Below are positions 1 to 64,000 of a DNA stretch of 64,000 nt, in pieces. A model generated the notes under the pieces. That model did not search any database, was not told the origin of the DNA, and saw only the letters and a program-made list of their open reading frames with translations. The stretch covers positions 1 to 64,000 of the forward strand of contig NZ_QOHO01000020.1 in the NCBI RefSeq assembly GCF_003432035.1, in the 5' to 3' direction. Each line of letters begins with the position of its first letter. Positions within the stretch are counted from its first letter, which is position 1. This DNA is from Lacrimispora amygdalina. Its GTDB lineage: Bacteria; Bacillota; Clostridia; Lachnospirales; Lachnospiraceae. A program made the translations under genes and the position numbers.

Positions 1-282
1 ATGATGATTGGATTATACGTGGACAAATGGTTTGAAAACAAAACCAATGACGGACTATTCCTGTATATGACTCCTCTTCAAATGGAAGAAATGGCATTAA
101 GTTTTCATACCAATATTGTTTCACATATCGCTGCAGACGGGATAAACTACTTACTTTCCAGCAAAATTAATAGTGCTGATGAGGAGAATTTTAGCAAGTG
201 GTATCAATTTCATTTGAAAACATGTGAAGATAGGAGTCTGTTAGGATATAGCCTGCATAGTATGATAATCTTGCGAAAGTGA
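1..282 (+). CDS. SAM-dependent methyltransferase, C-terminal part (5' end outside window)
   Basis: Only the last 93 codons are visible. The ATG at the first base is probably an internal methionine, because the frame is open to the window edge and no ribosome site can be seen. The residues around 66-93 (KWYQFHLKTCEDRSLLGYS, then an Ile/Leu-rich end) resemble the C-terminus of class I SAM-dependent methyltransferases common in Clostridia, where a 'YHLxTCExxxxxGxSxH' pattern closes the protein. The SAM-binding motif I would lie upstream. Substrate unknown. The call rests on tail similarity only. Confidence 0.5.
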   Translation: MMIGLYVDKWFENKTNDGLFLYMTPLQMEEMALSFHTNIVSHIAADGINYLLSSKINSADEENFSKWYQFHLKTCEDRSLLGYSLHSMIILRK

Positions 283-335
283 ATTTTATTTTCTGAGATT
301 TTCCAAATATAAAAATGTTAAATGGGGGAATGAGA

Positions 336-986
336 ATGAATGTAATTAAAATTGAAGGTATATCGGATTCATATCCAGAACCGATAGAGGGTACCTTTGA
401 GTGGTTTTATTGCAAAGAAAGCAATAACAGCTCTTGTGATTTATACGAGGCAGAGGAAATAGTAAAATCCAAAGAGATGTATTCCGGTACGGTGTGCCAC
501 CTGATTCATTATCCCGAGGGTCGGGTTTACAGCCCATTTAAACAAAAGGAGAATGTGTATATTGAACGGCCCGTCTGGGACAAGGGAGCGTTCTATTTTT
601 TAGAGGTTGATTTTTCCAAACAAAAAATACAGATATACAGCTATTTCCCACACAGCCAGAGGCTTGAAATTATAAAAGAATTGCCGTTAGAAATTGTAAA
701 AGATTGCTACAATCTGATGTTAAAAGTGTCCCCTCTTATGCTAACTAGGACTGGCAACGATGGAGTATATGAAATTGTCTGGCCGGAAAATAAAAGAATC
801 GAGATAGGGGATACGGAGAGCCTGCTTTTTCGCGAAGGAAATGATCTTTATTTTTCTGGGTGGTGGGAAGATCCTGAGTATCATGAAAATATTATAATCA
901 GAGATATTGATACGGGTGAGGTAAACGAAAATTATCCCGGTTATCTATGTAAGATGCCTAATGGGGTGTATTGGAGAATTCAATAA
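336..986 (+). CDS. hypothetical protein, 216 aa
   Basis: I do not recognise a family. An in-frame ATG exists at 315, but the GGGGGA at 324-329 sits at proper distance from the ATG at 336, so I start there. The protein has no signal peptide or membrane segment. It is rich in aromatic and acidic residues (for example FSGWWEDPEY near the C-terminus), suggesting a soluble beta-rich domain. It is followed 24 bp later by a second orphan gene in the same direction, so the two are probably co-transcribed. No function is assigned. Confidence 0.65.
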   Translation: MNVIKIEGISDSYPEPIEGTFEWFYCKESNNSSCDLYEAEEIVKSKEMYSGTVCHLIHYPEGRVYSPFKQKENVYIERPVWDKGAFYFLEVDFSKQKIQIYSYFPHSQRLEIIKELPLEIVKDCYNLMLKVSPLMLTRTGNDGVYEIVWPENKRIEIGDTESLLFREGNDLYFSGWWEDPEYHENIIIRDIDTGEVNENYPGYLCKMPNGVYWRIQ

Positions 987-1010
987 ATTTTGTTAAAAGG
1001 AGCAGAAAAA

Positions 1011-1397
1011 ATGACAAGTATTTATTATCAGGCAAATAGAAGTTATCCTCTTACTCAGTCAGAACAGGAGCAGGTTGCCCAGATTTTAAAGGAATGTGAG
1101 AAAAGCTATCCCTTTCCGGAAAGAGGAGAGGCCCTGCGCCAGTATTCCTATGATCCGGCTGATCCAGCATGCATCTTTTCTGGTTCTGCAAAGCTTCCGT
1201 ATCCATATGATGATGATGATGAAACAATGGAAATGCAGACAGAGGCATTATTTTTTCTCATTGAGTGGCTGACCTCGGTTCGCAGAGTGATTCCCGATGC
1301 GCAGTGGGATGCCTCATTAGAGGATGTAGAGCTGATCTGGGATGAAGAAAATGGATATCGGTTGATGACGAATGAAGAATATGAGGATTACTATTAA
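1011..1397 (+). CDS. hypothetical acidic protein, 128 aa
   Basis: The start is ATG 1011 with AAAGGAG at 996-1002; an upstream TTG at 990 overlaps that ribosome site and is rejected. The protein is small and strongly acidic, with a Pro-Tyr-Asp-rich stretch (PYPYDDDDE) and an acidic tail ending NEEYEDYY. No signal peptide or transmembrane helix is visible. It lies 24 bp after the previous hypothetical gene and 30 bp before the GNAT gene, so it is likely in one transcript with them. No family is recognised. Small acidic partner or immunity-like proteins look like this, but that is only an impression. Confidence 0.6.
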   Translation: MTSIYYQANRSYPLTQSEQEQVAQILKECEKSYPFPERGEALRQYSYDPADPACIFSGSAKLPYPYDDDDETMEMQTEALFFLIEWLTSVRRVIPDAQWDASLEDVELIWDEENGYRLMTNEEYEDYY

Positions 1398-1427
1398 TGT
1401 GTATCAGTAAGCGGGAAGAGGTCTTTT

Positions 1428-1847
1428 ATGATTCATATAAGATATGTTCAGGAAGAAGACAGAGCTTTCTGGTTTAAACTGGATAAACATTTGCCGGAGA
1501 GTGAATTTGAGAGAAAGATCAGGGACAAAATGGGGTATGTTTTATTTGAAAATGATGTTCCTGCAGGTCTGTTAAGATATAATCTTTTTTGGGACAATAC
1601 TCCATTTTGCACAATGCTCTATGTGGATTTTGAGAGTCAGGGTAAGGGTTATGGAAGAAAATTAATAGAGTATTGGGAAAAAGATATGAAGACGATGGGG
1701 TATGGAATGCTTATGACTTCCACGCAGGTTGATGAAAATGCCCAGCACTTCTATAGAAAAATGGGATATAAAGGCAGCGGGGGATTGATTATTAATATTC
1801 CGGGGTATGAGCAGCCCATGGAGATGTTTTTTGTTAAAGAAATCTAG
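1428..1847 (+). CDS. GNAT family N-acetyltransferase
   Basis: A 139-residue protein of normal size for a single GNAT domain. Residues 71-76 (QGKGYG) form the acetyl-CoA pyrophosphate-binding motif A, followed by an amphipathic helix and the late motif AQHFYRKMGYK typical of motif B. The family transfers an acetyl group from acetyl-CoA to an amine of a small molecule, peptide or protein; the acceptor cannot be read from sequence. The gene sits between a hypothetical gene and an EFR1 ferredoxin with short gaps (30 and 18 bp), suggesting an operon of unrelated small enzymes. Confidence 0.85.
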   Translation: MIHIRYVQEEDRAFWFKLDKHLPESEFERKIRDKMGYVLFENDVPAGLLRYNLFWDNTPFCTMLYVDFESQGKGYGRKLIEYWEKDMKTMGYGMLMTSTQVDENAQHFYRKMGYKGSGGLIINIPGYEQPMEMFFVKEI

Positions 1848-1865
1848 GAAGCGGATTGTGAAAAT

Positions 1866-2654
1866 ATGAAGACGGAAATTATTTATTTTTCTGCAACAGG
1901 TACAACAAAAGCAATTGTTACGGCAATTTCAAATGGTTTAAACGGTAAAGTTCATTTTACTGATATTACTCTGCCTGATAAACGAAAAGATGTTTTAACA
2001 GTTGACAGTGATTTAGTAATTATAGCAATACCGGTTTACGGGGAAAGAATTCCTCATTTTTTGTTTGATTATATAAAACAATTACAGGGGAACGGAACAC
2101 TCCTTGCAGCCGTCTCAGTTTATGGAAATATGGGATTTGGAATCAGTCTGGAACAATTTAAAAATTTTGCGGAGATGAACAAATTCAGACTGATTGCTGC
2201 AGGGGCATTTATTGGTCAGCATACTTATGCCTCCAATGAGGCTCCTGTTGCCTATGGCAGACCGGATGTACAGGATATGCAGCAGGCTGAGCTTTTTGCT
2301 GAGAGTATTCAAAAGAAAATTGATATGGGTAATTTTGCGTGTCCTGAAATACCAAAATGTATGCTGCCGGGATTTATAACAGAACTTCCGGATTCGGGGA
2401 CAAGGTTTCTGGTCAGGCAGCCCCGGATATATAGGACTTCCTGCAATTCCTGTGGAGCTTGTGTGCAGAAATGTCCGGTGGGTGCCATTGACCCCGAAAC
2501 CTTAAAGATTAGTGAAAATAAATGTCTTCGTTGTTATGCATGTGTGAAAGTCTGCCCGAAAGCCGCCAGAACAGCCAGACTGCGTCTTCCTTTTTTTAGA
2601 ACCATATTTTACCATGCAGGCATGAAAAGAAAGGAAAATCAGATATTTTTATAA
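1866..2654 (+). CDS. EFR1 family flavodoxin-ferredoxin fusion
   Basis: 262 residues. The N-terminal half is flavodoxin-like: strand IIYFSATGTT (residues 5-14) gives the FMN phosphate loop. The C-terminus carries two 4Fe-4S motifs, CxxCxxCxxxCP at C193/196/199/203 and C220/223/226/230. This architecture defines EFR1-type electron-transfer proteins of anaerobes, which shuttle low-potential electrons in the cytoplasm; the partner enzyme is unknown. The stop codon overlaps the start of a small hairpin, and a convergent gene begins 15 bp further on. Confidence 0.85.
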   Translation: MKTEIIYFSATGTTKAIVTAISNGLNGKVHFTDITLPDKRKDVLTVDSDLVIIAIPVYGERIPHFLFDYIKQLQGNGTLLAAVSVYGNMGFGISLEQFKNFAEMNKFRLIAAGAFIGQHTYASNEAPVAYGRPDVQDMQQAELFAESIQKKIDMGNFACPEIPKCMLPGFITELPDSGTRFLVRQPRIYRTSCNSCGACVQKCPVGAIDPETLKISENKCLRCYACVKVCPKAARTARLRLPFFRTIFYHAGMKRKENQIFL

Positions 2655-2670
2655 ATGCAGGCATGCATTT
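2653..2670. terminator. weak bidirectional hairpin between convergent genes
   Basis: Perfect 7-bp stem AAATGCA / TGCATTT with a GGCA loop between the convergent EFR1 and HXXEE genes. T-rich sequence lies on both sides but there is no long uninterrupted T-run, so termination strength is uncertain. Confidence 0.4.
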
Positions 2671-3188
2671 TATTCCGATTCTCCTGCAAGTCCTGCCAGC
2701 TGGTGTATGTTCTTATGAAGTAATTTCATATTCCCAAATGCGAAAACCAGGCCGGCTATGACCCAGAGTGTTATCTCAACTGCTGAGTAATTTAAGATCC
2801 TCTGCGCAAGAATCAGGATGTAACAACAGGGAAACAGTGTCAGCCAAGCGGTGACTTCTCCAGGCACGTAATGCCGGTAAGACAGGGGCAGCAGGACAAT
2901 ATGGAATAGAACAAGATGAATAATATTCGCTGTCAGCAGGCCGTACCATAAACCATAAAAGCCAGTGATATTTCCAAGCAAGGTAGCAAGAATCCATAAA
3001 ATCAGTTCCTCAAATACCCCCACAGCCAGGCCTGATGTGCTTTTGGTGTTGCCGAACGGTGTAATGGGAAGTGGGATAAATTGTTTTAATTCCTTTTTAC
3101 ACCACTGTTTTGCTTTAATAATCTCTTCCATATCATGTACAATAAATAATAACGGGAATAACCAGGTAAACCATCTTAATTCATTCAT
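2670..3188 (-). CDS. HXXEE domain-containing integral membrane protein
   Basis: 172 residues, mostly hydrophobic, with about four to five predicted membrane helices. The first helix carries H18-D-M-E-E22, the HxxEE signature of this family, whose role is not established; the conserved His and Glu residues could bind metal. The start ATG at 3188 is preceded (on the minus strand) by GGAGAG. It is divergent from a TetR-type regulator 148 bp away, so it is the obvious candidate target of that repressor. Confidence 0.75.
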   Translation of the reverse strand: MNELRWFTWLFPLLFIVHDMEEIIKAKQWCKKELKQFIPLPITPFGNTKSTSGLAVGVFEELILWILATLLGNITGFYGLWYGLLTANIIHLVLFHIVLLPLSYRHYVPGEVTAWLTLFPCCYILILAQRILNYSAVEITLWVIAGLVFAFGNMKLLHKNIHQLAGLAGESE

Positions 3189-3271
3189 AATTGCATCTCT
3201 CCTTTTTTGATTATTATTTTAATCAAATGGCAGAAAGTTTCAATCAACAGAATTTTATCCGTTATATACAT

Positions 3272-3300
3272 AAGCTACAAAACAATATATAATGTTGCTT
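3272..3300. promoter_or_regulatory. possible TetR operator, imperfect inverted repeat
   Basis: In the divergent intergenic region, an imperfect palindrome begins AAGC and ends GCTT, with an inner AACA...TGTT pair around an AT-only centre. Its size (about 29 bp) and position between the two start codons suit a TetR-family operator. The AT-rich context makes chance symmetry possible. Confidence 0.35.
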
Positions 3301-3336
3301 ATTTATATATAAAAATAATATTGGGAAGGAATATAT

Positions 3337-3906
3337 ATGAACCAGAATGATTTACGTGTGAAAAAGACCAGAAAAAATATTGAGAATGCGTTTATTGCCT
3401 TGTTGATGGAAAAGGATTTTCATAAAATAACGGTTCAGGATATTCTTGACCGTGCTTTAATTAACCGTTCCACATTTTATAAGCACTATATGGACAAATA
3501 TCAGCTTGCTGAAACTCTCTGCGATGAAGTATTTGAATTTTTAAAGGCGGCTGTCAGAGAGCGGTTTGACTGCGATACAACAGAACATATCCTTATGGTA
3601 CTTAAACCAGTGTATCAGATTTTATCTGACAGGAAAGAGGAAATCCTGGCCCTTTTTACCATTCATACAGAATCCATTCATTTATATGAAGATATGTACG
3701 ATTTCTTACAGAAGAGTTTTTATGAGAGACAGAAAATGACAAACAGAAAGTCGTTGGAGTTGTTGGATTATTTGTCTAATTTATATGCGGCTCTTGTATT
3801 GACTGCAATGAAATGGTGCCTGAAAAATGAGGGGTATGAGGAACTGACCAGGCATACGCAGCTCTTTCAGCATCTGAAAAAAGTATTTGATTACCCTGGC
3901 GAGTGA
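3337..3906 (+). CDS. TetR/AcrR family transcriptional regulator
   Basis: 189 residues. The N-terminal helix-turn-helix runs from about residue 8 to 55 (KTRKNIENAF, then ITVQDILDRALINRSTFYKHY), a textbook TetR DNA-binding domain with the STFYKHY recognition helix. The C-terminal half is helical and would bind the inducer. The start has GGGAAGG upstream. It is divergent from the HXXEE membrane protein gene, the likely regulated partner. The ligand is unknown. Confidence 0.88.
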   Translation: MNQNDLRVKKTRKNIENAFIALLMEKDFHKITVQDILDRALINRSTFYKHYMDKYQLAETLCDEVFEFLKAAVRERFDCDTTEHILMVLKPVYQILSDRKEEILALFTIHTESIHLYEDMYDFLQKSFYERQKMTNRKSLELLDYLSNLYAALVLTAMKWCLKNEGYEELTRHTQLFQHLKKVFDYPGE

Positions 3907-3946
3907 GAAAACAGATTGTCAGTTGGTGGTGGTGGAAATAATCAGG

Positions 3947-3993
3947 CGGCCGGAATTCTCCATTTACTGATAGAAACGGATGAATCCGGCCGC
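3947..3993. terminator. GC-rich hairpin between convergent TetR and ATPase genes
   Basis: CGGCCGGAATTC at 3947-3958 pairs with GAATCCGGCCG at 3982-3992 with one bulge, leaving a 23-nt loop. It lies between convergent genes. No T-run follows on the plus strand, so it is a weak candidate for a bidirectional terminator. Confidence 0.35.
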
Positions 3994-4001
3994 TCATATA
4001 A

Positions 4002-6641
4002 TTATCTGCGTTTCATTAATTTTACGATTTCCATAATCGGTATGATTGTGACTGCAATCAGTACAGCTACAGCATATTCCATAAGTGAGATATGCTCGAA
4101 CGAGAACGCATTTCTTAAAAATGGAATGTAAATAACTGATGTTGTTAAAATGAAGGACATAAACAAAGAACTGTTCAGAAATCTATTCTTTGACTTTAAA
4201 TGAAAAATGGAACTGTTTCTGGAACGCATATTAAAGGAATGAAACATCTCAAGCAGAGACAATGTAAGAAAAGCCATTGTCATGCCGTCTGCGCTTTTTG
4301 CGATTTCCCAGGCTCCGCTTTCCACATAATGCCCCACAAAGTAGGCTGTCAGCGTCAGGAGTGCAATAACAAAGCCCTGAAATGCAATATCAATACCTAC
4401 CCCATCAGAAAAGATGCTGTCTTCAGGGTTTCTTGGAGCGCGTTTCATGATATCAGCTTCTTCCGTTTCCATGCCCAGTCCGATAGCAGGGAAACCGTCT
4501 GTGATCAGGTTGATCCATAGTAAATGGACTGGTTTTAAGATGATAAAGCCCATGAGGCTGGCGGCAAATACTGCAATCACTTCTGCTAAGTTCGAGGAGA
4601 GCAGGAACTGAATTGATTTACGTATATTATCATAGATCCGGCGTCCTTCGGCTACTGCTGCAACAATGGTGGCGAAATTGTCATCTGCCAGAACCATATC
4701 CGCAACATCCTTTGTGACATCAGTTCCCGTAATACCCATTCCAACACCGATATCCGCTTCTTTGATTGCGGGGGCATCGTTAACTCCGTCTCCAGTCATG
4801 GCAGTCACTTTAGAGAGCTTCTTCCATGTTTTCACAATACGGACTTTATGCTCAGGCTGTACTCTGGCATAGACGGAAAAGTTCGTAATCTTTTTCTCCA
4901 GTTCCTCATCTGATAATTTTTCCAGTTCCCCTCCTGTAATAGCCATGCTTTCATTTTCCAGAATTCCAAGTTCTTTTGCTATGGCTACGGCAGTGTCTTT
5001 ATGATCCCCTGTAATCATAATGGGGCGGATACTGGCATTCTGACATTCCCTGATGGCCGCTTTTACTTCTGGACGGACGGGATCGATCATACCGGAAAGT
5101 CCAAGATAGATCAGCTCACTCTCCAGTGCTTCTGGTGCGAAAGCAGGCGGGGCGTCTTCCCACTCCCGCATGGAAGCGCATAAAACACGAAGTGCACGGT
5201 CAGCCATGGCCTTGTTGGCCTGTACGATATCATAGCGGATATCATCTGTCATGTTTACGATGCTTCCATTCATGTATGCCTTGCTGCAGCATTTTAATAC
5301 CTCATCAGGGGCGCCCTTTGTAAACTGGATTATGGTACCGTCTTTCTTTTTGTGTACAGTAGACATCATCTTTCTTACGGAATCAAACGGCGCTTCTCCG
5401 ATTCGCTCATAATCTCTGGCGAGTACCGGCTTTGATAAACTGTTTTTATATGCATCGTTTACCAGGGCGCATTCCGTAGGTTCACCTACTGCCTGAAGGC
5501 TGTCCGGGTCAAGAACTGCATCAGAACAGAGTGCCATTGCTGTCATGAGAAGAGGCTCATCTGAAGTGGAATGTTCAACCACAGTCATCTTATTTTGTGT
5601 TAGAGTTCCGGTCTTATCCGAACAGATAATCTGAGTGCAGCCCAAGGTTTCTACAGCTGTCAGTTTTCTGACAATTGCATGTTTGTGGGACATTTTTGTT
5701 ACGCCTATGGACAGAAGTATGGTTACTACAGCTGCCAGGCCTTCCGGAATTGCGGCAACAGCCAGTGAAACAGCAATCATGAAGGTATCAATCAGTTCTT
5801 CCAGATGAATGCCGTTTCCGGAAAAACCGGTTCTTAAAATGTTTACAGCAAACATTAAGGCACAAATCCCCAGAACCATGATGGACAATACCCTGGAAAG
5901 CTGATTAAGCTTGATCTGAAGGGGAGTTTCTTCATCTTTGGCAGTATTGAGGGCATCCGCAATATGGCCGATCTCCGTTTCCATTCCGGTATAGCAGACG
6001 ACGGCCTTTCCACGGCCGTAAACGATAGTAGATCCGGTATAGATCATGTTTTTTCTGTCTGCCAGAGCAACTTCCCCATTTTTGGCATTAATTACATCGC
6101 TGTGTTTGGAAACGGAGACAGATTCGCCTGTCAGCGCGGCTTCTTCTGCTTTTAAGCTTGCGCTTTCCAAAACCCGGGAATCGGCAGGGACCGAGTCTCC
6201 TGCCTCCAGAACTATGATGTCGCCGGGAACGAGCTGCTCTGAGCGGATAATTTCTAGTTTGTCATTTCGGATTACCTTTGACGTAGCTGCCGTCATCTCC
6301 TGCAGGGATGCAATGGCAGATTCGGCTTTGGATTCCTGATAAACTCCAAGAATTGCATTAATAACAACTACCAGGAGAATGATAACCGTATCAATTAATC
6401 CTTCCCCCTCATAAAAAGAGGTGACTCCGGAGATAACTGCAGCAGCAATCAGGACAATTGTCATAAAGTTGGAAAGTTCTTTTAAAAATTTTTTGAAGAG
6501 ACTTGCTTTTTTTCCCTCTTTTAATTTGTTTAAACCATATTTCTCCTGGCGTTCTACAACCTGGGCTTCGGTAAGTCCCTGAGGAGATGTCTCAAGCTGG
6601 ATTATAACTTCATTGGATTCCAATAAGTATTCTTTTTGCAT
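4002..6641 (-). CDS. calcium-type P-type ATPase (type IIA)
   Basis: 879 residues, full length for the family. Visible elements are the cation ATPase N-terminal domain, the actuator motif TGES (171-174), the M4 segment AAIPEGL with E300, the phosphorylation site SDKTGTLT with D342, the hinge TGDGVNDAPA, M5 SSNLAEV, and M6 NLITDG. The M4 Glu, M5 Asn/Glu, M6 Asn/Asp and an M8 Glu (LLEMF) match the two Ca2+ sites of SERCA-type pumps, so Ca2+ export driven by ATP is the best prediction. The canonical PEGLP has A in place of the last P. It stands alone, separated by a terminator from the RpiR gene upstream. Confidence 0.9.
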   Translation of the reverse strand: MQKEYLLESNEVIIQLETSPQGLTEAQVVERQEKYGLNKLKEGKKASLFKKFLKELSNFMTIVLIAAAVISGVTSFYEGEGLIDTVIILLVVVINAILGVYQESKAESAIASLQEMTAATSKVIRNDKLEIIRSEQLVPGDIIVLEAGDSVPADSRVLESASLKAEEAALTGESVSVSKHSDVINAKNGEVALADRKNMIYTGSTIVYGRGKAVVCYTGMETEIGHIADALNTAKDEETPLQIKLNQLSRVLSIMVLGICALMFAVNILRTGFSGNGIHLEELIDTFMIAVSLAVAAIPEGLAAVVTILLSIGVTKMSHKHAIVRKLTAVETLGCTQIICSDKTGTLTQNKMTVVEHSTSDEPLLMTAMALCSDAVLDPDSLQAVGEPTECALVNDAYKNSLSKPVLARDYERIGEAPFDSVRKMMSTVHKKKDGTIIQFTKGAPDEVLKCCSKAYMNGSIVNMTDDIRYDIVQANKAMADRALRVLCASMREWEDAPPAFAPEALESELIYLGLSGMIDPVRPEVKAAIRECQNASIRPIMITGDHKDTAVAIAKELGILENESMAITGGELEKLSDEELEKKITNFSVYARVQPEHKVRIVKTWKKLSKVTAMTGDGVNDAPAIKEADIGVGMGITGTDVTKDVADMVLADDNFATIVAAVAEGRRIYDNIRKSIQFLLSSNLAEVIAVFAASLMGFIILKPVHLLWINLITDGFPAIGLGMETEEADIMKRAPRNPEDSIFSDGVGIDIAFQGFVIALLTLTAYFVGHYVESGAWEIAKSADGMTMAFLTLSLLEMFHSFNMRSRNSSIFHLKSKNRFLNSSLFMSFILTTSVIYIPFLRNAFSFEHISLMEYAVAVLIAVTIIPIMEIVKLMKRR

Positions 6642-6774
6642 TGTTTTTCTCCTATAAATTATTTGTATGTTGTTTGATCAATGATAGATAGTGTTTCCCT
6701 TTTTTTCTTTAATTATCACAATTTATTAATCTCCATCCTGCAATGGAAAGCTTTAACGTGCGCTGATTAAGGCT

Positions 6775-6820
6775 AAAGAACCCACAGTTTTACTGTTGTA
6801 AGGCTGTGGGTTCTTTTTTT
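6775..6820. terminator. Rho-independent terminator
   Basis: A 13-bp stem, AAAGAACCCACAG (6775-6787) with CTGTGGGTTCTTT (6804-6816), then a T-run on the plus strand to 6820. On the minus strand the arm itself gives a short T-run, so it can end the RpiR transcript before the ATPase gene. Confidence 0.75.
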
Positions 6821-6835
6821 ACATGTATTTACACA

Positions 6836-7705
6836 CTATAGAAGATCCATAAATTTTTGAAGTCCGTCCCTTGTGTCATCACTGTTTAATTTGGAATAGG
6901 ATGCAGCCTTCTGGAAGAACTGGAATGATTTCACATCCTCCGACAGAAAATTATGGAACAGCATATCAAAGAGAACCAGTATGAGGATTTCCCTTGTTAT
7001 GGTGTTGCTGCTTAAAAGCAGATCTGTCTTTGGAATCAGAAGGATGATATTGGCATAGGGAGAGCAGAGGGATTTCTCATAATTGGTAATGAGCAGGACA
7101 CTGCTGCCGTTTTTCTTAAAATCAGCCAGTATGGAAGCCAGCTGTCTGTGATTTCCGGAGAGAGAGATGGTGATAAAGAGATCAGTCTCCTGAGAAAGAC
7201 TCTGATATAACTTCAGTGTATCATAGTTGGTAAGCGCCTGCACAGTAAGACCCAGAGTCATAAATTTGTGGGCGATTATTTCCGCTATGTTCTGATTGAA
7301 ATTCAGTCCGATAATAAAGATCCGCCGTGATTTTAACATCAGCTCTCTGGTATGGCTGATATCCGCAGGGTTGGTTAAGTGAAACAGGCTGTCTAAGAGC
7401 ATCTTGTAGTCGTTGAGCAGGGCGGAGTAGTCGGAATGATTGACGGAGGAAGAACTTTTGTCGATCTCCTTCTGCATGGTATATTTTAATTCATTCAGGC
7501 CTGAGTACCCTACTTTTTGGGCAAAACGTATGATGCTGGCGTCGGAAGTTCCAATTTCCTTTGCCAGTTCCTGGGCACTGAGCTCAATGAATTTCATTGT
7601 AGATTTTTTGATGTATTGTACGATTTTCCAGTCCGTTTTGGTGAATTGGTTGGACATGCCGTCAATACGGGCCATTAAGGTAAACAGTTCATAGTTTTCT
7701 GTCAT
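6836..7705 (-). CDS. MurR/RpiR family transcriptional regulator, probable control of the dga operon
   Basis: 289 residues. An N-terminal HTH_6 domain (about 20-95, with FIELSAQELAKEIGTSDASIIRFAQKVGY) is followed by a C-terminal SIS sugar-phosphate-binding domain (about 125-255). RpiR proteins sense phosphosugars. This gene is divergent from the PTS-DgaEF operon, 274 bp away, so it is very likely the local regulator, with a phosphorylated amino-sugar acid as candidate ligand. In Salmonella the equivalent operon uses a sigma-54 activator instead, so the regulator has been exchanged. Confidence 0.88.
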   Translation of the reverse strand: MTENYELFTLMARIDGMSNQFTKTDWKIVQYIKKSTMKFIELSAQELAKEIGTSDASIIRFAQKVGYSGLNELKYTMQKEIDKSSSSVNHSDYSALLNDYKMLLDSLFHLTNPADISHTRELMLKSRRIFIIGLNFNQNIAEIIAHKFMTLGLTVQALTNYDTLKLYQSLSQETDLFITISLSGNHRQLASILADFKKNGSSVLLITNYEKSLCSPYANIILLIPKTDLLLSSNTITREILILVLFDMLFHNFLSEDVKSFQFFQKAASYSKLNSDDTRDGLQKFMDLL

Positions 7706-7792
7706 TTGAAATACAGCCTTCCTTTCAATCTTCCCGGAAAAGGGAAGCCGTCTTGTTATTTCTGTAGTAGTTATGTAGTGAATTTCAGATTA

Positions 7793-7822
7793 AGTATATC
7801 ATATTTCTGATTTATAATTCAA
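7793..7822 (-). promoter_or_regulatory. promoter of the RpiR regulator gene
   Basis: On the minus strand TTGAAT (7822-7817), an 18-nt spacer and TATACT (7798-7793) form a sigma-A promoter about 90 bp upstream of the RpiR start. It lies back to back with the dga promoter, which allows joint regulation. Confidence 0.55.
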
Positions 7823-7904
7823 TATTCCTTGATTAAAAAAGTTATAATTACAAAAAAGTAGCAAAATACATAAATAAAACTGTGAAAATAATATAGATAC
7901 AATA

Positions 7905-7940
7905 TTGACATAAAAAATGTAGTATGCTACAATTCGAATT
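7905..7940 (+). promoter_or_regulatory. dga operon sigma-A promoter with overlapping palindrome
   Basis: TTGACA (7905-7910), 17-nt spacer, TACAAT (7928-7933) is a near-consensus housekeeping promoter. The perfect 10-bp palindrome AATTCGAATT (7931-7940) overlaps the -10 and start site, a position suited to an RpiR repressor operator. No -24/-12 sigma-54 promoter is seen. Confidence 0.65.
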
Positions 7941-7979
7941 ACAAAAGGAAATACAAAATGTTAGATGAGGAGGTACGAT

Positions 7980-8396
7980 ATGGAGAAACCGCAGATTTTG
8001 CTCTTAACTCACGGAGGCTGGGGAAAGGCGCTGACGGAAAGTCTGAAAATGATTATGGGAAGCGTTGATTTTGTTCATGAGATCCCGCTTCTGCCGGAGG
8101 TTACGTTTGCAGAGTATTACGCCAAGGTGGATGAATATGCAGCCGGGATGCCGGAAAAATCCCTGATTTTTACGGATGTATTTGGCGGAACAACCACCAA
8201 TGCAGGTGCAAAGATCGGACGGGAGCGGAATATTAAGGTGGTTTCAGGACTGAATGCGCCACTCATGATTGAAGCCTGTACCCAGATCCAGTACACCGGA
8301 GACTGCAACTTTGAAGTGGTTTTGCAGCAGGGGCAGTCATCAATCATTGATGTGATCAGTGAGGTCACAAAGTCAATGGGAAAAAAGGAGAGTTAG
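7980..8396 (+). CDS. PTS mannose-family EIIA component (D-glucosaminate type)
   Basis: 138 residues. The start is ATG 7980 with AGGAGG at 7968-7973; the in-frame ATG at 7965 overlaps that site. The strand LLLTHGGWG holds H11, the residue phosphorylated by HPr in EIIA-Man proteins. It receives phosphate and passes it to the EIIB encoded next, whose start follows this gene's stop with a single base between. First gene of a six-gene operon matching Salmonella dgaABCDEF in order. Confidence 0.88.
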   Translation: MEKPQILLLTHGGWGKALTESLKMIMGSVDFVHEIPLLPEVTFAEYYAKVDEYAAGMPEKSLIFTDVFGGTTTNAGAKIGRERNIKVVSGLNAPLMIEACTQIQYTGDCNFEVVLQQGQSSIIDVISEVTKSMGKKES

Positions 8397-8397
8397 A

Positions 8398-8889
8398 ATG
8401 GCAGAAATTGTATTATGCAGAATTGACAGCAGGCTGATTCACGGACAGGTTATGACCAAATGGGTGAATCAGTCAAAAGCCAATCGGATTGTTGTAGTAA
8501 GCGACAGTCTGGCTGCGGATGAATTTATGCTGGAGATTTACTTAATGTCTGCACCTGCAGGGGTTAAGGTCGAATGTTTAAGCAGAGCAGATGCAGTAAA
8601 GAATTGGAATGAAGACCAGTTTGGCAGCGGCCGGGTACTTTTACTGCTTCCGGATTTAGCAAGCATGAAGGAAGTATATGACGGAGGAATTAAGGTCACT
8701 GATATTCAGGTAGGAGGGCTGGGGGGAGCTCCTAACCGGAAAGTGGTATTTCAGAATATCACTTTGGATGATGAAGATGTGGAAAAGTTGATTTCGTTAC
8801 AGGAGGCAGGAGTAAAGATTATCTTCCAGACAATTCCGGAAGATGTACCGCAGGATTTTCACACCATTTTAAAAAAATACAATAACTAA
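8398..8889 (+). CDS. PTS mannose/fructose/sorbose-family EIIB component
   Basis: 163 residues starting at ATG 8398 (MAEIVLCRIDSRLIHGQ). H15 in the RIDxRLIHGQ motif is the phosphorylated histidine that passes phosphate to the incoming sugar, unlike the cysteine of other EIIB families. The gap to EIIA is one base and to EIIC 12 bp, so translation is coupled. Together with DgaE/DgaF downstream this points to D-glucosaminate as substrate. Confidence 0.9.
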   Translation: MAEIVLCRIDSRLIHGQVMTKWVNQSKANRIVVVSDSLAADEFMLEIYLMSAPAGVKVECLSRADAVKNWNEDQFGSGRVLLLLPDLASMKEVYDGGIKVTDIQVGGLGGAPNRKVVFQNITLDDEDVEKLISLQEAGVKIIFQTIPEDVPQDFHTILKKYNN

Positions 8890-8901
8890 GGAGAGTATGA
8901 T

Positions 8902-9651
8902 ATGAGTGTGTTGATGTTAGCTGTATGTATGGGGTTTTATTACTGGTTCTGCCGTCTGAGATTTGGATATACCTTTTCTTCCATGCTTCTGCAGCCGGTT
9001 GTCATCGGTGTTTTTGTAGGGCTTCTCACGGGAAATATGCCTCTGGCCATGAAGATTGGTGCTGGACTTCAGCTGGTTTATTTAGGGGTTACATCCACTC
9101 CCGGCGGTAATGTGCCCAGTGATCCTGCTCTTGCAGGATGCATTGCAATTCCTCTTGGAGTAATGTCTAATATGACTCCTGAGGTTGCCATTGCTCTGGC
9201 AATTCCATTTGGAGTAATTGGAGTATTTGTGGATCAGTTAAGAAGAAGTACCAATGCAGTCTGGGTTCATATGGCAGACCGCTATGCGGAAAAAGCGGAT
9301 ACAAAAGGGATTTTGCGGGCAGCGTTTCTTTACCCGGCTATCGCAGGACTGGTAATCCGTTTTCCAATCGTATTTGCAATTGACTTTTTTGGTGTAACAG
9401 CAGTGGAGAAGCTGATAGCGGTTCTTCCTCAGTGGCTGATGCATTCCTTTGAAATCATGGGAGGAATTCTTCCGGCTCTCGGTTTTGCAATTACCTTATC
9501 CGTTATTGGAAAGAAGTCACTGATACCGTTCTTTATAACAGGATTTTTCGCAGTTATGTACTTAAAACTTGATACAATGGCTGTAGCAATTTTTGCAACC
9601 TGCGTTGCATTGCTGTTAGGTTTATTCCAGATAAAGGAGGAGGCGATTTAA
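8902..9651 (+). CDS. PTS mannose-family EIIC membrane component
   Basis: 249 residues, hydrophobic, with about seven membrane helices. It has the EIIC-Man/Sor pattern, including GAGLQLVYLGVTSTPGG and a late PALGFAITLSV segment. With EIID it forms the substrate channel. The ribosome site AAGGAGAG lies 8 bp upstream of ATG 8902. The EIID gene starts one base after this stop codon. Confidence 0.9.
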   Translation: MSVLMLAVCMGFYYWFCRLRFGYTFSSMLLQPVVIGVFVGLLTGNMPLAMKIGAGLQLVYLGVTSTPGGNVPSDPALAGCIAIPLGVMSNMTPEVAIALAIPFGVIGVFVDQLRRSTNAVWVHMADRYAEKADTKGILRAAFLYPAIAGLVIRFPIVFAIDFFGVTAVEKLIAVLPQWLMHSFEIMGGILPALGFAITLSVIGKKSLIPFFITGFFAVMYLKLDTMAVAIFATCVALLLGLFQIKEEAI

Positions 9652-9652
9652 G

Positions 9653-10480
9653 ATGGGAGAGCAGACACAGGTAAAAAAACTGAATAAAAAAGATATTACC
9701 AAATCCATGTGGATTTATTATGCCGGCGCAGAACTTTCCAATTCCTATGAGCGTCTGCAGAGTCTTGTATTCTGTGCGTCCATGACGCCGGTTTTAAAGA
9801 AGCTGTATGATACAGATGAGGAATTGAGTGCAGCCTTAAAGCGCCATCTGGTTTTCTTTAACACGGAAGGAATCTTCGGCGCCATCATTCAGGGAATTGC
9901 CATTTCCATGGAAGAACAGAAAGCAAATGGAGAGAATGTAACAGATGAGGCAATTACGGGCATTAAAACCGGACTGATGGGACCTATTGCGGGAATGGGA
10001 GATGCGATTGTATGGGCAGCAATCATGCCGATCATTATTTCTATCTTTCTTCCTTTTGCAAGCAGCGGTTCTGCACTGGGAGGCATTCTGCCGCTGATTC
10101 TGTATCCGGCCATTACCATTGCCATCGCTTACTGGCTGATTCATAATGGTTACACATTAGGCAAAAAGTCAGTGGTATCACTGCTTCATGGCGGCAAGAT
10201 GAAATCGATTATCTTTACAGCAAATGTGATTGGTCTTACCATGATGGGGGCATTATCTGCAAGTTACGTAACCATATCCACACCTTTGAAGTTTGGTTTT
10301 TCCAGCGGAACGCAGATTGTGGTTCAGGACATACTGAATACGGTAGCACCAGGTCTTCTTCCTCTGGCAGCCGTATTTATCATCTATTTTTATTTAAGAA
10401 AGAAAGGACCGTATTATAACAGAATTCTGCTTACAGTCGTGGCAGTATCTGTCATCACTTCTCTGCTTGGAATTCTTTAA
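9653..10480 (+). CDS. PTS mannose-family EIID membrane component
   Basis: 275 residues. The N-terminus is cytoplasmic with the family hallmark SYERLQSLVFCASM, followed by GIKTGLMGPIAGMGD and several membrane helices in the C-terminal half. EIID is unique to the mannose PTS family and pairs with EIIC. GGAGG in the end of the EIIC gene serves as ribosome site, indicating coupling. Confidence 0.9.
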   Translation: MGEQTQVKKLNKKDITKSMWIYYAGAELSNSYERLQSLVFCASMTPVLKKLYDTDEELSAALKRHLVFFNTEGIFGAIIQGIAISMEEQKANGENVTDEAITGIKTGLMGPIAGMGDAIVWAAIMPIIISIFLPFASSGSALGGILPLILYPAITIAIAYWLIHNGYTLGKKSVVSLLHGGKMKSIIFTANVIGLTMMGALSASYVTISTPLKFGFSSGTQIVVQDILNTVAPGLLPLAAVFIIYFYLRKKGPYYNRILLTVVAVSVITSLLGIL

Positions 10481-10498
10481 TGGTCTTAAGGAGTAATA

Positions 10499-11629
10499 AT
10501 GGAAAACATATACAGTAAAAGCGGTCTTCAGGCCGTGATTAATGCTTCCGGAAGAATGACAAAGCTGGGTGTTTCCACCATATCGAAAGGTGTGGGGGAA
10601 ACACTGGTGGAGGCAGCCGGCAACTATGTGGTAATAGACGATCTCTATGTCTATGCGGGCAGAAGAATTGCAGATCTGATTGGAACAGCGGATGCCTGTG
10701 TTACATCCAGCGCCTCCGCTGGAATTGCACTGGCAGTTGCTTCCTTAATCTGCGGAGGAAACTTACAGAAAGTAAAACACCTTTATGACCTTCTTCCTTC
10801 CGTTACGAAAAGGGAAGTTATTCTTTTAAAAGGGCAGAACGTGGATTTTGGCGCTCCGGTTGCAGAGATGGTACAGATTGCAGGAGGGAAAATCGTAGAG
10901 GCCGGATATGCCAACGGGGCTTCTGTTGAAGATATTGAACAGGCAGTAACAGAGGATACGCTGGCAATACTGTTTGTGAAATCCCATCACTGTGTTCAGA
11001 AGGAGATGCCAGATGCCGGGTCAGTCATTGAGCTGGCAGGACGTCTGGGGATTCCATGTATCGTGGATGCGGCAGCAGAAGAAGATTTAAAAATCTATGC
11101 GGCCATGGGCGCCGACTTTGTATGCTACAGCGGAGCGAAAGCCATTGAAGGGCCAACCAGCGGTTTTGTTGCATGCAAGACAAGAGAACTGGCAGACAAC
11201 ATGAGGCTGCAGTACAAAGGCATCGGCAGAGCTATGAAGGTAGGAAAAGAGTGCACCATGGGACTTGTAACGGCAGTGGAGGAATATGTTGCCGGGGAAA
11301 AGACAAGTCCTGTCTCCAAAGAAGAGCTGGAGCGGTTTGCGGCCTGTGTAGGGGAGATACCAGGCTGCAAAACATCAATTATTAAGGATGAGGCAGGAAG
11401 AGAAATATTCCGCTGTAAAATTGATTTTAATCCCGAACTATACGGGATGAATGCAAAAGATGTGGTAAGAGAGCTGCAGCGGGGAGATGTAGCCATCTTT
11501 ACCAGAGATTATCAGGCAAATGTAGGTTCTATCGCAATTGATCCCAGGCCTTTAAACAGTGAGAAAGAACTGGAAATCATTGAACAGAGGCTTAAAGAGA
11601 TTCACAAATCAGCAAATGGAGGGAAATAA
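10499..11629 (+). CDS. dgaE: D-glucosaminate-6-phosphate ammonia-lyase (PLP-dependent)
   Basis: 376 residues of the SelA-like PLP fold. K214 in YSGAKAIEGPTSGF is the expected Schiff-base lysine, and VTSSASAGIA (about 69-78) is the phosphate-binding region. The enzyme removes ammonia from D-glucosaminate-6-phosphate to give 2-keto-3-deoxygluconate-6-phosphate, the substrate of the next gene product. Position directly after a mannose-family PTS and before the aldolase matches the dga operon, which supports this substrate over other SelA-like roles. Confidence 0.88.
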   Translation: MENIYSKSGLQAVINASGRMTKLGVSTISKGVGETLVEAAGNYVVIDDLYVYAGRRIADLIGTADACVTSSASAGIALAVASLICGGNLQKVKHLYDLLPSVTKREVILLKGQNVDFGAPVAEMVQIAGGKIVEAGYANGASVEDIEQAVTEDTLAILFVKSHHCVQKEMPDAGSVIELAGRLGIPCIVDAAAEEDLKIYAAMGADFVCYSGAKAIEGPTSGFVACKTRELADNMRLQYKGIGRAMKVGKECTMGLVTAVEEYVAGEKTSPVSKEELERFAACVGEIPGCKTSIIKDEAGREIFRCKIDFNPELYGMNAKDVVRELQRGDVAIFTRDYQANVGSIAIDPRPLNSEKELEIIEQRLKEIHKSANGGK

Positions 11630-11632
11630 AGG

Positions 11633-12367
11633 TTGGAAGGATTGAATTTTTACAAAGGAAGAGTCTGCTTAAACTGCCTGACAAATTCCGTTGACAATGC
11701 TAAGGCAATTTATGAGGCTGCCAAGGGTCATGTTGCAGTTGGTATTTTGTCGGCAAATTATCCCGATGCCGAACGTGCAGCGGAGGATATGAAACGATAT
11801 CAGGAAGCGGTGGATAATAACATTTCCGTTGGTCTGGGTGCAGGAAATCCCGGACAGTGGAAAGCGGTTGCGGATATATCCGGACAGATTAAGCCGAAAC
11901 ACATCAACCAGACCTTTACAGCAGGCGGATATACCAGAGCCAAAACGGGAGAGGGACCATTTTTAAATTCCATGGTTGCACCCTGTGGTAAAGTGGGATA
12001 TGTTAAAATCTCAACCGGTCCGCTCTGTAAGGACATGGAGCCTGCAATTGTTCCGGTTAAAACTGCAATTGCAATGGCAAAGGAGCAGGGAGCTGATTCC
12101 CTGAAGTATTTTCCCATGGGAGGACTGAAGGTGAAAGCGGAGTATGAGGCGGTCGCTGCAGCCTGCGCAGAGAGCGGATTCGGGCTGGAGCCAACCGGAG
12201 GGATTGACCTTGATAACTTCTCGGAGATTTTAAAGATTGCGGTTGATGCAGGCGTGGAACACATCATTCCTCATGTATATTCTTCGATTATTGATAAAGA
12301 AACGGGAGCTACAAGAATTTCCGATGTTGTGAAACTTTTTGATATGATACAAAAAATTTTAGATTAA
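11633..12367 (+). CDS. dgaF: 2-dehydro-3-deoxy-6-phosphogluconate aldolase, DgaF type
   Basis: 244 residues. K158 in DSLKYFPMGG is the likely Schiff-base lysine and GLEPTGGIDL forms the phosphate-binding loop of a TIM barrel. It splits KDPG into pyruvate and glyceraldehyde-3-phosphate, completing glucosaminate catabolism. The start appears to be TTG 11633, eight bases after GGAGGG (11618-11624) inside the dgaE stop region; no ATG gives the conserved N-terminus. A terminator follows closely. Confidence 0.88.
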   Translation: MEGLNFYKGRVCLNCLTNSVDNAKAIYEAAKGHVAVGILSANYPDAERAAEDMKRYQEAVDNNISVGLGAGNPGQWKAVADISGQIKPKHINQTFTAGGYTRAKTGEGPFLNSMVAPCGKVGYVKISTGPLCKDMEPAIVPVKTAIAMAKEQGADSLKYFPMGGLKVKAEYEAVAAACAESGFGLEPTGGIDLDNFSEILKIAVDAGVEHIIPHVYSSIIDKETGATRISDVVKLFDMIQKILD

Positions 12368-12373
12368 AAAATG

Positions 12374-12412
12374 GCTGTTTTCCTGTCTGTGGGGCGGGAA
12401 AACAGCTTTTTT
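12374..12412. terminator. bidirectional terminator between dgaF and the response regulator gene
   Basis: GCTGTTTTCC (12374-12383) pairs with GGAAAACAGC (12397-12406), with a T6 run after it and A-rich sequence before it. It can stop both convergent transcripts. Confidence 0.85.
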
Positions 12413-12414
12413 AA

Positions 12415-13155
12415 TCATTCATTTCTGTATTCACTGGGACTGATGCCGTAAACATGCTTAAAGGTTTTGCTGAAATGGAACGGATCAAGGTAACCGGTGA
12501 GCTGGCTTACGTCGGCAATGGATAATTCCGGATTGCGCAGAAGCTGCCTGGCAATATTAAGTCTGTAGTTTCTCAAATATTTGGAAGGTGTAATTTCTGT
12601 GTATTTGAAAAATATTTTGCTTAAATAAGGCACTGAAAATCCAAATTCGGAAGCCAGTGTGGTAAAATCAATCTGAGTCTGATAGTTCTTGTGAATGTAT
12701 TCTTTAATCAGTTCCACTATTTCTTTTGCCCTGTTAGAGGAATGAAGCAGTGTGACGGAGTCAAAACGGTCCTGGGTTGCCAGAAGCTTGGTTTCCAGGG
12801 CAGCCAGTGTCTTTTCCAGTTCATCGTAATTGACTGGCTTTAGTAAATAATTGCTCACTTCATACCGGAGCGCTTCCTTTGCGTATTCAAAATCTGAATA
12901 GCCGCTGATGATTACGCATAAGATAAACGGAAATTTTTCGTGTATATTTCTAACTAACTCAAGTCCATCCATCTCCGGCATCCGTATGTCTGTGAAAATC
13001 ACATTGGGCAGATGTTCTTTTGCCAAATCCAGTCCTTCCAGACCATTCGTTGCAATGGCTTTCACCTCAAAGGCGGGATTTAACTGTTCGATTCTTCTGG
13101 CTATATTTCTGGCAATTAAGGCTTCGTCTTCGACGATTAAAACAGAATATTTCAA
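12415..13155 (-). CDS. AraC-type response regulator (YesN-like)
   Basis: 246 residues: REC domain with phospho-acceptor D56 (FTDIRMPEMDG), then a C-terminal double helix-turn-helix of AraC type (about 150-244). It starts with TTG at 13155; its first bases overlap the kinase stop codon (TTGA), so translation is coupled. It is encoded divergently from a carbohydrate ABC importer, which it is expected to activate when the adjacent kinase senses the sugar. Confidence 0.9.
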   Translation of the reverse strand: MKYSVLIVEDEALIARNIARRIEQLNPAFEVKAIATNGLEGLDLAKEHLPNVIFTDIRMPEMDGLELVRNIHEKFPFILCVIISGYSDFEYAKEALRYEVSNYLLKPVNYDELEKTLAALETKLLATQDRFDSVTLLHSSNRAKEIVELIKEYIHKNYQTQIDFTTLASEFGFSVPYLSKIFFKYTEITPSKYLRNYRLNIARQLLRNPELSIADVSQLTGYLDPFHFSKTFKHVYGISPSEYRNE

Positions 13156-14996
13156 GGGATCATTCCTCCTATAACAACGATGGCGCCATGGGGCACATTG
13201 TTGCTCAGTCTAAATATATGATTGCCCTGGTATAGAATTTTAAAACGGATGTAAATATTCATCAGCCCCATTCCGTCTATTTCCAGATTGGGCAGAACGC
13301 CGTTTTTCTCAATCAGGTTAATCTGGTTTTTCAGTTTTTCCAGGTCTTCACTGGAAAAGCCAGGACCATTGTCCCGGATTTGCAGCTCCCAATAGGTGTT
13401 TGTCATAATACCCAGAATTTTTACATTCCAGGGAGGACTTGATCTGGTTGAATATTTGATGGCATTTTCCACGATCAGCTGGAGGCATAGTTTTGGAAGC
13501 AGGATCTGATGCATTTTTTCCGGTATGTCAAATTCAAATTGAAGAGAGTCACAATACCTTACTTTCATGCATTCCAGGTAATCACGGGTATGGTCAAGCT
13601 CATCTTTTAAAAGAACCAGCTGCTCGCTGTCGGAGGAGATATAACGCAGGATTCTGGAAATGGTCTGGCACATGAGAATGATCTCACTGTTCATGTTCTC
13701 GTCTGCCATTGCCTGTATGGTGGCCAGAGAGTTGTAAAGAAAATGAGGGTTCATCTGTGCCTGAAGCGCCAGCATTCTGGATTGCATGTCACTGTTTTGA
13801 AGCTGAAGTTCCCGTTCCATTGATTTTCTTGCTTGTCTCTGCATTTTTAATAAAGCCTGGTATAAGGTGTTCACTTCTGTAATTCCAATTTCCATGTCTT
13901 CAAATTCAGTTGTGTCTTTTTCTTCCCCTGTCAGCTGGAATGCCCGTACCTGATGGTAGATCTTATAAAGCGGAGTGGCAATTCTGCGCGAAATCAAATA
14001 GGAAACCATTACGGTTATGAGCATGACCGTAAACAGAAGAATAAAAGCTGTGTTTAAATATTGATGGACTGGCTGCATCAGCATGCGGTTATCAATAACA
14101 AGTGCTGTAGTAAAACCGGTATATTCAGATGAGGAAAAAATGATGTATTTATTTTCTGATTTTAAATAGATGGGATTTACCCCGGAGCTTTTGGCAGGTC
14201 TGCTTTGCTGCGCCTGAATCAAATCGTAATAGCTGTCTGGTGTGCTTAAGCTGCCTGTCGTATAGATGGTCTTCCCTTCCGGACTGAAAATGTATACATC
14301 TTCTTGATACGGGCTGTTAAACGTATTTACTGTATTTGCTATACTTTTAAAGGATTTTTTGACCTCTACAATACCTTGTGGAACATTGAGCGGGCTATAA
14401 TATAAGCGGCAGAGTGATACAAAATAATTATCACCGGAATAGGAGTAAAAGCGGCCAAGAGTGTCGTCTTTACCGCAGTAAATAAATTTCTTTCCCTTAG
14501 CCTCAACCACCTTATTGCACCAGTCTTTTTCACTCACCCGTTCCTTTGATGCATGATTATCAAGGCCTACTCCAAATTTACCGTAATCAAGGGAATAGAG
14601 GTAAGTCTGATCGGCGGGTGAATTGGGACCGATCATGGCGATAATCAGGTCAAACAGGATTTTGGTGTTATTAATGTTTTCATAAATTTCATTTGAACTT
14701 AGGGTGTTGTCCTGATAATTGATGTATATGCCAAATTTTTCTTTTATCAGGTTGGAATAAATGATATTCTGGGATACAGTATCAAGGTCGTGAATGACAG
14801 AATCAAAGCTGCCCATAATCATGGCGGCATTATTCTGAAGGGAAGAAAAGGCATTTACTTTTATCTTTCCGGTTTCACTAAAAACTGTATGAACCGTGAA
14901 TGCCAGGATTACTGCAATAAATAAAGCAGTATAGGGAAGAAAAAGTGTTGACATTATGCTGTGTTTTTTAACATTCTTTGTTTTATTTGCTGCCAT
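13152..14996 (-). CDS. membrane sensor histidine kinase (YesM-like)
   Basis: 614 residues: membrane helix at about 16-38, a large extracellular sensor domain (about 40-305), a second helix (about 315-338), HAMP linker, the His_kinase domain with H418 in QMNPHFLYNSL, and an ATPase domain with DNGPGF. This is the usual layout of kinases that detect extracellular oligosaccharides, often with the binding protein's help. The response regulator gene overlaps it by 4 bp. The sugar sensed is unknown but should match the importer at 15145-18244. Confidence 0.9.
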   Translation of the reverse strand: MAANKTKNVKKHSIMSTLFLPYTALFIAVILAFTVHTVFSETGKIKVNAFSSLQNNAAMIMGSFDSVIHDLDTVSQNIIYSNLIKEKFGIYINYQDNTLSSNEIYENINNTKILFDLIIAMIGPNSPADQTYLYSLDYGKFGVGLDNHASKERVSEKDWCNKVVEAKGKKFIYCGKDDTLGRFYSYSGDNYFVSLCRLYYSPLNVPQGIVEVKKSFKSIANTVNTFNSPYQEDVYIFSPEGKTIYTTGSLSTPDSYYDLIQAQQSRPAKSSGVNPIYLKSENKYIIFSSSEYTGFTTALVIDNRMLMQPVHQYLNTAFILLFTVMLITVMVSYLISRRIATPLYKIYHQVRAFQLTGEEKDTTEFEDMEIGITEVNTLYQALLKMQRQARKSMERELQLQNSDMQSRMLALQAQMNPHFLYNSLATIQAMADENMNSEIILMCQTISRILRYISSDSEQLVLLKDELDHTRDYLECMKVRYCDSLQFEFDIPEKMHQILLPKLCLQLIVENAIKYSTRSSPPWNVKILGIMTNTYWELQIRDNGPGFSSEDLEKLKNQINLIEKNGVLPNLEIDGMGLMNIYIRFKILYQGNHIFRLSNNVPHGAIVVIGGMIP

Positions 14997-15144
14997 TTAA
15001 GCCCTTCCTTCCTGCGGTTTATTCTGCCGGTTAAAAATATACATGAAAACAGATCGAAATGTTCATTCAAAAATGTCTATATTACACTATATAATACAGA
15101 TAACATGATAAAAGTCAACATTTAATTTTGGGGAGGTATTTTTT

Positions 15145-16503
15145 ATGAAGTTAAAAAAGTTAGCTGCATTCAGTCTGGCTCTGGCCGCTGCCCTTTCATT
15201 TTCCGGCTGTTCAAAAGAGGACAATGCTACGCAGAAAAGTACGGCTGCAGGAGAAAGCACATCTGCGGAAGCGAAGACATCTGCTGCGTCGGAAAAAGGT
15301 GGAGTTACTCTTTCTTTTATGGCCAGCCAGGACTGGATTCAGGATGCAGAAATTGAACTGTCCAAGAAATTTACACAGGAAACAGGAATCAAAGTTGATT
15401 ATCAGATTATTCCATCCGATCAGTATGTGAATCTTCTGATGACAAAGTTAAACACCGGGGAATGTACGGATATTTTTGGAGCACAGAGTGGTAAATTTGA
15501 TATTAAGGCACAGATCAATGTGGAAAAAAATGCGGTTGATTTAACGAAAACGTCATGGGGAAGCCAGGTTGAACCATTGGTGGCTGATCAGCTGTCGGTA
15601 GACGGTAAGCTGTATGGGCAGCCGATTCAGGACGTATCTTCCGTATGGGCAATCGGTTATAACAAACAGATTTTCAAAAAGCTGAATCTGGAGATTCCCA
15701 AAGATTATGAAAGCTTCCAAAAAGTCTGTGATACCATAAAGGCGGCAGGAATTACTCCTATTTATGAGTGTGTGTCAGATGGCTGGCATCATACATTATG
15801 GCTGCCTGAGGCAGGCGTTGAGGCTGAAACAGCTGAGCCTGGTATCGTTGATAAATGGAACAGCAACCAGGTACCGTTTAAAGGAAATGCAACCTTAATG
15901 ACAATTCTTAACCAGATCAATGACATGGTAGCAAAAGGTTACTGGGGAGAAGACTACATGTCCAATACCTATGCGGATTCAGCAAAAAATATTGCCTCCG
16001 GCAAATATGCTATGACCGTTGCCAATCAGGGGTTTGGAGTGGAAGTTAATAAGGTAAATCCTGAGATTGCAGTGGATGATATTGGCTATTTCGTAATTCC
16101 GCTGGCTGACAACCAGACATTAAACGTTAACCCGGCAGGTCCTGCAAGATTCATATTCAGCGGTTCCAAACACGCAGCTGAGGCGCAGCAGTATTTAGAG
16201 TTTTTAGCCAAGGAGGAAAATCTTAAGTACCTCACTGAAAATGTAGGCAAGTTCAACAAACTGCCATTTAATAATGCTCCCAGCATGTATACGGATACAA
16301 TTCAGGATTTTTATAACAGATATGACAAAAAGGGAACTGTAATCCAGACAGCTGTAAAATATGTAAATCCGCAGTGGAGTGAGATGGGAGCCAACTTGTC
16401 CGCCATGATCGTTGGAGAAATGACTCCGGAGGAAGTGCTGGCATCTATTGATGAAGTGAGAGCCCAGCAGGCAAAGGCAGCAGGCGATCCGGCCTGGAAA
16501 TGA
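15145..16503 (+). CDS. carbohydrate ABC transporter substrate-binding lipoprotein (family 1)
   Basis: 452 residues. The signal peptide ends in a lipobox LSFSGC with C22 as lipidated cysteine, followed by a Ser/Thr/Ala-rich linker (about 25-50). The mature part has the family 1 fold with LSFMASQDW, a Trp-rich ligand region (DGWHHTLWLPEAG) and ends at an ordinary length. A TATAAT box lies at 15090-15095. GGGGAGG precedes the ATG. It delivers a sugar to the two permeases encoded next. No ATPase gene is present, so a shared MsmK-type ATPase elsewhere is presumed. Confidence 0.9.
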   Translation: MKLKKLAAFSLALAAALSFSGCSKEDNATQKSTAAGESTSAEAKTSAASEKGGVTLSFMASQDWIQDAEIELSKKFTQETGIKVDYQIIPSDQYVNLLMTKLNTGECTDIFGAQSGKFDIKAQINVEKNAVDLTKTSWGSQVEPLVADQLSVDGKLYGQPIQDVSSVWAIGYNKQIFKKLNLEIPKDYESFQKVCDTIKAAGITPIYECVSDGWHHTLWLPEAGVEAETAEPGIVDKWNSNQVPFKGNATLMTILNQINDMVAKGYWGEDYMSNTYADSAKNIASGKYAMTVANQGFGVEVNKVNPEIAVDDIGYFVIPLADNQTLNVNPAGPARFIFSGSKHAAEAQQYLEFLAKEENLKYLTENVGKFNKLPFNNAPSMYTDTIQDFYNRYDKKGTVIQTAVKYVNPQWSEMGANLSAMIVGEMTPEEVLASIDEVRAQQAKAAGDPAWK

Positions 16504-16538
16504 CAGCATGGAAGATCAGTTGAAAGAGAGTGAATACG

Positions 16539-17417
16539 ATGAATAGAAAAAAGATATATCCTACTTGGTTTGCGGCTGGGGCATTGCTCTTATATTCGGT
16601 GTTATTTGTCCTTCCCGGAGTGATTGGAATCGGCTATTCCTTTACAGACTGGTCATCTTATTCAGACCAGTTGAAATTTGTGGGGCTGGAGAATTTTAAG
16701 ACTGTATTTTCAGCTGATGGAAATTATCTGAAGATTATGAAAAACACTTTGGTATTCACTCTTGGAACAACTGTAATAAAAAATATACTGGGACTTGCGC
16801 TTGCAGTTCTGCTTACAAAGTCCATCCGCTTTTTGAATTTTCACAGAGGGGTTATGTTTATGCCATCTGTGCTGTCCACTCTGATACTGGGTATGATTTT
16901 CACCTCCATTTTAAATCCGTCAACCGGGTTGTTAAACACATTTTTCCGGAGTATCGGGCTTTCGGGTCTTGCAAAACCCTGGCTTACAAGTCCGGCATAC
17001 GCATTCAAATCGGTGATGGCGGTGGATATCTGGCGGGGGACCGGTTATATTATGACAATTTTAATTGCCGGAATCCTTTCCATATCTTCGGATTATTATG
17101 AGGCCTGCAGCATTGATGGTGCTTCCGGCTGGCAGAAGTTCCGGTACATCACATTACCTCTGCTTTTGCCCACACTGGCAACAACCACTGTTTTAAATGT
17201 CATATATGGACTTAAGGTCTTCGACATGATCTATGCTTTAACAAATGGAGGCCCGGGAAAAGCGACCACGGAGGTTCTTTATACGGCAGTATTTAAAAAA
17301 TTCGGTACTGGACAGTATGCCATAGGTACGGCCCTTTCCTCCGTAATGTTTTTATTCATGGTGTTGATCGGATTCTTTATGATCCGCCTGATGACGAAAG
17401 ACGAGGTGCAGGAATAA
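16539..17417 (+). CDS. carbohydrate ABC transporter permease (MalF-like)
   Basis: 292 residues from ATG 16539 (a GTG at 16530 overlaps the ribosome site). It has six membrane helices and the cytoplasmic EAA loop YYEACSIDGASGWQKFRYITLPLL, which contacts the ATPase. It pairs with the next permease, whose ATG overlaps this stop codon (TAATGA). Both belong to the importer fed by the lipoprotein at 15145. Confidence 0.9.
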   Translation: MNRKKIYPTWFAAGALLLYSVLFVLPGVIGIGYSFTDWSSYSDQLKFVGLENFKTVFSADGNYLKIMKNTLVFTLGTTVIKNILGLALAVLLTKSIRFLNFHRGVMFMPSVLSTLILGMIFTSILNPSTGLLNTFFRSIGLSGLAKPWLTSPAYAFKSVMAVDIWRGTGYIMTILIAGILSISSDYYEACSIDGASGWQKFRYITLPLLLPTLATTTVLNVIYGLKVFDMIYALTNGGPGKATTEVLYTAVFKKFGTGQYAIGTALSSVMFLFMVLIGFFMIRLMTKDEVQE

Positions 17418-18244
17418 TGAAAGCAAAAAAGAAAGCCGCCGCCGCCGCAGTAAATGCAGCGGCGTGGCTCATAACGGCAATTTGTCTTGTTCCCATGCTG
17501 CTGATATTTCTGAATTCTTTTAAAGATAGTCTGGGAGCATCGGAGATGAACCTGAAATTTCCAGGACTTCCGCTGCAGTGGAACAATTTTCTGGTTGTAA
17601 TTGAAAAGGGGAAGCTTCTTACCTCTTTTATGAATAGCTGCATCTATTCCGCAGTCAGCGTTTTTCTGTGTACGGTGCTTTCAGCAATGGCCTCTTATGT
17701 ATTCTCAAGAAACCGTTCAAAATTAAACCGCTTTCTCTACCTTTACATGGTACTGGGAATTACCATGCCGGTTAATTATGTGGCATTGACAAAAGTCATG
17801 ATGTTACTTACACTAAATAATACAAGGCTTGGAATTGTGCTTTTGTATACGGCTATGCAGCTGCCATTTTCGGTATTCCTGATTCATGGATTTGTGGCAA
17901 AGCTGCCGGCAGAGCTTGATGAAGCGGCTGTCATTGATGGCTGCTCACCGGTGAGGCTGTTTATATCGGTAATTCTTCCGCTGTTAAAGCCTGCTGTTGC
18001 CACGGTGATTGTACTGACTTTTTTAAATACCTGGAATGAATTTGTTTCACCGCTGTATTTTTTAAGCAGTTCTTCAAAATGGCCGATGACTTTGTCCGTA
18101 TATAATTTTTTCGGTATGTATTTTAAAGACTGGAATCTGGTTTGTGCAGATATTCTGCTGACCAGTCTTCCTGTAATCCTGGTGTATTTACTTGGGCAGA
18201 GATATATTGTATCCGGTATGACAGCCGGAGCAGTGAAAGGATGA
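17417..18244 (+). CDS. carbohydrate ABC transporter permease (MalG-like)
   Basis: 275 residues, six membrane helices, with the EAA motif in ELDEAAVIDGCSPVRLFISVILPLL. It is translationally coupled to the upstream permease and ends 4 bp before the GH31 gene, so the imported oligosaccharide is probably cut by that enzyme in the cytoplasm. Confidence 0.9.
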   Translation: MKAKKKAAAAAVNAAAWLITAICLVPMLLIFLNSFKDSLGASEMNLKFPGLPLQWNNFLVVIEKGKLLTSFMNSCIYSAVSVFLCTVLSAMASYVFSRNRSKLNRFLYLYMVLGITMPVNYVALTKVMMLLTLNNTRLGIVLLYTAMQLPFSVFLIHGFVAKLPAELDEAAVIDGCSPVRLFISVILPLLKPAVATVIVLTFLNTWNEFVSPLYFLSSSSKWPMTLSVYNFFGMYFKDWNLVCADILLTSLPVILVYLLGQRYIVSGMTAGAVKG

Positions 18245-18248
18245 CTTT

Positions 18249-20702
18249 ATGTTAGAGAATTATAGCGGGCCGGTTGTGATAGAGGCAGGGGGAGTGACCC
18301 TGACTTATCGGAATATTGCATCTGACATTATACATTGCAGATGCAGCAAAGATGGACAGAAGCAGGTGACTTCCCCTCTGGGAATCGAACTGCCGGAGCA
18401 GGGAAAACTGGATTATGAGAATACGGAAGTTTCTTGTCTGTTAGGAAATGGGCGGATTAACGGGGAAGTTGACATAAGAACCGGTAAAGTGCGCTGGACT
18501 CTTACCGAAACAGGAAGGCTGCTCTTCGAGGAAACCGGAAGGGAACTGGAAGAGATTCCTGTTTTTCATTACACAACAAGCGGGGAAAGCCCGGATGTTC
18601 AGCGGGTTAAAACTGTAGATGGAGAAAGAAATTTCATTAATAATCTGGTTTGCCGTCAGGTGCGGACTGCTTACCGGGGCAAACTGTATTTTAAGTGGCA
18701 GGAGAAGGAACGGATCCACGGCCTGGGGCAGGGAGAGGAAGGTATCTATAATTACAGAGGAACCACCCAGTATCTGTACCAGCATAACATGAGGAGTCCG
18801 ATCCCGTTTCTCGTATCAGACCGGGGATATGGCATCTTATTTGACTGCGGATCACTAATGACGTTCAATGACGATTCCCGGGAATCTTATGTTTATTTTG
18901 ATACGGTGGATCAGCTTTCCTACTATATTATACAGGGGAATAATCTGGATGAAATAATTTCAGGCGTCAGAAGACTGACCGGCCAGGCGCCCATGCTGCC
19001 CAAGTGGTCTTTTGGGTATATTCAGTCAAAAGAGGCTTATCATACTCAGGAAGAACTTTTGGATGTAGTAAATGAATATAGAAAAAGGGAAATTCCTATT
19101 GATGGAATTGTACAGGATTGGAATACCTGGGAGGATGGAAAATGGGGGAATAAGATTCTGGATAAAACCCGTTATCCGGATTTCTCCTCTGCAGTAAAGG
19201 AGCTTCACAGAAAACACGTTCATGTAATGGTTTCCGTTTGGCCCAGCATGAGCTCCAATGGTGAGAATTATAAGGAATTCCTAAATAACAGCCTGCTTTT
19301 AAATGATTTTTCCACTTATGATGCGTTTAGCCCGGAAGGAAGAAAAATGTATTGGAAACAGCTTGAGCAGGAACTTTTTTCTGCGGGTGTGGATGCGTGG
19401 TGGTGTGATTCCACAGAGCCGTTCAGCGGACCTGACTGGAAGGGCAGTTATAAAAAGGAGCCCTGGGAGAGATATTTGCTAGTTGGGGAAGAACATAAGA
19501 AATACTTGGATCCAGGGGCTGCAAATCTATACGGCGCAGTTCATGCCAGAGGAATTTATGAGAATCAGAGGAAAAGCTGCGGGGATAAGCGGGTATTAAA
19601 TCTCACCCGTTCCGGCTATGCAGGTTCACAGGCTTATGGCACTGTTCTCTGGTCAGGAGATATCTGCGCAACCTGGGAAACATTCCAAAAGCAGATTAGG
19701 GAGGGACTGAACTTCTGCATGAGCGGACACCCTTACTGGACCCTGGATGCTGGTGGTTTCTTTGTGGTAAAGGACAACTGGAAGAAGCGGGGGTGCGGCT
19801 GTCATAATGATCCGGAGCCCAAATGGTTCTGGCAGGGTGGATATGAGCTGGGAACGGAAGATGCGGCGTACCGTGAGCTTTATGTCAGATGGATGCAGTT
19901 TAGCGCATTTCTTCCTATGTTCCGTTCCCATGGAACCGATACTCCAAGAGAGATCTGGAATTTTGGGGAGCCTGGAACCATGTTTTATGATGCACTGGAG
20001 AAATGCATCCGTCTGAGATACCGGCTATTGCCATACACCTATTCGCTGGCAGGAAAGGTGATGCTTCGTGATTATACCATGTTCCGCAGCCTTCTGTTTG
20101 ATTTCCCGGAGGATGAGACTGCCTGTGAAATGGGTTCCCAGTTCATGTATGGGGACGCCCTGTTGGTTTGCCCTGTAACAGAACCCATGTATTATGAGCC
20201 GGAAAACTGCAGCTTAGAGACAAAGAAGCAGTGGAACTGCTATCTCCCCTCTGGCTTTTGCTGGTATGATTTTCAGACCGGAGAAAAGTATGAAGGCGGA
20301 CAGTGGGTTACCGTGGAAGCGTCACTTGACCGGATACCGGTCTTTGTTCGGGAAGGCGGGATTATCCCGATGGAGCAGGGACTCCAATATACGGAAGAAG
20401 CCGTGGATACGCCGTTTGAATTCCATATATATGAAGGAAAAAATGGTTTTTTTGAATTATATGAGGATGCAGGAGATGGGTATGAATACGAAAGCGGAGC
20501 GTATAACCGGATACCGGTTTCATGGAATGATACAGATAAGGAACTGTGTGTGGGTGAAAGCAAATTTGTATTTTCCCAGTCTATATCCGGGCGTACCTGT
20601 GTAGTTTATACTTCTTCAGGAAGAACAAAGATTTTTTCTTATGAAGGTAAGGAAATAAAAATAAAGCTGGAGGATGTGGGTTCTGAGGGCGAAACCTGCT
20701 GA
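18249..20702 (+). CDS. GH31 glycosidase (alpha-glucosidase / alpha-xylosidase type)
   Basis: 817 residues, no signal peptide, hence cytoplasmic. The nucleophile motif is GVDAWWCDSTEP with D387; the acid/base is expected in LWSGDICATW; FRSHGTDTPRE is a further conserved GH31 segment near the active site. N-terminal beta-sandwich, catalytic barrel (about 250-590) and C-terminal beta domains are all present. WWxDxTEP with the late SHGTDTPRE resembles enzymes acting on alpha-xylosides or branched alpha-glucosides, but substrate is not certain. Last gene of the importer operon; a terminator follows. Confidence 0.88.
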   Translation: MLENYSGPVVIEAGGVTLTYRNIASDIIHCRCSKDGQKQVTSPLGIELPEQGKLDYENTEVSCLLGNGRINGEVDIRTGKVRWTLTETGRLLFEETGRELEEIPVFHYTTSGESPDVQRVKTVDGERNFINNLVCRQVRTAYRGKLYFKWQEKERIHGLGQGEEGIYNYRGTTQYLYQHNMRSPIPFLVSDRGYGILFDCGSLMTFNDDSRESYVYFDTVDQLSYYIIQGNNLDEIISGVRRLTGQAPMLPKWSFGYIQSKEAYHTQEELLDVVNEYRKREIPIDGIVQDWNTWEDGKWGNKILDKTRYPDFSSAVKELHRKHVHVMVSVWPSMSSNGENYKEFLNNSLLLNDFSTYDAFSPEGRKMYWKQLEQELFSAGVDAWWCDSTEPFSGPDWKGSYKKEPWERYLLVGEEHKKYLDPGAANLYGAVHARGIYENQRKSCGDKRVLNLTRSGYAGSQAYGTVLWSGDICATWETFQKQIREGLNFCMSGHPYWTLDAGGFFVVKDNWKKRGCGCHNDPEPKWFWQGGYELGTEDAAYRELYVRWMQFSAFLPMFRSHGTDTPREIWNFGEPGTMFYDALEKCIRLRYRLLPYTYSLAGKVMLRDYTMFRSLLFDFPEDETACEMGSQFMYGDALLVCPVTEPMYYEPENCSLETKKQWNCYLPSGFCWYDFQTGEKYEGGQWVTVEASLDRIPVFVREGGIIPMEQGLQYTEEAVDTPFEFHIYEGKNGFFELYEDAGDGYEYESGAYNRIPVSWNDTDKELCVGESKFVFSQSISGRTCVVYTSSGRTKIFSYEGKEIKIKLEDVGSEGETC

Positions 20703-20716
20703 ATCAATATGCAGAT

Positions 20717-20762
20717 AACCGGATAAATGTACAAGTAATCATAGTACATTTCTCCGGTTTTT
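20717..20762. terminator. Rho-independent terminator after GH31 operon
   Basis: AACCGGATAAATGTAC (20717-20732) pairs with GTACATTTCTCCGGTT (20744-20759) and a T-run follows. It lies between convergent genes and is also usable by the methyltransferase transcript. Confidence 0.82.
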
Positions 20763-20775
20763 GCTGTAACAGATT

Positions 20776-21534
20776 TTATAGTTTGATTGAATACACCATC
20801 AGCTGAAGCTCTTTTGGTGTTTCTGCTTTCCCATAGTAATTGGAATAGGTCTGTTTTACCACCATATTTCTTTCCTTTAAAATTCCCTCCAGTTCTTTAT
20901 GGGTATAAAGCCTGATGGGATCCCCAAAGAAGTTTTCCGGTTTGACTAAGGGATCTCCATAAGTGATGGTTTTACCGCCGTACAGCATAATTTTTGTTTC
21001 CCTGTTCCACTCAAACCGGGAGAGAGAAAGGGCATTTTCACCTGCCTCCCAGCTGGTGGATGGAAAATATAATTCTGCATATTCAGCATTGCATATATCC
21101 ATAAAATGTTTTCCGCCTGGTTTCAAGGCCTTCGCTATCACATCAAAAATCTTTAAATTTTCGTTATCATTTTCCAGATAACCAATGGCTCCGTCTGCTA
21201 AGTTTAAAACAGCATCGAATTCCTGATCAAATGTAAGATCACGGATATCAGAAAGAATGAACTGGGCGTTTAACCCTTCTGCTTTTGCTGCATTTTCTGC
21301 ATCTGTTATATAATCGTTGGTAATGTCCGCTCCCACAACTTGAAATCCTCTTCTGGCCAGTTCCAGACTATGTCTTCCGAAACCACAGGCCAGATCCAGA
21401 ATACGCTGGCTTTCTCTCAAGCCTAATGTATCAATAATAAAGTCAGTCTGTTGTCTGGTATCCTCCACCCACGATTGATTTTTTATATCCAGGCTCCATA
21501 TTTTTTTATACCAGTCTGATTCTTTCGCTATCAC
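20776..21534 (-). CDS. class I SAM-dependent methyltransferase
   Basis: 252 residues. Motif I ILDLACGFGRHSLELA and the following GADIT strand define the SAM pocket; a later FDAVLNLADGAIGYL is motif IV-like. The start is GTG at 21534 with GGAGGAAC upstream on the minus strand. The gene is alone, convergent with the GH31 gene and divergent from the antiterminator gene. Acceptor substrate cannot be inferred. Confidence 0.85.
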   Translation of the reverse strand: MIAKESDWYKKIWSLDIKNQSWVEDTRQQTDFIIDTLGLRESQRILDLACGFGRHSLELARRGFQVVGADITNDYITDAENAAKAEGLNAQFILSDIRDLTFDQEFDAVLNLADGAIGYLENDNENLKIFDVIAKALKPGGKHFMDICNAEYAELYFPSTSWEAGENALSLSRFEWNRETKIMLYGGKTITYGDPLVKPENFFGDPIRLYTHKELEGILKERNMVVKQTYSNYYGKAETPKELQLMVYSIKL

Positions 21535-21733
21535 TTATAGTTCCTCCAATTTTTTATTGCCGGCATAATTATTTTAAACTAAAAAATGGATATATTGTAG
21601 ACTTGAATTGAAAAATATGGTATGATTAATAATAGAGTGCGGCTATGTGCAGGATACTTGTATTGTGCATTTTCGACAAAAAGTTACAGTAATTTTATCG
21701 GATTTGTATATAGATCTCCTTAGATATACATGA

Positions 21734-21739
21734 TATACT
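21734..21739 (+). promoter_or_regulatory. possible -10 box for the antiterminator gene
   Basis: TATACT lies 22 bp upstream of the antiterminator RNA site. No good -35 is found at 16-18 bp, so the promoter may need an activator (for example CcpA-type control) or lie elsewhere. Confidence 0.35.
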
Positions 21740-21760
21740 GTACCTAGAAAATAGATGTGT

Positions 21761-21792
21761 AGTTTGTGACTGGTAAGGCAGGCAAGATCTAC
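21761..21792 (+). promoter_or_regulatory. ribonucleic antiterminator (RAT) site, SacY/SacT-like
   Basis: TTTGTGACTGGTAAGGCAGG followed by CAAGATCT closely follows the RAT of Bacillus sacB (TTTGTTACTGATAAAGCAGG then CAAGACCT). Its 3' part is the same sequence as the 5' arm of the following terminator, so the two structures exclude each other. This makes the antiterminator gene autoregulated. Confidence 0.8.
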
Positions 21793-21855
21793 AGGGTTGA
21801 TATCACATGTTAGCAGAATGTGATAAGTGGTCCTGGTAGCTTGTCTATTTTTTTT
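21781..21855 (+). terminator. leader terminator controlled by the RAT at 21761
   Basis: GGCAAGATCTACAGG (21781-21795) pairs with CCTGGTAGCTTGTC (21832-21845), enclosing an inner hairpin ATCACAT/ATGTGAT, and is followed by T8 (21848-21855). It lies directly before the antiterminator start codon. Confidence 0.8.
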
Positions 21856-21869
21856 ATCTGAAGGGGCTT

Positions 21870-22709
21870 ATGAAGATAGAGAAGGTTCTGAATAATAATA
21901 TGGTATTAACTTATAATACTGAGGGAAAAGAAATCATACTGAAAGGGAAAGCAATCGGCTTTGGTAAGAAAAAAGGCGATGAAGTCGACCACAAACTGGT
22001 AGAGCGTGTCTTTATTCAGAATGACAAGCGTGATGCCCGCCACTTTGAAGAATATTTTGCAAAACTTCCTCAGGAATATTGGGAGATCAGCGAGCAGACG
22101 GCTGATTATGCAAAGAATGAGTTTGGTATGCAGCTGGATTCCAGGATCATACTGACGATCTGCGATCATATTGCAGGAGCGGTTGATCGTTATAAGGAAG
22201 GAATTATCCTTCGTAATGCCATGCTGTGGGAAGGAAAACGGTTCTATCCCAGTGAATTTAAGGTCGGTCAGTATGCGGTTGATTTAATCCGAAGAAGGCT
22301 TAATATTTCCATGGAAGAGGATGAAGCCATGTTTCTGGCATTTCACTTTGTATATGGTCAGAACAAGAGGCAGGAGACCGATAATCTGGAGTTAATAACC
22401 GGTATTATACGTGATATTGTAGATATCGTTGAGGCTGCCTATCAGGTGAAACTAAATACGGAAACCTGGGATTACCGGCGTTTCGTAACACACATTCGAT
22501 TTTTTGCGCAGCGCATGCTGCAGAACAAGCAGTATGAATCCACGGATGATGAGTGGTATCAGCTTTTGAAGAATAAATACCGCAAATCATACAATTGTAT
22601 TGTTAAAATAGCTGATTATATCCATGACCGGTACTATTATGAGATGGACCGGGAAGAGATGATGTATCTGATGATTCATATAGAAAAAGTGACGAGAGAA
22701 CTGACTTAG
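21870..22709 (+). CDS. licT: BglG/LicT family transcriptional antiterminator with two PRDs
   Basis: 279 residues: RNA-binding CAT domain (1-55, beginning MKIEKVLNNNMVL), PRD1 with H100 and H159, PRD2 with H208 and H270, all four regulatory histidines conserved at the same spacing as LicT. The protein binds RAT RNA and stops terminator formation; phosphorylation by the cognate EII inactivates it and by HPr activates it. Two RAT-terminator units flank the gene, one before it and one before the PTS gene. AAGGGG is unusually close (3 bp) to the ATG. Confidence 0.92.
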   Translation: MKIEKVLNNNMVLTYNTEGKEIILKGKAIGFGKKKGDEVDHKLVERVFIQNDKRDARHFEEYFAKLPQEYWEISEQTADYAKNEFGMQLDSRIILTICDHIAGAVDRYKEGIILRNAMLWEGKRFYPSEFKVGQYAVDLIRRRLNISMEEDEAMFLAFHFVYGQNKRQETDNLELITGIIRDIVDIVEAAYQVKLNTETWDYRRFVTHIRFFAQRMLQNKQYESTDDEWYQLLKNKYRKSYNCIVKIADYIHDRYYYEMDREEMMYLMIHIEKVTRELT

Positions 22710-22742
22710 TTCGTTTTAAGAGCACAGTAAAAACAGAGAGAT

Positions 22743-22778
22743 GGGATTGTTACCGGACTGGAAGTCCGGGCAGGACCC
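22743..22778 (+). promoter_or_regulatory. RAT site, BglG/LicT type, upstream of the PTS gene
   Basis: GGATTGTTACCGGACTGGAA followed by GTCCGGGCAGGACC matches the classical bgl/lic antiterminator target. The final GACC is shared with the 5' arm of the downstream terminator. Confidence 0.88.
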
Positions 22779-22833
22779 TGCACATAAAGCGGCTGCGGCA
22801 GTAGGCAGTCTGCTTTTAGCAGGGTCTTTTTTT
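22774..22833 (+). terminator. leader terminator controlled by the RAT at 22743
   Basis: GACCCTGC (22774-22781) pairs with GCAGGGTC (22819-22826) followed by T7. Its 5' arm overlaps the RAT, so bound antiterminator protein prevents it and allows read-through into the PTS gene. Confidence 0.88.
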
Positions 22834-22904
22834 GTAACTTAATTAGAATGAACGGGTGTCGATTCCAGATACCTTTTCAGATAGACTAAAAAATAACCTT
22901 ATAA

Positions 22905-24791
<1,887 letters not shown>

Positions 24792-24798
24792 TTATTGA

Positions 24799-26250
<1,452 letters not shown>

Positions 26251-26271
26251 TATAACTGGGGAGTTATCAAT

Positions 26272-28026
26272 ATGAAAAAAAGAGGTTTGGCAGCCGGACT
26301 TGTTTTAATGGTTACGGTTATGGCAGCAGGATGCGGCAGTCCTGCAAAGACAGAAACAACTGCTTTGCAGACAACAGCTGGAACAAAAACCGAAACTACG
26401 GCAGCAGCGGTATCCGCTGCGTCAGGCGATATAAAAGAAGGGGCCGCAGTGGTTTCTACCGCATACGGTCCGGTAAAAGGGGTACAGGAAGGGGAGCTCC
26501 TGACCTGGTACGGAGTTCCATACGGAAAGGCGCCGGTGGGTGAATTAAGGTGGCAGGCACCTGCAACACCGGATGCCTGGACGGAGGTATTAAACTGTAC
26601 CGAAGCATCACAGCCTGCAATCCAGCTTTCCGGCACTGAGGTAAAGGGAACCGAGGACTGCTTAAAGCTTGATGTATATGCAAAAGAGGGAAGTAAAAAG
26701 CTTCCGGTGCTTGTATTTATTCACGGAGGCAACAACCAGACCGGAAAGGCGGGGGAAATACCCGGAGCTGATCTGGTAAAGAATGACGACTGCGTTTATG
26801 TATCTGTGGATTACCGTCTCGGACTTTTAGGCTTTAACTGTCTGCCGGCATTAACAGCCGGGGAGAATGGAACGGGAAACTTTGCAATGCTTGACATTGC
26901 CTATGCTCTTGACTGGGTAAAGGAAAATATTGAAGCATTCGGCGGAGATCCGGGAAATATTACCATATCAGGATTCTCTGCAGGAGGCCGTGATGTAATG
27001 GCAATGCTGATCAGTCCGCAGTTTAAGGGTAAATTCCAGAAAGCCATTGCATTCAGCGGAGGTATGACCACTGCACCGGAAGATTTAAGCGCCAGAAAGA
27101 TTGCGAAAGCGATAGCACCGCTTGCTGTTGAGGATAAGAAGGCAGCAGATGAAAATGCTGCTTATCAGTGGCTGATGACAGATGCAGCTGATGTAAAGGA
27201 ATACCTTTATTCCATTTCAGCTGAGCGTCTGGCACCTCTTATGGGAAATGCAGCAATCCGTATGAGTGTATTCCCTCATCTCTATCAGGATGGGGTTGTA
27301 ATTCCGGAAAACGGCTTCGATACTGCAGACTACAACAGCGTTCCTCTTATGATGCTGACGGGAAGCTCTGAGTTCTCCATGTTCTGTCTGGGAGATAGTT
27401 ATTTTAAGAGCGGTGACATGACAGGATATTCAGAGGATGAGATAAAGGCAGCCAAAGCATTTGCCAGCAAATACGGCAGTGATATGTACCGGATCTTTAA
27501 TGCGCAGGAAAGTGCGGTGAAGATGTCCGATCACTATAAGTCGGATATTTACATCTGCCAGGTTAATTATGGCAGTGAGCAGTCTTCAATCAGAGATCTG
27601 GGAGACTATGGTGCGTTCCATGGCATTTTCGTTCCCATGCTTTCTGCAAAACACAATTATCTGGAGTTTTTTCCTGATGCATTTGGTAAGGCAGGCTATC
27701 AGGCCATGGCAAAGCAGTATAACAGTTATCTTGCAAACTTCTTGAAATCAGGAGATCCTAATGGTGAGGGGCTGGCAGCATGGAGCAGCTGGACTCCGGA
27801 TAAAAAGGTATCCATGGTATTTGATGCCACGGAAAACGATGCGGTTGTGGAGGAGAAAGATGTAACCACTACGTATCAGGATATCATGGCAGCCATGGAT
27901 CAGGATACCAGTGTTTCTCCGGAAATTAAGGATAAAATGATAAAAAATGTTTTAAACGGACGCTGGTTCAGCAGCGCACTGGATGAGCATTACGGCAATA
28001 AGAGCCTGTGGAGTGATGTAAAATAA
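26272..28026 (+). CDS. secreted lipoprotein carboxylesterase (type B family)
   Basis: 584 residues. The signal peptide ends in a lipobox AAGC, then a Thr/Ala-rich linker (about 25-55), so the enzyme is anchored outside the membrane. The alpha/beta-hydrolase core shows the oxyanion motif FIHGGN and the nucleophile elbow GFSAGG with S236; EDCLKLDVY is the family's EDCLxLN-like signature. It probably hydrolyses carboxylic esters on plant glycosides or similar compounds before uptake by the PTS, given its place as last gene of the beta-glucoside operon. The substrate is inferred only from context. Confidence 0.85.
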   Translation: MKKRGLAAGLVLMVTVMAAGCGSPAKTETTALQTTAGTKTETTAAAVSAASGDIKEGAAVVSTAYGPVKGVQEGELLTWYGVPYGKAPVGELRWQAPATPDAWTEVLNCTEASQPAIQLSGTEVKGTEDCLKLDVYAKEGSKKLPVLVFIHGGNNQTGKAGEIPGADLVKNDDCVYVSVDYRLGLLGFNCLPALTAGENGTGNFAMLDIAYALDWVKENIEAFGGDPGNITISGFSAGGRDVMAMLISPQFKGKFQKAIAFSGGMTTAPEDLSARKIAKAIAPLAVEDKKAADENAAYQWLMTDAADVKEYLYSISAERLAPLMGNAAIRMSVFPHLYQDGVVIPENGFDTADYNSVPLMMLTGSSEFSMFCLGDSYFKSGDMTGYSEDEIKAAKAFASKYGSDMYRIFNAQESAVKMSDHYKSDIYICQVNYGSEQSSIRDLGDYGAFHGIFVPMLSAKHNYLEFFPDAFGKAGYQAMAKQYNSYLANFLKSGDPNGEGLAAWSSWTPDKKVSMVFDATENDAVVEEKDVTTTYQDIMAAMDQDTSVSPEIKDKMIKNVLNGRWFSSALDEHYGNKSLWSDVK

Positions 28027-28032
28027 GAGCTT

Positions 28033-28082
28033 AAAAGAGATTTGTATTTCCTGAAAAACCGGGAGTTACGAATCTCTTTTTT
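28033..28082 (+). terminator. Rho-independent terminator of the beta-glucoside operon
   Basis: AAAAGAGATTTGTATTTCC pairs imperfectly with GGGAGTTACGAATCTCTTTT and runs into a T7 tract. Confidence 0.82.
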
Positions 28083-28214
28083 TGTGGTACTATATGGGGA
28101 GAGGTATGTTTTTTTACGAATGAAAAAGAAGCGGCGGAAATTATTCTCTTATATTTCCATAAAGGATTTTATATAATCGAATCATAGAAATGCGGCTGAC
28201 AGGGGGAATCAGAC

Positions 28215-29840
28215 ATGGTTAAGATATTTCTTGCTGAGGATGAAAAAATCGTCCGTGAAGGAATTAAGAACGGAATCGCCTGGGAAAAATACGGGTTTGA
28301 ATTTGCCGGGGAAGCGCCGGATGGGGAGCTTGCCTATCCTATGATATTAAAATCGAAGCCGGATATTCTGCTTACGGATATCCGAATGCCTTTTATGGAT
28401 GGTCTGGAACTGGCGGAGCTGGCGAAACGGGCTTTGCCGGATATACATATTATGTTTTTCAGCGGATATGATGATTTTGAATACGCCAAGCGGGCCATTA
28501 AAATCGGAGCCGCTGATTATCTTTTAAAGCCGGTGAGCAGCAGCCAGCTTCTGGAGGCTTTGGAGCGCATGAGTGAAACCATTATGCAGGAAAAAAGCGA
28601 GAAAGGATATAAGCAGGAGTTTTTAAAGCAGCAGGAAGAAAGAAAGCAGATGGACAGAGACCGGCTGTTTGATATTATTGTGTCTGGAAAGCTGAGTCTT
28701 CCTGAGCTGCTTAGAAAGGGGCAGGAGCATAATCTTTCCTTATCTGCGCCCATGTACAACCTTATTTTATTTCAGGCAAAGGGGGCGGAGAGCCAGGAGC
28801 AGTACTCTGATGAAAATGTACTCTTTGATAAAAGGCTGAAGGATGAACTGGAGGGAAGAACGGATATTATCGGATTTAACCGCCTGTCTGAGGGGTATGG
28901 CTTTCTGATTATGGGAGAAGAGTCCGATATGGAACGGAAAGTGGCATATTATTCTGAGCTTCTCATACGGCTTGCAGAGTCCTTTCCTGAGATGGAGTAT
29001 TTTGGAGGAACCGGAACCCCGGTGTGCAGGCTCAGTGAGATCCGCACCTCCTTTAAAGCGGCAAGCAGGGCGTATGCCTGCCGTTATATGCTGGACCGCA
29101 ACCAGATTTTAACCGCAGAGGCGGCAGTGAGGATTCATAATGACACCGGAAGCATCAGTCTGGAAGGAATCGATATTACCAAGTTAAGCCGGGATATTAT
29201 TCCTAACTTTTTAAAGAACGGATCGGTTCCGGAGGTGAAATATTTTGTTGAGGAGTATATGGAAGCCTGCGGAAATAATATTAATTCGCTGATATTCAGA
29301 CAGTACATACTGATGGATGTGTATCTGGCAGTCATTGGGTTTGTGTCTCAGCTTGGATTTGAACCGGAGCAGGTTTTAAAGGAGTTTGGGGATGCCAAGA
29401 CCCTTCAGCCCTGTGTGAACTCCATGGACTCTGCAGTTAAGTATACCAGGGATATTCTCACAAAAGCCATTGGTTTTCGAACCACCTGCTCCCAGAAAAA
29501 GTACCGGCTGGTACTTGAGAAGGCGGTGGATTATATTGCGGCTCATTATCAGGATGAAGACATTTCCCTTAATGCTGTGGCTTCAGCGGTGAATATCAGT
29601 CCAAACCACTTCAGCACCATATTCAGCCAGGAGATGGAGATCACATTTGTGGAGTATTTAACTAAGGTCCGCATGGATGCAGCCAGGGAGCTACTTATGA
29701 AAACAGATTTGAGGACTTCGGAGATCGGATATCAGGTGGGATATAAGGATCCCCACTATTTCAGCTACCTGTTTAAGAAAATTCACGGAATCACACCGAA
29801 AGCATTTCGGTCAGGGGGAGAAAATGAAGTACAAAAGTGA
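28215..29840 (+). CDS. AraC-type response regulator (YesN-like, long form)
   Basis: 541 residues: REC domain with D55 (LLTDIRMPFMDG), a long helical middle region (about 130-420) found in the large YesN subgroup, and a C-terminal AraC-type helix-turn-helix (about 435-535). It overlaps the kinase gene by 17 bp. Together they should control the YtfQRT-YjfF importer that follows. A TATAAT box lies at 28172-28177. Confidence 0.9.
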   Translation: MVKIFLAEDEKIVREGIKNGIAWEKYGFEFAGEAPDGELAYPMILKSKPDILLTDIRMPFMDGLELAELAKRALPDIHIMFFSGYDDFEYAKRAIKIGAADYLLKPVSSSQLLEALERMSETIMQEKSEKGYKQEFLKQQEERKQMDRDRLFDIIVSGKLSLPELLRKGQEHNLSLSAPMYNLILFQAKGAESQEQYSDENVLFDKRLKDELEGRTDIIGFNRLSEGYGFLIMGEESDMERKVAYYSELLIRLAESFPEMEYFGGTGTPVCRLSEIRTSFKAASRAYACRYMLDRNQILTAEAAVRIHNDTGSISLEGIDITKLSRDIIPNFLKNGSVPEVKYFVEEYMEACGNNINSLIFRQYILMDVYLAVIGFVSQLGFEPEQVLKEFGDAKTLQPCVNSMDSAVKYTRDILTKAIGFRTTCSQKKYRLVLEKAVDYIAAHYQDEDISLNAVASAVNISPNHFSTIFSQEMEITFVEYLTKVRMDAARELLMKTDLRTSEIGYQVGYKDPHYFSYLFKKIHGITPKAFRSGGENEVQK

Positions 29841-31266
29841 TTCGATTAAGGCGAAGATAAAAACCATGCAGGCAATTGTATTTATCCCGGTCATTATCAT
29901 GATTGGGATATTGCTATATACCATGGAGTGGCAGAATCAGCAATATCGTCAAAGCATACGGAACTTAACCATGGCAACGGAATTTAATTTCGATTTTAAA
30001 TCAAACATTGATTATAAGATGTACCGGATTGTAATTGGAGCTGATACCTTTAAAACCTTAAACCCGTATGAGGATCTGGAAAATTCCAGAAAGATCTTTC
30101 TGGAACTGAAAGACTCCACTCCCCAGGAAACCAGCAAAAAGGGATTAGATGGGATTGTGGTTCTGATTGGAATGCTGGAAAAACGAATTGAGGATATCCA
30201 GACCAGCAACATCATTGGAGATTATGACCGGAACATGGAGCGCCTTGACCAGGACATCTATGTGATTACCGATTTGATCCAGGAGTCCATGTCCGATTAT
30301 ATCTATAATGAGACAAAGACACTGGAGTCTGTGCGGCAGAAGCTTGACACCCAGACAAGACAGGTTATTGCTCTTTGTATCGTGATCGCTTCTTATCTGA
30401 TCGTATTTTTAATTGCCTCCTTTTCTTCATTTGGAAAAAGAATTACAAAGCCCATTGAGGAGCTGTGTGAATACACCATGAAGCTGGCAGACGGGAATTT
30501 AGAAGTCAGCGCACCCAAAAGCAACATCAGGGAAATTAAGGTGCTGGGGGAACAGTATGACCAGATGGTGATCCGGATCGGAGAGCTGATCCGGCATATT
30601 AAGGAAGAGCAGGAGTTAAAGAGAAAAACAGAACTGAAGCTTCTTCAGGCGCAGATTAATCCTCATTTTCTTTATAATACATTAGATACCATTGTCTGGC
30701 TGGCTGAGGGAAAGCAGCATCAGGAAGTTGTGGAGATGATTACCGCACTGTCTTCTTTCTTAAGAATCGGTTTGAACAACGGGCGGGATTTCATCACCAT
30801 AAAAGAGGAAGCAGAGCATATAAAGAGCTATCTTTTGATCCAGCATTTCCGCTATGAGGATATTATGGATTATGAGATTGATTTTGAAGAGCAGATCAGG
30901 GATTATTCCATATTAAAGCTTACCCTGCAGCCCATTGTGGAAAATGCTCTTTACCACGGAATAAAAAACTGCAGAAAAAAAGGATTCTTACGCATCAGCG
31001 GCTGGCAGGAGAAGGAAGATATTCTTTTAAAGGTGGAGGACAACGGCATTGGAATGAAACCGGAAGAGGTAAGGAAGATGGAGAATCAGATTGCGGGCGG
31101 CAGCAAAGAGGATTTTCATGTAGGGGAAGGATTTGGGATTGCCAATGTGGCAGAGAGGATCCGGTTGAATTTTGGTGAGGCATACGGACTTACCATGGAA
31201 AGCGAATACGGGGTTGGAACTGCTGTTACGGTGAGAATTCCGGCAGTGAGAAGGGGAAATAAATAA
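29824..31266 (+). CDS. membrane sensor histidine kinase (YesM-like)
   Basis: 480 residues: helix at about 16-36, a short extracellular domain (about 40-180), helix at about 182-202, HAMP, His_kinase domain with H281 in QINPHFLYNTL, and an ATPase domain with DNGIGM and GEGFGIANV. The short sensor domain contrasts with the large one at 13152. It starts inside the 3' end of the response regulator gene, so production is coupled. The signal is probably the sugar bound by the downstream YtfQ-like protein. Confidence 0.9.
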   Translation: MKYKSDSIKAKIKTMQAIVFIPVIIMIGILLYTMEWQNQQYRQSIRNLTMATEFNFDFKSNIDYKMYRIVIGADTFKTLNPYEDLENSRKIFLELKDSTPQETSKKGLDGIVVLIGMLEKRIEDIQTSNIIGDYDRNMERLDQDIYVITDLIQESMSDYIYNETKTLESVRQKLDTQTRQVIALCIVIASYLIVFLIASFSSFGKRITKPIEELCEYTMKLADGNLEVSAPKSNIREIKVLGEQYDQMVIRIGELIRHIKEEQELKRKTELKLLQAQINPHFLYNTLDTIVWLAEGKQHQEVVEMITALSSFLRIGLNNGRDFITIKEEAEHIKSYLLIQHFRYEDIMDYEIDFEEQIRDYSILKLTLQPIVENALYHGIKNCRKKGFLRISGWQEKEDILLKVEDNGIGMKPEEVRKMENQIAGGSKEDFHVGEGFGIANVAERIRLNFGEAYGLTMESEYGVGTAVTVRIPAVRRGNK

Positions 31267-31357
31267 GAAAATCAACTTTTATCCGAAAAAAATCAACTAA
31301 TTTTTGGAATACATTGAAATGACGTAAGAAACTCAACCCTTTGCAAAAGATATTGTA

Positions 31358-31386
31358 TTGAGAAATCAGGGGGATGGGTCTATGAT
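31358..31386 (+). promoter_or_regulatory. promoter of the ytfQ-like operon
   Basis: TTGAGA (31358-31363), 17-nt spacer, TATGAT (31381-31386), about 48 bp upstream of the start codon. No terminator separates it from the kinase gene, so read-through may add to expression. Confidence 0.55.
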
Positions 31387-31433
31387 ACAGGTAGTTACTT
31401 AATAGTAAATGATTCTTATTGGAGGGAACGGAT

Positions 31434-32516
31434 ATGAAGAAAAGAGTTTTAAGCTTTCTGACAGCTGCGGTTATGACAACCGCCATGATTTTATCCGGTT
31501 GCAGCGGATCACAGACAGCTGCGACTACAGCAGCTCCGGCTTCTGCTGAAACAAAAGCGGAGACAACGGCAGCAGCTAAAACGGAGGCAGCCACAACCAC
31601 AGCGGCACCTGCAGAGAAAAAGGAGATCGTAGTAGGGTTTTCTCAGGTAGGTGCAGAATCTGACTGGAGAACGGCTAATACCGAATCCATGAAGTCAACG
31701 TTTACAGAAGCAAATGGTTACAAGCTTATTTTTGATGATGCACAGCAGAAACAGGAAAATCAGTTAAAGGCAGTTCGTAACTTTATTCAGCAGGATGTTG
31801 ATTATATCGTTATCGCACCGGTTACGGAAACCGGCTGGGATACCGTTTTACAGGAAGCCAAGGATGCAGGCATTCCGGTAATCATCGTTGACCGTATGAT
31901 CAATGTATCTGATGATTCCTTATATACCGCATGGGTTGGTTCCAACTTCCTTCAGGAAGGTTATGATGCGGTTGCATGGCTGGATGAATATTTAAAGAAG
32001 AATAACAGAGCAGATGATGACATCAATATCGTTACTCTTCAGGGTACCATCGGTTCTTCTGCACAGATCGGACGTACCAACGGTGTGGAAGAGAAGATGA
32101 AAGACCATCCGAAGTGGAAGATGTTAGAGCGCCAGACCGGAGAATTTACTCAGGCAAAGGGTCAGGAAGTTATGGAATCCTTCTTAAAGACCTATGATGA
32201 CATTGATGTTGTAATTGCTGAGAACGACAACATGGCATTTGGTGCCATTGATGCTATCAAGGCTGCAGGAAAGACCTGCGGACCAAAGGGCGATATCACC
32301 ATCATTTCCTTTGATGCAGTTGCTGCAGCATTTGACGCCATGATCGCAGGAGATATGAACGTATCTGTAGAGTGTAATCCTCTTCACGGTCCTCGTGTAG
32401 CTGAGATCATTCAGAAGCTTGAGAAGGGCGAAAAAGTTGATAAGATTGCATATGTAAAGGAAGGCGTATTCCCGGCAGATACAGCCGCAGCTGAAAAACC
32501 AAAGAGACAGTATTAA
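31434..32516 (+). CDS. ytfQ: sugar-binding lipoprotein, YtfQ-like (galactofuranose type)
   Basis: 360 residues from ATG 31434 with GGAGGG upstream. Signal peptide with lipobox LSGC (C23), Ala/Thr-rich linker (about 25-62), then a periplasmic-binding-protein type I domain starting VVGFSQVGAESDWRTA. The run QQKQENQ...KAVRNF...VDYIVIAPV follows E. coli YtfQ closely, which binds galactofuranose. An intra-operon terminator follows, which would favour high amounts of the binding protein over the membrane parts. Confidence 0.88.
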   Translation: MKKRVLSFLTAAVMTTAMILSGCSGSQTAATTAAPASAETKAETTAAAKTEAATTTAAPAEKKEIVVGFSQVGAESDWRTANTESMKSTFTEANGYKLIFDDAQQKQENQLKAVRNFIQQDVDYIVIAPVTETGWDTVLQEAKDAGIPVIIVDRMINVSDDSLYTAWVGSNFLQEGYDAVAWLDEYLKKNNRADDDINIVTLQGTIGSSAQIGRTNGVEEKMKDHPKWKMLERQTGEFTQAKGQEVMESFLKTYDDIDVVIAENDNMAFGAIDAIKAAGKTCGPKGDITIISFDAVAAAFDAMIAGDMNVSVECNPLHGPRVAEIIQKLEKGEKVDKIAYVKEGVFPADTAAAEKPKRQY

Positions 32517-32563
32517 TTGTTTGGGACTAAGGCGCTGAAAGCAGAATGACAGCCAGAGAAACA

Positions 32564-32612
32564 GGTGCAGGGAATGGAGGACGGGGATGGTCCTCCTCCA
32601 GGCACCTTTTTT
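32564..32612 (+). terminator. intra-operon attenuating terminator after ytfQ
   Basis: GGTGC (32564-32568) with GCACC (32602-32606) encloses a strong inner stem GGAGGAC/GTCCTCC, followed by T6. It lies between the binding-protein gene and the ATPase gene. Confidence 0.75.
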
Positions 32613-32666
32613 AATCTCCTGACGTGCAGTGAAAAGCAGAAAAAGCGGAGAAAAAGGAGGAAACTT

Positions 32667-34187
32667 ATGCCCAATGAGATAGTACTTAGCATGAAAAACA
32701 TATCAAAAACATTTCCCGGGGTGCGTGCCTTAGACCATGTGGATTTTACCTTAAGAAGCGGAGAGATCCATGCTCTCATGGGAGAAAACGGAGCTGGCAA
32801 ATCAACTCTTATAAAGGTTTTGACCGGGGTAGAAGAATTTGAATCAGGTGAGATACGAATTGAAGGAGGGAACCGGGCGATTATCAACCATTCTCCTCAG
32901 GAAGCCCAGGAGCACGGGATCAGTACCGTATATCAGGAAGTAAACCTCTGCCCAAATTTATCGGTAGCGGAGAATCTGTTTATTGGAAGGGAACCGAAGA
33001 GAGCCGGACTGATTGACTGGAAGACCATGAACCGGAAGGCAGCAGAGCTTCTCTCCAGACTGGATATGAATATTGATGTGACTAAGGCTCTGGAGAATTA
33101 TTCCATTGCGCTGCAGCAGATGATTGCCATAGCAAGGGCTGTTGATATGTCAGCGAAAGTTCTGATTCTTGATGAACCCACATCATCCTTAGATGATAAT
33201 GAGGTTGAAAAGCTGTTCGGGTTAATGAGGCGCCTGAAGGCAGATGGCGTGGGTATCATATTTGTAACCCATTTTCTGGAGCAGGTATATGAGGTATGTG
33301 ATAAGATAACGGTACTCAGAAATGGCGGACTGGTAGGCGAATATGAAACGGAAAAGCTTCCCAGAGTCCAGCTGGTAGCCAAGATGATGGGCAAAGATTT
33401 CGATGATCTGGCTGCCATCAATAAAGAAGGCAGCAGTGTTGAAAAATCCGGAGAAGCAGTGATTGATGCCAGGGGAATCGGCAGGCAGGGAACCATTAAA
33501 CCATACGATTTACAGATCCACAAGGGAGAAGTAATCGGGCTTACCGGACTTTTGGGATCAGGACGTTCAGAGCTTGCAAGAAGCCTTTACGGAGCGGATA
33601 AGCCGGACAGCGGGGAACTGAAGGTGAATGGTAAAACAGTGGTGGTCCATACCCCTCTCGATGCCATGATGGCCGGTATGGCATATCTTCCGGAGAATCG
33701 GAAAGAGGAAGGAATTGTTGCTGATTTATCTGTAAGGGAGAATTTGATTCTCGCTCTCCAGGCCAAGAGAGGCATGTTCCATCCTATTGGAAGCAGGGAA
33801 CAGGAGGAACTGGCAAATAAGTATGTGAAGCTGCTGCAGATCAAGACGGCCAGCCTGGATACTCCGGTAAAAAGCTTAAGCGGTGGAAACCAGCAGAAGG
33901 TAATTCTGGGCAGATGGCTTCTTACGGATCCTGATTTCCTGATTCTTGATGAACCCACCAGGGGAATTGATGTTGGAACTAAAACTGAGATTCAGAAACT
34001 GGTGGTCCAGCTGGCAAAAGAGGGCGTTACTGTTATGTTTATCTCATCGGAAATAGAAGAGATGATCCGTACCTGCAGCCGGATGGCGGTTTTAAGGGAC
34101 CGGGAGAAGGTTTCTGAACTAATGGAGGATGAACTTGATCAGAACCATATCATGAAGGCAATTGCAGGAGGTGGAACAGATGAATAA
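32667..34187 (+). CDS. ytfR: sugar ABC transporter ATP-binding protein, two NBDs, YtfR-like
   Basis: 506 residues from ATG 32667 (AAGGAGG just upstream); an open frame further 5' overlaps the attenuator and is rejected. The first NBD has Walker A GENGAGKST, an atypical signature region IALQQMIAIARA and Walker B LILDEPTSSL; the second has a degenerate Walker A (GLLGSGRSE) but a good signature LSGGNQQKV. This asymmetry is normal for monosaccharide importers of the RbsA/MglA/YtfR group. Overlaps the next gene by 8 bp. Confidence 0.9.
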   Translation: MPNEIVLSMKNISKTFPGVRALDHVDFTLRSGEIHALMGENGAGKSTLIKVLTGVEEFESGEIRIEGGNRAIINHSPQEAQEHGISTVYQEVNLCPNLSVAENLFIGREPKRAGLIDWKTMNRKAAELLSRLDMNIDVTKALENYSIALQQMIAIARAVDMSAKVLILDEPTSSLDDNEVEKLFGLMRRLKADGVGIIFVTHFLEQVYEVCDKITVLRNGGLVGEYETEKLPRVQLVAKMMGKDFDDLAAINKEGSSVEKSGEAVIDARGIGRQGTIKPYDLQIHKGEVIGLTGLLGSGRSELARSLYGADKPDSGELKVNGKTVVVHTPLDAMMAGMAYLPENRKEEGIVADLSVRENLILALQAKRGMFHPIGSREQEELANKYVKLLQIKTASLDTPVKSLSGGNQQKVILGRWLLTDPDFLILDEPTRGIDVGTKTEIQKLVVQLAKEGVTVMFISSEIEEMIRTCSRMAVLRDREKVSELMEDELDQNHIMKAIAGGGTDE

Positions 34188-35235
34188 GGAAAAGGCATTT
34201 ATAAAAAGACTGACAGGATACCGCTTGTTTCTGCCCCTCTTCTGTCTGGTGCTTGTTCTGTTTTCCAACTTAATTAAAACGCCGGGGTTCTTTGAGGTAA
34301 CGATTAAAAACGGCGTTCTCTACGGATATATCATTGATGTAATTAACCGCGCCAGCGATCTGGTTATTTTAGCTGTGGGAATGACGCTGGTAGTTGCTGC
34401 CTCCGGCGGTACAGACATTTCAGTGGGGGCTGTCATGTCTGTGGCAGGAGCGGTGTGCTGCTTCATTCTTTCAGGGGGGCAGCAGACAGTGAACGAATTC
34501 GTAAATCCTTATATTCTGGGAGTACTGGCTGCAATTCTCGCAGGAATTCTCTGTGGCTGTTTTAATGGTTTCCTTGTGGCAAAGCTTAAGATTCAGCCCA
34601 TGGTGGCGACCTTGATTTTATTCACCGCAGGCAGGGGAATCGCACAGCTGATTACAAAGGGACAGATCACCTATATCCGCGTGGAATCCTATAAAATGCT
34701 GGGATCCAGCATTCCCGGAATCCCGATTCCGACACCGGTATTTGTGGCGCTGATTGTGGTGCTGCTCACCTATGTTCTGTTAAAGAAAACGACACTGGGA
34801 CTTTATATTCAGACTGTTGGAATTAATGCCAAAGCATCAAAGCTTATGGGAATCAAATCCGTTATGATTATTTTCCTCACCTATGTTTTCTGCGGTCTCT
34901 GCGCGGGGATCTCCGGTCTGGTGGCTTCTTCCAGAATCTATTCTGCTGATGCCAATAATATCGGACTGAATCTGGAACTGGATGCCATTCTTGCAGTGGC
35001 TCTGGGCGGAAACAGCCTTGCAGGCGGAAAGTTTTCACTTTTAGGAAGCGTGATCGGGGCATATACCATTCAGGCACTGAGCACTACCCTTTATGCCATG
35101 GGCGTCTCACCCGATCAGATTCCGGTGTATAAAGCGGTTGTTGTTGTTGTGATTGTAGCATTGCAGTCAACCGAGTTAAAGCGCATGGTCAGTAAACTGC
35201 AGATGAATGTTAAGTCAGGAAAGAAGGTGGCATAA
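34180..35235 (+). CDS. ytfT: sugar ABC transporter permease, YtfT-like
   Basis: 351 residues from ATG 34180, inside the end of the ATPase gene and preceded by GGAGGTGG. BPD_transp_2 family with about ten helices. Conserved GMTLVVAASGGTDISVGAVMS and ALGGNSLAGGKFSLLGS segments are typical of RbsC/YtfT permeases. It should form a heterodimer with the YjfF-like permease encoded directly after it. Confidence 0.9.
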   Translation: MNKEKAFIKRLTGYRLFLPLFCLVLVLFSNLIKTPGFFEVTIKNGVLYGYIIDVINRASDLVILAVGMTLVVAASGGTDISVGAVMSVAGAVCCFILSGGQQTVNEFVNPYILGVLAAILAGILCGCFNGFLVAKLKIQPMVATLILFTAGRGIAQLITKGQITYIRVESYKMLGSSIPGIPIPTPVFVALIVVLLTYVLLKKTTLGLYIQTVGINAKASKLMGIKSVMIIFLTYVFCGLCAGISGLVASSRIYSADANNIGLNLELDAILAVALGGNSLAGGKFSLLGSVIGAYTIQALSTTLYAMGVSPDQIPVYKAVVVVVIVALQSTELKRMVSKLQMNVKSGKKVA

Positions 35236-36252
35236 ATGAAGAAGAGGGAAAAAATTGATGGAAAGGTATTTTTACTGATTATCACCATCGTTCTCTTTTT
35301 GGTGATGTATGCAGCCGGCCTGATTATATTTCAAAGCAAAGGGTTTGCCAAACCTCAGGTATTTTTAAATCTGTTTATATCCAATGCCGGTCTGATTGTG
35401 ATTGCAGCAGGTATGACCATGGTTATGATAACCGGAGGAATTGATATCTCTGTTGGATCTATTGTTGCACTGACCTGTATGATGCTTGCGTGGATGATGG
35501 AAATTAAGGGGATGGGGGCGGTTCCCGCTCTCGTCATTGTTCTGATTATGGGAATAGTGTTTGGTCTGGCACAGGGATTTTTAATCGCATATCTAAAGCT
35601 TCAGCCGTTTATTGTCACACTGGCCGGAATGTTCTTTGCCAGAGGCATGACAGCCATTATCAGCCAGGAAATGATCAGCATTAAAAATGAAATGTTTTTA
35701 AAATGGGCGAAGAGCAAAATCAACTTAACATTTTTAGGCGGTACCGTAAACAAAAAGGGTGTGGTTAATTATCCGTTTATCTATCCCAGTGTAATTATTG
35801 CCCTGATTGTTCTGATCGGCATATTTGTTGTTTTAAAGTTTACAAAGTTTGGAAGAACCATTTATGCAGTAGGTGGAAATGAGCAGTCGGCACTGATGAT
35901 GGGATTAAATGTCAGGCGGACCAAACTGCTTGTCTATGTAATCAATGGCTTCCTGTGTTCTCTGGGAGGTTTCTTATTCGCATTAAATACCTGCGCAGGC
36001 TTTGTTGAGCAGGCAAAGGGCTTTGAAATGGAGGCCATCGCATCGGCGGTAATCGGAGGAACCCTGCTTACAGGAGGTGTGGGCAATGTGTTTGGCAGCC
36101 TGTTCGGAGTTTTAATTAAGGGAACTATCGAGACCTTTATTACATTCCAGGGAACACTGTCTTCCTGGTGGACCAAGATTACGATTGCAGCGCTGCTTGC
36201 ATTCTTTATCATTCTTCAGAGTCTGTTTGCGAAGGCAAAGGAAAAACATTAA
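35236..36252 (+). CDS. yjfF: sugar ABC transporter permease, YjfF-like
   Basis: 338 residues, BPD_transp_2 family, with GMTMVMITGGIDISVGSIVAL and the later GGTLLTGGVGNVFGSLFG. Two distinct permeases in one operon is the hallmark of the YtfQRT-YjfF importer, unlike RbsABC which has one. It starts one base after the preceding stop codon. A strong terminator follows. No catabolic gene for galactofuranose lies in the operon. Confidence 0.88.
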   Translation: MKKREKIDGKVFLLIITIVLFLVMYAAGLIIFQSKGFAKPQVFLNLFISNAGLIVIAAGMTMVMITGGIDISVGSIVALTCMMLAWMMEIKGMGAVPALVIVLIMGIVFGLAQGFLIAYLKLQPFIVTLAGMFFARGMTAIISQEMISIKNEMFLKWAKSKINLTFLGGTVNKKGVVNYPFIYPSVIIALIVLIGIFVVLKFTKFGRTIYAVGGNEQSALMMGLNVRRTKLLVYVINGFLCSLGGFLFALNTCAGFVEQAKGFEMEAIASAVIGGTLLTGGVGNVFGSLFGVLIKGTIETFITFQGTLSSWWTKITIAALLAFFIILQSLFAKAKEKH

Positions 36253-36264
36253 ACTGATTGATTT

Positions 36265-36303
36265 AGAAGCCGGAAGAATTCTTTATTCTCCGGCTTCTTT
36301 TTT
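36265..36303 (+). terminator. Rho-independent terminator after yjfF
   Basis: AGAAGCCGGA (36265-36274) pairs with TCCGGCTTCT (36289-36298), with a T-rich tail TTTTTTC. Confidence 0.88.
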
Positions 36304-36318
36304 CTTTCTGCGTTGTAC

Positions 36319-36347
36319 TTGCGTTTGAGTCTTTGATTGATTATAAT
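36319..36347 (+). promoter_or_regulatory. promoter of the MATE transporter gene
   Basis: TTGCGT (36319-36324), 17-nt spacer, TATAAT (36342-36347). The mRNA leader would be about 80 nt. A GGAGG at 36401-36405 in it has no start codon at proper distance. Confidence 0.6.
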
Positions 36348-36435
36348 CGAGGAAGGCTTATTTTTGATAAGCAGAAAACGAATCTGGCAAAAACGGAGGT
36401 AATACAGAAAAAGTACGCTTTTACTGGGAAAAAGT

Positions 36436-37824
36436 ATGAAAAAATTGATTGGTAACAAAGCATTTTATAAAATGGTACTGGCCATTGCAATTCCTATTAT
36501 GATACAGAACGGAATTACCAATTTTGTCAGCCTTCTTGATAACATTATGGTCGGAATGGTGGGAACCGGGCAGATGTCGGGAGTTGCGATTGTAAATCAG
36601 CTGATATTTGTTTTTAATGTCAGTGTGTTCGGTATCGTCTCCGGTGCGGGAATCTTTGGTGCTCAGTTTTATGGCAGTGGTAGACATGACGGAGTAAGGC
36701 ACACATTCCGGTTTAAATTTTTGTGCTGCCTGTTTCTGTCAGCTGCGGCTGCGGTTATATTCTATTTCTACGGAGAAAATTTAATTTACATGTACCTTCA
36801 TGGGGAAGAAAGCGGCGGAGATCTTTCTATTGCTCTTACCAATGGTCGTAAATACATGCTGGTTATGATGCTGGGGCTTTTGCCTTTTGGCATTGAGCAG
36901 GCGTATACCAGTACTCTTCGTGAATGCGGGGAAACGGTGATTCCCATGAAGGCTGGAATCGTCGCTGTTTTGGTCAATCTTATACTTAACTACATTCTGA
37001 TCTTTGGTAAATTCGGGGCACCTGTTCTTGGTGTGGTGGGTGCAGGAATTGCCACTGTTACGGCTAGGTATGTTGAGACTGTAATTGTAATAATGTGGAC
37101 CCATATGCACAAGAAACGCTTTCCGTTTATCGAGGGGGCCTATAAGAGCATGCATATACCGGCGGGCCTGATCGGAAAAATCTTTGTGAAGGGTACGCCT
37201 TTGATTGTAAACGAAGCTTTGTGGGCAAGCGGAATGGCAATGTTAATGCAATGCTATTCCATCAGGGGACTGACTGCTGTGGCTGGATTAAATATTTCCA
37301 ATACCATTGGCAATGTGTTTAATGTGGTTTATATGGCTCTTGGAATCTCTGTTTCCATTATTGTAGGCCAGCTCTTAGGTGCGGGAAAGATGGAGGAAGC
37401 AAGAGAGACCGATACGAAACTGATCGTATTTTCCGTTGCATCCTGTGCTGTTATGGGTACAATACTGGCAATTGTGGCGCCTCTTTTCCCGATGATTTAC
37501 AATACAACTGATGAGGTGAAGAACTTAGCAGTACAGTTAATCAGGATTCTGGCCTTTATCATGCCAATGAACGCATTTATGAACGTTTCCTATTTTACAC
37601 TGCGTTCCGGAGGAAAGACGGTTGTAACCTTTTTCTTTGACAGTGTGTTTATGTGGGTGGCAAGTATCCCGGCAGCGTATCTGCTTAGCCGGTACACGCA
37701 GATCCCCATTGTTCCGCTGTATTTTATGTGCCAGATGGTAGATATTATTAAATGCATCATTGGTTTTATTCTTGTAAAAAAAGGGGTATGGATTCAGAAT
37801 ATTGTTCTGGACCACGAGGCATAA
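36436..37824 (+). CDS. MATE family efflux transporter
   Basis: 462 residues with about twelve membrane helices in two repeats, each starting with the MATE pattern (PIMIQNGITNFVSLLDNIMVG in the first; PLIVNEALWASG in the second). The family exports drugs or metabolites using Na+ or H+ gradients. The start ATG 36436 has only a weak GGGAAA ribosome site, so expression may be low. The next gene follows after 16 bp. The compound exported is unknown. Confidence 0.9.
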   Translation: MKKLIGNKAFYKMVLAIAIPIMIQNGITNFVSLLDNIMVGMVGTGQMSGVAIVNQLIFVFNVSVFGIVSGAGIFGAQFYGSGRHDGVRHTFRFKFLCCLFLSAAAAVIFYFYGENLIYMYLHGEESGGDLSIALTNGRKYMLVMMLGLLPFGIEQAYTSTLRECGETVIPMKAGIVAVLVNLILNYILIFGKFGAPVLGVVGAGIATVTARYVETVIVIMWTHMHKKRFPFIEGAYKSMHIPAGLIGKIFVKGTPLIVNEALWASGMAMLMQCYSIRGLTAVAGLNISNTIGNVFNVVYMALGISVSIIVGQLLGAGKMEEARETDTKLIVFSVASCAVMGTILAIVAPLFPMIYNTTDEVKNLAVQLIRILAFIMPMNAFMNVSYFTLRSGGKTVVTFFFDSVFMWVASIPAAYLLSRYTQIPIVPLYFMCQMVDIIKCIIGFILVKKGVWIQNIVLDHEA

Positions 37825-37840
37825 GAGAGGAGAAGGTATA

Positions 37841-38833
37841 ATGTTTGAGTCTGTTTCCGTTGATATGACCATTGGAGAGCTTTGTTCGATAAAAGAACTT
37901 GAACCGTTTTCCGGGTATTTTTTCACAAATATGACAGAAGATGTGTGGAAAAGGAAAATTAGTGATTATGGAAATGAGCGGTGCGGAATACTGCCTGCAA
38001 TTAAACGTATTTATGAGGTATTGGAAGAAAAAAGCCAGATAATCTATGATGTTTATCCAAAAGAAGAATGGCAAGAGGAACCGGATAAGGAGCAGGTGAA
38101 GCTGATTCATATGCCTGGGGACCCGGATAAACCCTTTGTTCTTGTGTGCCCGGGAGGGGGGTATGCAAGAGAATGGGTACTGGTAGAGGGCTACCCCATT
38201 GCCGATCAGTTAAACAGAATGGGGTATTCTGCATTTATTTTAATATACAGAACAGGCCAGAAGAAGCTTCTTCCAAAGCCTCTGAATGATATTGCGGCCG
38301 CACTGAAGTTTTTAGCTGCTCATAAGAATGAGTTTCAGATCAGAATGGAAGCGTATGCAGTGACAGGTTTTTCTGCAGGAGGTCATCTGGCGGCTGTATG
38401 GGGTACAAAAGAGAAGGGATATGAAGCCTATGGCCTTCATAAGCCGGCTGCGCTGTTTCTCGGTTATCCAAGTATCTCAACGGTTCAGTTTTTAAAGGAT
38501 ATGGAGAAGGCTTCTGAATCAGAACGGGCAGCTGCCGTGAAGTATTTAGAACGGATTGGAGGAGAAGATTTTACAGAAGAATCTTTGATGGAGTACAGTG
38601 TAGAATACCACATGGATCAGAATTATCCCCCCTGCTATCTGGTTCACAGTAAGGATGATCCTGTTGTTAATATACAGGCCAGCTGCCTGATGGAAGAACA
38701 GCTGAGCCGCTTAGAAGTCCCTCACAGAGTACGGTTTATGGAACACGGCGGTCACAGCTTTGGACTGGGAAATGGGACCGGGCTTGATGGATGGCTGTCA
38801 GATGCAGTCAGATTCTGGGAAGAGGTACGCTGA
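37841..38833 (+). CDS. alpha/beta hydrolase (acetyl esterase-like)
   Basis: 330 residues from ATG 37841 with GAGGAGAAGG upstream. N-terminal lead of about 75 residues, then the hydrolase core: oxyanion loop VCPGGGYA, nucleophile elbow TGFSAGGHLA, an acidic residue in SKDDPVV and the histidine in EHGGHSFG. This HGG/GGG-type arrangement is seen in carbohydrate acetyl esterases and related enzymes. There is no signal peptide, so it acts in the cytoplasm, perhaps removing acetyl groups from imported sugars. It is convergent with the AraC gene (9 bp apart). Confidence 0.82.
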   Translation: MFESVSVDMTIGELCSIKELEPFSGYFFTNMTEDVWKRKISDYGNERCGILPAIKRIYEVLEEKSQIIYDVYPKEEWQEEPDKEQVKLIHMPGDPDKPFVLVCPGGGYAREWVLVEGYPIADQLNRMGYSAFILIYRTGQKKLLPKPLNDIAAALKFLAAHKNEFQIRMEAYAVTGFSAGGHLAAVWGTKEKGYEAYGLHKPAALFLGYPSISTVQFLKDMEKASESERAAAVKYLERIGGEDFTEESLMEYSVEYHMDQNYPPCYLVHSKDDPVVNIQASCLMEEQLSRLEVPHRVRFMEHGGHSFGLGNGTGLDGWLSDAVRFWEEVR

Positions 38834-38842
38834 GAGCTTTGC

Positions 38843-39673
38843 TCATTGCCCTGCTTTTTTCTGATCTGCATACTGCCTGCGGCTTTTGGAAGGTGACATG
38901 CCGATAATGGACTTAAATACGCGGTTAAAATGGGTTACATTGGAAAATCCCACTTCTTTGCTGATATCCGTAATAGTCCGGTCTGTCTCCATGAAAAGCC
39001 TCTGAGCATGGATGATGCGTATATTATTGATATATTGAATAATGGTGCTGTTGGTGTAGCGCTTAAATTCCCGGCATAAGTAATAAGGGCTGATATAAAA
39101 ACGGGAAGCAAGGTCCTCCAGGGTGATGTTCTCCGAAGAATGGCTGTGGAGGTAATGAAGAATTTCTGTAATGCGGCTCCGGTTTTCCGGGGCTGCTTTT
39201 TCATCCGCTCTTCTGGCAATCTTAATTAAAAGCAGATTTAAAAGCATCTTCATGGCATCAGAATGAAACCCTGCGCCTTCTCCCTGCTCTTTTAGAATTT
39301 CATTAATAAGAAGATGAACGGACTGGCTGGCTTTTGTATCAAACCGGTAAACTCCAGCTGACTGGCTGAGTGTGTGGAGAACTTCCGGCACAATGACTGT
39401 TTCGGGGGAAAAATAAACCAGAACCCGTTTAAAGGGCACGTCATTATCTCCGTAGGAATGGTGCATGGAATAGGGAGGAAAGATAATGAATTCCCCTGAG
39501 TTTAAGGAATAAATATTATCGTTCACCATATGGTAGCGCGTTCCGTATTCCAGATAATATAATTCAAAGTATTCGTGATAATGGGATTTGGCCATATTAT
39601 CGTTCACGCCCTGAATGCGTTCGCTGGCAATCATGCGGCCTCCTGCCATTATAAAACTTGCTGTGTCAATCAA
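38843..39673 (-). CDS. AraC family transcriptional regulator with cupin sensor domain
   Basis: 276 residues: N-terminal cupin-like arm (about 20-110, with HYHEYFELYYLEYG) and C-terminal double helix-turn-helix (about 170-270, ending FNRVFKSIIGMSPSKSRRQ). The likely start is TTG 39673, seven bases after GGGAGG. Such regulators bind a sugar in the cupin and activate hydrolase genes. It is the best candidate to bind the mirror-image boxes at 42522-42539 and 42653-42670. Confidence 0.88.
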   Translation of the reverse strand: MIDTASFIMAGGRMIASERIQGVNDNMAKSHYHEYFELYYLEYGTRYHMVNDNIYSLNSGEFIIFPPYSMHHSYGDNDVPFKRVLVYFSPETVIVPEVLHTLSQSAGVYRFDTKASQSVHLLINEILKEQGEGAGFHSDAMKMLLNLLLIKIARRADEKAAPENRSRITEILHYLHSHSSENITLEDLASRFYISPYYLCREFKRYTNSTIIQYINNIRIIHAQRLFMETDRTITDISKEVGFSNVTHFNRVFKSIIGMSPSKSRRQYADQKKAGQ

Positions 39674-39768
39674 GATATTACCTCCCTAAATAAGGCTGGC
39701 TTCATTATAACGTTTTAATGGAAGGATATCAATATGGGATTAATGAGAAATGATCTCGGTAAATGTTC

Positions 39769-39797
39769 TTGCTTTTTTCTTGCTCCTGTGATATTAT
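39769..39797 (+). promoter_or_regulatory. promoter of small RNA copy A
   Basis: TTGCTT (39769-39774), 17-nt spacer, TATTAT (39792-39797). The predicted start is A39804, the same base (AGTTAG) as in copy B. Confidence 0.7.
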
Positions 39798-39803
39798 AAA
39801 TAC

Positions 39804-39941
39804 AGTTAGCAGCAACTAACTACATGTGAATATTCTATACATCAGACTAACCCTCTGAGATTATCCTTCATTGACCCGTGAGGGATCATGACTCCTACAA
39901 AAAACCCGCCCCTGTAACCGCATGACAGGGACGGGCTTTTT
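39804..39941 (+). ncRNA. candidate small regulatory RNA, copy A
   Basis: About 138 nt with its own promoter and terminator and no downstream gene in the same direction. Hairpin 1 is AGTTAG/CTAACT (39804-39821). Hairpin 2 is TCAGA-CTAACCC-TCTGA (39842-39858). Hairpin 3 is ATCCTTCA/TGAGGGAT with loop TTGACCCG (39863-39886). The unpaired CATGACTCCTAC follows (39887-39898), then terminator CCCGCCCCTGT/ACAGGGACGGG with loop AACCGCATG. The core is nearly identical to copy B, while hairpin 1 and terminator stems differ in bases but keep pairing. I do not recognise a named family. C-rich loops and an anti-Shine-Dalgarno stretch suggest a trans-acting RNA. Confidence 0.72.
39905..39941. terminator. 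bidirectional terminator shared by small RNA A and the GH31 gene
   Basis: CCCGCCCCTGT (39905-39915) pairs with ACAGGGACGGG (39925-39935). T5 follows on the plus strand and T6 on the minus strand, so it also ends the GH31 transcript read from the other side. Confidence 0.85.
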
Positions 39942-39948
39942 GGTATTG

Positions 39949-42450
39949 TTACATACCGATCATATCAAACTGCTGGAATGAAATCACAAGCCTGCAGTTT
40001 TTCTTAGGATTCGGATATTTAATCTGAACAGATTTCAGTGTCTGGCTGTAATACCAGCCGCAGTCTGCCGCCTCAAATTTTTTACGATACAGAAAATGAG
40101 GAAATTCTTTGCCGTCTAAAGTAATCCAGAACGGTGCTTTATCTCTTCGGATCACATCTAAATAAATGTTTTCAACAGACGTCTGATAGCTGCCCTCCTG
40201 ATTAAATTCCACAACAGTCTGTTCACCTGCAGTCATTTCAATTTTAGTCTTTAAATAATCTCCGTTTTGGTAATTTAAAGTAGTTCCGTCATCTTCATAG
40301 AGAGTGAAGGAATTGTTTTTGCCAGCAGCCAGGAGCAGATGGATACCGGTGACAGATTCGGTAGTTAAGTTGTTCATCTGGTTCGCAGCCATAGGTATAA
40401 TGGCACCTTCCCGTACAAAGAGCGGGATACTTGCCATTGTTACAGGGAACTCAAGAGTTTGTCCTCCCTCGTATTTCTCTCTTGTATAATAATCATAGAA
40501 AGTCTCGCCTTCCGGAAGGTAGACTTTTCTTGTAAGAGCGCCTTTTTCCACTACATTTGCTACCAGCAGAGAATCCCCGATCATGAAATCGATTCCCTCT
40601 TCATAACAGGCGGGGTCATTCTGGAATGCGCTGCACATAGGCTCCATGATGGGGAGTCCAGTCTCATGGGCACGCTCCATAAGAGAGTAGAGGTAAGGAA
40701 TCAGTCTGTAACGGAACTTGATGGCATCCCGGATGTATCCGGTGTGGTTTCCATACATCCAGGGCTCCGTTACCGTATTATCTGTATTTACGGAGTGAAC
40801 TGAAAACCTTGGCTGGAAAATGCCGTTCTGTATCCAGCGGACCATCAGCTCTGCTTCCGGTGATGTACCATAAAAGCCGCCTATATCACAGCCCTGGTTT
40901 GCCACGCCGCTTAAACTCATGCCCAATATGGTTGCAATGTTATATTTTAACGAATCCCAGCAGGTTAAGTTATCTCCGGCCCAGGTCTGTGCGTAGCGCT
41001 GAATGCCGCTGTGTCCGGACCGGCATACGATAAATGGTCTGGTATTGTCAAAAGTCTCATGAATGGCTTCATCGGTGATCTGACACATGATATTGGACAT
41101 TACTGACTTTAACTGGCCAATGGTTCCGCCTTTGCCTTCAAAATCACAGCGGCAGTCTTTGTCCACCATACTGTCATATTCACAGTTATCGTTCCACACA
41201 GAGCACGTTCCCATTTCCAGAACATGTTCCTTTAACAGTTCCTTCCATACACTGCGGGTTACAGGTTTGGTGAAATCGGCGAAAACTCCCTTGCCGCCCC
41301 ACCAGGTACCGATACCGGGCTCGTCGCTCTGGCTGTCTTTTACAAAGATATCTTTTTCTTTCATCTGTAGAAGATTGGGATGAGACAGAAGAATTCCGGG
41401 TTTTACGTTTGGAGATACGGTAATTCCTCTTTTTTTCATCTGTGCGAAAAAGTCTCTGGGATTTTTAAAACGTTTTTCATTCCAGGTAAATACACAGCGT
41501 TTTACACCCTGCTCAGTGTCCTGGGAGGTGTAACCGGAGGATAGCTGAAAACCATCTACCGGGATATCTTCTTCTTTTGTTGTATCGATGAATTCTGTGA
41601 TTGCATCGTCACAATCTGCCTCCAGTTCCGGATAGTACATGGAGGAACCCAGGTATCCAAGCGCATACCGGGGAAGCATGGCGGATTTACCGGTAAGATC
41701 TGTATACCGGGAAACAACTTCCCGAATGGAAGGACCGGCAATGAGGAATAAATCGATATCTCCGCCGTCGGTACGATACCGGCTGTGCGGCTTCCAGTAA
41801 TTACTCTTCTCTCTGCCCATATCAAAATCGCATTCATACGTATTATGATAGAAATATCCCACTGCCTTTTTTGAACTGCGGTTTAATTTAATATAAAACG
41901 GAATGTGCTTATACAGGGAATCTGTCTCTTTCGGATTATAACCCATGGCATCCTTGGGGCTCATGGATAAGAATTTCTGGGCCTTATTCCATTGTCCGCT
42001 CTTCTCACCAAATCCGTAGAAGCAGTCTTCCGGTGAAATCTCGCTGGTGTGAATCCTGCGATGGTTGCTGTCCTCCAAATATCCAAGATCAACAATATCA
42101 GAATGGAGAGAAGTGCCTTCTTTATCGTAAACGCAGATGCGGAACGGGTCCTTCTCGATAACAACCTTTAACTGGGAGCCGCTTAGAACTGCCTGGTCTT
42201 TTGTCTGGCTGAGACTTGCAGCGGCTGGGGTCACTCGTTTTCTCTGGTTTTTAAGCACTCCGTCCATGCGGTCCTCCCATGCAGTCATGACCAGACTGTA
42301 GGATTCTTCCGCAAAATCGCCGTCAAATCCTGCGCGGATTCTTAAAATGGATTCTGTTAAAAACTGTACCCGGATTTCGATGGAATTGGTAATAATCTGA
42401 AAATAACCATCCATCTCTTTTACTTCATTCACGTTTGTACATAGCTTCAT
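39949..42450 (-). CDS. GH31 glycosidase, second subgroup (alpha-glucosidase-like)
   Basis: 833 residues, cytoplasmic (no signal peptide). The nucleophile is D421 in TCSVWNDNCEY, a WNDNxE variant distinct from the WWCDSTEP of the other GH31 here. The acid/base is expected in WAGDNLTCWDS. N-terminal sandwich with FYGFGEKSG and a C-terminal domain with PLFVREGAIIPM are typical. Exact specificity (alpha-glucosidase, transglucosidase or other) is not readable. It is divergent from an esterase, and both promoters share the same activator box. Confidence 0.88.
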   Translation of the reverse strand: MKLCTNVNEVKEMDGYFQIITNSIEIRVQFLTESILRIRAGFDGDFAEESYSLVMTAWEDRMDGVLKNQRKRVTPAAASLSQTKDQAVLSGSQLKVVIEKDPFRICVYDKEGTSLHSDIVDLGYLEDSNHRRIHTSEISPEDCFYGFGEKSGQWNKAQKFLSMSPKDAMGYNPKETDSLYKHIPFYIKLNRSSKKAVGYFYHNTYECDFDMGREKSNYWKPHSRYRTDGGDIDLFLIAGPSIREVVSRYTDLTGKSAMLPRYALGYLGSSMYYPELEADCDDAITEFIDTTKEEDIPVDGFQLSSGYTSQDTEQGVKRCVFTWNEKRFKNPRDFFAQMKKRGITVSPNVKPGILLSHPNLLQMKEKDIFVKDSQSDEPGIGTWWGGKGVFADFTKPVTRSVWKELLKEHVLEMGTCSVWNDNCEYDSMVDKDCRCDFEGKGGTIGQLKSVMSNIMCQITDEAIHETFDNTRPFIVCRSGHSGIQRYAQTWAGDNLTCWDSLKYNIATILGMSLSGVANQGCDIGGFYGTSPEAELMVRWIQNGIFQPRFSVHSVNTDNTVTEPWMYGNHTGYIRDAIKFRYRLIPYLYSLMERAHETGLPIMEPMCSAFQNDPACYEEGIDFMIGDSLLVANVVEKGALTRKVYLPEGETFYDYYTREKYEGGQTLEFPVTMASIPLFVREGAIIPMAANQMNNLTTESVTGIHLLLAAGKNNSFTLYEDDGTTLNYQNGDYLKTKIEMTAGEQTVVEFNQEGSYQTSVENIYLDVIRRDKAPFWITLDGKEFPHFLYRKKFEAADCGWYYSQTLKSVQIKYPNPKKNCRLVISFQQFDMIGM

Positions 42451-42521
42451 AAGGCATATACTCCTTTACTGTAATTCTAAAACAGGTTTGTGCTTTAATC
42501 ATAAAGAAAACGGCAATCGAA

Positions 42522-42539
42522 TACTAGACTAAAATTGCA
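42522..42539 (-). promoter_or_regulatory. activator box for the GH31 promoter (site 1)
   Basis: Read on the minus strand, TGCAATTTTAGTCTAGTA is followed after exactly 18 nt by TATGAT, the -10 of the GH31 gene. It differs from site 2 in one base of 18. The -35 region is poor, as expected for activator-dependent promoters. Confidence 0.72.
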
Positions 42540-42652
42540 GACTGTCAGCCAAAACTATACATATCTTGCACTCTTTAAGAGGGAAATATGCTGGATACAG
42601 ACGAATACCAGAGAATAAAAGAGCAAAATAAGTATAGGATATATTAAAATAG

Positions 42653-42670
42653 TGCAATTTTCGTCTAGTA
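42653..42670 (+). promoter_or_regulatory. activator box for the esterase promoter (site 2)
   Basis: TGCAATTTTCGTCTAGTA overlaps a poor -35 and lies exactly 18 nt before TATAAT (42689-42694). It is in mirror orientation to site 1, so each divergent gene has its own copy in the same geometry. Confidence 0.72.
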
Positions 42671-42721
42671 CTGACAGGTAAAGACGAATATAATGAAGGA
42701 AAAAAAAGGGAGGTTTTAACC

Positions 42722-43522
42722 ATGGCCAGTATGAATTGTCATTATTATAGTTATTCCCTGGGACATACCGTGGATGTCAACGTATTTGTACCAACACCCG
42801 AGGGAAATGAGCAGATCACCAGTGAATCGGCAAAGAAAGCATTTCCTTATGAAAAAGGTCTGCCAGTCTTATATCTGCTTCATGGAGCGTTTGGAGATTA
42901 CAGCTCCTGGATGCGTTTTTCCAACATAGAGCGTTATGCCCAGAAGCATTGCTGCGTGGTAGTTATGGCGTCAGCGGAAAACAGCTTCTATCAGGATATG
43001 TACCGTGGCAGCCGTTACTTTACCTTCTTTTCAGAGGAGCTTCCTGCATTTATTAAAAGCATTTTCCCGGTTTCAAAAAGGCGGGAAGATACCTTTGTGG
43101 CAGGTCTTTCCATGGGGGGCTATGGAGCCTGGTTTTTAGGGCTGTCAAAGCCGGAGCAGTATGCAAAGGCTGCCAGTATGTCCGGTGCGCTCAATATCGC
43201 AGAAACCTTTGATGGCATCCAAAACGGATCCATTGACGGGCCATTTCCCTGGAAAAATATTTTTGAAAATCCAGAAGAACTCTCAGGAAGCAATGCAGAT
43301 CTGATGCATCTGTATGACCGCTGCGTAAAAGACGGAATCGTACCAGAGCTTTATCAGGCATGCGGAACGGAAGATTTTCTTTATGAAATGAACCTGGAAG
43401 TGAAGAAAATCATGGAAGAAAAGGGAGCCCATGTATTGTTTGAGGAAGGGCCGGGAGGCCATAACTGGGATTTCTGGGATCTTTATATCAAGAATGTTCT
43501 GCAGTGGATGCTGCCGGTTTAG
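42722..43522 (+). CDS. putative esterase (esterase D / tributyrin esterase-like)
   Basis: 266 residues, alpha/beta-hydrolase fold: LYLLHGAFGD oxyanion region, nucleophile elbow AGLSMGGYGA with S130, late acid in CGTEDFLYE and H in GPGGHNWDFW. This is the pattern of the putative-esterase family (EstA, S-formylglutathione hydrolase, feruloyl/acetyl esterases). GGGAGG precedes the ATG. There is no signal peptide. Shared control with GH31 suggests joint attack on an acylated oligosaccharide. Confidence 0.85.
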   Translation: MASMNCHYYSYSLGHTVDVNVFVPTPEGNEQITSESAKKAFPYEKGLPVLYLLHGAFGDYSSWMRFSNIERYAQKHCCVVVMASAENSFYQDMYRGSRYFTFFSEELPAFIKSIFPVSKRREDTFVAGLSMGGYGAWFLGLSKPEQYAKAASMSGALNIAETFDGIQNGSIDGPFPWKNIFENPEELSGSNADLMHLYDRCVKDGIVPELYQACGTEDFLYEMNLEVKKIMEEKGAHVLFEEGPGGHNWDFWDLYIKNVLQWMLPV

Positions 43523-43549
43523 TTGATAATTCTTTTCGAAAAAGGGGGC

Positions 43550-43578
43550 TTGTTTTTTCTGATTTCTTATGATATTAT
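43550..43578 (+). promoter_or_regulatory. promoter of small RNA copy B
   Basis: TTGTTT (43550-43555), 17-nt spacer, TATTAT (43573-43578), with predicted start A43585. The layout is identical to copy A. Confidence 0.7.
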
Positions 43579-43584
43579 TATGAC

Positions 43585-43721
43585 AGTTAGTTAATACTAA
43601 CTGCGTGTGAATATTCTAACATCAGACTAACCCTCTGATTGCATCCTTCATTTGACCCGTGAGGGATCATGACTCCTACGAAAAGGCCGTACCTGTTACC
43701 GCATGACAGTACGGCTTTTTT
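43585..43721 (+). ncRNA. candidate small regulatory RNA, copy B
   Basis: About 137 nt. Hairpin 1 is CAGTTAG-TTAATA-CTAACTG (43584-43603, the first C just before the start). Hairpin 2 TCAGA/TCTGA is 43622-43638. Hairpin 3 ATCCTTCA/TGAGGGAT is 43643-43667. The unpaired CATGACTCCTAC is 43668-43679. The terminator is GCCGTACCTGT/ACAGTACGGC with loop TACCGCATG and T6. It follows the esterase gene and precedes a methyltransferase gene by 90 bp, but its terminator and the stand-alone copy A argue against a simple riboswitch. The conserved core against variable but paired stems indicates selection on RNA structure. Confidence 0.72.
43686..43721 (+). terminator. terminator of small RNA copy B
   Basis: GCCGTACCTGT (43686-43696) pairs with ACAGTACGGC (43706-43715) with one bulged C, then T6. 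The loop TACCGCATG differs in one base from copy A. Confidence 0.85.
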
Positions 43722-43811
43722 GGTTATCCAGGCGGCCATTGACATGAGATGCGGCGGGTGCTATCATTGGGTAAATTTATGATATCTGATAAAAAAGGAG
43801 CGTGTAAAAAG

Positions 43812-44444
43812 ATGAAGGATCAGGCAAATAAAACATTCTGGCAGAGGGTATCAGGAGTATACGGGCTTTTTATGGCGAAGGACCGAAAGATGTATGAGGA
43901 AATCAGCAGGGAGATCGGTGCGGATTTGGATAAAAGCATGACAGTTTTAGAGCTGGCATGCGGCACCGGACAGCTTTCTTTCCTCATTTCCCAATCAGTG
44001 GGATTTTTAGAAGCCACGGATTTTTCGGAAAACATGATACATACCGCTCAGAGGAAGCAGGCACCGGAGAACCTTCGCTTTTCTGTTCAGGATGCAACGG
44101 ATTTACAGTTTGAGCCGGAGGTTTTTGACGGTGTGGTGATTGCCAATGCTTTGCATATTATGCCGGCCCCTGAAAAGGCGCTGTCGGAAATTTACAGAGT
44201 TCTGAAACCAGGGGGATTTTTATTTGCTCCCACTTTTGTTGCGGCTAAAGGAAAAAATGGTTATCTGAGTACCAGAATACTAAATCTGCTTGGGTTTCAT
44301 ACCTTTCATAGCTGGGACGATAAATCGTTAACTGCTTTTGTTGCAGAGAACGGATTTGAGCCGGCTGCTGTCAGGATGATTCATACCGGTTTTTTGCCCT
44401 TATGCTGCTTAAAGGCGAGAAAGCAGCCTGAGATTATTAATTAA
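43812..44444 (+). CDS. class I SAM-dependent methyltransferase
   Basis: 210 residues from ATG 43812 (AAGGAG at 43795-43800, a rather long 11-nt spacing); longer 5' reading frames lack a ribosome site. Motif I VLELACGTGQLSFLIS, motif ATDFSENMI and VFDGVVIANALHIMPAPEKALSEI form a Methyltransf_11-type domain, close to UbiE-like or phospholipid-type methyltransferases. It is followed 11 bp later by a LysR gene and may be co-transcribed with it. Substrate unknown. Confidence 0.85.
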   Translation: MKDQANKTFWQRVSGVYGLFMAKDRKMYEEISREIGADLDKSMTVLELACGTGQLSFLISQSVGFLEATDFSENMIHTAQRKQAPENLRFSVQDATDLQFEPEVFDGVVIANALHIMPAPEKALSEIYRVLKPGGFLFAPTFVAAKGKNGYLSTRILNLLGFHTFHSWDDKSLTAFVAENGFEPAAVRMIHTGFLPLCCLKARKQPEIIN

Positions 44445-44455
44445 CGGAGGAATGG

Positions 44456-45382
44456 ATGGAGATAAAACAACTGGAATACTTTGTAGCGACTGCGGACCAT
44501 GGCAGCTTAAACAAGGCGGCTGAGCAGCTTTATACTTCTCAGCCCAACGTCAGCAAGGTGATAGCAAATTTAGAGAAGGATTTAGGCGTAATTCTGTTTG
44601 AACGTAACAGCAGGGGGATGCGTATGACCGAGCAGGGGAAGATGCTCTATGGCCACGCCCTTACCATATTAAAGAATTCCAATATGATCCGGTCTCTTGT
44701 CCAGAAAAAAATAGGAAATTATTTTTCTGTTTCAGGGTATCAGAGCAGCATTCTTGCCAAGCTGATCGCGGATATCTATGAAGCTCATAAGGATCAGAAC
44801 ATTACGTTCGGATTTCGGGAAGGGACTGTGGAAGAGATTACGGACGATGTGTCTGAGCACATATCGGAGATCGGTATTGTTTATCTCGCGCATACCCAGC
44901 TGCAGTGCTTTAAGCATATTATCTGGCATAAAAAACTGGAGTTTTTTCCTCTTGCCGAGCTTTCCATCCGTGTTTATTTAGGAAGCCGTCACCCATGGTA
45001 TGACAGGGAGTCTGTAGAGCTTACTGAGCTTTCCCAGTTAAAATTTATTGAGGGGACCAAGGATTTTTTTGCGATGGAGCATCATATTGAACGGATCAGT
45101 GTCGGTGCGGTTCAGATGGAGAACTTAAATAATGCGGTCTGCACCAACAGCGACTATCTGATCACCAGCATGTTAAAGCATACGGATGTCTGCTGCCTGG
45201 GCATCGATTTTGTATCCCGGGAATATGAAGAACAGGGAATACGGGCGCTGAAGGTGAGGGACTGTGAGAAATTTCTGACTCTGGGATATGTAAAACAGAA
45301 GAAAAAGGATCTGTCTTCTGAAGCCCGGTTTTACATAGGAGAATTGAAAAAAATGCTGTCCGCCTATAACGTTTTGTTATAA
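44456..45382 (+). CDS. LysR family transcriptional regulator, probable control of nik operon
   Basis: 308 residues: N-terminal winged helix (1-60, MEIKQLEYFVATADHGSLNKAAEQLYTSQPNVSKVIANLEKDLG shortened here to its known pattern of LysR) and a C-terminal effector-binding domain. It lies in the same direction just upstream of nikA, and a LysR box lies between them. Regulation of a nickel-type importer by LysR rather than NikR is unusual and suggests that the inducer is an organic ligand. Confidence 0.88.
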   Translation: MEIKQLEYFVATADHGSLNKAAEQLYTSQPNVSKVIANLEKDLGVILFERNSRGMRMTEQGKMLYGHALTILKNSNMIRSLVQKKIGNYFSVSGYQSSILAKLIADIYEAHKDQNITFGFREGTVEEITDDVSEHISEIGIVYLAHTQLQCFKHIIWHKKLEFFPLAELSIRVYLGSRHPWYDRESVELTELSQLKFIEGTKDFFAMEHHIERISVGAVQMENLNNAVCTNSDYLITSMLKHTDVCCLGIDFVSREYEEQGIRALKVRDCEKFLTLGYVKQKKKDLSSEARFYIGELKKMLSAYNVLL

Positions 45383-45397
45383 CCGGTTCTTCCTGAT

Positions 45398-45427
45398 TTG
45401 TATTAGTAAGTCACGACTAACTATGTT
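45398..45427 (+). promoter_or_regulatory. nikA promoter with LysR-type box
   Basis: TTGTAT (45398-45403), 18-nt spacer, TATGTT (45422-45427). Inside the spacer TTAGT-N8-ACTAA (45403-45420) fits the T-N11-A LysR box, and AACTAT-GTT-ATAGTT (45419-45433) is a second palindrome on the -10. CTGATTTG (45393) and CAAATCAG (45444-45451) form an outer repeat whose 3' arm ends at the ribosome site. Confidence 0.55.
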
Positions 45428-45462
45428 ATAGTTAACACCATAGCAAATCAGGAGGAGCAATT

Positions 45463-47103
45463 ATGAAAAAAAGATTATTATATACCTGCCTTGCAGGTGT
45501 TGTTTCTGCAGCTCTTTTATCCGGGTGCCAGAAACAGGGCAGTAAAGAGGCTGCAGCAACCGGCAAAGAACAGGCAAACACAGAAGCGGCAGCAACGAAA
45601 GGATCTGAGGGGACGCCAAAGGATGAGCTGGTATTTGTAAACTTCCGTGATATCAGGGATTTAAATCCTCATCTGTACGCCGGAGAGATGTATGCCCAGG
45701 AAATGCTTTACGAGACTCTGGTCACGATAACTGCTGACGGTTATGCGCCCTGCCTGGCAGAAAGCTGGAATATAAGCGAAGATGGAAAGACCTATACATT
45801 CAAAATCAGAAAGGGCGTTACCTTCTCTGATGGTGAGGTGTGTGATGCCAATGCCATTAAGGCGAATTTTGATGCGATCATTGAAAACAAGGAACGTCAT
45901 ACATGGCTGGAAATGATGAATGTGCTGGTGGGAGTATCCGCACCTGATGCAGATACATTTGTCATTGAGCTTTCACAGCCGTATTACCCCATGCTGACAG
46001 AGCTGGGAGTTACAAGACCATTTGCAATGATCTCTCCTAAGGCCATGAAAAACGGCAGTACAAAGGACGGTGTGGATGCTTATATCGGAACAGGCCCTTA
46101 TGTACTGAAGGAATCTGTTACAGATGAATATGCTGTGTTTGAGGCTAATGAAAACTACTGGGGTGAGAAACCGAAGGTGAAAAAGATAACCGTAAAGGTT
46201 ATCCCGGACAACCAGACCCGTATTCTGGCACTGGAAAAGGGTGAAATTGATTTAATCTTCGGTAAGAATATGATCGATGCTGATGCAGTGAACAAATATA
46301 AGGAAAGTGATAAGTTCTCTGTTTCCTTGTCTGATGCTACATCTACCAGACAGATTGTAATTAATACCACCAATGATATTTTAAAGGATAAGACTGTGCG
46401 TCAGGCGATTCAGCATGCCACTAACCGCCAGGCAATCTCAGACGGTATCTTTTACGGGCTGGAAAAACCCGCTGATACGCTGTATTCCAAGACAGTTCCT
46501 TACTGCAATATTGAATTGACTCCCTACGAGTTCAGCCAGGATAAGGCATCTGAGATGCTGGAAGAGAGCGGCTGGGTTATGGGAAACCAGAATGTGAGAG
46601 AAAAAGACGGAACGCCTCTTAAACTGACTCTTTTATACAACAGCGACAGTGTTACGGAAAAGACCATCGCAGAGTACCTTCAGTCTGAATATGGTAAGCT
46701 GGGAATCGGTCTGGAGATCAAAGGAGAAGAAGAACAGTCTTACCGTGACAACATGAAAGCAGGAAACTTTGACATGGTGTTTAACATCTGCTGGGGACTT
46801 CCTTATGATCCTCAGTCTTCCCTGGCTGGAATGAGACAGCGGGTATACGGGGACTACGCAGCACAGCAGGGACTTGCGGACAAGGCGGAGATTGATAAGG
46901 CAATTACGGAAATCATGGTATCTACAGATGAAGAGAAGCGCCAGGAGCTGTACCGCTTTGTGCTGACCAGGCTTCATGAGGATGCGGTATATATCCCTCT
47001 TACCTATGAGTGTAATAAGGCAATCTACAGGTCAGATTTAAAAGGTGTTGGATTTACCCAGACCCAGTATGAAGTGCCCTTTGCCCAGATGTATTTTGAA
47101 TAA
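45463..47103 (+). CDS. nikA: nickel/metallophore ABC transporter substrate-binding lipoprotein
   Basis: 546 residues. Signal peptide with lipobox LLSGC (C22), Ala-rich linker, then an SBP family 5 domain. Segments such as DLNPHLYAGEMYAQEMLYETL, IGTGPYVLKES, NENYWGEKPKVKKIT and AAQQGLADKAEIDK follow E. coli NikA closely, stronger than ordinary oligopeptide binders. NikA binds nickel as a complex with a small organic chelator such as histidine, and relatives bind opine metallophores. AGGAGG precedes the ATG. A terminator follows before nikB. Confidence 0.87.
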   Translation: MKKRLLYTCLAGVVSAALLSGCQKQGSKEAAATGKEQANTEAAATKGSEGTPKDELVFVNFRDIRDLNPHLYAGEMYAQEMLYETLVTITADGYAPCLAESWNISEDGKTYTFKIRKGVTFSDGEVCDANAIKANFDAIIENKERHTWLEMMNVLVGVSAPDADTFVIELSQPYYPMLTELGVTRPFAMISPKAMKNGSTKDGVDAYIGTGPYVLKESVTDEYAVFEANENYWGEKPKVKKITVKVIPDNQTRILALEKGEIDLIFGKNMIDADAVNKYKESDKFSVSLSDATSTRQIVINTTNDILKDKTVRQAIQHATNRQAISDGIFYGLEKPADTLYSKTVPYCNIELTPYEFSQDKASEMLEESGWVMGNQNVREKDGTPLKLTLLYNSDSVTEKTIAEYLQSEYGKLGIGLEIKGEEEQSYRDNMKAGNFDMVFNICWGLPYDPQSSLAGMRQRVYGDYAAQQGLADKAEIDKAITEIMVSTDEEKRQELYRFVLTRLHEDAVYIPLTYECNKAIYRSDLKGVGFTQTQYEVPFAQMYFE

Positions 47104-47120
47104 TTTCCGGGAGGGATTTA

Positions 47121-47176
47121 AAACATGGGAAATACCGGCTGCATGTTTGTCAGGCTGCCGGTTTCCCATGTTTTTT
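47121..47176 (+). terminator. intra-operon attenuating terminator between nikA and nikB
   Basis: AAACATGGGAAATACCGGC (47121-47139) pairs with GCCGGTTTCCCATGTTT (47157-47173) and the arm runs into T6. Placed after the binding-protein gene, as in the ytfQ and phnD operons. Confidence 0.82.
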
Positions 47177-47209
47177 CATACCTTTCCCAGCTAAAATGGA
47201 GGCCTTATT

Positions 47210-48151
47210 ATGAAGTCCTATCTTGTGAAACGAATCCTGTCAGCGATTCCCCTGCTGATCATGATTTCATTTTTGTGCTTTGTGTTTATAAATATGATTC
47301 CTTCCGATCCGGCAGAAGTAGCATTAAGAGTCCGCCAGACACCGGTTATTACGGAAGATGCCATTTTGCAGGTCAGGGAAGAACTGGGATTAAATGATCC
47401 CTATCTGATCCGGTATCTGCGCTGGGTGGGTAACTGCCTGAAGTTTGATTTCGGTGTCAGCTATACCAATCCATCCAGAACGGTTCTGGGGGAGATCTCC
47501 AGATGTTTTCCTGCTACATTTGTACTTGCCATGTCTTCTCTGGTGATCGTTATCGTCTTAAGTCTCCCCATCGGTTTCTTTTGTGCTGTCTATAAGGACA
47601 GTCTGTTTGACCGGATTGTACGGGGGATTGTATTTATGACAACTGCCATGCCTGCGTACTGGGTGGGCCTTCTTATGATATGGCTCATCAGTATTAAGTG
47701 GGATCTGCTCCCTACCAGCGGAAGCGGCAGCATGAAACACTTAATTCTGCCTTCCATTACAGTAGCGCTCACCTATATTTCCACTTACATAAGGCTGATC
47801 CGTAACAACATGCTGGAAAATATGAAAGAAGATTACGTTTTGTATGCCAATGTAAGGGGATTAAAGCAGAGCACCATTCTGGTAAGACATATTTTAAAAA
47901 ATTCCCTTCATACCTGTATAGTGGCTATTGGTATGAGTGTGCCCCAGCTCATGGCGGGAACTATTGTAGTGGAAAATGTATTTGCATGGCCCGGACTTGG
48001 AAAGCTGTGCATTGCATCTATATTCAACCGGGATTATCCGGTAATTCAGACCTATGTGCTTTTAATCGGAACACTGTTTGTGGTTTTTAACCTCTTGTTT
48101 GATATTATTCAAAGCATAGCTGATCCAAGACTTCGAAGGGAGGTATCCTAA
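47210..48151 (+). CDS. nikB: nickel/peptide-type ABC transporter permease NikB
   Basis: 313 residues with an N-terminal helix (LVKRILSAIPLLIMISFLCF) and the BPD_transp_1 core; MPAYWVGLLMIW and the EAA-like loop DYVLYANVRGLKQSTILVRHIL are typical of NikB/DppB. It forms the channel with NikC, whose gene starts one base after this stop codon. GGAGG lies 9 bases before the ATG. Confidence 0.87.
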   Translation: MKSYLVKRILSAIPLLIMISFLCFVFINMIPSDPAEVALRVRQTPVITEDAILQVREELGLNDPYLIRYLRWVGNCLKFDFGVSYTNPSRTVLGEISRCFPATFVLAMSSLVIVIVLSLPIGFFCAVYKDSLFDRIVRGIVFMTTAMPAYWVGLLMIWLISIKWDLLPTSGSGSMKHLILPSITVALTYISTYIRLIRNNMLENMKEDYVLYANVRGLKQSTILVRHILKNSLHTCIVAIGMSVPQLMAGTIVVENVFAWPGLGKLCIASIFNRDYPVIQTYVLLIGTLFVVFNLLFDIIQSIADPRLRREVS

Positions 48152-48152
48152 G

Positions 48153-48977
48153 ATGTGGAGACGTTTTCTGAAAAATAAAATGGCAGTGGTCATGATGGGA
48201 TTTCTGGCTGTAATCGCTTTAGCGGGTGTATTTGCTCCGCTTCTGGCTCCCAATGATCCATATGCAAATGATATTTTAAATAAATTTACAGGTATGAGTT
48301 TTCAGTATCCGTTAGGAACGGATCAGCTGGGGAGGTGTATTCTCTCCAGAATGATATACGGTATCCGGCCTACCTTGTTTTTATCTCTTCTGACCATGAC
48401 AGGAACCATCGGACTTGGCTGTATCTTAGGACTTCTTGCCGGATATTTCAGAGGACCGGTAGAGGAAATTATCATGAGAGCGGTGGATGTGATGATGTCA
48501 TTTCCCAGCCAGATCATGGTATTTGCCGTGGTGGCTCTTTTAGGCGTGGATGTGCGCAATGTAATACTTGCCAATGTGCTGATTAAATGGGCATGGTACG
48601 CCAGAATGATTCGGACCAATGTTATGAAGTACAGGGATAAAAATTTCGTTCTGTTTTCCAGATGCGTGGGCAGCGGAGAGCCGTTTATCCTCTTTCGCCA
48701 CCTTCTTCCCAGCATTGCATCGGAAATGGCGGTTCTGGCCACACTGGATATCGGCTGGGCTATTTTAAATATCTCCACTCTTTCGTTTTTGGGACTTGGT
48801 GTTCAGGCGCCTTCACCGGAATGGGGAGCAATGCTAAATGAGGCAAAGAATGTCATGACAACCAATCCGGTCCAGATGATTGCACCTGGCCTCGCCATAG
48901 TTATTGTAGTTGCCGCTTTTAATTTACTGGGAGATGCCCTGCGGGATGCCCTGGATCCGAAGGAGGTAGAAGTTTAA
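48153..48977 (+). CDS. nikC: nickel/peptide-type ABC transporter permease NikC
   Basis: 274 residues. The N-terminal FLKNKMAVVMMGFLAVIAL and LGTDQLGRCILSRMIYG are hallmarks of DppC/NikC permeases. The loop NFVLFSRCVGSGEPFILFRHLLP contacts the ATPases. The next gene's ATG overlaps this stop (TAATGG), so translation is coupled. Confidence 0.87.
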   Translation: MWRRFLKNKMAVVMMGFLAVIALAGVFAPLLAPNDPYANDILNKFTGMSFQYPLGTDQLGRCILSRMIYGIRPTLFLSLLTMTGTIGLGCILGLLAGYFRGPVEEIIMRAVDVMMSFPSQIMVFAVVALLGVDVRNVILANVLIKWAWYARMIRTNVMKYRDKNFVLFSRCVGSGEPFILFRHLLPSIASEMAVLATLDIGWAILNISTLSFLGLGVQAPSPEWGAMLNEAKNVMTTNPVQMIAPGLAIVIVVAAFNLLGDALRDALDPKEVEV

Positions 48978-49807
48978 TGGAGTCTGTTTTAGAGGTAAAG
49001 AACCTGGTGGTGGAACATTTAAGGAAGAAACAGAAACAGACCATCATTAAAGGAATTGATTTTAAGGTCTTTCCGGGACAGTGCCTGGGAATTTTAGGAG
49101 AGAGCGGAAGCGGAAAAAGCATGAGCTTAAAAGCGGTCATGGGGCTTTTGGGAGCTGACTTTTCCGTAACAGGGGAAGCACTTTTCGGTGGAGAGAATCT
49201 GATTGGAAAGACCAGGGAACAACTTCGCCAGATCAGAGGAAAAAGAATCGCCATGATTCTGCAAAATCCCATGACCTGTTTTGATCCCCTCTACCGGATT
49301 GAAGACCAGCTGTCAGAAACCTACAGAGAGCATACAGAGCTGACCAGGAAGGAAATATATGAAAAAGCGCTGACAGTTCTTACCTCCATGCAGATAAAAA
49401 ATCCGGAAGAAGCTGTTAAAAAATATCCACATCAGCTGAGCGGCGGAATGCTTCAGCGGATTATGATCGGTCTTGCCATGTCCATGGAGCCGGATCTTTT
49501 AATCGCTGATGAACCAACTACCGCCATTGATGCAATTACCCAGTTTGAAATCATGAAGGAATTTATCCGGATAAAAAAAGAGTCCAATACAGCCATGATC
49601 TTCATCAGCCATGATTTGGGTGTGATCTCTGCAATCTCTGATGAGGTCCTTGTGCTGAATAACGGTAAAATGGCAGATCAGGGAACCTTCCGGCAGATTT
49701 ATGAGCAGCCAAAGGACCCTTATACACGGCTTCTGGTAGAAAAAAAGAAGGCGGTTATGGATCAGTATCACAGGGCACTAGGAAGGAAAGGAGTGATGAG
49801 CCAATGA
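48977..49807 (+). CDS. nikD: nickel/peptide-type ABC transporter ATP-binding protein NikD
   Basis: 276 residues: Walker A GESGSGKS, Q-loop ILQNPMTCFDPL, signature LSGGMLQRI and Walker B LLIADEPTTAID. It works with NikE as a heterodimer to drive import. The last 4 bp overlap nikE. Confidence 0.87.
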   Translation: MESVLEVKNLVVEHLRKKQKQTIIKGIDFKVFPGQCLGILGESGSGKSMSLKAVMGLLGADFSVTGEALFGGENLIGKTREQLRQIRGKRIAMILQNPMTCFDPLYRIEDQLSETYREHTELTRKEIYEKALTVLTSMQIKNPEEAVKKYPHQLSGGMLQRIMIGLAMSMEPDLLIADEPTTAIDAITQFEIMKEFIRIKKESNTAMIFISHDLGVISAISDEVLVLNNGKMADQGTFRQIYEQPKDPYTRLLVEKKKAVMDQYHRALGRKGVMSQ

Positions 49808-50589
49808 TAAAAGCAGAACATATTGATGTCAGTTTTAAAAAAGAAAACCAGACGACTCTGTTTGGCAGGGAGCGGCAGCAGGTACTCTTTGATGTATCTT
49901 TTGAGGTAAAAAAAGGCCAGTGCCTGGGCATTCTGGGAGAGAGCGGAAGCGGGAAAAGTACTTTGGGAAGAGTTTTGTGCGGACTATTAAAGCCGGACAA
50001 AGGAAGTGTCCGCTTTGAGAGTGGAAAAAAAGCGGTAATTAGTGTCGTGTTTCAGGATTACTCCACATCCGCAAACCCCAGATTTACAGTAAAAAGCCTG
50101 ATTGGAGAAGGGTTGATGGTAAAGGAAAAAAGGGAGAAAAAAACATTGAACCGAAAGGAAGAGACCAATCGGCTTTTAACGCTGGTGGGACTTGATGAAA
50201 GCTATTTACACAGACTTCCCCATGAACTCAGCGGCGGCCAGCTCCAGCGCGTCTGCATTGCCAGGGCACTGGCGGTGAATCCGGAGGTCATTTTGTTTGA
50301 CGAAGCGATCAGCTCCTTAGATGCCCATACCCAGGTGCAGATCATGGATCTGTTAAAGGAGATACAGGAGGAGAAAGGACTGACCTATATTTTCATTACT
50401 CATGACTTAACTTCTGTCACCTATTTATGCAGCCATGTGTTGTTTCTTTATAAAGGAAAAGCAGTTGAAGTCAGAGCGACAGAAGCGATCAGTGAGGTGA
50501 GCCATCCTTACGCACGGAAGCTGCTGGGGGCAATACTCGATGTAGGGGAAGTATATGAGCCGAAGGTTCCCGACCAGGCTGTTTCATAG
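49804..50589 (+). CDS. nikE: nickel/peptide-type ABC transporter ATP-binding protein NikE
   Basis: 261 residues: Walker A GESGSGKST, signature LSGGQLQRV, Walker B VILFDEAISSLD and H-switch THD. The size is that of NikE, shorter than OppF-type proteins. A zinc amidohydrolase gene follows after 18 bp in the same transcript. Confidence 0.87.
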   Translation: MIKAEHIDVSFKKENQTTLFGRERQQVLFDVSFEVKKGQCLGILGESGSGKSTLGRVLCGLLKPDKGSVRFESGKKAVISVVFQDYSTSANPRFTVKSLIGEGLMVKEKREKKTLNRKEETNRLLTLVGLDESYLHRLPHELSGGQLQRVCIARALAVNPEVILFDEAISSLDAHTQVQIMDLLKEIQEEKGLTYIFITHDLTSVTYLCSHVLFLYKGKAVEVRATEAISEVSHPYARKLLGAILDVGEVYEPKVPDQAVS

Positions 50590-50607
50590 AAAGAGAGGAG
50601 AAAGAAC

Positions 50608-51567
50608 ATGTTTCAGACAGGAACCATGAAACTGGAATCCGGTAAGCGGATAAAAGGCATGATGCAGGTGGAAAGCCATGATTTAAAGCTGCCAGTCTGT
50701 GCCGTATGCGGCTGTAAAGAGGGGCCGGTGGTTCTTATAACAGCCGGAATACATGGAGCGGAATACATCGGAATACAGACAGCCAGAGAATTGTCAAAGG
50801 AGCTTGATCCAAAAGAGATAAACGGAACCATAGTGTTTCTTCTTGTGGCAAATCCCCAGGCAGCATTTTCCTATACCCGGCTTTTTGTTCCGGAAGACGG
50901 GAAGAATTTAAACCGGGCATTTCCTGGAAAAAAAGATGGGAGTCTTTCCGAAAAAATAGCTTATACCATAGAGCATGAGCTTCACAGCCAGGCAGATTAT
51001 TACATAGATCTCCATGCAGGAGATACCCACGAACAGGTAATGCCTTTTGTATATTATCCTGGTATAGCCAGGGAGGAAGTCATGGAAAAATCCAGAAAAA
51101 TGGCTGAGGCCACAGGAATGAAGATTCGTGTGAAATCTTCTGCAGCCACTGGCTCCTATAATTACGCAGCAATTGAAGGTGTTCCGTCGATCCTGATGGA
51201 ACGGGGAGGAGGAGGCAGCTTTACAAATGAGCAGCTTGCTTCCTATAAACGGGATGTGGTTAATGTTCTTTCGGCTCTTGGCGTTGTAAGCAAAGACCGG
51301 GAGGAGGAAAAAGATAATATTCAAAATGAAGTGGTAAATGCAGTCTACACGGATTCTCTGGCAGAAGGCTTCTGGCATCCGGCAAAACAGCCTGGTGAGT
51401 GGTTTTTAAAGGGAGATCTTTTGGGAACAGTGGAAGATGTGTGGGGAACACCTCTCCAGCTTTGCCATGCAGAGTTTGACGGAATCGTATTATATGAAAC
51501 CACAGCCATGGGAGTGAGGGAAGGAGATTCCCTGATTGCTTATGGGGAATGCCGCCAGTTGTCATAA
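50608..51567 (+). CDS. AspA/AstE-type zinc deacylase (M14-like)
   Basis: 319 residues of the succinylglutamate desuccinylase / aspartoacylase family. Zinc ligands are seen in GIHGAE (H49, E52) and DLHAGD (H136), followed by MERGG and a C-terminal beta barrel. The family removes an N-acyl group from an amino acid or cuts a C-terminal peptide-like bond. It is the last gene of the nik operon, so the substrate is probably the organic part of the complex imported by NikABCDE. There is no signal peptide, so it acts inside the cell. Confidence 0.85.
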   Translation: MFQTGTMKLESGKRIKGMMQVESHDLKLPVCAVCGCKEGPVVLITAGIHGAEYIGIQTARELSKELDPKEINGTIVFLLVANPQAAFSYTRLFVPEDGKNLNRAFPGKKDGSLSEKIAYTIEHELHSQADYYIDLHAGDTHEQVMPFVYYPGIAREEVMEKSRKMAEATGMKIRVKSSAATGSYNYAAIEGVPSILMERGGGGSFTNEQLASYKRDVVNVLSALGVVSKDREEEKDNIQNEVVNAVYTDSLAEGFWHPAKQPGEWFLKGDLLGTVEDVWGTPLQLCHAEFDGIVLYETTAMGVREGDSLIAYGECRQLS

Positions 51568-51587
51568 TCCGTCCAATGAGCTATAAT
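51559..51587 (+). promoter_or_regulatory. topB promoter
   Basis: TTGTCA (51559-51564), 17-nt spacer, TATAAT (51582-51587), overlapping the end of the deacylase gene. It makes topB independent of the nik operon. Confidence 0.7.
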
Positions 51588-51617
51588 AAAGAGAGAAATG
51601 CCATTTGGAGGAATAAA

Positions 51618-53825
51618 ATGAAATCTTTAATTATAGCAGAGAAACCATCCGTCGCCCGGGATATTGCCCGGGTGCTTCATTGTACAAAGAATCAGGGGGG
51701 CGTTCTGGAAGGAAATGCCTATGTGATTACCTGGGGGTTAGGCCATTTAGTCACTCTGGCAGACCCGGAGGATTACGATCCCAAATATAAGGAATGGAAG
51801 ATGGAAGATCTACCCATGATGCCGGATCAGTTTAAGCTTGAGGTAATTAAGCAGACCGGTAAGCAGTACAGCGTGGTAAAAAAGCAGCTTCACAGAAATG
51901 ATGTGGGGGAAATTATCATTGCAACCGATGCAGGCCGGGAAGGAGAACTGGTAGCGAGGCTGATTCTTGAAAAAGCTGGAAATAAAAAACCGATTAAGCG
52001 GCTTTGGATCTCTTCTGTCACAGATAAAGCCATCAAAGAAGGCTTTGCCCGATTAAAGGACGGTCATGAATACGACAATCTCTACGATGCAGCCATGTGC
52101 CGTGCAGAAGCGGACTGGCTGGTGGGAATCAATGCAACCAGAGCTCTGACCTGCAAATACAATGCCCAGTTAAGCTGCGGGCGTGTCCAGACACCAACCT
52201 TAGCCATGATAGCAAGGAGAGAGGAAGAAATTAAAAGCTTTGTTCCGAAGCCCTATTACGGCATTACGGCAAAGGCTTCCCAGCCGGCACTCACATTTAT
52301 CTGGCGGGATGAAAAGTCGAAAAGTTACCGTTCTTTTGACCGGGAGCGGTTAGAAGGGCTGTTAAAGCAGATGAATTCCTGTAAAGATGGTGTAATCACT
52401 GAGGTGAAAAGCACTCCGAAAAAGAGTTTCGCTCCCCAGCTGTATGACTTAACGGAACTTCAGCGGGAAGCAAACCGGAAGTTTAACTATTCTGCAAAAG
52501 AGACCCTTAATATCATGCAGAGACTGTATGAGAATCATAAAGTACTGACCTATCCCAGAACGGATTCCCGGTATTTAAGCTCCGACATTGTCCCCTCTAT
52601 AAAAGAAAGGCTGGAGGCCTGCGGCGTGGGACCTTACAGAAAGCTTGCAGGGAAATTATACAATGTGAAGATTGAAGCGAAACCCTATTTTGTAGATGAT
52701 AAAAAGGTATCCGATCATCATGCCATCATTCCCACCGAGCAGTTTGTCCAGCTGGATCATATGACGATAGATGAGAGAAGAGTTTATGATCTGGTAGTGA
52801 GAAGGTTTCTTGCAGTTTTATATCCCCCATTTGAGTACGAGCAGACAGAGCTTGAGGTGCTGATAGGAGGGGAGACTCTGGTTGCAAGGGGAAAAACGGT
52901 AAAGGCACCGGGATGGAAAGAAGTTTATGAAACACCCGACGAAGATGAGGATGAAGAACAGGAATTAAAAGAACAGAATCTTCCTTCTGTAAAAAAAGGT
53001 GATCTGGTCAAAGGCATCTCGCTGGCGCTGACGGAAGGAAAGACAAAGCCTCCCGCTCCATTTAATGAGGCGACTCTCCTTTCAGCCATGGAAAACCCTG
53101 TTTCCTACCTGGAGACAAAAGACCGGGATATGGCGAAAACTCTGGGAGAAACAGGTGGTCTTGGGACTGTGGCAACCAGAGCTGATATCATAGAAAAGCT
53201 CTTTTCCAGCTTTCTTCTTGAGAAAAGAGGAAAGGATATATTCCTGACATCAAAGGCGAAGCAGCTTCTCACTCTGGTACCGGAGGATTTAAAAAAGCCG
53301 GAGCTCACTGCTGACTGGGAAATGAAGCTGTCCGCCATCGCGGCCGGGAAACTGAAGCGCGGCTCCTTTATGAAGGATATCAGACTGTATTCAGAAGAAT
53401 TAATTCAGATGATCAAGACCGGAGAAGGAAACTTCCGCCATGATAATCTGACCAATACCAAATGTCCCGTCTGTGGAAAACGAATGCTTTCTGTCAAAGG
53501 AAAAAACGGTGAGATGTTAGTCTGTCAGGACCGGGAATGCGGGCACCGGGAAGTGGTTTCAAGAACCAGCAACGCCAGATGCCCGGTCTGCCATAAAAAG
53601 CTGGAGCTGAAAGGAAAAGGGGATGGCCAGATCTTTGTCTGCAGATGCGGATATAAGGAAAAGCTGACTGCCTTTAAAGAGCGCCGGACGAAAGAAGGTG
53701 CCGGAGTTTCCAAAAAGGATGTGGCAAAATATTTAAATAAGCAGAAAAATGAGGCCGCTGAGCCAATCAATTCTCCTTTTGCGGATGCGTTTGCAAAGTT
53801 GAATTTAGGGGGAGAAAAAGACTGA
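51618..53825 (+). CDS. topB: DNA topoisomerase III (type IA)
   Basis: 735 residues from ATG 51618 with TTGGAGGAA upstream. TOPRIM domain at the N-terminus (MKSLIIAEKPSVARDIA, with acidic DAGREGE), catalytic Y312 in LTYPRTDSRYL, and two C-terminal zinc ribbons, CPVCGKRM...CQDRECGHR and CPVCHKKL...CRCGY. It relaxes and decatenates DNA during replication and repair. Length is normal for chromosomal Firmicute TopB. No conjugation or integration genes lie nearby. Confidence 0.93.
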   Translation: MKSLIIAEKPSVARDIARVLHCTKNQGGVLEGNAYVITWGLGHLVTLADPEDYDPKYKEWKMEDLPMMPDQFKLEVIKQTGKQYSVVKKQLHRNDVGEIIIATDAGREGELVARLILEKAGNKKPIKRLWISSVTDKAIKEGFARLKDGHEYDNLYDAAMCRAEADWLVGINATRALTCKYNAQLSCGRVQTPTLAMIARREEEIKSFVPKPYYGITAKASQPALTFIWRDEKSKSYRSFDRERLEGLLKQMNSCKDGVITEVKSTPKKSFAPQLYDLTELQREANRKFNYSAKETLNIMQRLYENHKVLTYPRTDSRYLSSDIVPSIKERLEACGVGPYRKLAGKLYNVKIEAKPYFVDDKKVSDHHAIIPTEQFVQLDHMTIDERRVYDLVVRRFLAVLYPPFEYEQTELEVLIGGETLVARGKTVKAPGWKEVYETPDEDEDEEQELKEQNLPSVKKGDLVKGISLALTEGKTKPPAPFNEATLLSAMENPVSYLETKDRDMAKTLGETGGLGTVATRADIIEKLFSSFLLEKRGKDIFLTSKAKQLLTLVPEDLKKPELTADWEMKLSAIAAGKLKRGSFMKDIRLYSEELIQMIKTGEGNFRHDNLTNTKCPVCGKRMLSVKGKNGEMLVCQDRECGHREVVSRTSNARCPVCHKKLELKGKGDGQIFVCRCGYKEKLTAFKERRTKEGAGVSKKDVAKYLNKQKNEAAEPINSPFADAFAKLNLGGEKD

Positions 53826-53842
53826 CAGAGTCTCAATGGATG

Positions 53843-53876
53843 CCGGAAGGAAACTTTATTTTCTTTCCGGTATTTC
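53843..53876 (+). terminator. weak terminator after topB
   Basis: CCGGAA (53843-53848) pairs with TTCCGG (53865-53870), with neighbouring A/T pairs, followed by a broken T-run TATTTCTAATT. Confidence 0.5.
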
Positions 53877-53915
53877 TAATTATGAAAAGTTTTTTACATA
53901 CTTTGGTAAAAGTTT

Positions 53916-53965
53916 AGTAAAATTTTACTTTGCTTATTGACGGTGACATGGACTGTCATTATAAT
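53916..53965 (+). promoter_or_regulatory. lacI-phn operon promoter with two candidate operators
   Basis: TTGACG (53937-53942), 17-nt spacer, TATAAT (53960-53965). A perfect 14-bp palindrome AGTAAAATTTTACT (53916-53929) lies just upstream, and TGACA-N5-TGTCA (53944-53958) fills the spacer. The second is in a classic repressor position; either may be the LacI operator. Confidence 0.65.
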
Positions 53966-53991
53966 GAATTTGAAAGGTGAGGATATAGATT

Positions 53992-54966
53992 ATGGCTACG
54001 ATTAAAGAGATTTCAAAGCTTGCGGGTGTTTCAGCCGCTGCGGTGTCCCGGGTTCTGAACCAGGATGATACCATTGCGGTAAGTCCGGAGGTAAAAAAAA
54101 GGATATTTAAAATTGCCCACGAATTAAAATATGTCCCACCCAGAATGCGTCACGCGCAGAAAAAGAAAGAAATTGTCATAGGAGTGGCTGACTGGCATAT
54201 TATCCGCAAGGACAGAGCAAACATCAGGCTTTCCTCCCTGGACTTAATTGTAAAGTCCATGTCCGGAAAGCAGGAAGTCAAATTCTGCCGCCTTGATAAG
54301 AATCAGCCGGGTCAATATGACGGGATTATGGCTTTCGGTGTTTTTTCCCAGGAAGAGATGGAGTTTTTAAGAATGCAGAGCTATTCCATTGTATTTATTA
54401 ACTCGGATCCCAAGAATTATGAGTATGACAGCATTGTTATGGATTTTACAAAGGGAATCCATGAGATGCTTGATTACCTTATGGTGCGGAAAAAGTACCG
54501 CTCTGTCGGCTTTATAGGCGGTCTTTATGAAGAAGGACAGGTAAAGATCGGTTACCGGAGACTGGAGGGAATCCGGGCTTCCTTTACTGAGAGCGGCTAT
54601 TATGAAGAGGAGAATTTCTACATTGGCGACATCAGCCGGGAAAGCGGCTATGAGCTGGCTAAGAAAGCCATTGAATCGGGTCATCTGCCTGAAGCTGTTT
54701 TATTAGGCAGTGAAGAAGTTGCGGAAGGAGCTCTGGAAGCATTTCAGGATGCAGGACTTCGTGTGCCCAAGGATATTGCAGTGGTCATCTACAAGGACAT
54801 TGAGACCATTGAGTCCAAATGGCCCACCTATACCAAAGTCCGTATGTTTCCTGATATTGTATGGCAGACTGCCATCAAACTTTTACTGGAACAGATTACA
54901 GAGGGCCGGAAAGACAACATGACAATTTTTCTCCCCACCAAGCTGGAGGTGGGAGACAGCGCGTAA
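53992..54966 (+). CDS. LacI family transcriptional regulator
   Basis: 324 residues: helix-turn-helix with hinge (1-60, IKEISKLAGVSAAAVSRVLN) and a C-terminal periplasmic-binding-like ligand domain (about 60-320), here of the shorter MglR-like type. It is the first gene of a unit with PhnDCEE and a nucleotidase, 52 bp before phnD and without a terminator between, so it should control its own operon. LacI control of a Phn-type importer suggests a sugar- or nucleoside-like inducer rather than phosphate starvation. Confidence 0.88.
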   Translation: MATIKEISKLAGVSAAAVSRVLNQDDTIAVSPEVKKRIFKIAHELKYVPPRMRHAQKKKEIVIGVADWHIIRKDRANIRLSSLDLIVKSMSGKQEVKFCRLDKNQPGQYDGIMAFGVFSQEEMEFLRMQSYSIVFINSDPKNYEYDSIVMDFTKGIHEMLDYLMVRKKYRSVGFIGGLYEEGQVKIGYRRLEGIRASFTESGYYEEENFYIGDISRESGYELAKKAIESGHLPEAVLLGSEEVAEGALEAFQDAGLRVPKDIAVVIYKDIETIESKWPTYTKVRMFPDIVWQTAIKLLLEQITEGRKDNMTIFLPTKLEVGDSA

Positions 54967-55018
54967 TGCCTCATGATCCCAAGAAAAAACCGATGAATCA
55001 CACGAAAAGGAGAGCAGT

Positions 55019-56134
55019 ATGAAAAAATCAGTTTCTGTATTAATGGCAGCAGCACTCTGTGCATCTATGATCGGCGGATGCTCTGGCGCAGGCAAGACCG
55101 GAGCCCCGGCAGAGACAACCGCGGCAGGGACAGAGAGCGCTTCTTCTGCAGCAGGAGCAACTACCGCAGCGGAAACGAAAGCGGAGAATAAGAAGATCGA
55201 CAAACTGAATGTTTATTTTGTACCTTCCAGAGAGCCGGAGGAGATCGTCACCGCAACTGAGCCTTTAAAGGGCCTGTTAAAGACAGAGCTTGGCAAAGAG
55301 GGCTATGATATCGGTGAAGTGGTAATCACAGTAGGAACCAGCTACGAAGCAGTAGGAGAAGCTCTTTCTGCAGGCACCGCAGACATCGGTTTTATTCCGG
55401 GAGGCACTTATGCTCTTTATGATGACGGCGCAGAGGTGATTCTTACTGCAACCAGAGACGGACTGAGCAAAAATTTCGATAATGCCAAGGAATGGAACGA
55501 CGGCAAGGCTACTGAGGCAACCACAGAACAGGCAACCTCCTACCGTTCCCTGATTATTGCAGGACCTTCTGAAAAGGGAAAAGCACTGGCTGCAAAGATT
55601 AACGGCGGCGAAGCGCTGACCTTTGAAGATTTAGACGGAGCAAACTGGAGCGTTATGTCTTCTTCATCCTCAGCAGGATACATTTATCCCTCTTTATGGC
55701 TTCAGAAGAATTTTGAGAAGAACATTTTAAACCTTTCCCATGCGGTTCAGTCTGATTCTTACGGCAGCGCATTTGCCAGACTGGCTTCCGGTCAGGTAGA
55801 CGTTTTATGTACATATGCAGATGCACGCAGGGATTATGAGGAGAAATGGAAATCGGAATACGGCAGAACCGGTTCTATCTGGGAAGAGACCAGTGTTATT
55901 GGCGTAACCCCTCCAATCTTTAACGATACAGTCAGTGTAAGCAAGACCTCCAAGATCATGGATGACAGTTTCAAGAAAGCTGTACAGACTGCAATGATCA
56001 ACATCGGAAATACAGATGAAGGCAAGAAAGTCATTGCTATTTACAGCCACAAGGGTTATCAGGCGGCTAAGAGCTCCGATTATGATGACGAACGTGCAGC
56101 TCAGAAGATGATCAAGGAATTAAATGCGAAATAA
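55019..56134 (+). CDS. phnD: phosphonate-type ABC transporter substrate-binding lipoprotein
   Basis: 371 residues. Lipobox IGGC (C21), Ala/Thr-rich linker (about 23-58), then a PhnD-family domain: LNVYFVPSREPEEIV, GTADIGFIPGGTYAL and SSSSSAGYIYPSLWL, the last matching the anion-binding serine region. The family binds phosphonates, phosphite or phosphate esters. There are no C-P lyase or phosphonatase genes nearby, so the ligand may be an organic phosphate. An attenuating terminator follows. Confidence 0.87.
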   Translation: MKKSVSVLMAAALCASMIGGCSGAGKTGAPAETTAAGTESASSAAGATTAAETKAENKKIDKLNVYFVPSREPEEIVTATEPLKGLLKTELGKEGYDIGEVVITVGTSYEAVGEALSAGTADIGFIPGGTYALYDDGAEVILTATRDGLSKNFDNAKEWNDGKATEATTEQATSYRSLIIAGPSEKGKALAAKINGGEALTFEDLDGANWSVMSSSSSAGYIYPSLWLQKNFEKNILNLSHAVQSDSYGSAFARLASGQVDVLCTYADARRDYEEKWKSEYGRTGSIWEETSVIGVTPPIFNDTVSVSKTSKIMDDSFKKAVQTAMINIGNTDEGKKVIAIYSHKGYQAAKSSDYDDERAAQKMIKELNAK

Positions 56135-56152
56135 ATAATATAAAACAGGCTG

Positions 56153-56196
56153 CGGAGGCGTCGTAAACGGAAGAAAAAGCGGCGCCTCCGTTTTTT
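56153..56196 (+). terminator. intra-operon attenuating terminator between phnD and phnC
   Basis: CGGAGGCG (56153-56160) pairs with CGCCTCCG (56183-56190), then T6. It lowers expression of the membrane parts relative to the binding protein. Confidence 0.82.
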
Positions 56197-56216
56197 ACTG
56201 GGAAATGAGGGTATGT

Positions 56217-56975
56217 ATGATTGAATTTAATCAGGTGGGCAAAACCTATTCCAACGGCTTTCAGGCTTTAAAAGACGTTAACTTAAAGATTGAGCAGGGA
56301 GAATTTGTAGCCATCATCGGTTTATCCGGAGCTGGTAAATCCACTCTTTTAAGAACTATTAACCGCATGCATGACATCACGGAAGGCACTCTTACCGTGG
56401 ACGGAGTCAATGTCATGGGATTAAGAGGGAAGGCGCTGCGCCGTTTCCGCCGCAGAATCGGCATGATCTTCCAGTCCTTTAATCTGGTGACAAGAACCCG
56501 GGTGATCAACAACGTTCTCATGTCAAAGGTACCGGATCTTCCGTTTTTTAAAGCCCTCTTTGGAATCTTTCCAAAGAAGGATAAGCTGGAAGCGTTAGAA
56601 GCGCTTGATAAAGTGGGTATCTTAGACAAGGCTTTTGTCCGTGCAGACCAGCTCTCCGGAGGACAGCAGCAGAGAGTTGCTCTTGCAAGAACACTGGCTC
56701 AGAACCCTCAGATCATTCTGGCAGATGAGCCGGTTGCCTCCCTGGATCCGGTTACAGCGAAACAGGTTATGGGAGACTTTTTAAGGATTAATAAGGAGAT
56801 GAACATAACCATTCTCTTAAACATACACCACGTGGATTTAGCCCTTCAATATGCAGGCCGGGTGGTTGGAATCCGGGCAGGAAGGATTGTCTATGACGGT
56901 CCGGCATCGGAAGTCACCCAGGAAATTCTTGATGAGATTTATGAAGGGAAAACAGAAGAGGAGGCAGTGGGATGA
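56217..56975 (+). CDS. phnC: phosphonate-type ABC transporter ATP-binding protein
   Basis: 252 residues from ATG 56217 (GAGGGT at 56207); the ATG at 56205 overlaps the ribosome site. Walker A GLSGAGKST, signature LSGGQQQRV, Walker B ILADEPVASLD, and NIHHVDLALQYAGRVVGIRAG typical of PhnC. The last 4 bp overlap the first permease gene. Confidence 0.9.
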   Translation: MIEFNQVGKTYSNGFQALKDVNLKIEQGEFVAIIGLSGAGKSTLLRTINRMHDITEGTLTVDGVNVMGLRGKALRRFRRRIGMIFQSFNLVTRTRVINNVLMSKVPDLPFFKALFGIFPKKDKLEALEALDKVGILDKAFVRADQLSGGQQQRVALARTLAQNPQIILADEPVASLDPVTAKQVMGDFLRINKEMNITILLNIHHVDLALQYAGRVVGIRAGRIVYDGPASEVTQEILDEIYEGKTEEEAVG

Positions 56976-57793
56976 GCATTTATGACAAGATATTTCCGCC
57001 GAAAAAAATGGTGCTTTCAAACGGAAAAACAGTCTTAAAGCCGGCTTCCAGACTTCCTCTTGTTACACTGATTCTGGTTTTCTTTACTGCCCTATCTGTT
57101 AAGATCACAGGATTTGATTTAGGGGTTTTACGGGAACGGGGAAGTCAGTTTTTTGTCATTCTTGGAATGATGGCGCCTCCTGAATGGGGCTACAGCTCCC
57201 AGGTATGGAAACCGTTGTTTGATACCTTAAAGATGTCACTTCTTGGCACAGTCATCGGTGCCGTAGCGGTTATCCCCTTTGCAATGGCAGCATCTACCAA
57301 TATTGTTAAAAATAATGCTGCAGTAAGCATAATGAGGTTATTTTTAAGTATTGTGAGAACGCTTCCGACTCTGGTAACCGCTCTGATTGCCACCTATGTT
57401 TTTGGACTGGGTACTCTGGCAGGAACCACTGCCATAGCCGTGTTTACATTTGCCTATATGGGAAAAATTCTTTACGAAGAAATTGAAACTGCGGATATGG
57501 GGGCATTTGAGGCAATGGAAGCCATTGGAGCCACAAAGGTCCGGGCATTTGTCCGCGCAATTATTCCCCAGGTACTCCCGTCTTACATATCAAATGGTTT
57601 GTTCTGTTTTGAGGGAAACGTCCGTTATGCCGCCATTCTTGGATATGTAGGTGCAGGCGGTCTCGGGTTGATTTTGAATGAAAAGCTGGGCTGGAGAGAG
57701 TATCCCAGTGTAGGAATGATTCTGATCATGCTGTTTGTTACTGTGTTTTTTATAGAGACGGTGAGCCGTTACTGCCGCCGGAAACTGGTATAG
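56972..57793 (+). CDS. phnE: phosphonate-type ABC transporter permease 1
   Basis: 273 residues with five to six membrane helices. RTLPTLVTALIATYVFGLGTLAGTTAIAV and the loop EAMEAIGATKVRAFVRAIIPQVLP are PhnE hallmarks. Translation is coupled to phnC. It pairs with the second PhnE, so the channel is a heterodimer. Confidence 0.9.
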   Translation: MSIYDKIFPPKKMVLSNGKTVLKPASRLPLVTLILVFFTALSVKITGFDLGVLRERGSQFFVILGMMAPPEWGYSSQVWKPLFDTLKMSLLGTVIGAVAVIPFAMAASTNIVKNNAAVSIMRLFLSIVRTLPTLVTALIATYVFGLGTLAGTTAIAVFTFAYMGKILYEEIETADMGAFEAMEAIGATKVRAFVRAIIPQVLPSYISNGLFCFEGNVRYAAILGYVGAGGLGLILNEKLGWREYPSVGMILIMLFVTVFFIETVSRYCRRKLV

Positions 57794-57803
57794 GAGGTGG
57801 CAT

Positions 57804-58613
57804 ATGAATAAACAGATTGAAAAGGCTTATGAAGAGCGTCCCAGAAATACCGTATACCAGGTTACTGTTTCTGTCATTGTCGTTGCACTGCTTATCTGGT
57901 CCGGATCAGCAGTAGATGTTTCTAAAACCGGGCTTTCAGGAGTGCAGATTGCCGGAAATATTTTAAGCGGTATTTTCCACCCGGACCGGAAGCTTTTATT
58001 TAATTTTACAGCTCAGGGAGTTCCTTATCTGCTTTTGGAGACTGTCTGCATTGCATTCTTAGGAACAATTGTGGGAGCGTTTCTGGCGATTCCCTTATCC
58101 TTCTTATCCGCATCTAATTTAATGCCTGCCCCTGTTGCTTATATTACACGTCTGGTGATCATGGCAGTGCGGACTATTCCTGCATTTGTATATGGACTGA
58201 TGTTTATCCGTGTCAGCGGGCCGGGAGCATTTACAGGACTTCTCACCATGTCCGTCTGTTCCATCGGAATGGTTTCCAAGATGTATATAGAGGCAATAGA
58301 GGATCTGGATACCAGAATTTTAGAATCCTTAGATGCATGCGGCTGCAATACCTTTCACAAAATCCGCTATGGAATTCTACCTCAGCTGATTCCTAATTTT
58401 GCATCAACGGTCATATACCGGTTTGATATTAACTTAAGAGATGCCACAGTTCTTGGCCTGGTTGGAGCGGGAGGTATCGGCGCTCCCTTAATCTTTGCCA
58501 TGAATTCCTACCGGTGGAATGAGGCAGGAGCGATTCTGGTAGGGCTCATCCTTCTGGTTCTGATTGTGGAATATATCTCCACCAGAATCCGGGTGAAACT
58601 GGCAAGGGGGTAA
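57804..58613 (+). CDS. phnE: phosphonate-type ABC transporter permease 2
   Basis: 269 residues, PhnE family, with RTIPAFVYGLMFIRVSGPGAFTG and the loop ESLDACGCNTFHKIRYGILPQLIP. GGAGGTGG lies just before the ATG. A second PhnE gene is common in phosphite and phosphonate importers. The nucleotidase gene begins 4 bp after the stop. Confidence 0.9.
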   Translation: MNKQIEKAYEERPRNTVYQVTVSVIVVALLIWSGSAVDVSKTGLSGVQIAGNILSGIFHPDRKLLFNFTAQGVPYLLLETVCIAFLGTIVGAFLAIPLSFLSASNLMPAPVAYITRLVIMAVRTIPAFVYGLMFIRVSGPGAFTGLLTMSVCSIGMVSKMYIEAIEDLDTRILESLDACGCNTFHKIRYGILPQLIPNFASTVIYRFDINLRDATVLGLVGAGGIGAPLIFAMNSYRWNEAGAILVGLILLVLIVEYISTRIRVKLARG

Positions 58614-58617
58614 ATGA

Positions 58618-60147
58618 TTGAAGAAAAAGGCAAAAATTTATTATACTTCGGATGTTCATGGGTATCTGTTCCCCACAAATTATGGGGATAAGACGGAACG
58701 TCCCATGGGACTTTTAAACTGCATTACCAATTTTGAAAAAGATGGAAATACACTGATTCTCGATGGGGGAGACACCATTTCCGGCTCCCCCATGGCTGCT
58801 TTTATTACAGAACAGGCTGGTGAGCTGCTTTTAAGTGAGCCGTTTGCAAAGGTGTATAACGCAGCTGGATATGATGCGGTAGTTCCGGGAAATCACGATT
58901 TTAACTTCGGTTATGACCGGCTTTCCCACTATTTGGGGAAATTAAGCGCTGTCTGCCTTTGTGCCAATGCAATAGACTTAAAGGGGGAGACAGGAATTGT
59001 TTCCAGCCATATCTTTACACTGGATAACGGGCTGCGCCTGGGAGTTGGCGGTATTGTTACGGACTATGTAAATGTATGGGAAAATCCTGAGCATCTGGAA
59101 CAGATACAGATTACGGATGCATTCCTGGCAGCAAAGGAAGAACTTAAACTGTTAAAAAAGAAGTCAGATGTTACCATCTGCATCTATCACGGCGGTTATG
59201 AATGTGATCTGGATACCGGCACAGTGCTGACATCAGGAAATGAAAACATCGGATATCGGATCTTAAAGGAGCTTGACTACGACATTGTGTTAACTGCTCA
59301 TCAGCATATGACGGTAAAGGGAAGAGACTGTTTTGGAACCCATACGCTGCAGCTGACAGCAAATGCTGTTCAGTATGCCTGTATTGAGATTGAGTATGAG
59401 GATGGTGCCTGCACTGTCTCCTCCTCCATTTTGCCTGCGGGAACGCACCACAACCGGGAACCTTATGAAACTCTGCTTCCTTTGGAAAAGCAGGTACAGA
59501 AATGGCTGGATCTTGAGATTGGGAGCTTAAAGGAAGCAATTCCTCAAAAAGAGAAGATTGAGATGGCCCTTGGCGGCAGCGGAGTGGCAGATTTTTTTAA
59601 TCAGATTCAGCTGGCGTATACTGGTGCCGATATTTCCTGCATCGGTCTGGGAAACAATCCCATAGCGCTGCCTGCCCACGTCACTATGCGGGATCTTGTA
59701 AGAGTTTATCCTTTTTCCAATACGCTGGTTGTGCTGGAGGTAACGCAGGAGGTTATAAAGCAGGCGCTGGAACGCTGTGCGCAATACTTTGCTGTGAAGG
59801 GAGGGAAGATTGAGATATCGGAGGTTTTCTTAAAGCCAAAGGTGGAGCATTATAATTATGATTATTTTGCAGGGATCACATTTGAGGTAGATTTAGAAAG
59901 ACCGGTGGGGGACCGGGTGGTAAATATCCTTTTTGAAGGGAATTCTCTTGCGGGAAGGAAGCTGAAGCTGTGCATGAGTGATTACCGTGCAAGCGGTACC
60001 GGAGGATATGAGGTTTACAGACAGTGTCCGGTGTTAAAACGGTTTGGTACAGAGGTTCCCCAGCTGGCTCTGGAGTATTTAAAAAATCACCCTGATGCAG
60101 AGATCCTGCGGAATGGAGGATTGGTTTTGTATAACTCCAGGTTATGA
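58618..60147 (+). CDS. cytoplasmic 5'-nucleotidase / UshA-like metallophosphatase
   Basis: 509 residues. Metal and catalytic motifs are in order: SDVHG, DGGDTISG, GNHDFNFG, YHGG and TAHQH, followed by a 5'-nucleotidase C-terminal domain (about 310-480, with GGSGVADF, PFSNTLVVLEVT and SDYRASGTGGY). It hydrolyses phosphate from nucleotides or related esters. UshA relatives are usually secreted, but this one has no signal peptide (starts MKKKAKIYYTSD), so it must act on imported substrate. The start is TTG 58618 with AAGGGGG upstream. Operon position suggests it uses what PhnDCEE brings in. Confidence 0.87.
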   Translation: MKKKAKIYYTSDVHGYLFPTNYGDKTERPMGLLNCITNFEKDGNTLILDGGDTISGSPMAAFITEQAGELLLSEPFAKVYNAAGYDAVVPGNHDFNFGYDRLSHYLGKLSAVCLCANAIDLKGETGIVSSHIFTLDNGLRLGVGGIVTDYVNVWENPEHLEQIQITDAFLAAKEELKLLKKKSDVTICIYHGGYECDLDTGTVLTSGNENIGYRILKELDYDIVLTAHQHMTVKGRDCFGTHTLQLTANAVQYACIEIEYEDGACTVSSSILPAGTHHNREPYETLLPLEKQVQKWLDLEIGSLKEAIPQKEKIEMALGGSGVADFFNQIQLAYTGADISCIGLGNNPIALPAHVTMRDLVRVYPFSNTLVVLEVTQEVIKQALERCAQYFAVKGGKIEISEVFLKPKVEHYNYDYFAGITFEVDLERPVGDRVVNILFEGNSLAGRKLKLCMSDYRASGTGGYEVYRQCPVLKRFGTEVPQLALEYLKNHPDAEILRNGGLVLYNSRL

Positions 60148-60187
60148 ATGATATAGAAATTGTGTATAAGCATATTATGGAAAATTA

Positions 60188-60216
60188 TTGTATTTCTCAC
60201 TGTAAAGTGGTAAACT
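60188..60216 (+). promoter_or_regulatory. promoter of the cstA leader
   Basis: TTGTAT (60188-60193), 17-nt spacer, TAAACT (60211-60216), just ahead of the T-box structure. Confidence 0.5.
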
Positions 60217-60242
60217 CCATTCAGCAAGTGTGATATCGAAAA

Positions 60243-60522
60243 AAACAATGACTGGGACACAGTCTGATTCCCCACATTCCTTTACAGAGAGCAGCCCGTC
60301 AGATGGAAAGGGCGCAAAGGAAGGAACAGGCCATCACCCAGGAGTTCCGAACTGAAAGGCCTCCCGACAGGAGGACTGATTAAGTGAGGACGGGTCTTTC
60401 CGTTAGCGAAGAGCTGCTGCCCGACAGGCGGCGGATTTAAGCGGCTGCAATTTGCAGCAAACAGAGTGGTAACGCGGATTGGTTCATTCGTCTCTGCATC
60501 TTTTTGATGCAGGGACTTTTTT
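60243..60522 (+). promoter_or_regulatory. T-box leader controlling cstA, probable isoleucine (AUC) specifier
   Basis: This 431-bp gap holds a T-box. The AGAGAGC element of Stem I is at 60286-60292. The antiterminator T-box sequence AGAGTGGTAACGCG is at 60463-60476. The terminator GTCTCTGCATC/GATGCAGGGAC is 60490-60516, with T6 after it. CUGGG (60252-60256) can pair with CCCAG (60337-60341) as base of Stem I. This puts AUC (60333-60335), followed by A, in the specifier position, meaning tRNA-Ile. The leader senses uncharged tRNA and lets transcription continue into cstA. The T-box call is firm; the specifier is my reading of the fold. Confidence 0.87.
60490..60522 (+). terminator. T-box leader terminator
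   Basis: GTCTCTGCATC (60490-60500), TTTTT loop, GATGCAGGGAC (60506-60516), then T6. It is replaced by the antiterminator when uncharged tRNA binds. Confidence 0.9.
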
Positions 60523-60577
60523 CGTTATCCGGGACAAATGTATGTGGCTTTTGTCTCAGTATGAAAGGAGAAATACG

Positions 60578-62284
60578 ATGAATGGTTTAACGATGATGTT
60601 TCTTGCTATTGTAGTCCTTGGCGGAGCGTATTTAATCTATGGGAGATATCTGGCAAAAACCTGGGGAATTGACCCGGAGGCCAAAACTCCCGCTTTTGAA
60701 CTGGAGGATGGAGTGGATTATGTCCCTGCAGATACCAATGTGGTTTTTGGCCACCAGTTTGCTTCCATAGCAGGGGCAGGTCCCATTAACGGCCCCATTC
60801 AGGCGGCCATGTTCGGATGGCTTCCTGTTTTGCTCTGGATTCTGCTGGGAGGTGTATTTTTTGGCGCTGTACAGGATTTTTCGGCAATGTATGCTTCTGT
60901 AAAGAACAAGGGGCGCTCCATTGGATACATTATTGAGCTTTACATAGGGAAAATGGGAAAGCGGCTGTTTCTTTTATTTACCTGGCTGTTTTCTATTCTG
61001 GTAGTGGCGGCATTTGCGGATATTGTTGCCGGAACCTTTAACGGATTTTCGGCTGAGGGTGTTCCGGTTACTGCCAATGGAGCGGTTGCAGCTACGTCGA
61101 TGCTGTTTATTGCGTTTGCTGTAGTTCTTGGCTTTTTCTTAAAGTACAGTAAATTTGGGAAAATGATCAATACACTGACAGCGATTGGACTTTTAATACT
61201 ATCTGTTGGGCTGGGACTGTTGTTTCCAATCTACATACCTCAGAATATCTGGCTGATTTTTGTGTTTATCTATGTTATTATAGCCTGTGTTACTCCGGTA
61301 TGGGCGCTGCTTCAGCCCAGGGACTATTTAAACAGCTACCTTCTTATTGCCATGATTGTGGGATCTGTGATCGGAATTGCAATGTATAATCCCTCCATGA
61401 ATTTACCATCCTTTACCGGCTTTAAACTGGTAAGTGCAGGCGGAAGCGTATCATATCTGTTTCCAACCCTTTTTGTTACCATCGCCTGCGGCGCAGTTTC
61501 CGGGTTTCACTCTCTTGTGGCTTCCGGAACCGCATCAAAACAGATTAAGAATGAAAAGAATATGCTGCCGGTTTCCTTTGGCGCAATGCTGTTAGAAAGT
61601 CTGCTGGCAATAGCAGCCCTGATCGCGGCAGGCTTTGTAGCTACAAAGGAGGGACTTCCTGCAGGAACCCCGCCTCAGCTTTTTGCAAAGGCAATTGCAG
61701 TCTTCTTAACAACAATCGGACTTCCGGAATCGTTATGCTATACCCTTATTACACTTTCCATATCTGCGTTTGCCATGACAAGTCTTGATTCTGTGGCCAG
61801 GGTCGGACGAATTGCATTTCAGGAATTTTTTGCTGATGATACTCCTGAAGAGGAAAGAAGCTCATGGAATAAGGTTCTGACTAATAAGTATTTTGCAACA
61901 ATAATCACGCTGATCTTATGCTATGCATTATCCAGAGCCGGTTATAGCAGCATCTGGCCGCTGTTTGGTTCTGCAAACCAGCTTTTATCTGCCCTGGCAT
62001 TAATTGCATGTGCCGTATTTTTAAAGAAAACCAACCGGAAGGGTTTCATGCTCTGGGGACCGATGGTTATTATGCTGGGAGTAACTTTCACCGCCTTGGG
62101 ATTAAAGATCAAAGACTTAATTTCGGCGCTGTCCGGTAAATTTGTGTTTGGCAATGCACTTCAGCTGGTTTTTGCAGTGCTGCTGCTGATATTGGGAGTA
62201 GTGGTTGCCATAGAGGGATTGAAAAAATTAGTTGCAAAAGAAACCGAAGAAGAGACAAATACCGGTGAAAATGTGCTAGCTTAG
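60578..62284 (+). CDS. cstA: carbon starvation protein CstA family transporter
   Basis: 568 residues from ATG 60578 (AAAGGAG upstream); the longer frame from 60479 runs through the T-box and is rejected. About 16 membrane helices. GHQFASIAGAGPINGPIQAA near residue 60 and SGFHSLVASGTASKQI near 310 are CstA hallmarks, and LDSVARVGRIAFQEFF is conserved. The family imports peptides or pyruvate. Control by an amino-acid-type T-box favours peptide or amino acid uptake here. Confidence 0.92.
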   Translation: MNGLTMMFLAIVVLGGAYLIYGRYLAKTWGIDPEAKTPAFELEDGVDYVPADTNVVFGHQFASIAGAGPINGPIQAAMFGWLPVLLWILLGGVFFGAVQDFSAMYASVKNKGRSIGYIIELYIGKMGKRLFLLFTWLFSILVVAAFADIVAGTFNGFSAEGVPVTANGAVAATSMLFIAFAVVLGFFLKYSKFGKMINTLTAIGLLILSVGLGLLFPIYIPQNIWLIFVFIYVIIACVTPVWALLQPRDYLNSYLLIAMIVGSVIGIAMYNPSMNLPSFTGFKLVSAGGSVSYLFPTLFVTIACGAVSGFHSLVASGTASKQIKNEKNMLPVSFGAMLLESLLAIAALIAAGFVATKEGLPAGTPPQLFAKAIAVFLTTIGLPESLCYTLITLSISAFAMTSLDSVARVGRIAFQEFFADDTPEEERSSWNKVLTNKYFATIITLILCYALSRAGYSSIWPLFGSANQLLSALALIACAVFLKKTNRKGFMLWGPMVIMLGVTFTALGLKIKDLISALSGKFVFGNALQLVFAVLLLILGVVVAIEGLKKLVAKETEEETNTGENVLA

Positions 62285-62325
62285 ATTTACTTCATAAAAA
62301 TACCAGTTTGACTTTAATAATTTAC

Positions 62326-62354
62326 TTGACAAAACTGAAATCATGTATTAGTCT
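62326..62354 (+). promoter_or_regulatory. promoter of amt-glnK
   Basis: TTGACA (62326-62331), 17-nt spacer, TAGTCT (62349-62354). The transcript start would be about 62361, just upstream of the dual-hairpin leader. Confidence 0.5.
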
Positions 62355-62383
62355 AGCTATGTAATTTATAAAGTTAACTTTAA

Positions 62384-62438
62384 GGCAAAGAAGCCATAAT
62401 CAGTGCAGAGACGCACAGGATTATGGCTTAATTTTTTT
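62384..62438 (+). promoter_or_regulatory. ANTAR-type dual hexaloop leader with terminator, upstream of amt
   Basis: Hairpin P1 is GGC-AAAGAA-GCC (62384-62395) and P2 is GTGC-AGAGAC-GCAC (62403-62416). Both hexaloops have A at position 1 and G at position 4, the signature bound by ANTAR response regulators. The terminator stem AAGCCATAATC (62391-62401) with GATTATGGCTT (62419-62429) and T7 uses the 3' arm of P1, so P1 and the terminator exclude each other. The ANTAR protein is not in this window. Confidence 0.72.
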
Positions 62439-62466
62439 GCGCAAAATTAATGGAAGAGGTGTTTTT

Positions 62467-63702
62467 ATGGATCACGGAGATATTTCCTGGATGCTGATAA
62501 GCTCCGCGCTTGTTCTTCTTATGACCCCGGGACTGGCGTTTTTTTATGGGGGTATGGTGAAACGGAAAAGTGTTATAAACATGATGATGTCTTCAGCAAT
62601 CATGATGGGAATCGGGTCAGTTATGTGGGTTCTGATTGGATTTTCCCTGTCCTTTAGCGGTGATATCGGAGGTGTCATAGGCAATCTTAACTGGTTCGGT
62701 CTTAATTTTGATACTCTGACTGATGTTACCTTTCCTTACCCAAATACACTTATATTTGCTATTTTTCAGATGATGTTTGCAGTCATTTCACCGGCGTTAA
62801 TAACCGGCGCGGTTGCAGAACGTATGAAGTTTTCTTCTCTGGTGATTTTTATGGTGCTGTGGTCTCTTCTTATTTACTATCCCCTGGCTCATATGGTGTG
62901 GGGAGGAGGACTGCTGTTCCAGATGGGATCTGTTGACTTTGCAGGAGGCGATGTAGTCCACATCAGTTCCGGTGTCAGCGCACTGGTCCTGTCTGTATTA
63001 CTTGGGAAACGTAAGAATCTGGGGAAAGCGCCCTATCATCCCCATAATGTACCCTTTGTTTTTCTGGGCGCCGCTCTTTTGTGGTTTGGCTGGTTTGGTT
63101 TTAATGGAGGAAGCGCTCTGGGTGCCAATGAACTGGCTGCCCATGCATTTATAACGACCAACACAGCGGCAGCTTCTGCCATGCTTTCCTGGATACTGGT
63201 TGAGATGCTTAAAAATGGGAAACCTACCCTGGTGGGAACCTCAACAGGGCTTGTCATCGGACTTGTTGCAATCACACCGGGAGCCGGTTATGTTCCGATC
63301 TGGTCAGCTGTAATAATTGGAGCTTTGGTAAGTCCCATCTGCTATTTCTTTATCAGTAAGGTGAAACCAAAATTTCAGTATGATGACGCTCTTGATGTAT
63401 TCGGCTGTCACGGAATCGGCGGAATCTGGGGTGGAATTGCAACCGGCATTTTTGCCAGTAAAAACATTAATCCGGCTCTGCCATACGATGGACTGGTTTA
63501 CTGTGAGATCCAGTTATTCTTTCGCCAGATAGCGGCCATTGCAATTACTATTCTGATTGCAGTTGCAGGGACCCTGATCGCAGCCGGGATTGCGTCCGTG
63601 ATAACGAAAGGAATTAAGGTCTCAGGAAGAGCTGAAATGATAGGACTTGATACCTCAGAGCATGGGGAGACTGCTTATCCTGCATTTAATGGAATGGATT
63701 AA
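62467..63702 (+). CDS. amt: ammonium transporter (Amt family)
   Basis: 411 residues from ATG 62467 with GGAAGAGG upstream. Eleven membrane helices expected. Family motifs include PGLAFFYGGMVKRKSVINMMM, HMVWGGGLLF, DFAGGDVVHISSGVSALV and FGWFGFNGGSAL, and the pore histidine in DVFGCHGIGGIWGG. It imports ammonium/ammonia and is blocked by the PII protein encoded next. Transcription appears controlled by the ANTAR-type leader. Confidence 0.93.
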   Translation: MDHGDISWMLISSALVLLMTPGLAFFYGGMVKRKSVINMMMSSAIMMGIGSVMWVLIGFSLSFSGDIGGVIGNLNWFGLNFDTLTDVTFPYPNTLIFAIFQMMFAVISPALITGAVAERMKFSSLVIFMVLWSLLIYYPLAHMVWGGGLLFQMGSVDFAGGDVVHISSGVSALVLSVLLGKRKNLGKAPYHPHNVPFVFLGAALLWFGWFGFNGGSALGANELAAHAFITTNTAAASAMLSWILVEMLKNGKPTLVGTSTGLVIGLVAITPGAGYVPIWSAVIIGALVSPICYFFISKVKPKFQYDDALDVFGCHGIGGIWGGIATGIFASKNINPALPYDGLVYCEIQLFFRQIAAIAITILIAVAGTLIAAGIASVITKGIKVSGRAEMIGLDTSEHGETAYPAFNGMD

Positions 63703-63720
63703 TCAAAGGGGGATTTCAAC

Positions 63721-64000
63721 GTGAAAAAAATAGAAGCATTTATCCGGCCTGAAAAACTGGAAGATATCAAAGAAATTATGGAAGAACTGAAATTAAACGG
63801 ATTAAGTATTATGCAGGTTATGGGCTGCGGAAACCAGAAGGGCTGGACGGAATTTGTCCGCGGTGCAGAGGTGGATTATAATTTTCTGACCAAGATAAAA
63901 ATAGAACTGTTTGTTACAGATCATCAGTCAGAGGCTGTTATTTCAGCAATCATTAAGAAAGCTTATACCGGCGAATACGGTGACGGCAAGATTTTTATTT
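63721..64000 (+). CDS. glnK: PII nitrogen regulatory protein, cut by window end
   Basis: The first 93 codons are visible from GTG 63721, with AAAGGGGGA upstream and 18 bp after amt. MKKIEAFIRPEKLEDIKEIM and the T-loop GNQKGWTEFVRGAEV identify PII; the later TGEYGDGKIFI is the PII signature 2. Position 51, the tyrosine uridylylated in proteobacteria, is Val here (RGAEV), and position 46 is also Val, so control is likely by ligand binding (ATP/ADP/2-oxoglutarate) and not uridylylation. It would gate the adjacent ammonium channel. Confidence 0.9.
   Translation, partial: MKKIEAFIRPEKLEDIKEIMEELKLNGLSIMQVMGCGNQKGWTEFVRGAEVDYNFLTKIKIELFVTDHQSEAVISAIIKKAYTGEYGDGKIFI

Follow-up and report, generated by a model that had tools for sequence, protein, structure and literature searches.

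Two similar plus-strand units, A and B, lie on either side of a GH31 and an esterase gene in a 64,000-nucleotide stretch of Lacrimispora amygdalina DNA (the window), raising the question of what they encode, what controls them and on what they act. The first-pass annotation, made from the letters of the window, had described them as a paralogous pair of trans-acting regulatory RNAs, perhaps of carbohydrate genes. The parts it had listed were found in the DNA: the same promoter layout in both copies (TTGCTT in A and TTGTTT in B, 17 nt, TATTAT), three hairpins per copy, confirmed by reading, aligning and folding both, an identical 12-nt segment, CATGACTCCTAC, and a T-run terminator with the loop (A/T)ACCGCATG. 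The promoters predict starts near 39804 for copy A and near 43585 for copy B (Table 1). Read from the DNA, A and B are independent RNA genes, each ended by a predicted terminator. Searches at E 0.001 and E 1 found no further copy in the genome. An ORF survey of 55 homologous copies ruled out a conserved small protein encoded inside the RNA: no ATG-started ORF was shared, the longest had 25 codons, and 18 copies had none.

Table 1. Predicted features of the two small RNA genes in the window.
Feature	Positions	Strand	Basis
Copy A promoter: -35 TTGCTT (39769-39774), 17-nt spacer, -10 TATTAT (39792-39797)	39769..39797	+	Sequence; homologues with similar layout
Copy A predicted operator AGTTAG-CAGCAA-CTAACT at +1 (hairpin 1 of the first-pass annotation), iron-regulon dyad	39804..39821	+	Exact genome sites, spacer control, invariant arms
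Small RNA copy A, about 138 nt	39804..39941	+	CM match of 143 bits (own genome; model includes copy A sequence); fold z -4.5
Copy A hairpin 3, loop UGACCC, covarying stem	39863..39886	+	Folding; covariation
Copy A anti-Shine-Dalgarno segment CAUGACUCCUAC, mostly unpaired	39887..39898	+	ACTCCT invariance; pairing test using G321 counterparts
Copy A intrinsic terminator, loop ACCGCAUG, T run, covarying stem	39899..39941	+	Sequence, folding, covariation
Copy B promoter: -35 TTGTTT (43550-43555), 17-nt spacer, -10 TATTAT (43573-43578)	43550..43578	+	Sequence
Copy B predicted operator AGTTAG-TTAATA-CTAACT at +1	43585..43602	+	Dyad searches, spacer control
Small RNA copy B, about 137 nt	43585..43721	+	CM match of 139 bits (own genome; model includes copy B sequence); fold z -5.4
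Copy B hairpin 3	43643..43667	+	Folding; covariation
Copy B anti-Shine-Dalgarno segment CAUGACUCCUAC, mostly unpaired	43668..43679	+	Folding, A/B alignment, row conservation
Copy B intrinsic terminator, loop UACCGCAUG	43680..43721	+	Sequence, folding, covariation

Homologues outside the window's own genome were found in two ways. BLAST identified 11 RNA genes in 9 of 397 genomes of the same family, own genome included, and a scan of the genome collection with a pattern for the 5' element gave 123 matches: 55 RNA genes, 46 enolase leaders, 2 feoA, 3 ZIP and 17 others. The 55 copies (54 by rule and L077 by reading, a set that partly overlaps the 11 BLAST-found genes) were mostly labelled Lacrimispora, Hungatella or Clostridium. 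The earlier remark that no named RNA family could be recognised held up against Rfam release 15, which gave no gathering-level match within the window, and membership of a known Rfam family was rejected on this ground. At a relaxed threshold, positions 39700-43800 returned four chance-level matches alone (E 1.4 to 9.9), and the nine additional loci that were scanned, of which six carry the RNA, gave a single match, to a T-box at another place in L145.

For either copy, none of 200 dinucleotide shuffles folded as stably. The segment GACUCCUAC was unpaired in every fold of A and B; the CAUG that opens the 12-nt segment was paired to a 5' CAUG when copy A took its minimum-energy fold, though not in the centroid, and in copy B the CA was paired. 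The covariation test that had been proposed at the outset was run on 46 of 57 homologue rows; the rows dropped were L061, which has an insertion, a truncated copy from L037, and exact duplicates. Twelve of 18 pairs had changed on both sides, 93.9% of cells were paired, and none of 500 shuffles was as good on any of five measures. Hairpin 3 (both sides changed in all six tested pairs) and the terminator stem both covaried strongly. The original claim that the stems change sequence and keep pairing was therefore borne out for the terminator, where the compensatory changes are real, but not for hairpin 1, whose arms AGTTAG and CTAACT are identical in A and B and whose loop alone differs. In the 46 rows, which had been selected with these arms, five of the six hairpin-1 pairs never varied and no pair had changed on both sides; the arms were also present in all 11 RNA genes that BLAST found without requiring them. 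RNA-level covariation of hairpin 1 was rejected because its arms are invariant, and the element is better read as a DNA operator.

Searches for the dyad GTTAG-N6-CTAAC in three genomes gave 52 sites with the 6-bp spacer (14, 25 and 13 in G000, G321 and G046) against 11 with the six alternative lengths between 3 and 9 combined (5, 5 and 1). At spacer 6 the dyad also exceeded its reversed control, 25 to 3 in G321 and 13 to 6 in G046. Looser searches were unfavourable: with a variable spacer the reversed control was commoner (52, 44 and 47 against 19, 30 and 14 real sites in the three genomes), and with one mismatch there were 39 operator sites against 131 for the reversed pattern, so that one-mismatch sites were not counted as evidence. 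The case for an operator thus rests on the concentration at spacer 6, where the dyad outnumbers its reversed control, and on the location of the sites. In 22 of 57 RNA promoters another dyad, [AG]TTAGN6CTAA[CT], begins 25-26 bp farther upstream; copies A and B have one dyad each. In the classical box of DtxR and IdeR, the latter itself a DtxR-family protein, the half-sites GTTAG and CTAAC almost touch. Compared with this consensus, the dyad has the same half-sites and differs in its 6-bp spacer.

The genome of the window contains four exact AGTTAGN6CTAACT sites, two of them at the feo operon. Genes behind the dyad there were feoA/feoB, a ZIP gene, a ferric-reductase-like gene, sufC, an Fe/Mn SOD and DUF3793 plus flavodoxin, and a DtxR-family gene lay about 280 nt from a dyad. 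In relatives they included five Peripla_BP_2 (siderophore-type) binding proteins, FecCD, FeoB, AhpC, SOD, DUF3793, ZIP and two DtxR-family genes. Three DtxR-family genes (L156, L197 and L201, in two genomes) had the dyad 100-300 nt upstream. Other sites preceded genes with no obvious iron role: L150, L155, L158 and the gene after feoB in the own genome; L181, L187, L189, L196, L200, L179 and L203 in G321; and L176, L186, L190 and L212 in G046. Sites L201 and L212 overlap ORFs of 83 and 150 residues, respectively, and three G321 sites (L185, L208, L209) fall within long ORFs and seem to be chance occurrences. Because the same dyad fronts feoA, siderophore-type, suf, SOD, flavodoxin, ahpC, ZIP and DtxR-family genes, the RNAs are very probably members of an iron regulon. 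The shared predicted operator would place their promoters under an iron repressor, as in the class of iron-responsive small RNAs. The regulon is presumably under DtxR-family control. Four DtxR-family proteins are candidate repressors, and another repressor is also conceivable. For one of the regulators (C132) the nearest NCBIfam models were MntR, with scores far below their cut-offs, and on this basis the sensed metal could be manganese.

Two other accounts of the locus were weighed against this evidence. That hairpin 1 is selected as RNA structure, a protective 5' hairpin whose likeness to promoter dyads is incidental, is very improbable: folding indicates that it would form in the RNA, and the 5' element GTTAGN6CTAACTN2-3RTGTGAA is common to RNA genes and enolase leaders, but the loop is free to vary between unchanging arms, the identical dyad and spacer precede iron genes, and the upstream dyad found in many RNA promoters is outside the transcript. 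Scarcely credible, and already disfavoured, is a reading of A and B as cis-acting leaders or attenuators of their neighbours (GH31, esterase, methyltransferase/LysR). On its own strand copy B does have a methyltransferase ORF downstream, GH31 and esterase lie between the two copies in G321 as in the window, and both genes also precede copy B in L116 and L130 (by eye); however, terminators end both copies, and copy A is directed at the end of GH31, a gene of the opposite strand. Several unrelated neighbourhoods surrounded the 24 homologues examined, across which no downstream gene was obligatory, and one strain (L081) has a tandem pair of copies whose 207-nt interval contains no ORF of 70 codons. 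Given these neighbourhoods and the tandem pair, the GH31/esterase link looks incidental. The suggested role in carbohydrate genes, which the iron-regulon operator in the promoter does not favour either, was rejected. The rest of the initial proposal fared better: homologues elsewhere, unrelated neighbourhoods and terminators support paralogous free-standing RNAs of the trans-acting type. Each has its own terminator and is not tied to a neighbour, and we hold with good confidence that the RNA is free-standing and trans-acting.

How such an RNA would act is suggested by the segment after hairpin 3, in which ACTCCT (ACUCCU) is invariant in all 46 aligned rows. When the G321 counterparts were tested for pairing with start regions, taken from 1083 predicted ORFs, nearly all shuffles did worse (1 of 20 as good for A, 0-1 of 20 for B); the shuffles preserved base composition only and not dinucleotides. 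That a C-rich segment binds Shine-Dalgarno regions better is partly trivial. Predicted targets of the segment were not enriched for Fe-S motif proteins by a crude rule that misses nrdG itself (the motif was in 21 of 1083 ORFs, none of which reached the top 5% with either copy; rank test, p 0.54 for A and 0.40 for B). As a candidate target, nrdG had a start region that paired well in four of nine genomes (G321, G033, G132 and G046). Going against a conserved target, it did not pair well in G253, G149 or the own genome, where 168 and 181 of 400 background start regions, all from G321, were as good; nrdG-like paralogues in G000 and G321 also paired poorly (393 and 331 of 400). Alternatively, the RNAs may be iron-controlled and act by binding a protein, as a decoy or in a chaperone-type role, rather than by pairing with mRNA. 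The 5' stretch UGUGAAUAUUCUAUACAU is the longest near-invariant one outside the hairpins and pairs with start regions no better than shuffles, and the terminator loop CCGCA is nearly invariant too. With the 5' segment UGUGAAUAUUC as pairing region, 3-6 of 20 shuffles were as good (copy A of G321 only), and of 14 ferredoxin-like proteins 4 were in the top 5% (0.7 expected), yet the rank test gave p 0.33. Protein binding is nevertheless rather unlikely, given the invariance of ACUCCU and the start-region affinity of its segment; moreover, FsrA and IsrR work through unpaired regions rich in C (PMC9410917).

The preferred reading, which we regard as likely, is that A and B are paralogues encoding a single trans-acting small regulatory RNA that is induced by iron starvation. 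Legible in the sequence are the RNA genes, conserved and covarying, and the predicted operator with its iron regulon; from these we infer a binding protein, iron as its signal, action by base pairing and mRNA targets. With ample iron, a repressor carrying the metal, most likely a DtxR-family protein, would sit on GTTAG-N6-CTAAC at the start site and block transcription. As iron falls the repressor would depart, and the RNA of about 137 nt would be transcribed up to its own terminator. The mostly unpaired CAUGACUCCUAC, perhaps assisted by the C-rich loops, would then pair with Shine-Dalgarno regions of target mRNAs and stop their translation. Such pairing is, with some reserve, the favoured main mode of action, and the block would probably spare iron, an output that we consider reasonably likely.

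Several known RNAs resemble this scheme. RyhB and PrrF1-PrrF2 are Fur-controlled. According to PMC9410917, these two systems are Gram-negative, Hfq-dependent and iron-sparing; PrrF is a paralogue pair, as are A and B. The present RNAs have no Rfam match. The same paper describes FsrA of Bacillus subtilis as an iron-repressed RNA whose C-rich motif binds Shine-Dalgarno sequences; it differs in being Fur-controlled and FbpABC-assisted, and the RNAs here match no Rfam family. Also there, IsrR of Staphylococcus is iron-repressed, folds into three stem-loops and a terminator, leaves C-rich regions unpaired and has two promoter operator boxes (PMC9410917); compared by description only, these are Fur boxes, whereas each homologue here carries one dyad or two, of a different type. 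MrsI of Mycobacterium tuberculosis is a free-standing iron-sparing RNA, about 100 nt long, for which a terminator is predicted and which has an IdeR site near its start (PMC11188477). A and B share the free-standing form, the terminator and an iron-regulator-type site near the start and differ, again by description only, in the 6-bp-spacer dyad, the Lachnospiraceae host and the duplicated gene.

The RNA may derive, though this is doubtful, from the leader of an enolase gene that iron regulates. The 5' element (the dyad plus RTGTGAA) is common to RNA genes and enolase leaders, a TCATG...CTCC segment occurs in 36 of 57 RNA rows and 33 of 46 enolase leaders, and four genomes have the RNA on the strand of eno and a few genes downstream of it. 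Against this, among three such genomes examined the dyad was at eno in G033 only, where it lacked an adjacent TGTGAA; in G046 the nearest exact dyad was 2.4 kb upstream of eno, before ahpC, and G361 had no exact dyad in the 713 nt examined upstream of eno. If the origin is true, a copied promoter-leader gained hairpin 3 and a terminator and became a mobile, duplicated trans-acting RNA, and eno leaders perhaps still release a related short RNA.

The Lachnospiraceae are a large gut family. Iron-sparing small RNAs have been described in enterobacteria, pseudomonads, bacilli, staphylococci and mycobacteria (PMC9410917), and none was found for Lachnospiraceae in the literature searched, which covered few subscription papers. 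On the best reading, A and B belong to the known functional class of RyhB, FsrA, IsrR and MrsI, and what is new is the lineage and the operator. The analysis yields a family of covarying RNAs (model R1, with 46 aligned rows) and a dyad that outlines a predicted iron regulon in three genomes; upon iron chelation, both RNAs should appear.

Two plus-strand small RNA genes, A and B, were identified in the window (see table), and neither BLAST nor a covariance model found a further copy in the genome. Each lies behind a sigma-70-type promoter with 17-nt spacing and comprises, in order, a short 5' dyad, UGUGAAUAUUCU, a weak hairpin 2, a strong hairpin 3, the segment CAUGACUCCUAC, which is mostly unpaired, and an intrinsic terminator. 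The folds had z-scores of -4.5 (A) and -5.4 (B), with 0 of 200 shuffles as stable for either copy. The first-pass annotation had recognised no named RNA family, and Rfam 15 agreed: no family reached the gathering threshold in the window, and a relaxed search of 39700-43800 returned four chance-level matches only (E 1.4 to 9.9).

Small RNA genes of the window, a one-mismatch dyad and the gene behind it, and genes associated with spacer-6 dyad sites in the same genome
Feature	Genes or remark	Position	Strand	Basis
Small RNA A		39804-39941	+	sequence, folding
Small RNA B		43585-43721	+	sequence, folding
One-mismatch dyad	behind copy B	45406-45421		
NikA/CntA-like metal-binding lipoprotein		45463-47103		
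Dyad sites, iron/redox-type genes	feoA, ZIP transporter, ferric-reductase-like protein, sufC, Fe/Mn SOD, DUF3793-flavodoxin			
Dyad site, regulator	DtxR-family gene, ~280 nt away			
Dyad sites, other genes	HD-domain gene after feoB, class I aldolase, glyoxalase-like gene			
Dyad sites, methyltransferases	two genes, one then nickel/peptide-type binding protein			
Dyad sites, RNAs	A and B			

Homologues were found well beyond this genome. The BLAST check across 397 same-family genomes yielded 11 RNA genes in 9 genomes, the window's own included (20 genomes had any match), and the covariance model recovered the identical 9; at the order level 6 of 392 genomes were positive, all six from the same family, and both counts are lower bounds because the filters were strict. 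The pattern of the 5' element (dyad plus RTGTGAA) had 123 matches in 116 stretches of the public genome collection, a set that overlaps the BLAST set in part. Fifty-five were RNA homologues (54 assigned by rule and one, locus L077, by reading) and 46 were enolase leaders; the remaining 22 included two before feoA (FeoA confirmed in L076 and L110) and three before a ZIP transporter (confirmed in L059). The RNA hosts are labelled, among others, as Lacrimispora, Hungatella, Clostridium sp. and uncultured Lachnospiraceae. In MAGs labelled Paenibacillaceae (L052, L099, L103, L138) the RNA copies matched those of Lacrimispora exactly or almost exactly, and these labels are probably wrong. The Hungatella effluvii gene (L023/L061) had an insertion of ~90 bp, with repeated hairpin-like units, between dyad and core.

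Covariation was assessed on 46 distinct rows kept from 57. Twelve of the 18 tested pairs changed on both sides, 93.9% of cells were paired, and neither 500 shuffles nor any slid alignment reached the observed values. All two-sided changes fell in hairpin 3 and the terminator stem, at every one of the six pairs tested in each. The earlier claim that the stems of hairpin 1 and the terminator vary while keeping their pairing, as under selection for structure, thus held for the terminator and was not confirmed for hairpin 1, the dyad, where no two-sided change occurred in the 46 rows: five pairs were invariant and one varied on one side only. The pattern that picked these rows demands the hairpin-1 arms; the arms were also present in 11 of 11 genes from BLAST, which made no such demand. 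The small RNA family to which A and B belong is real and conserved, and has no name within the scope searched.

The dyad at the RNA start is a predicted operator. AGTTAGN6CTAACT occurred at four sites in the window's genome, and its reversed control at none. Two of the four are those of A and B; the feoA-feoB operon accounts for the others, one across its -10 region and one directly behind it. Among GTTAG-Nn-CTAAC sites with n from 3 to 9, spacer 6 accounted for 14 of 19 in this genome, 25 of 30 in the congeneric G321 and 13 of 14 in the compared genome G046; the six other spacers together had 11 sites across the three. The reversed control exceeded the real pattern when all spacers were summed (52, 44 and 47, respectively), and at spacer 6 it had 3 sites in G321 and 6 in G046. 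Each of the 14 spacer-6 sites of the window's genome was located at an ORF start or upstream of one; at locus L156 the site overlapped the furthest-upstream start of a short ORF. Thirteen of the 25 G321 sites precede genes for siderophore-type binding proteins (six of the sites), an AraC-binding-protein fusion, SOD, a ferric-reductase-like protein (28.1 bits, cut-off 28), DUF3793, sufC (by eye) and DtxR-family proteins (two genes), and two further sites are RNA genes. In G046, 5 of 13 sites precede ahpC, DUF3793, feoB, FecCD and ZIP genes, one is an RNA, and three are before ABC-transporter genes (two by eye). By content, the genes behind the dyad form a predicted iron regulon, to which the RNAs very probably belong.

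In 22 of 57 RNA promoters an additional dyad of the form [AG]TTAGN6CTAA[CT] begins 25-26 bp upstream; it covers the -10 region and is not part of the transcript. Neither copy in the window has it, nor do their relatives of Lacrimispora type. The one-mismatch dyad behind copy B lies just upstream of the NikA/CntA-like lipoprotein gene, which may encode a metallophore importer belonging to the same regulon; as a class, one-mismatch dyads were no commoner than their control. DUF3793 genes recur behind the dyad or beside the RNA (L157, L182, L199, and L030 and L031, the last two recognised by eye), with a flavodoxin adjacent in four of these five loci (Pfam-confirmed only in L157), which suggests a role for DUF3793 in iron-starved metabolism.

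Four DtxR-family proteins were present. C132, a DtxR-family protein of the window's genome, is the first candidate for binding the dyad, since dyads lie ~280-300 nt upstream of its gene (L156) and of the apparent G321 counterpart (L197, by eye), and 103 nt upstream of a second G321 DtxR-family gene that adjoins feoB (L201). Manganese is a possible metal, because the NCBIfam models nearest to C132, though well below cut-off, are those of MntR.

Regulation of carbohydrate genes, proposed in the first-pass annotation, was not borne out. The 24 homologues examined, mostly by eye, lay in several unrelated neighbourhoods common to close relatives (enolase/PPTase/cyclopropane synthase, DUF3793-flavodoxin, spore-germination-type genes, a TrmL-type methylase and others; the enolase and one cyclopropane synthase were confirmed by family), and two (L116, L130) retained the GH31/esterase arrangement. 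Clostridium sp. HBUAS56010 (L081) has two RNA copies 207 nt apart with no intervening ORF of 70 codons, and this tandem together with the unrelated neighbourhoods argues against a leader of the GH31/esterase sugar genes, which look like passengers. A tree of 34 Lacrimispora-type rows contained, with moderate support, an A-type group (15 rows, 92/92) and a B-type group (14 rows, 85/84); the upstream L081 copy grouped with the A type, and the downstream copy was B-like by eye and unplaced in the tree. A third group (97/96) joined L134 and L077, both at the enolase/PPTase block. Tree and neighbourhoods together indicate that the A/B pair is probably older than its present flanks. Three RNA copies were seen in G637 and HBUAS56010 (L134 and L081, by record names), and perhaps in L. 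algidixylanolytica (L077 and L115, records that may be different strains); one copy in such strains is at the enolase/PPTase block, and the window's genome has A and B only.

In the anti-Shine-Dalgarno segment between hairpin 3 and the terminator, ACUCCU was invariant in 46 of 46 rows, and GACUCCUAC was unpaired in the folds of both A and B. Against 1083 predicted ORF starts in ~1.17 Mb of G321, with 20 composition-shuffled versions per segment, the G321 segments outbound nearly all shuffles (1 of 20 as good for A, 0-1 of 20 for B), and the 5' segment of A was not above its shuffles (3-6 of 20 as good). Such binding fits a mechanism in which translation is repressed at Shine-Dalgarno sites, although any C-rich segment would be expected to show it in part. 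The leading Fe-S candidate was nrdG, identified by eye. Its start region scored within the best 5% of background in G321, G033, G132 and G046, four of the nine genomes compared, was weaker in G361 (57/400) and G172 (66/400), and was unremarkable in the window's genome, G253 and G149. Fe-S-motif proteins showed no enrichment in the best-ranked targets of the anti-Shine-Dalgarno segment. With the 5' segment, the top 5% included 4 of 14 ferredoxin-like proteins, the whole set being without shift (p 0.33). Given these nrdG and Fe-S target results, an iron-sparing output is what we infer from the regulon and from analogy.

The most surprising lead, against which counter-evidence exists, is the 5' element common to the RNA and enolase leaders, together with the recurrent position of the RNA downstream of eno (L026, L028, L029, L134). 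The 46 leaders (at L038, L045, L046, L067, L147 and other loci) precede enolase genes in Lachnospiraceae, those of Mediterraneibacter type among them. They carry a second hairpin besides the iron dyad and RTGTGAA, and by eye ACTCCTTT often lies opposite an AAAGGA close to the start codon. RNAalifold on 25 aligned leaders gave 10 pairs, three changed on both sides, and Rfam had no match in the two leader loci searched, L038 and L147.

Listings and abstract beginnings of the open-access literature contained no Lachnospiraceae or clostridial counterpart. An iron study in C. difficile, which has a Fur system, does not use the terms sRNA, non-coding RNA or DtxR in its main text and mentions small RNA just in a reference (PMC6311696); the main text of a large microbiome survey of structured RNAs lacks enolase, iron, Clostridium, Hungatella and Lachnoclostridium, and the survey's motif files may still include the family (PMC8040213). 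Known iron sRNAs include RyhB, PrrF, FsrA, IsrR and MrsI (PMC9410917, PMC11188477), and MrsI has an IdeR site near its start (PMC11188477), where the window's RNAs have the iron dyad at theirs. The functional kind is already known, and the RNA family itself is unnamed as far as searched; the window's RNAs would be another case of this iron-responsive class.
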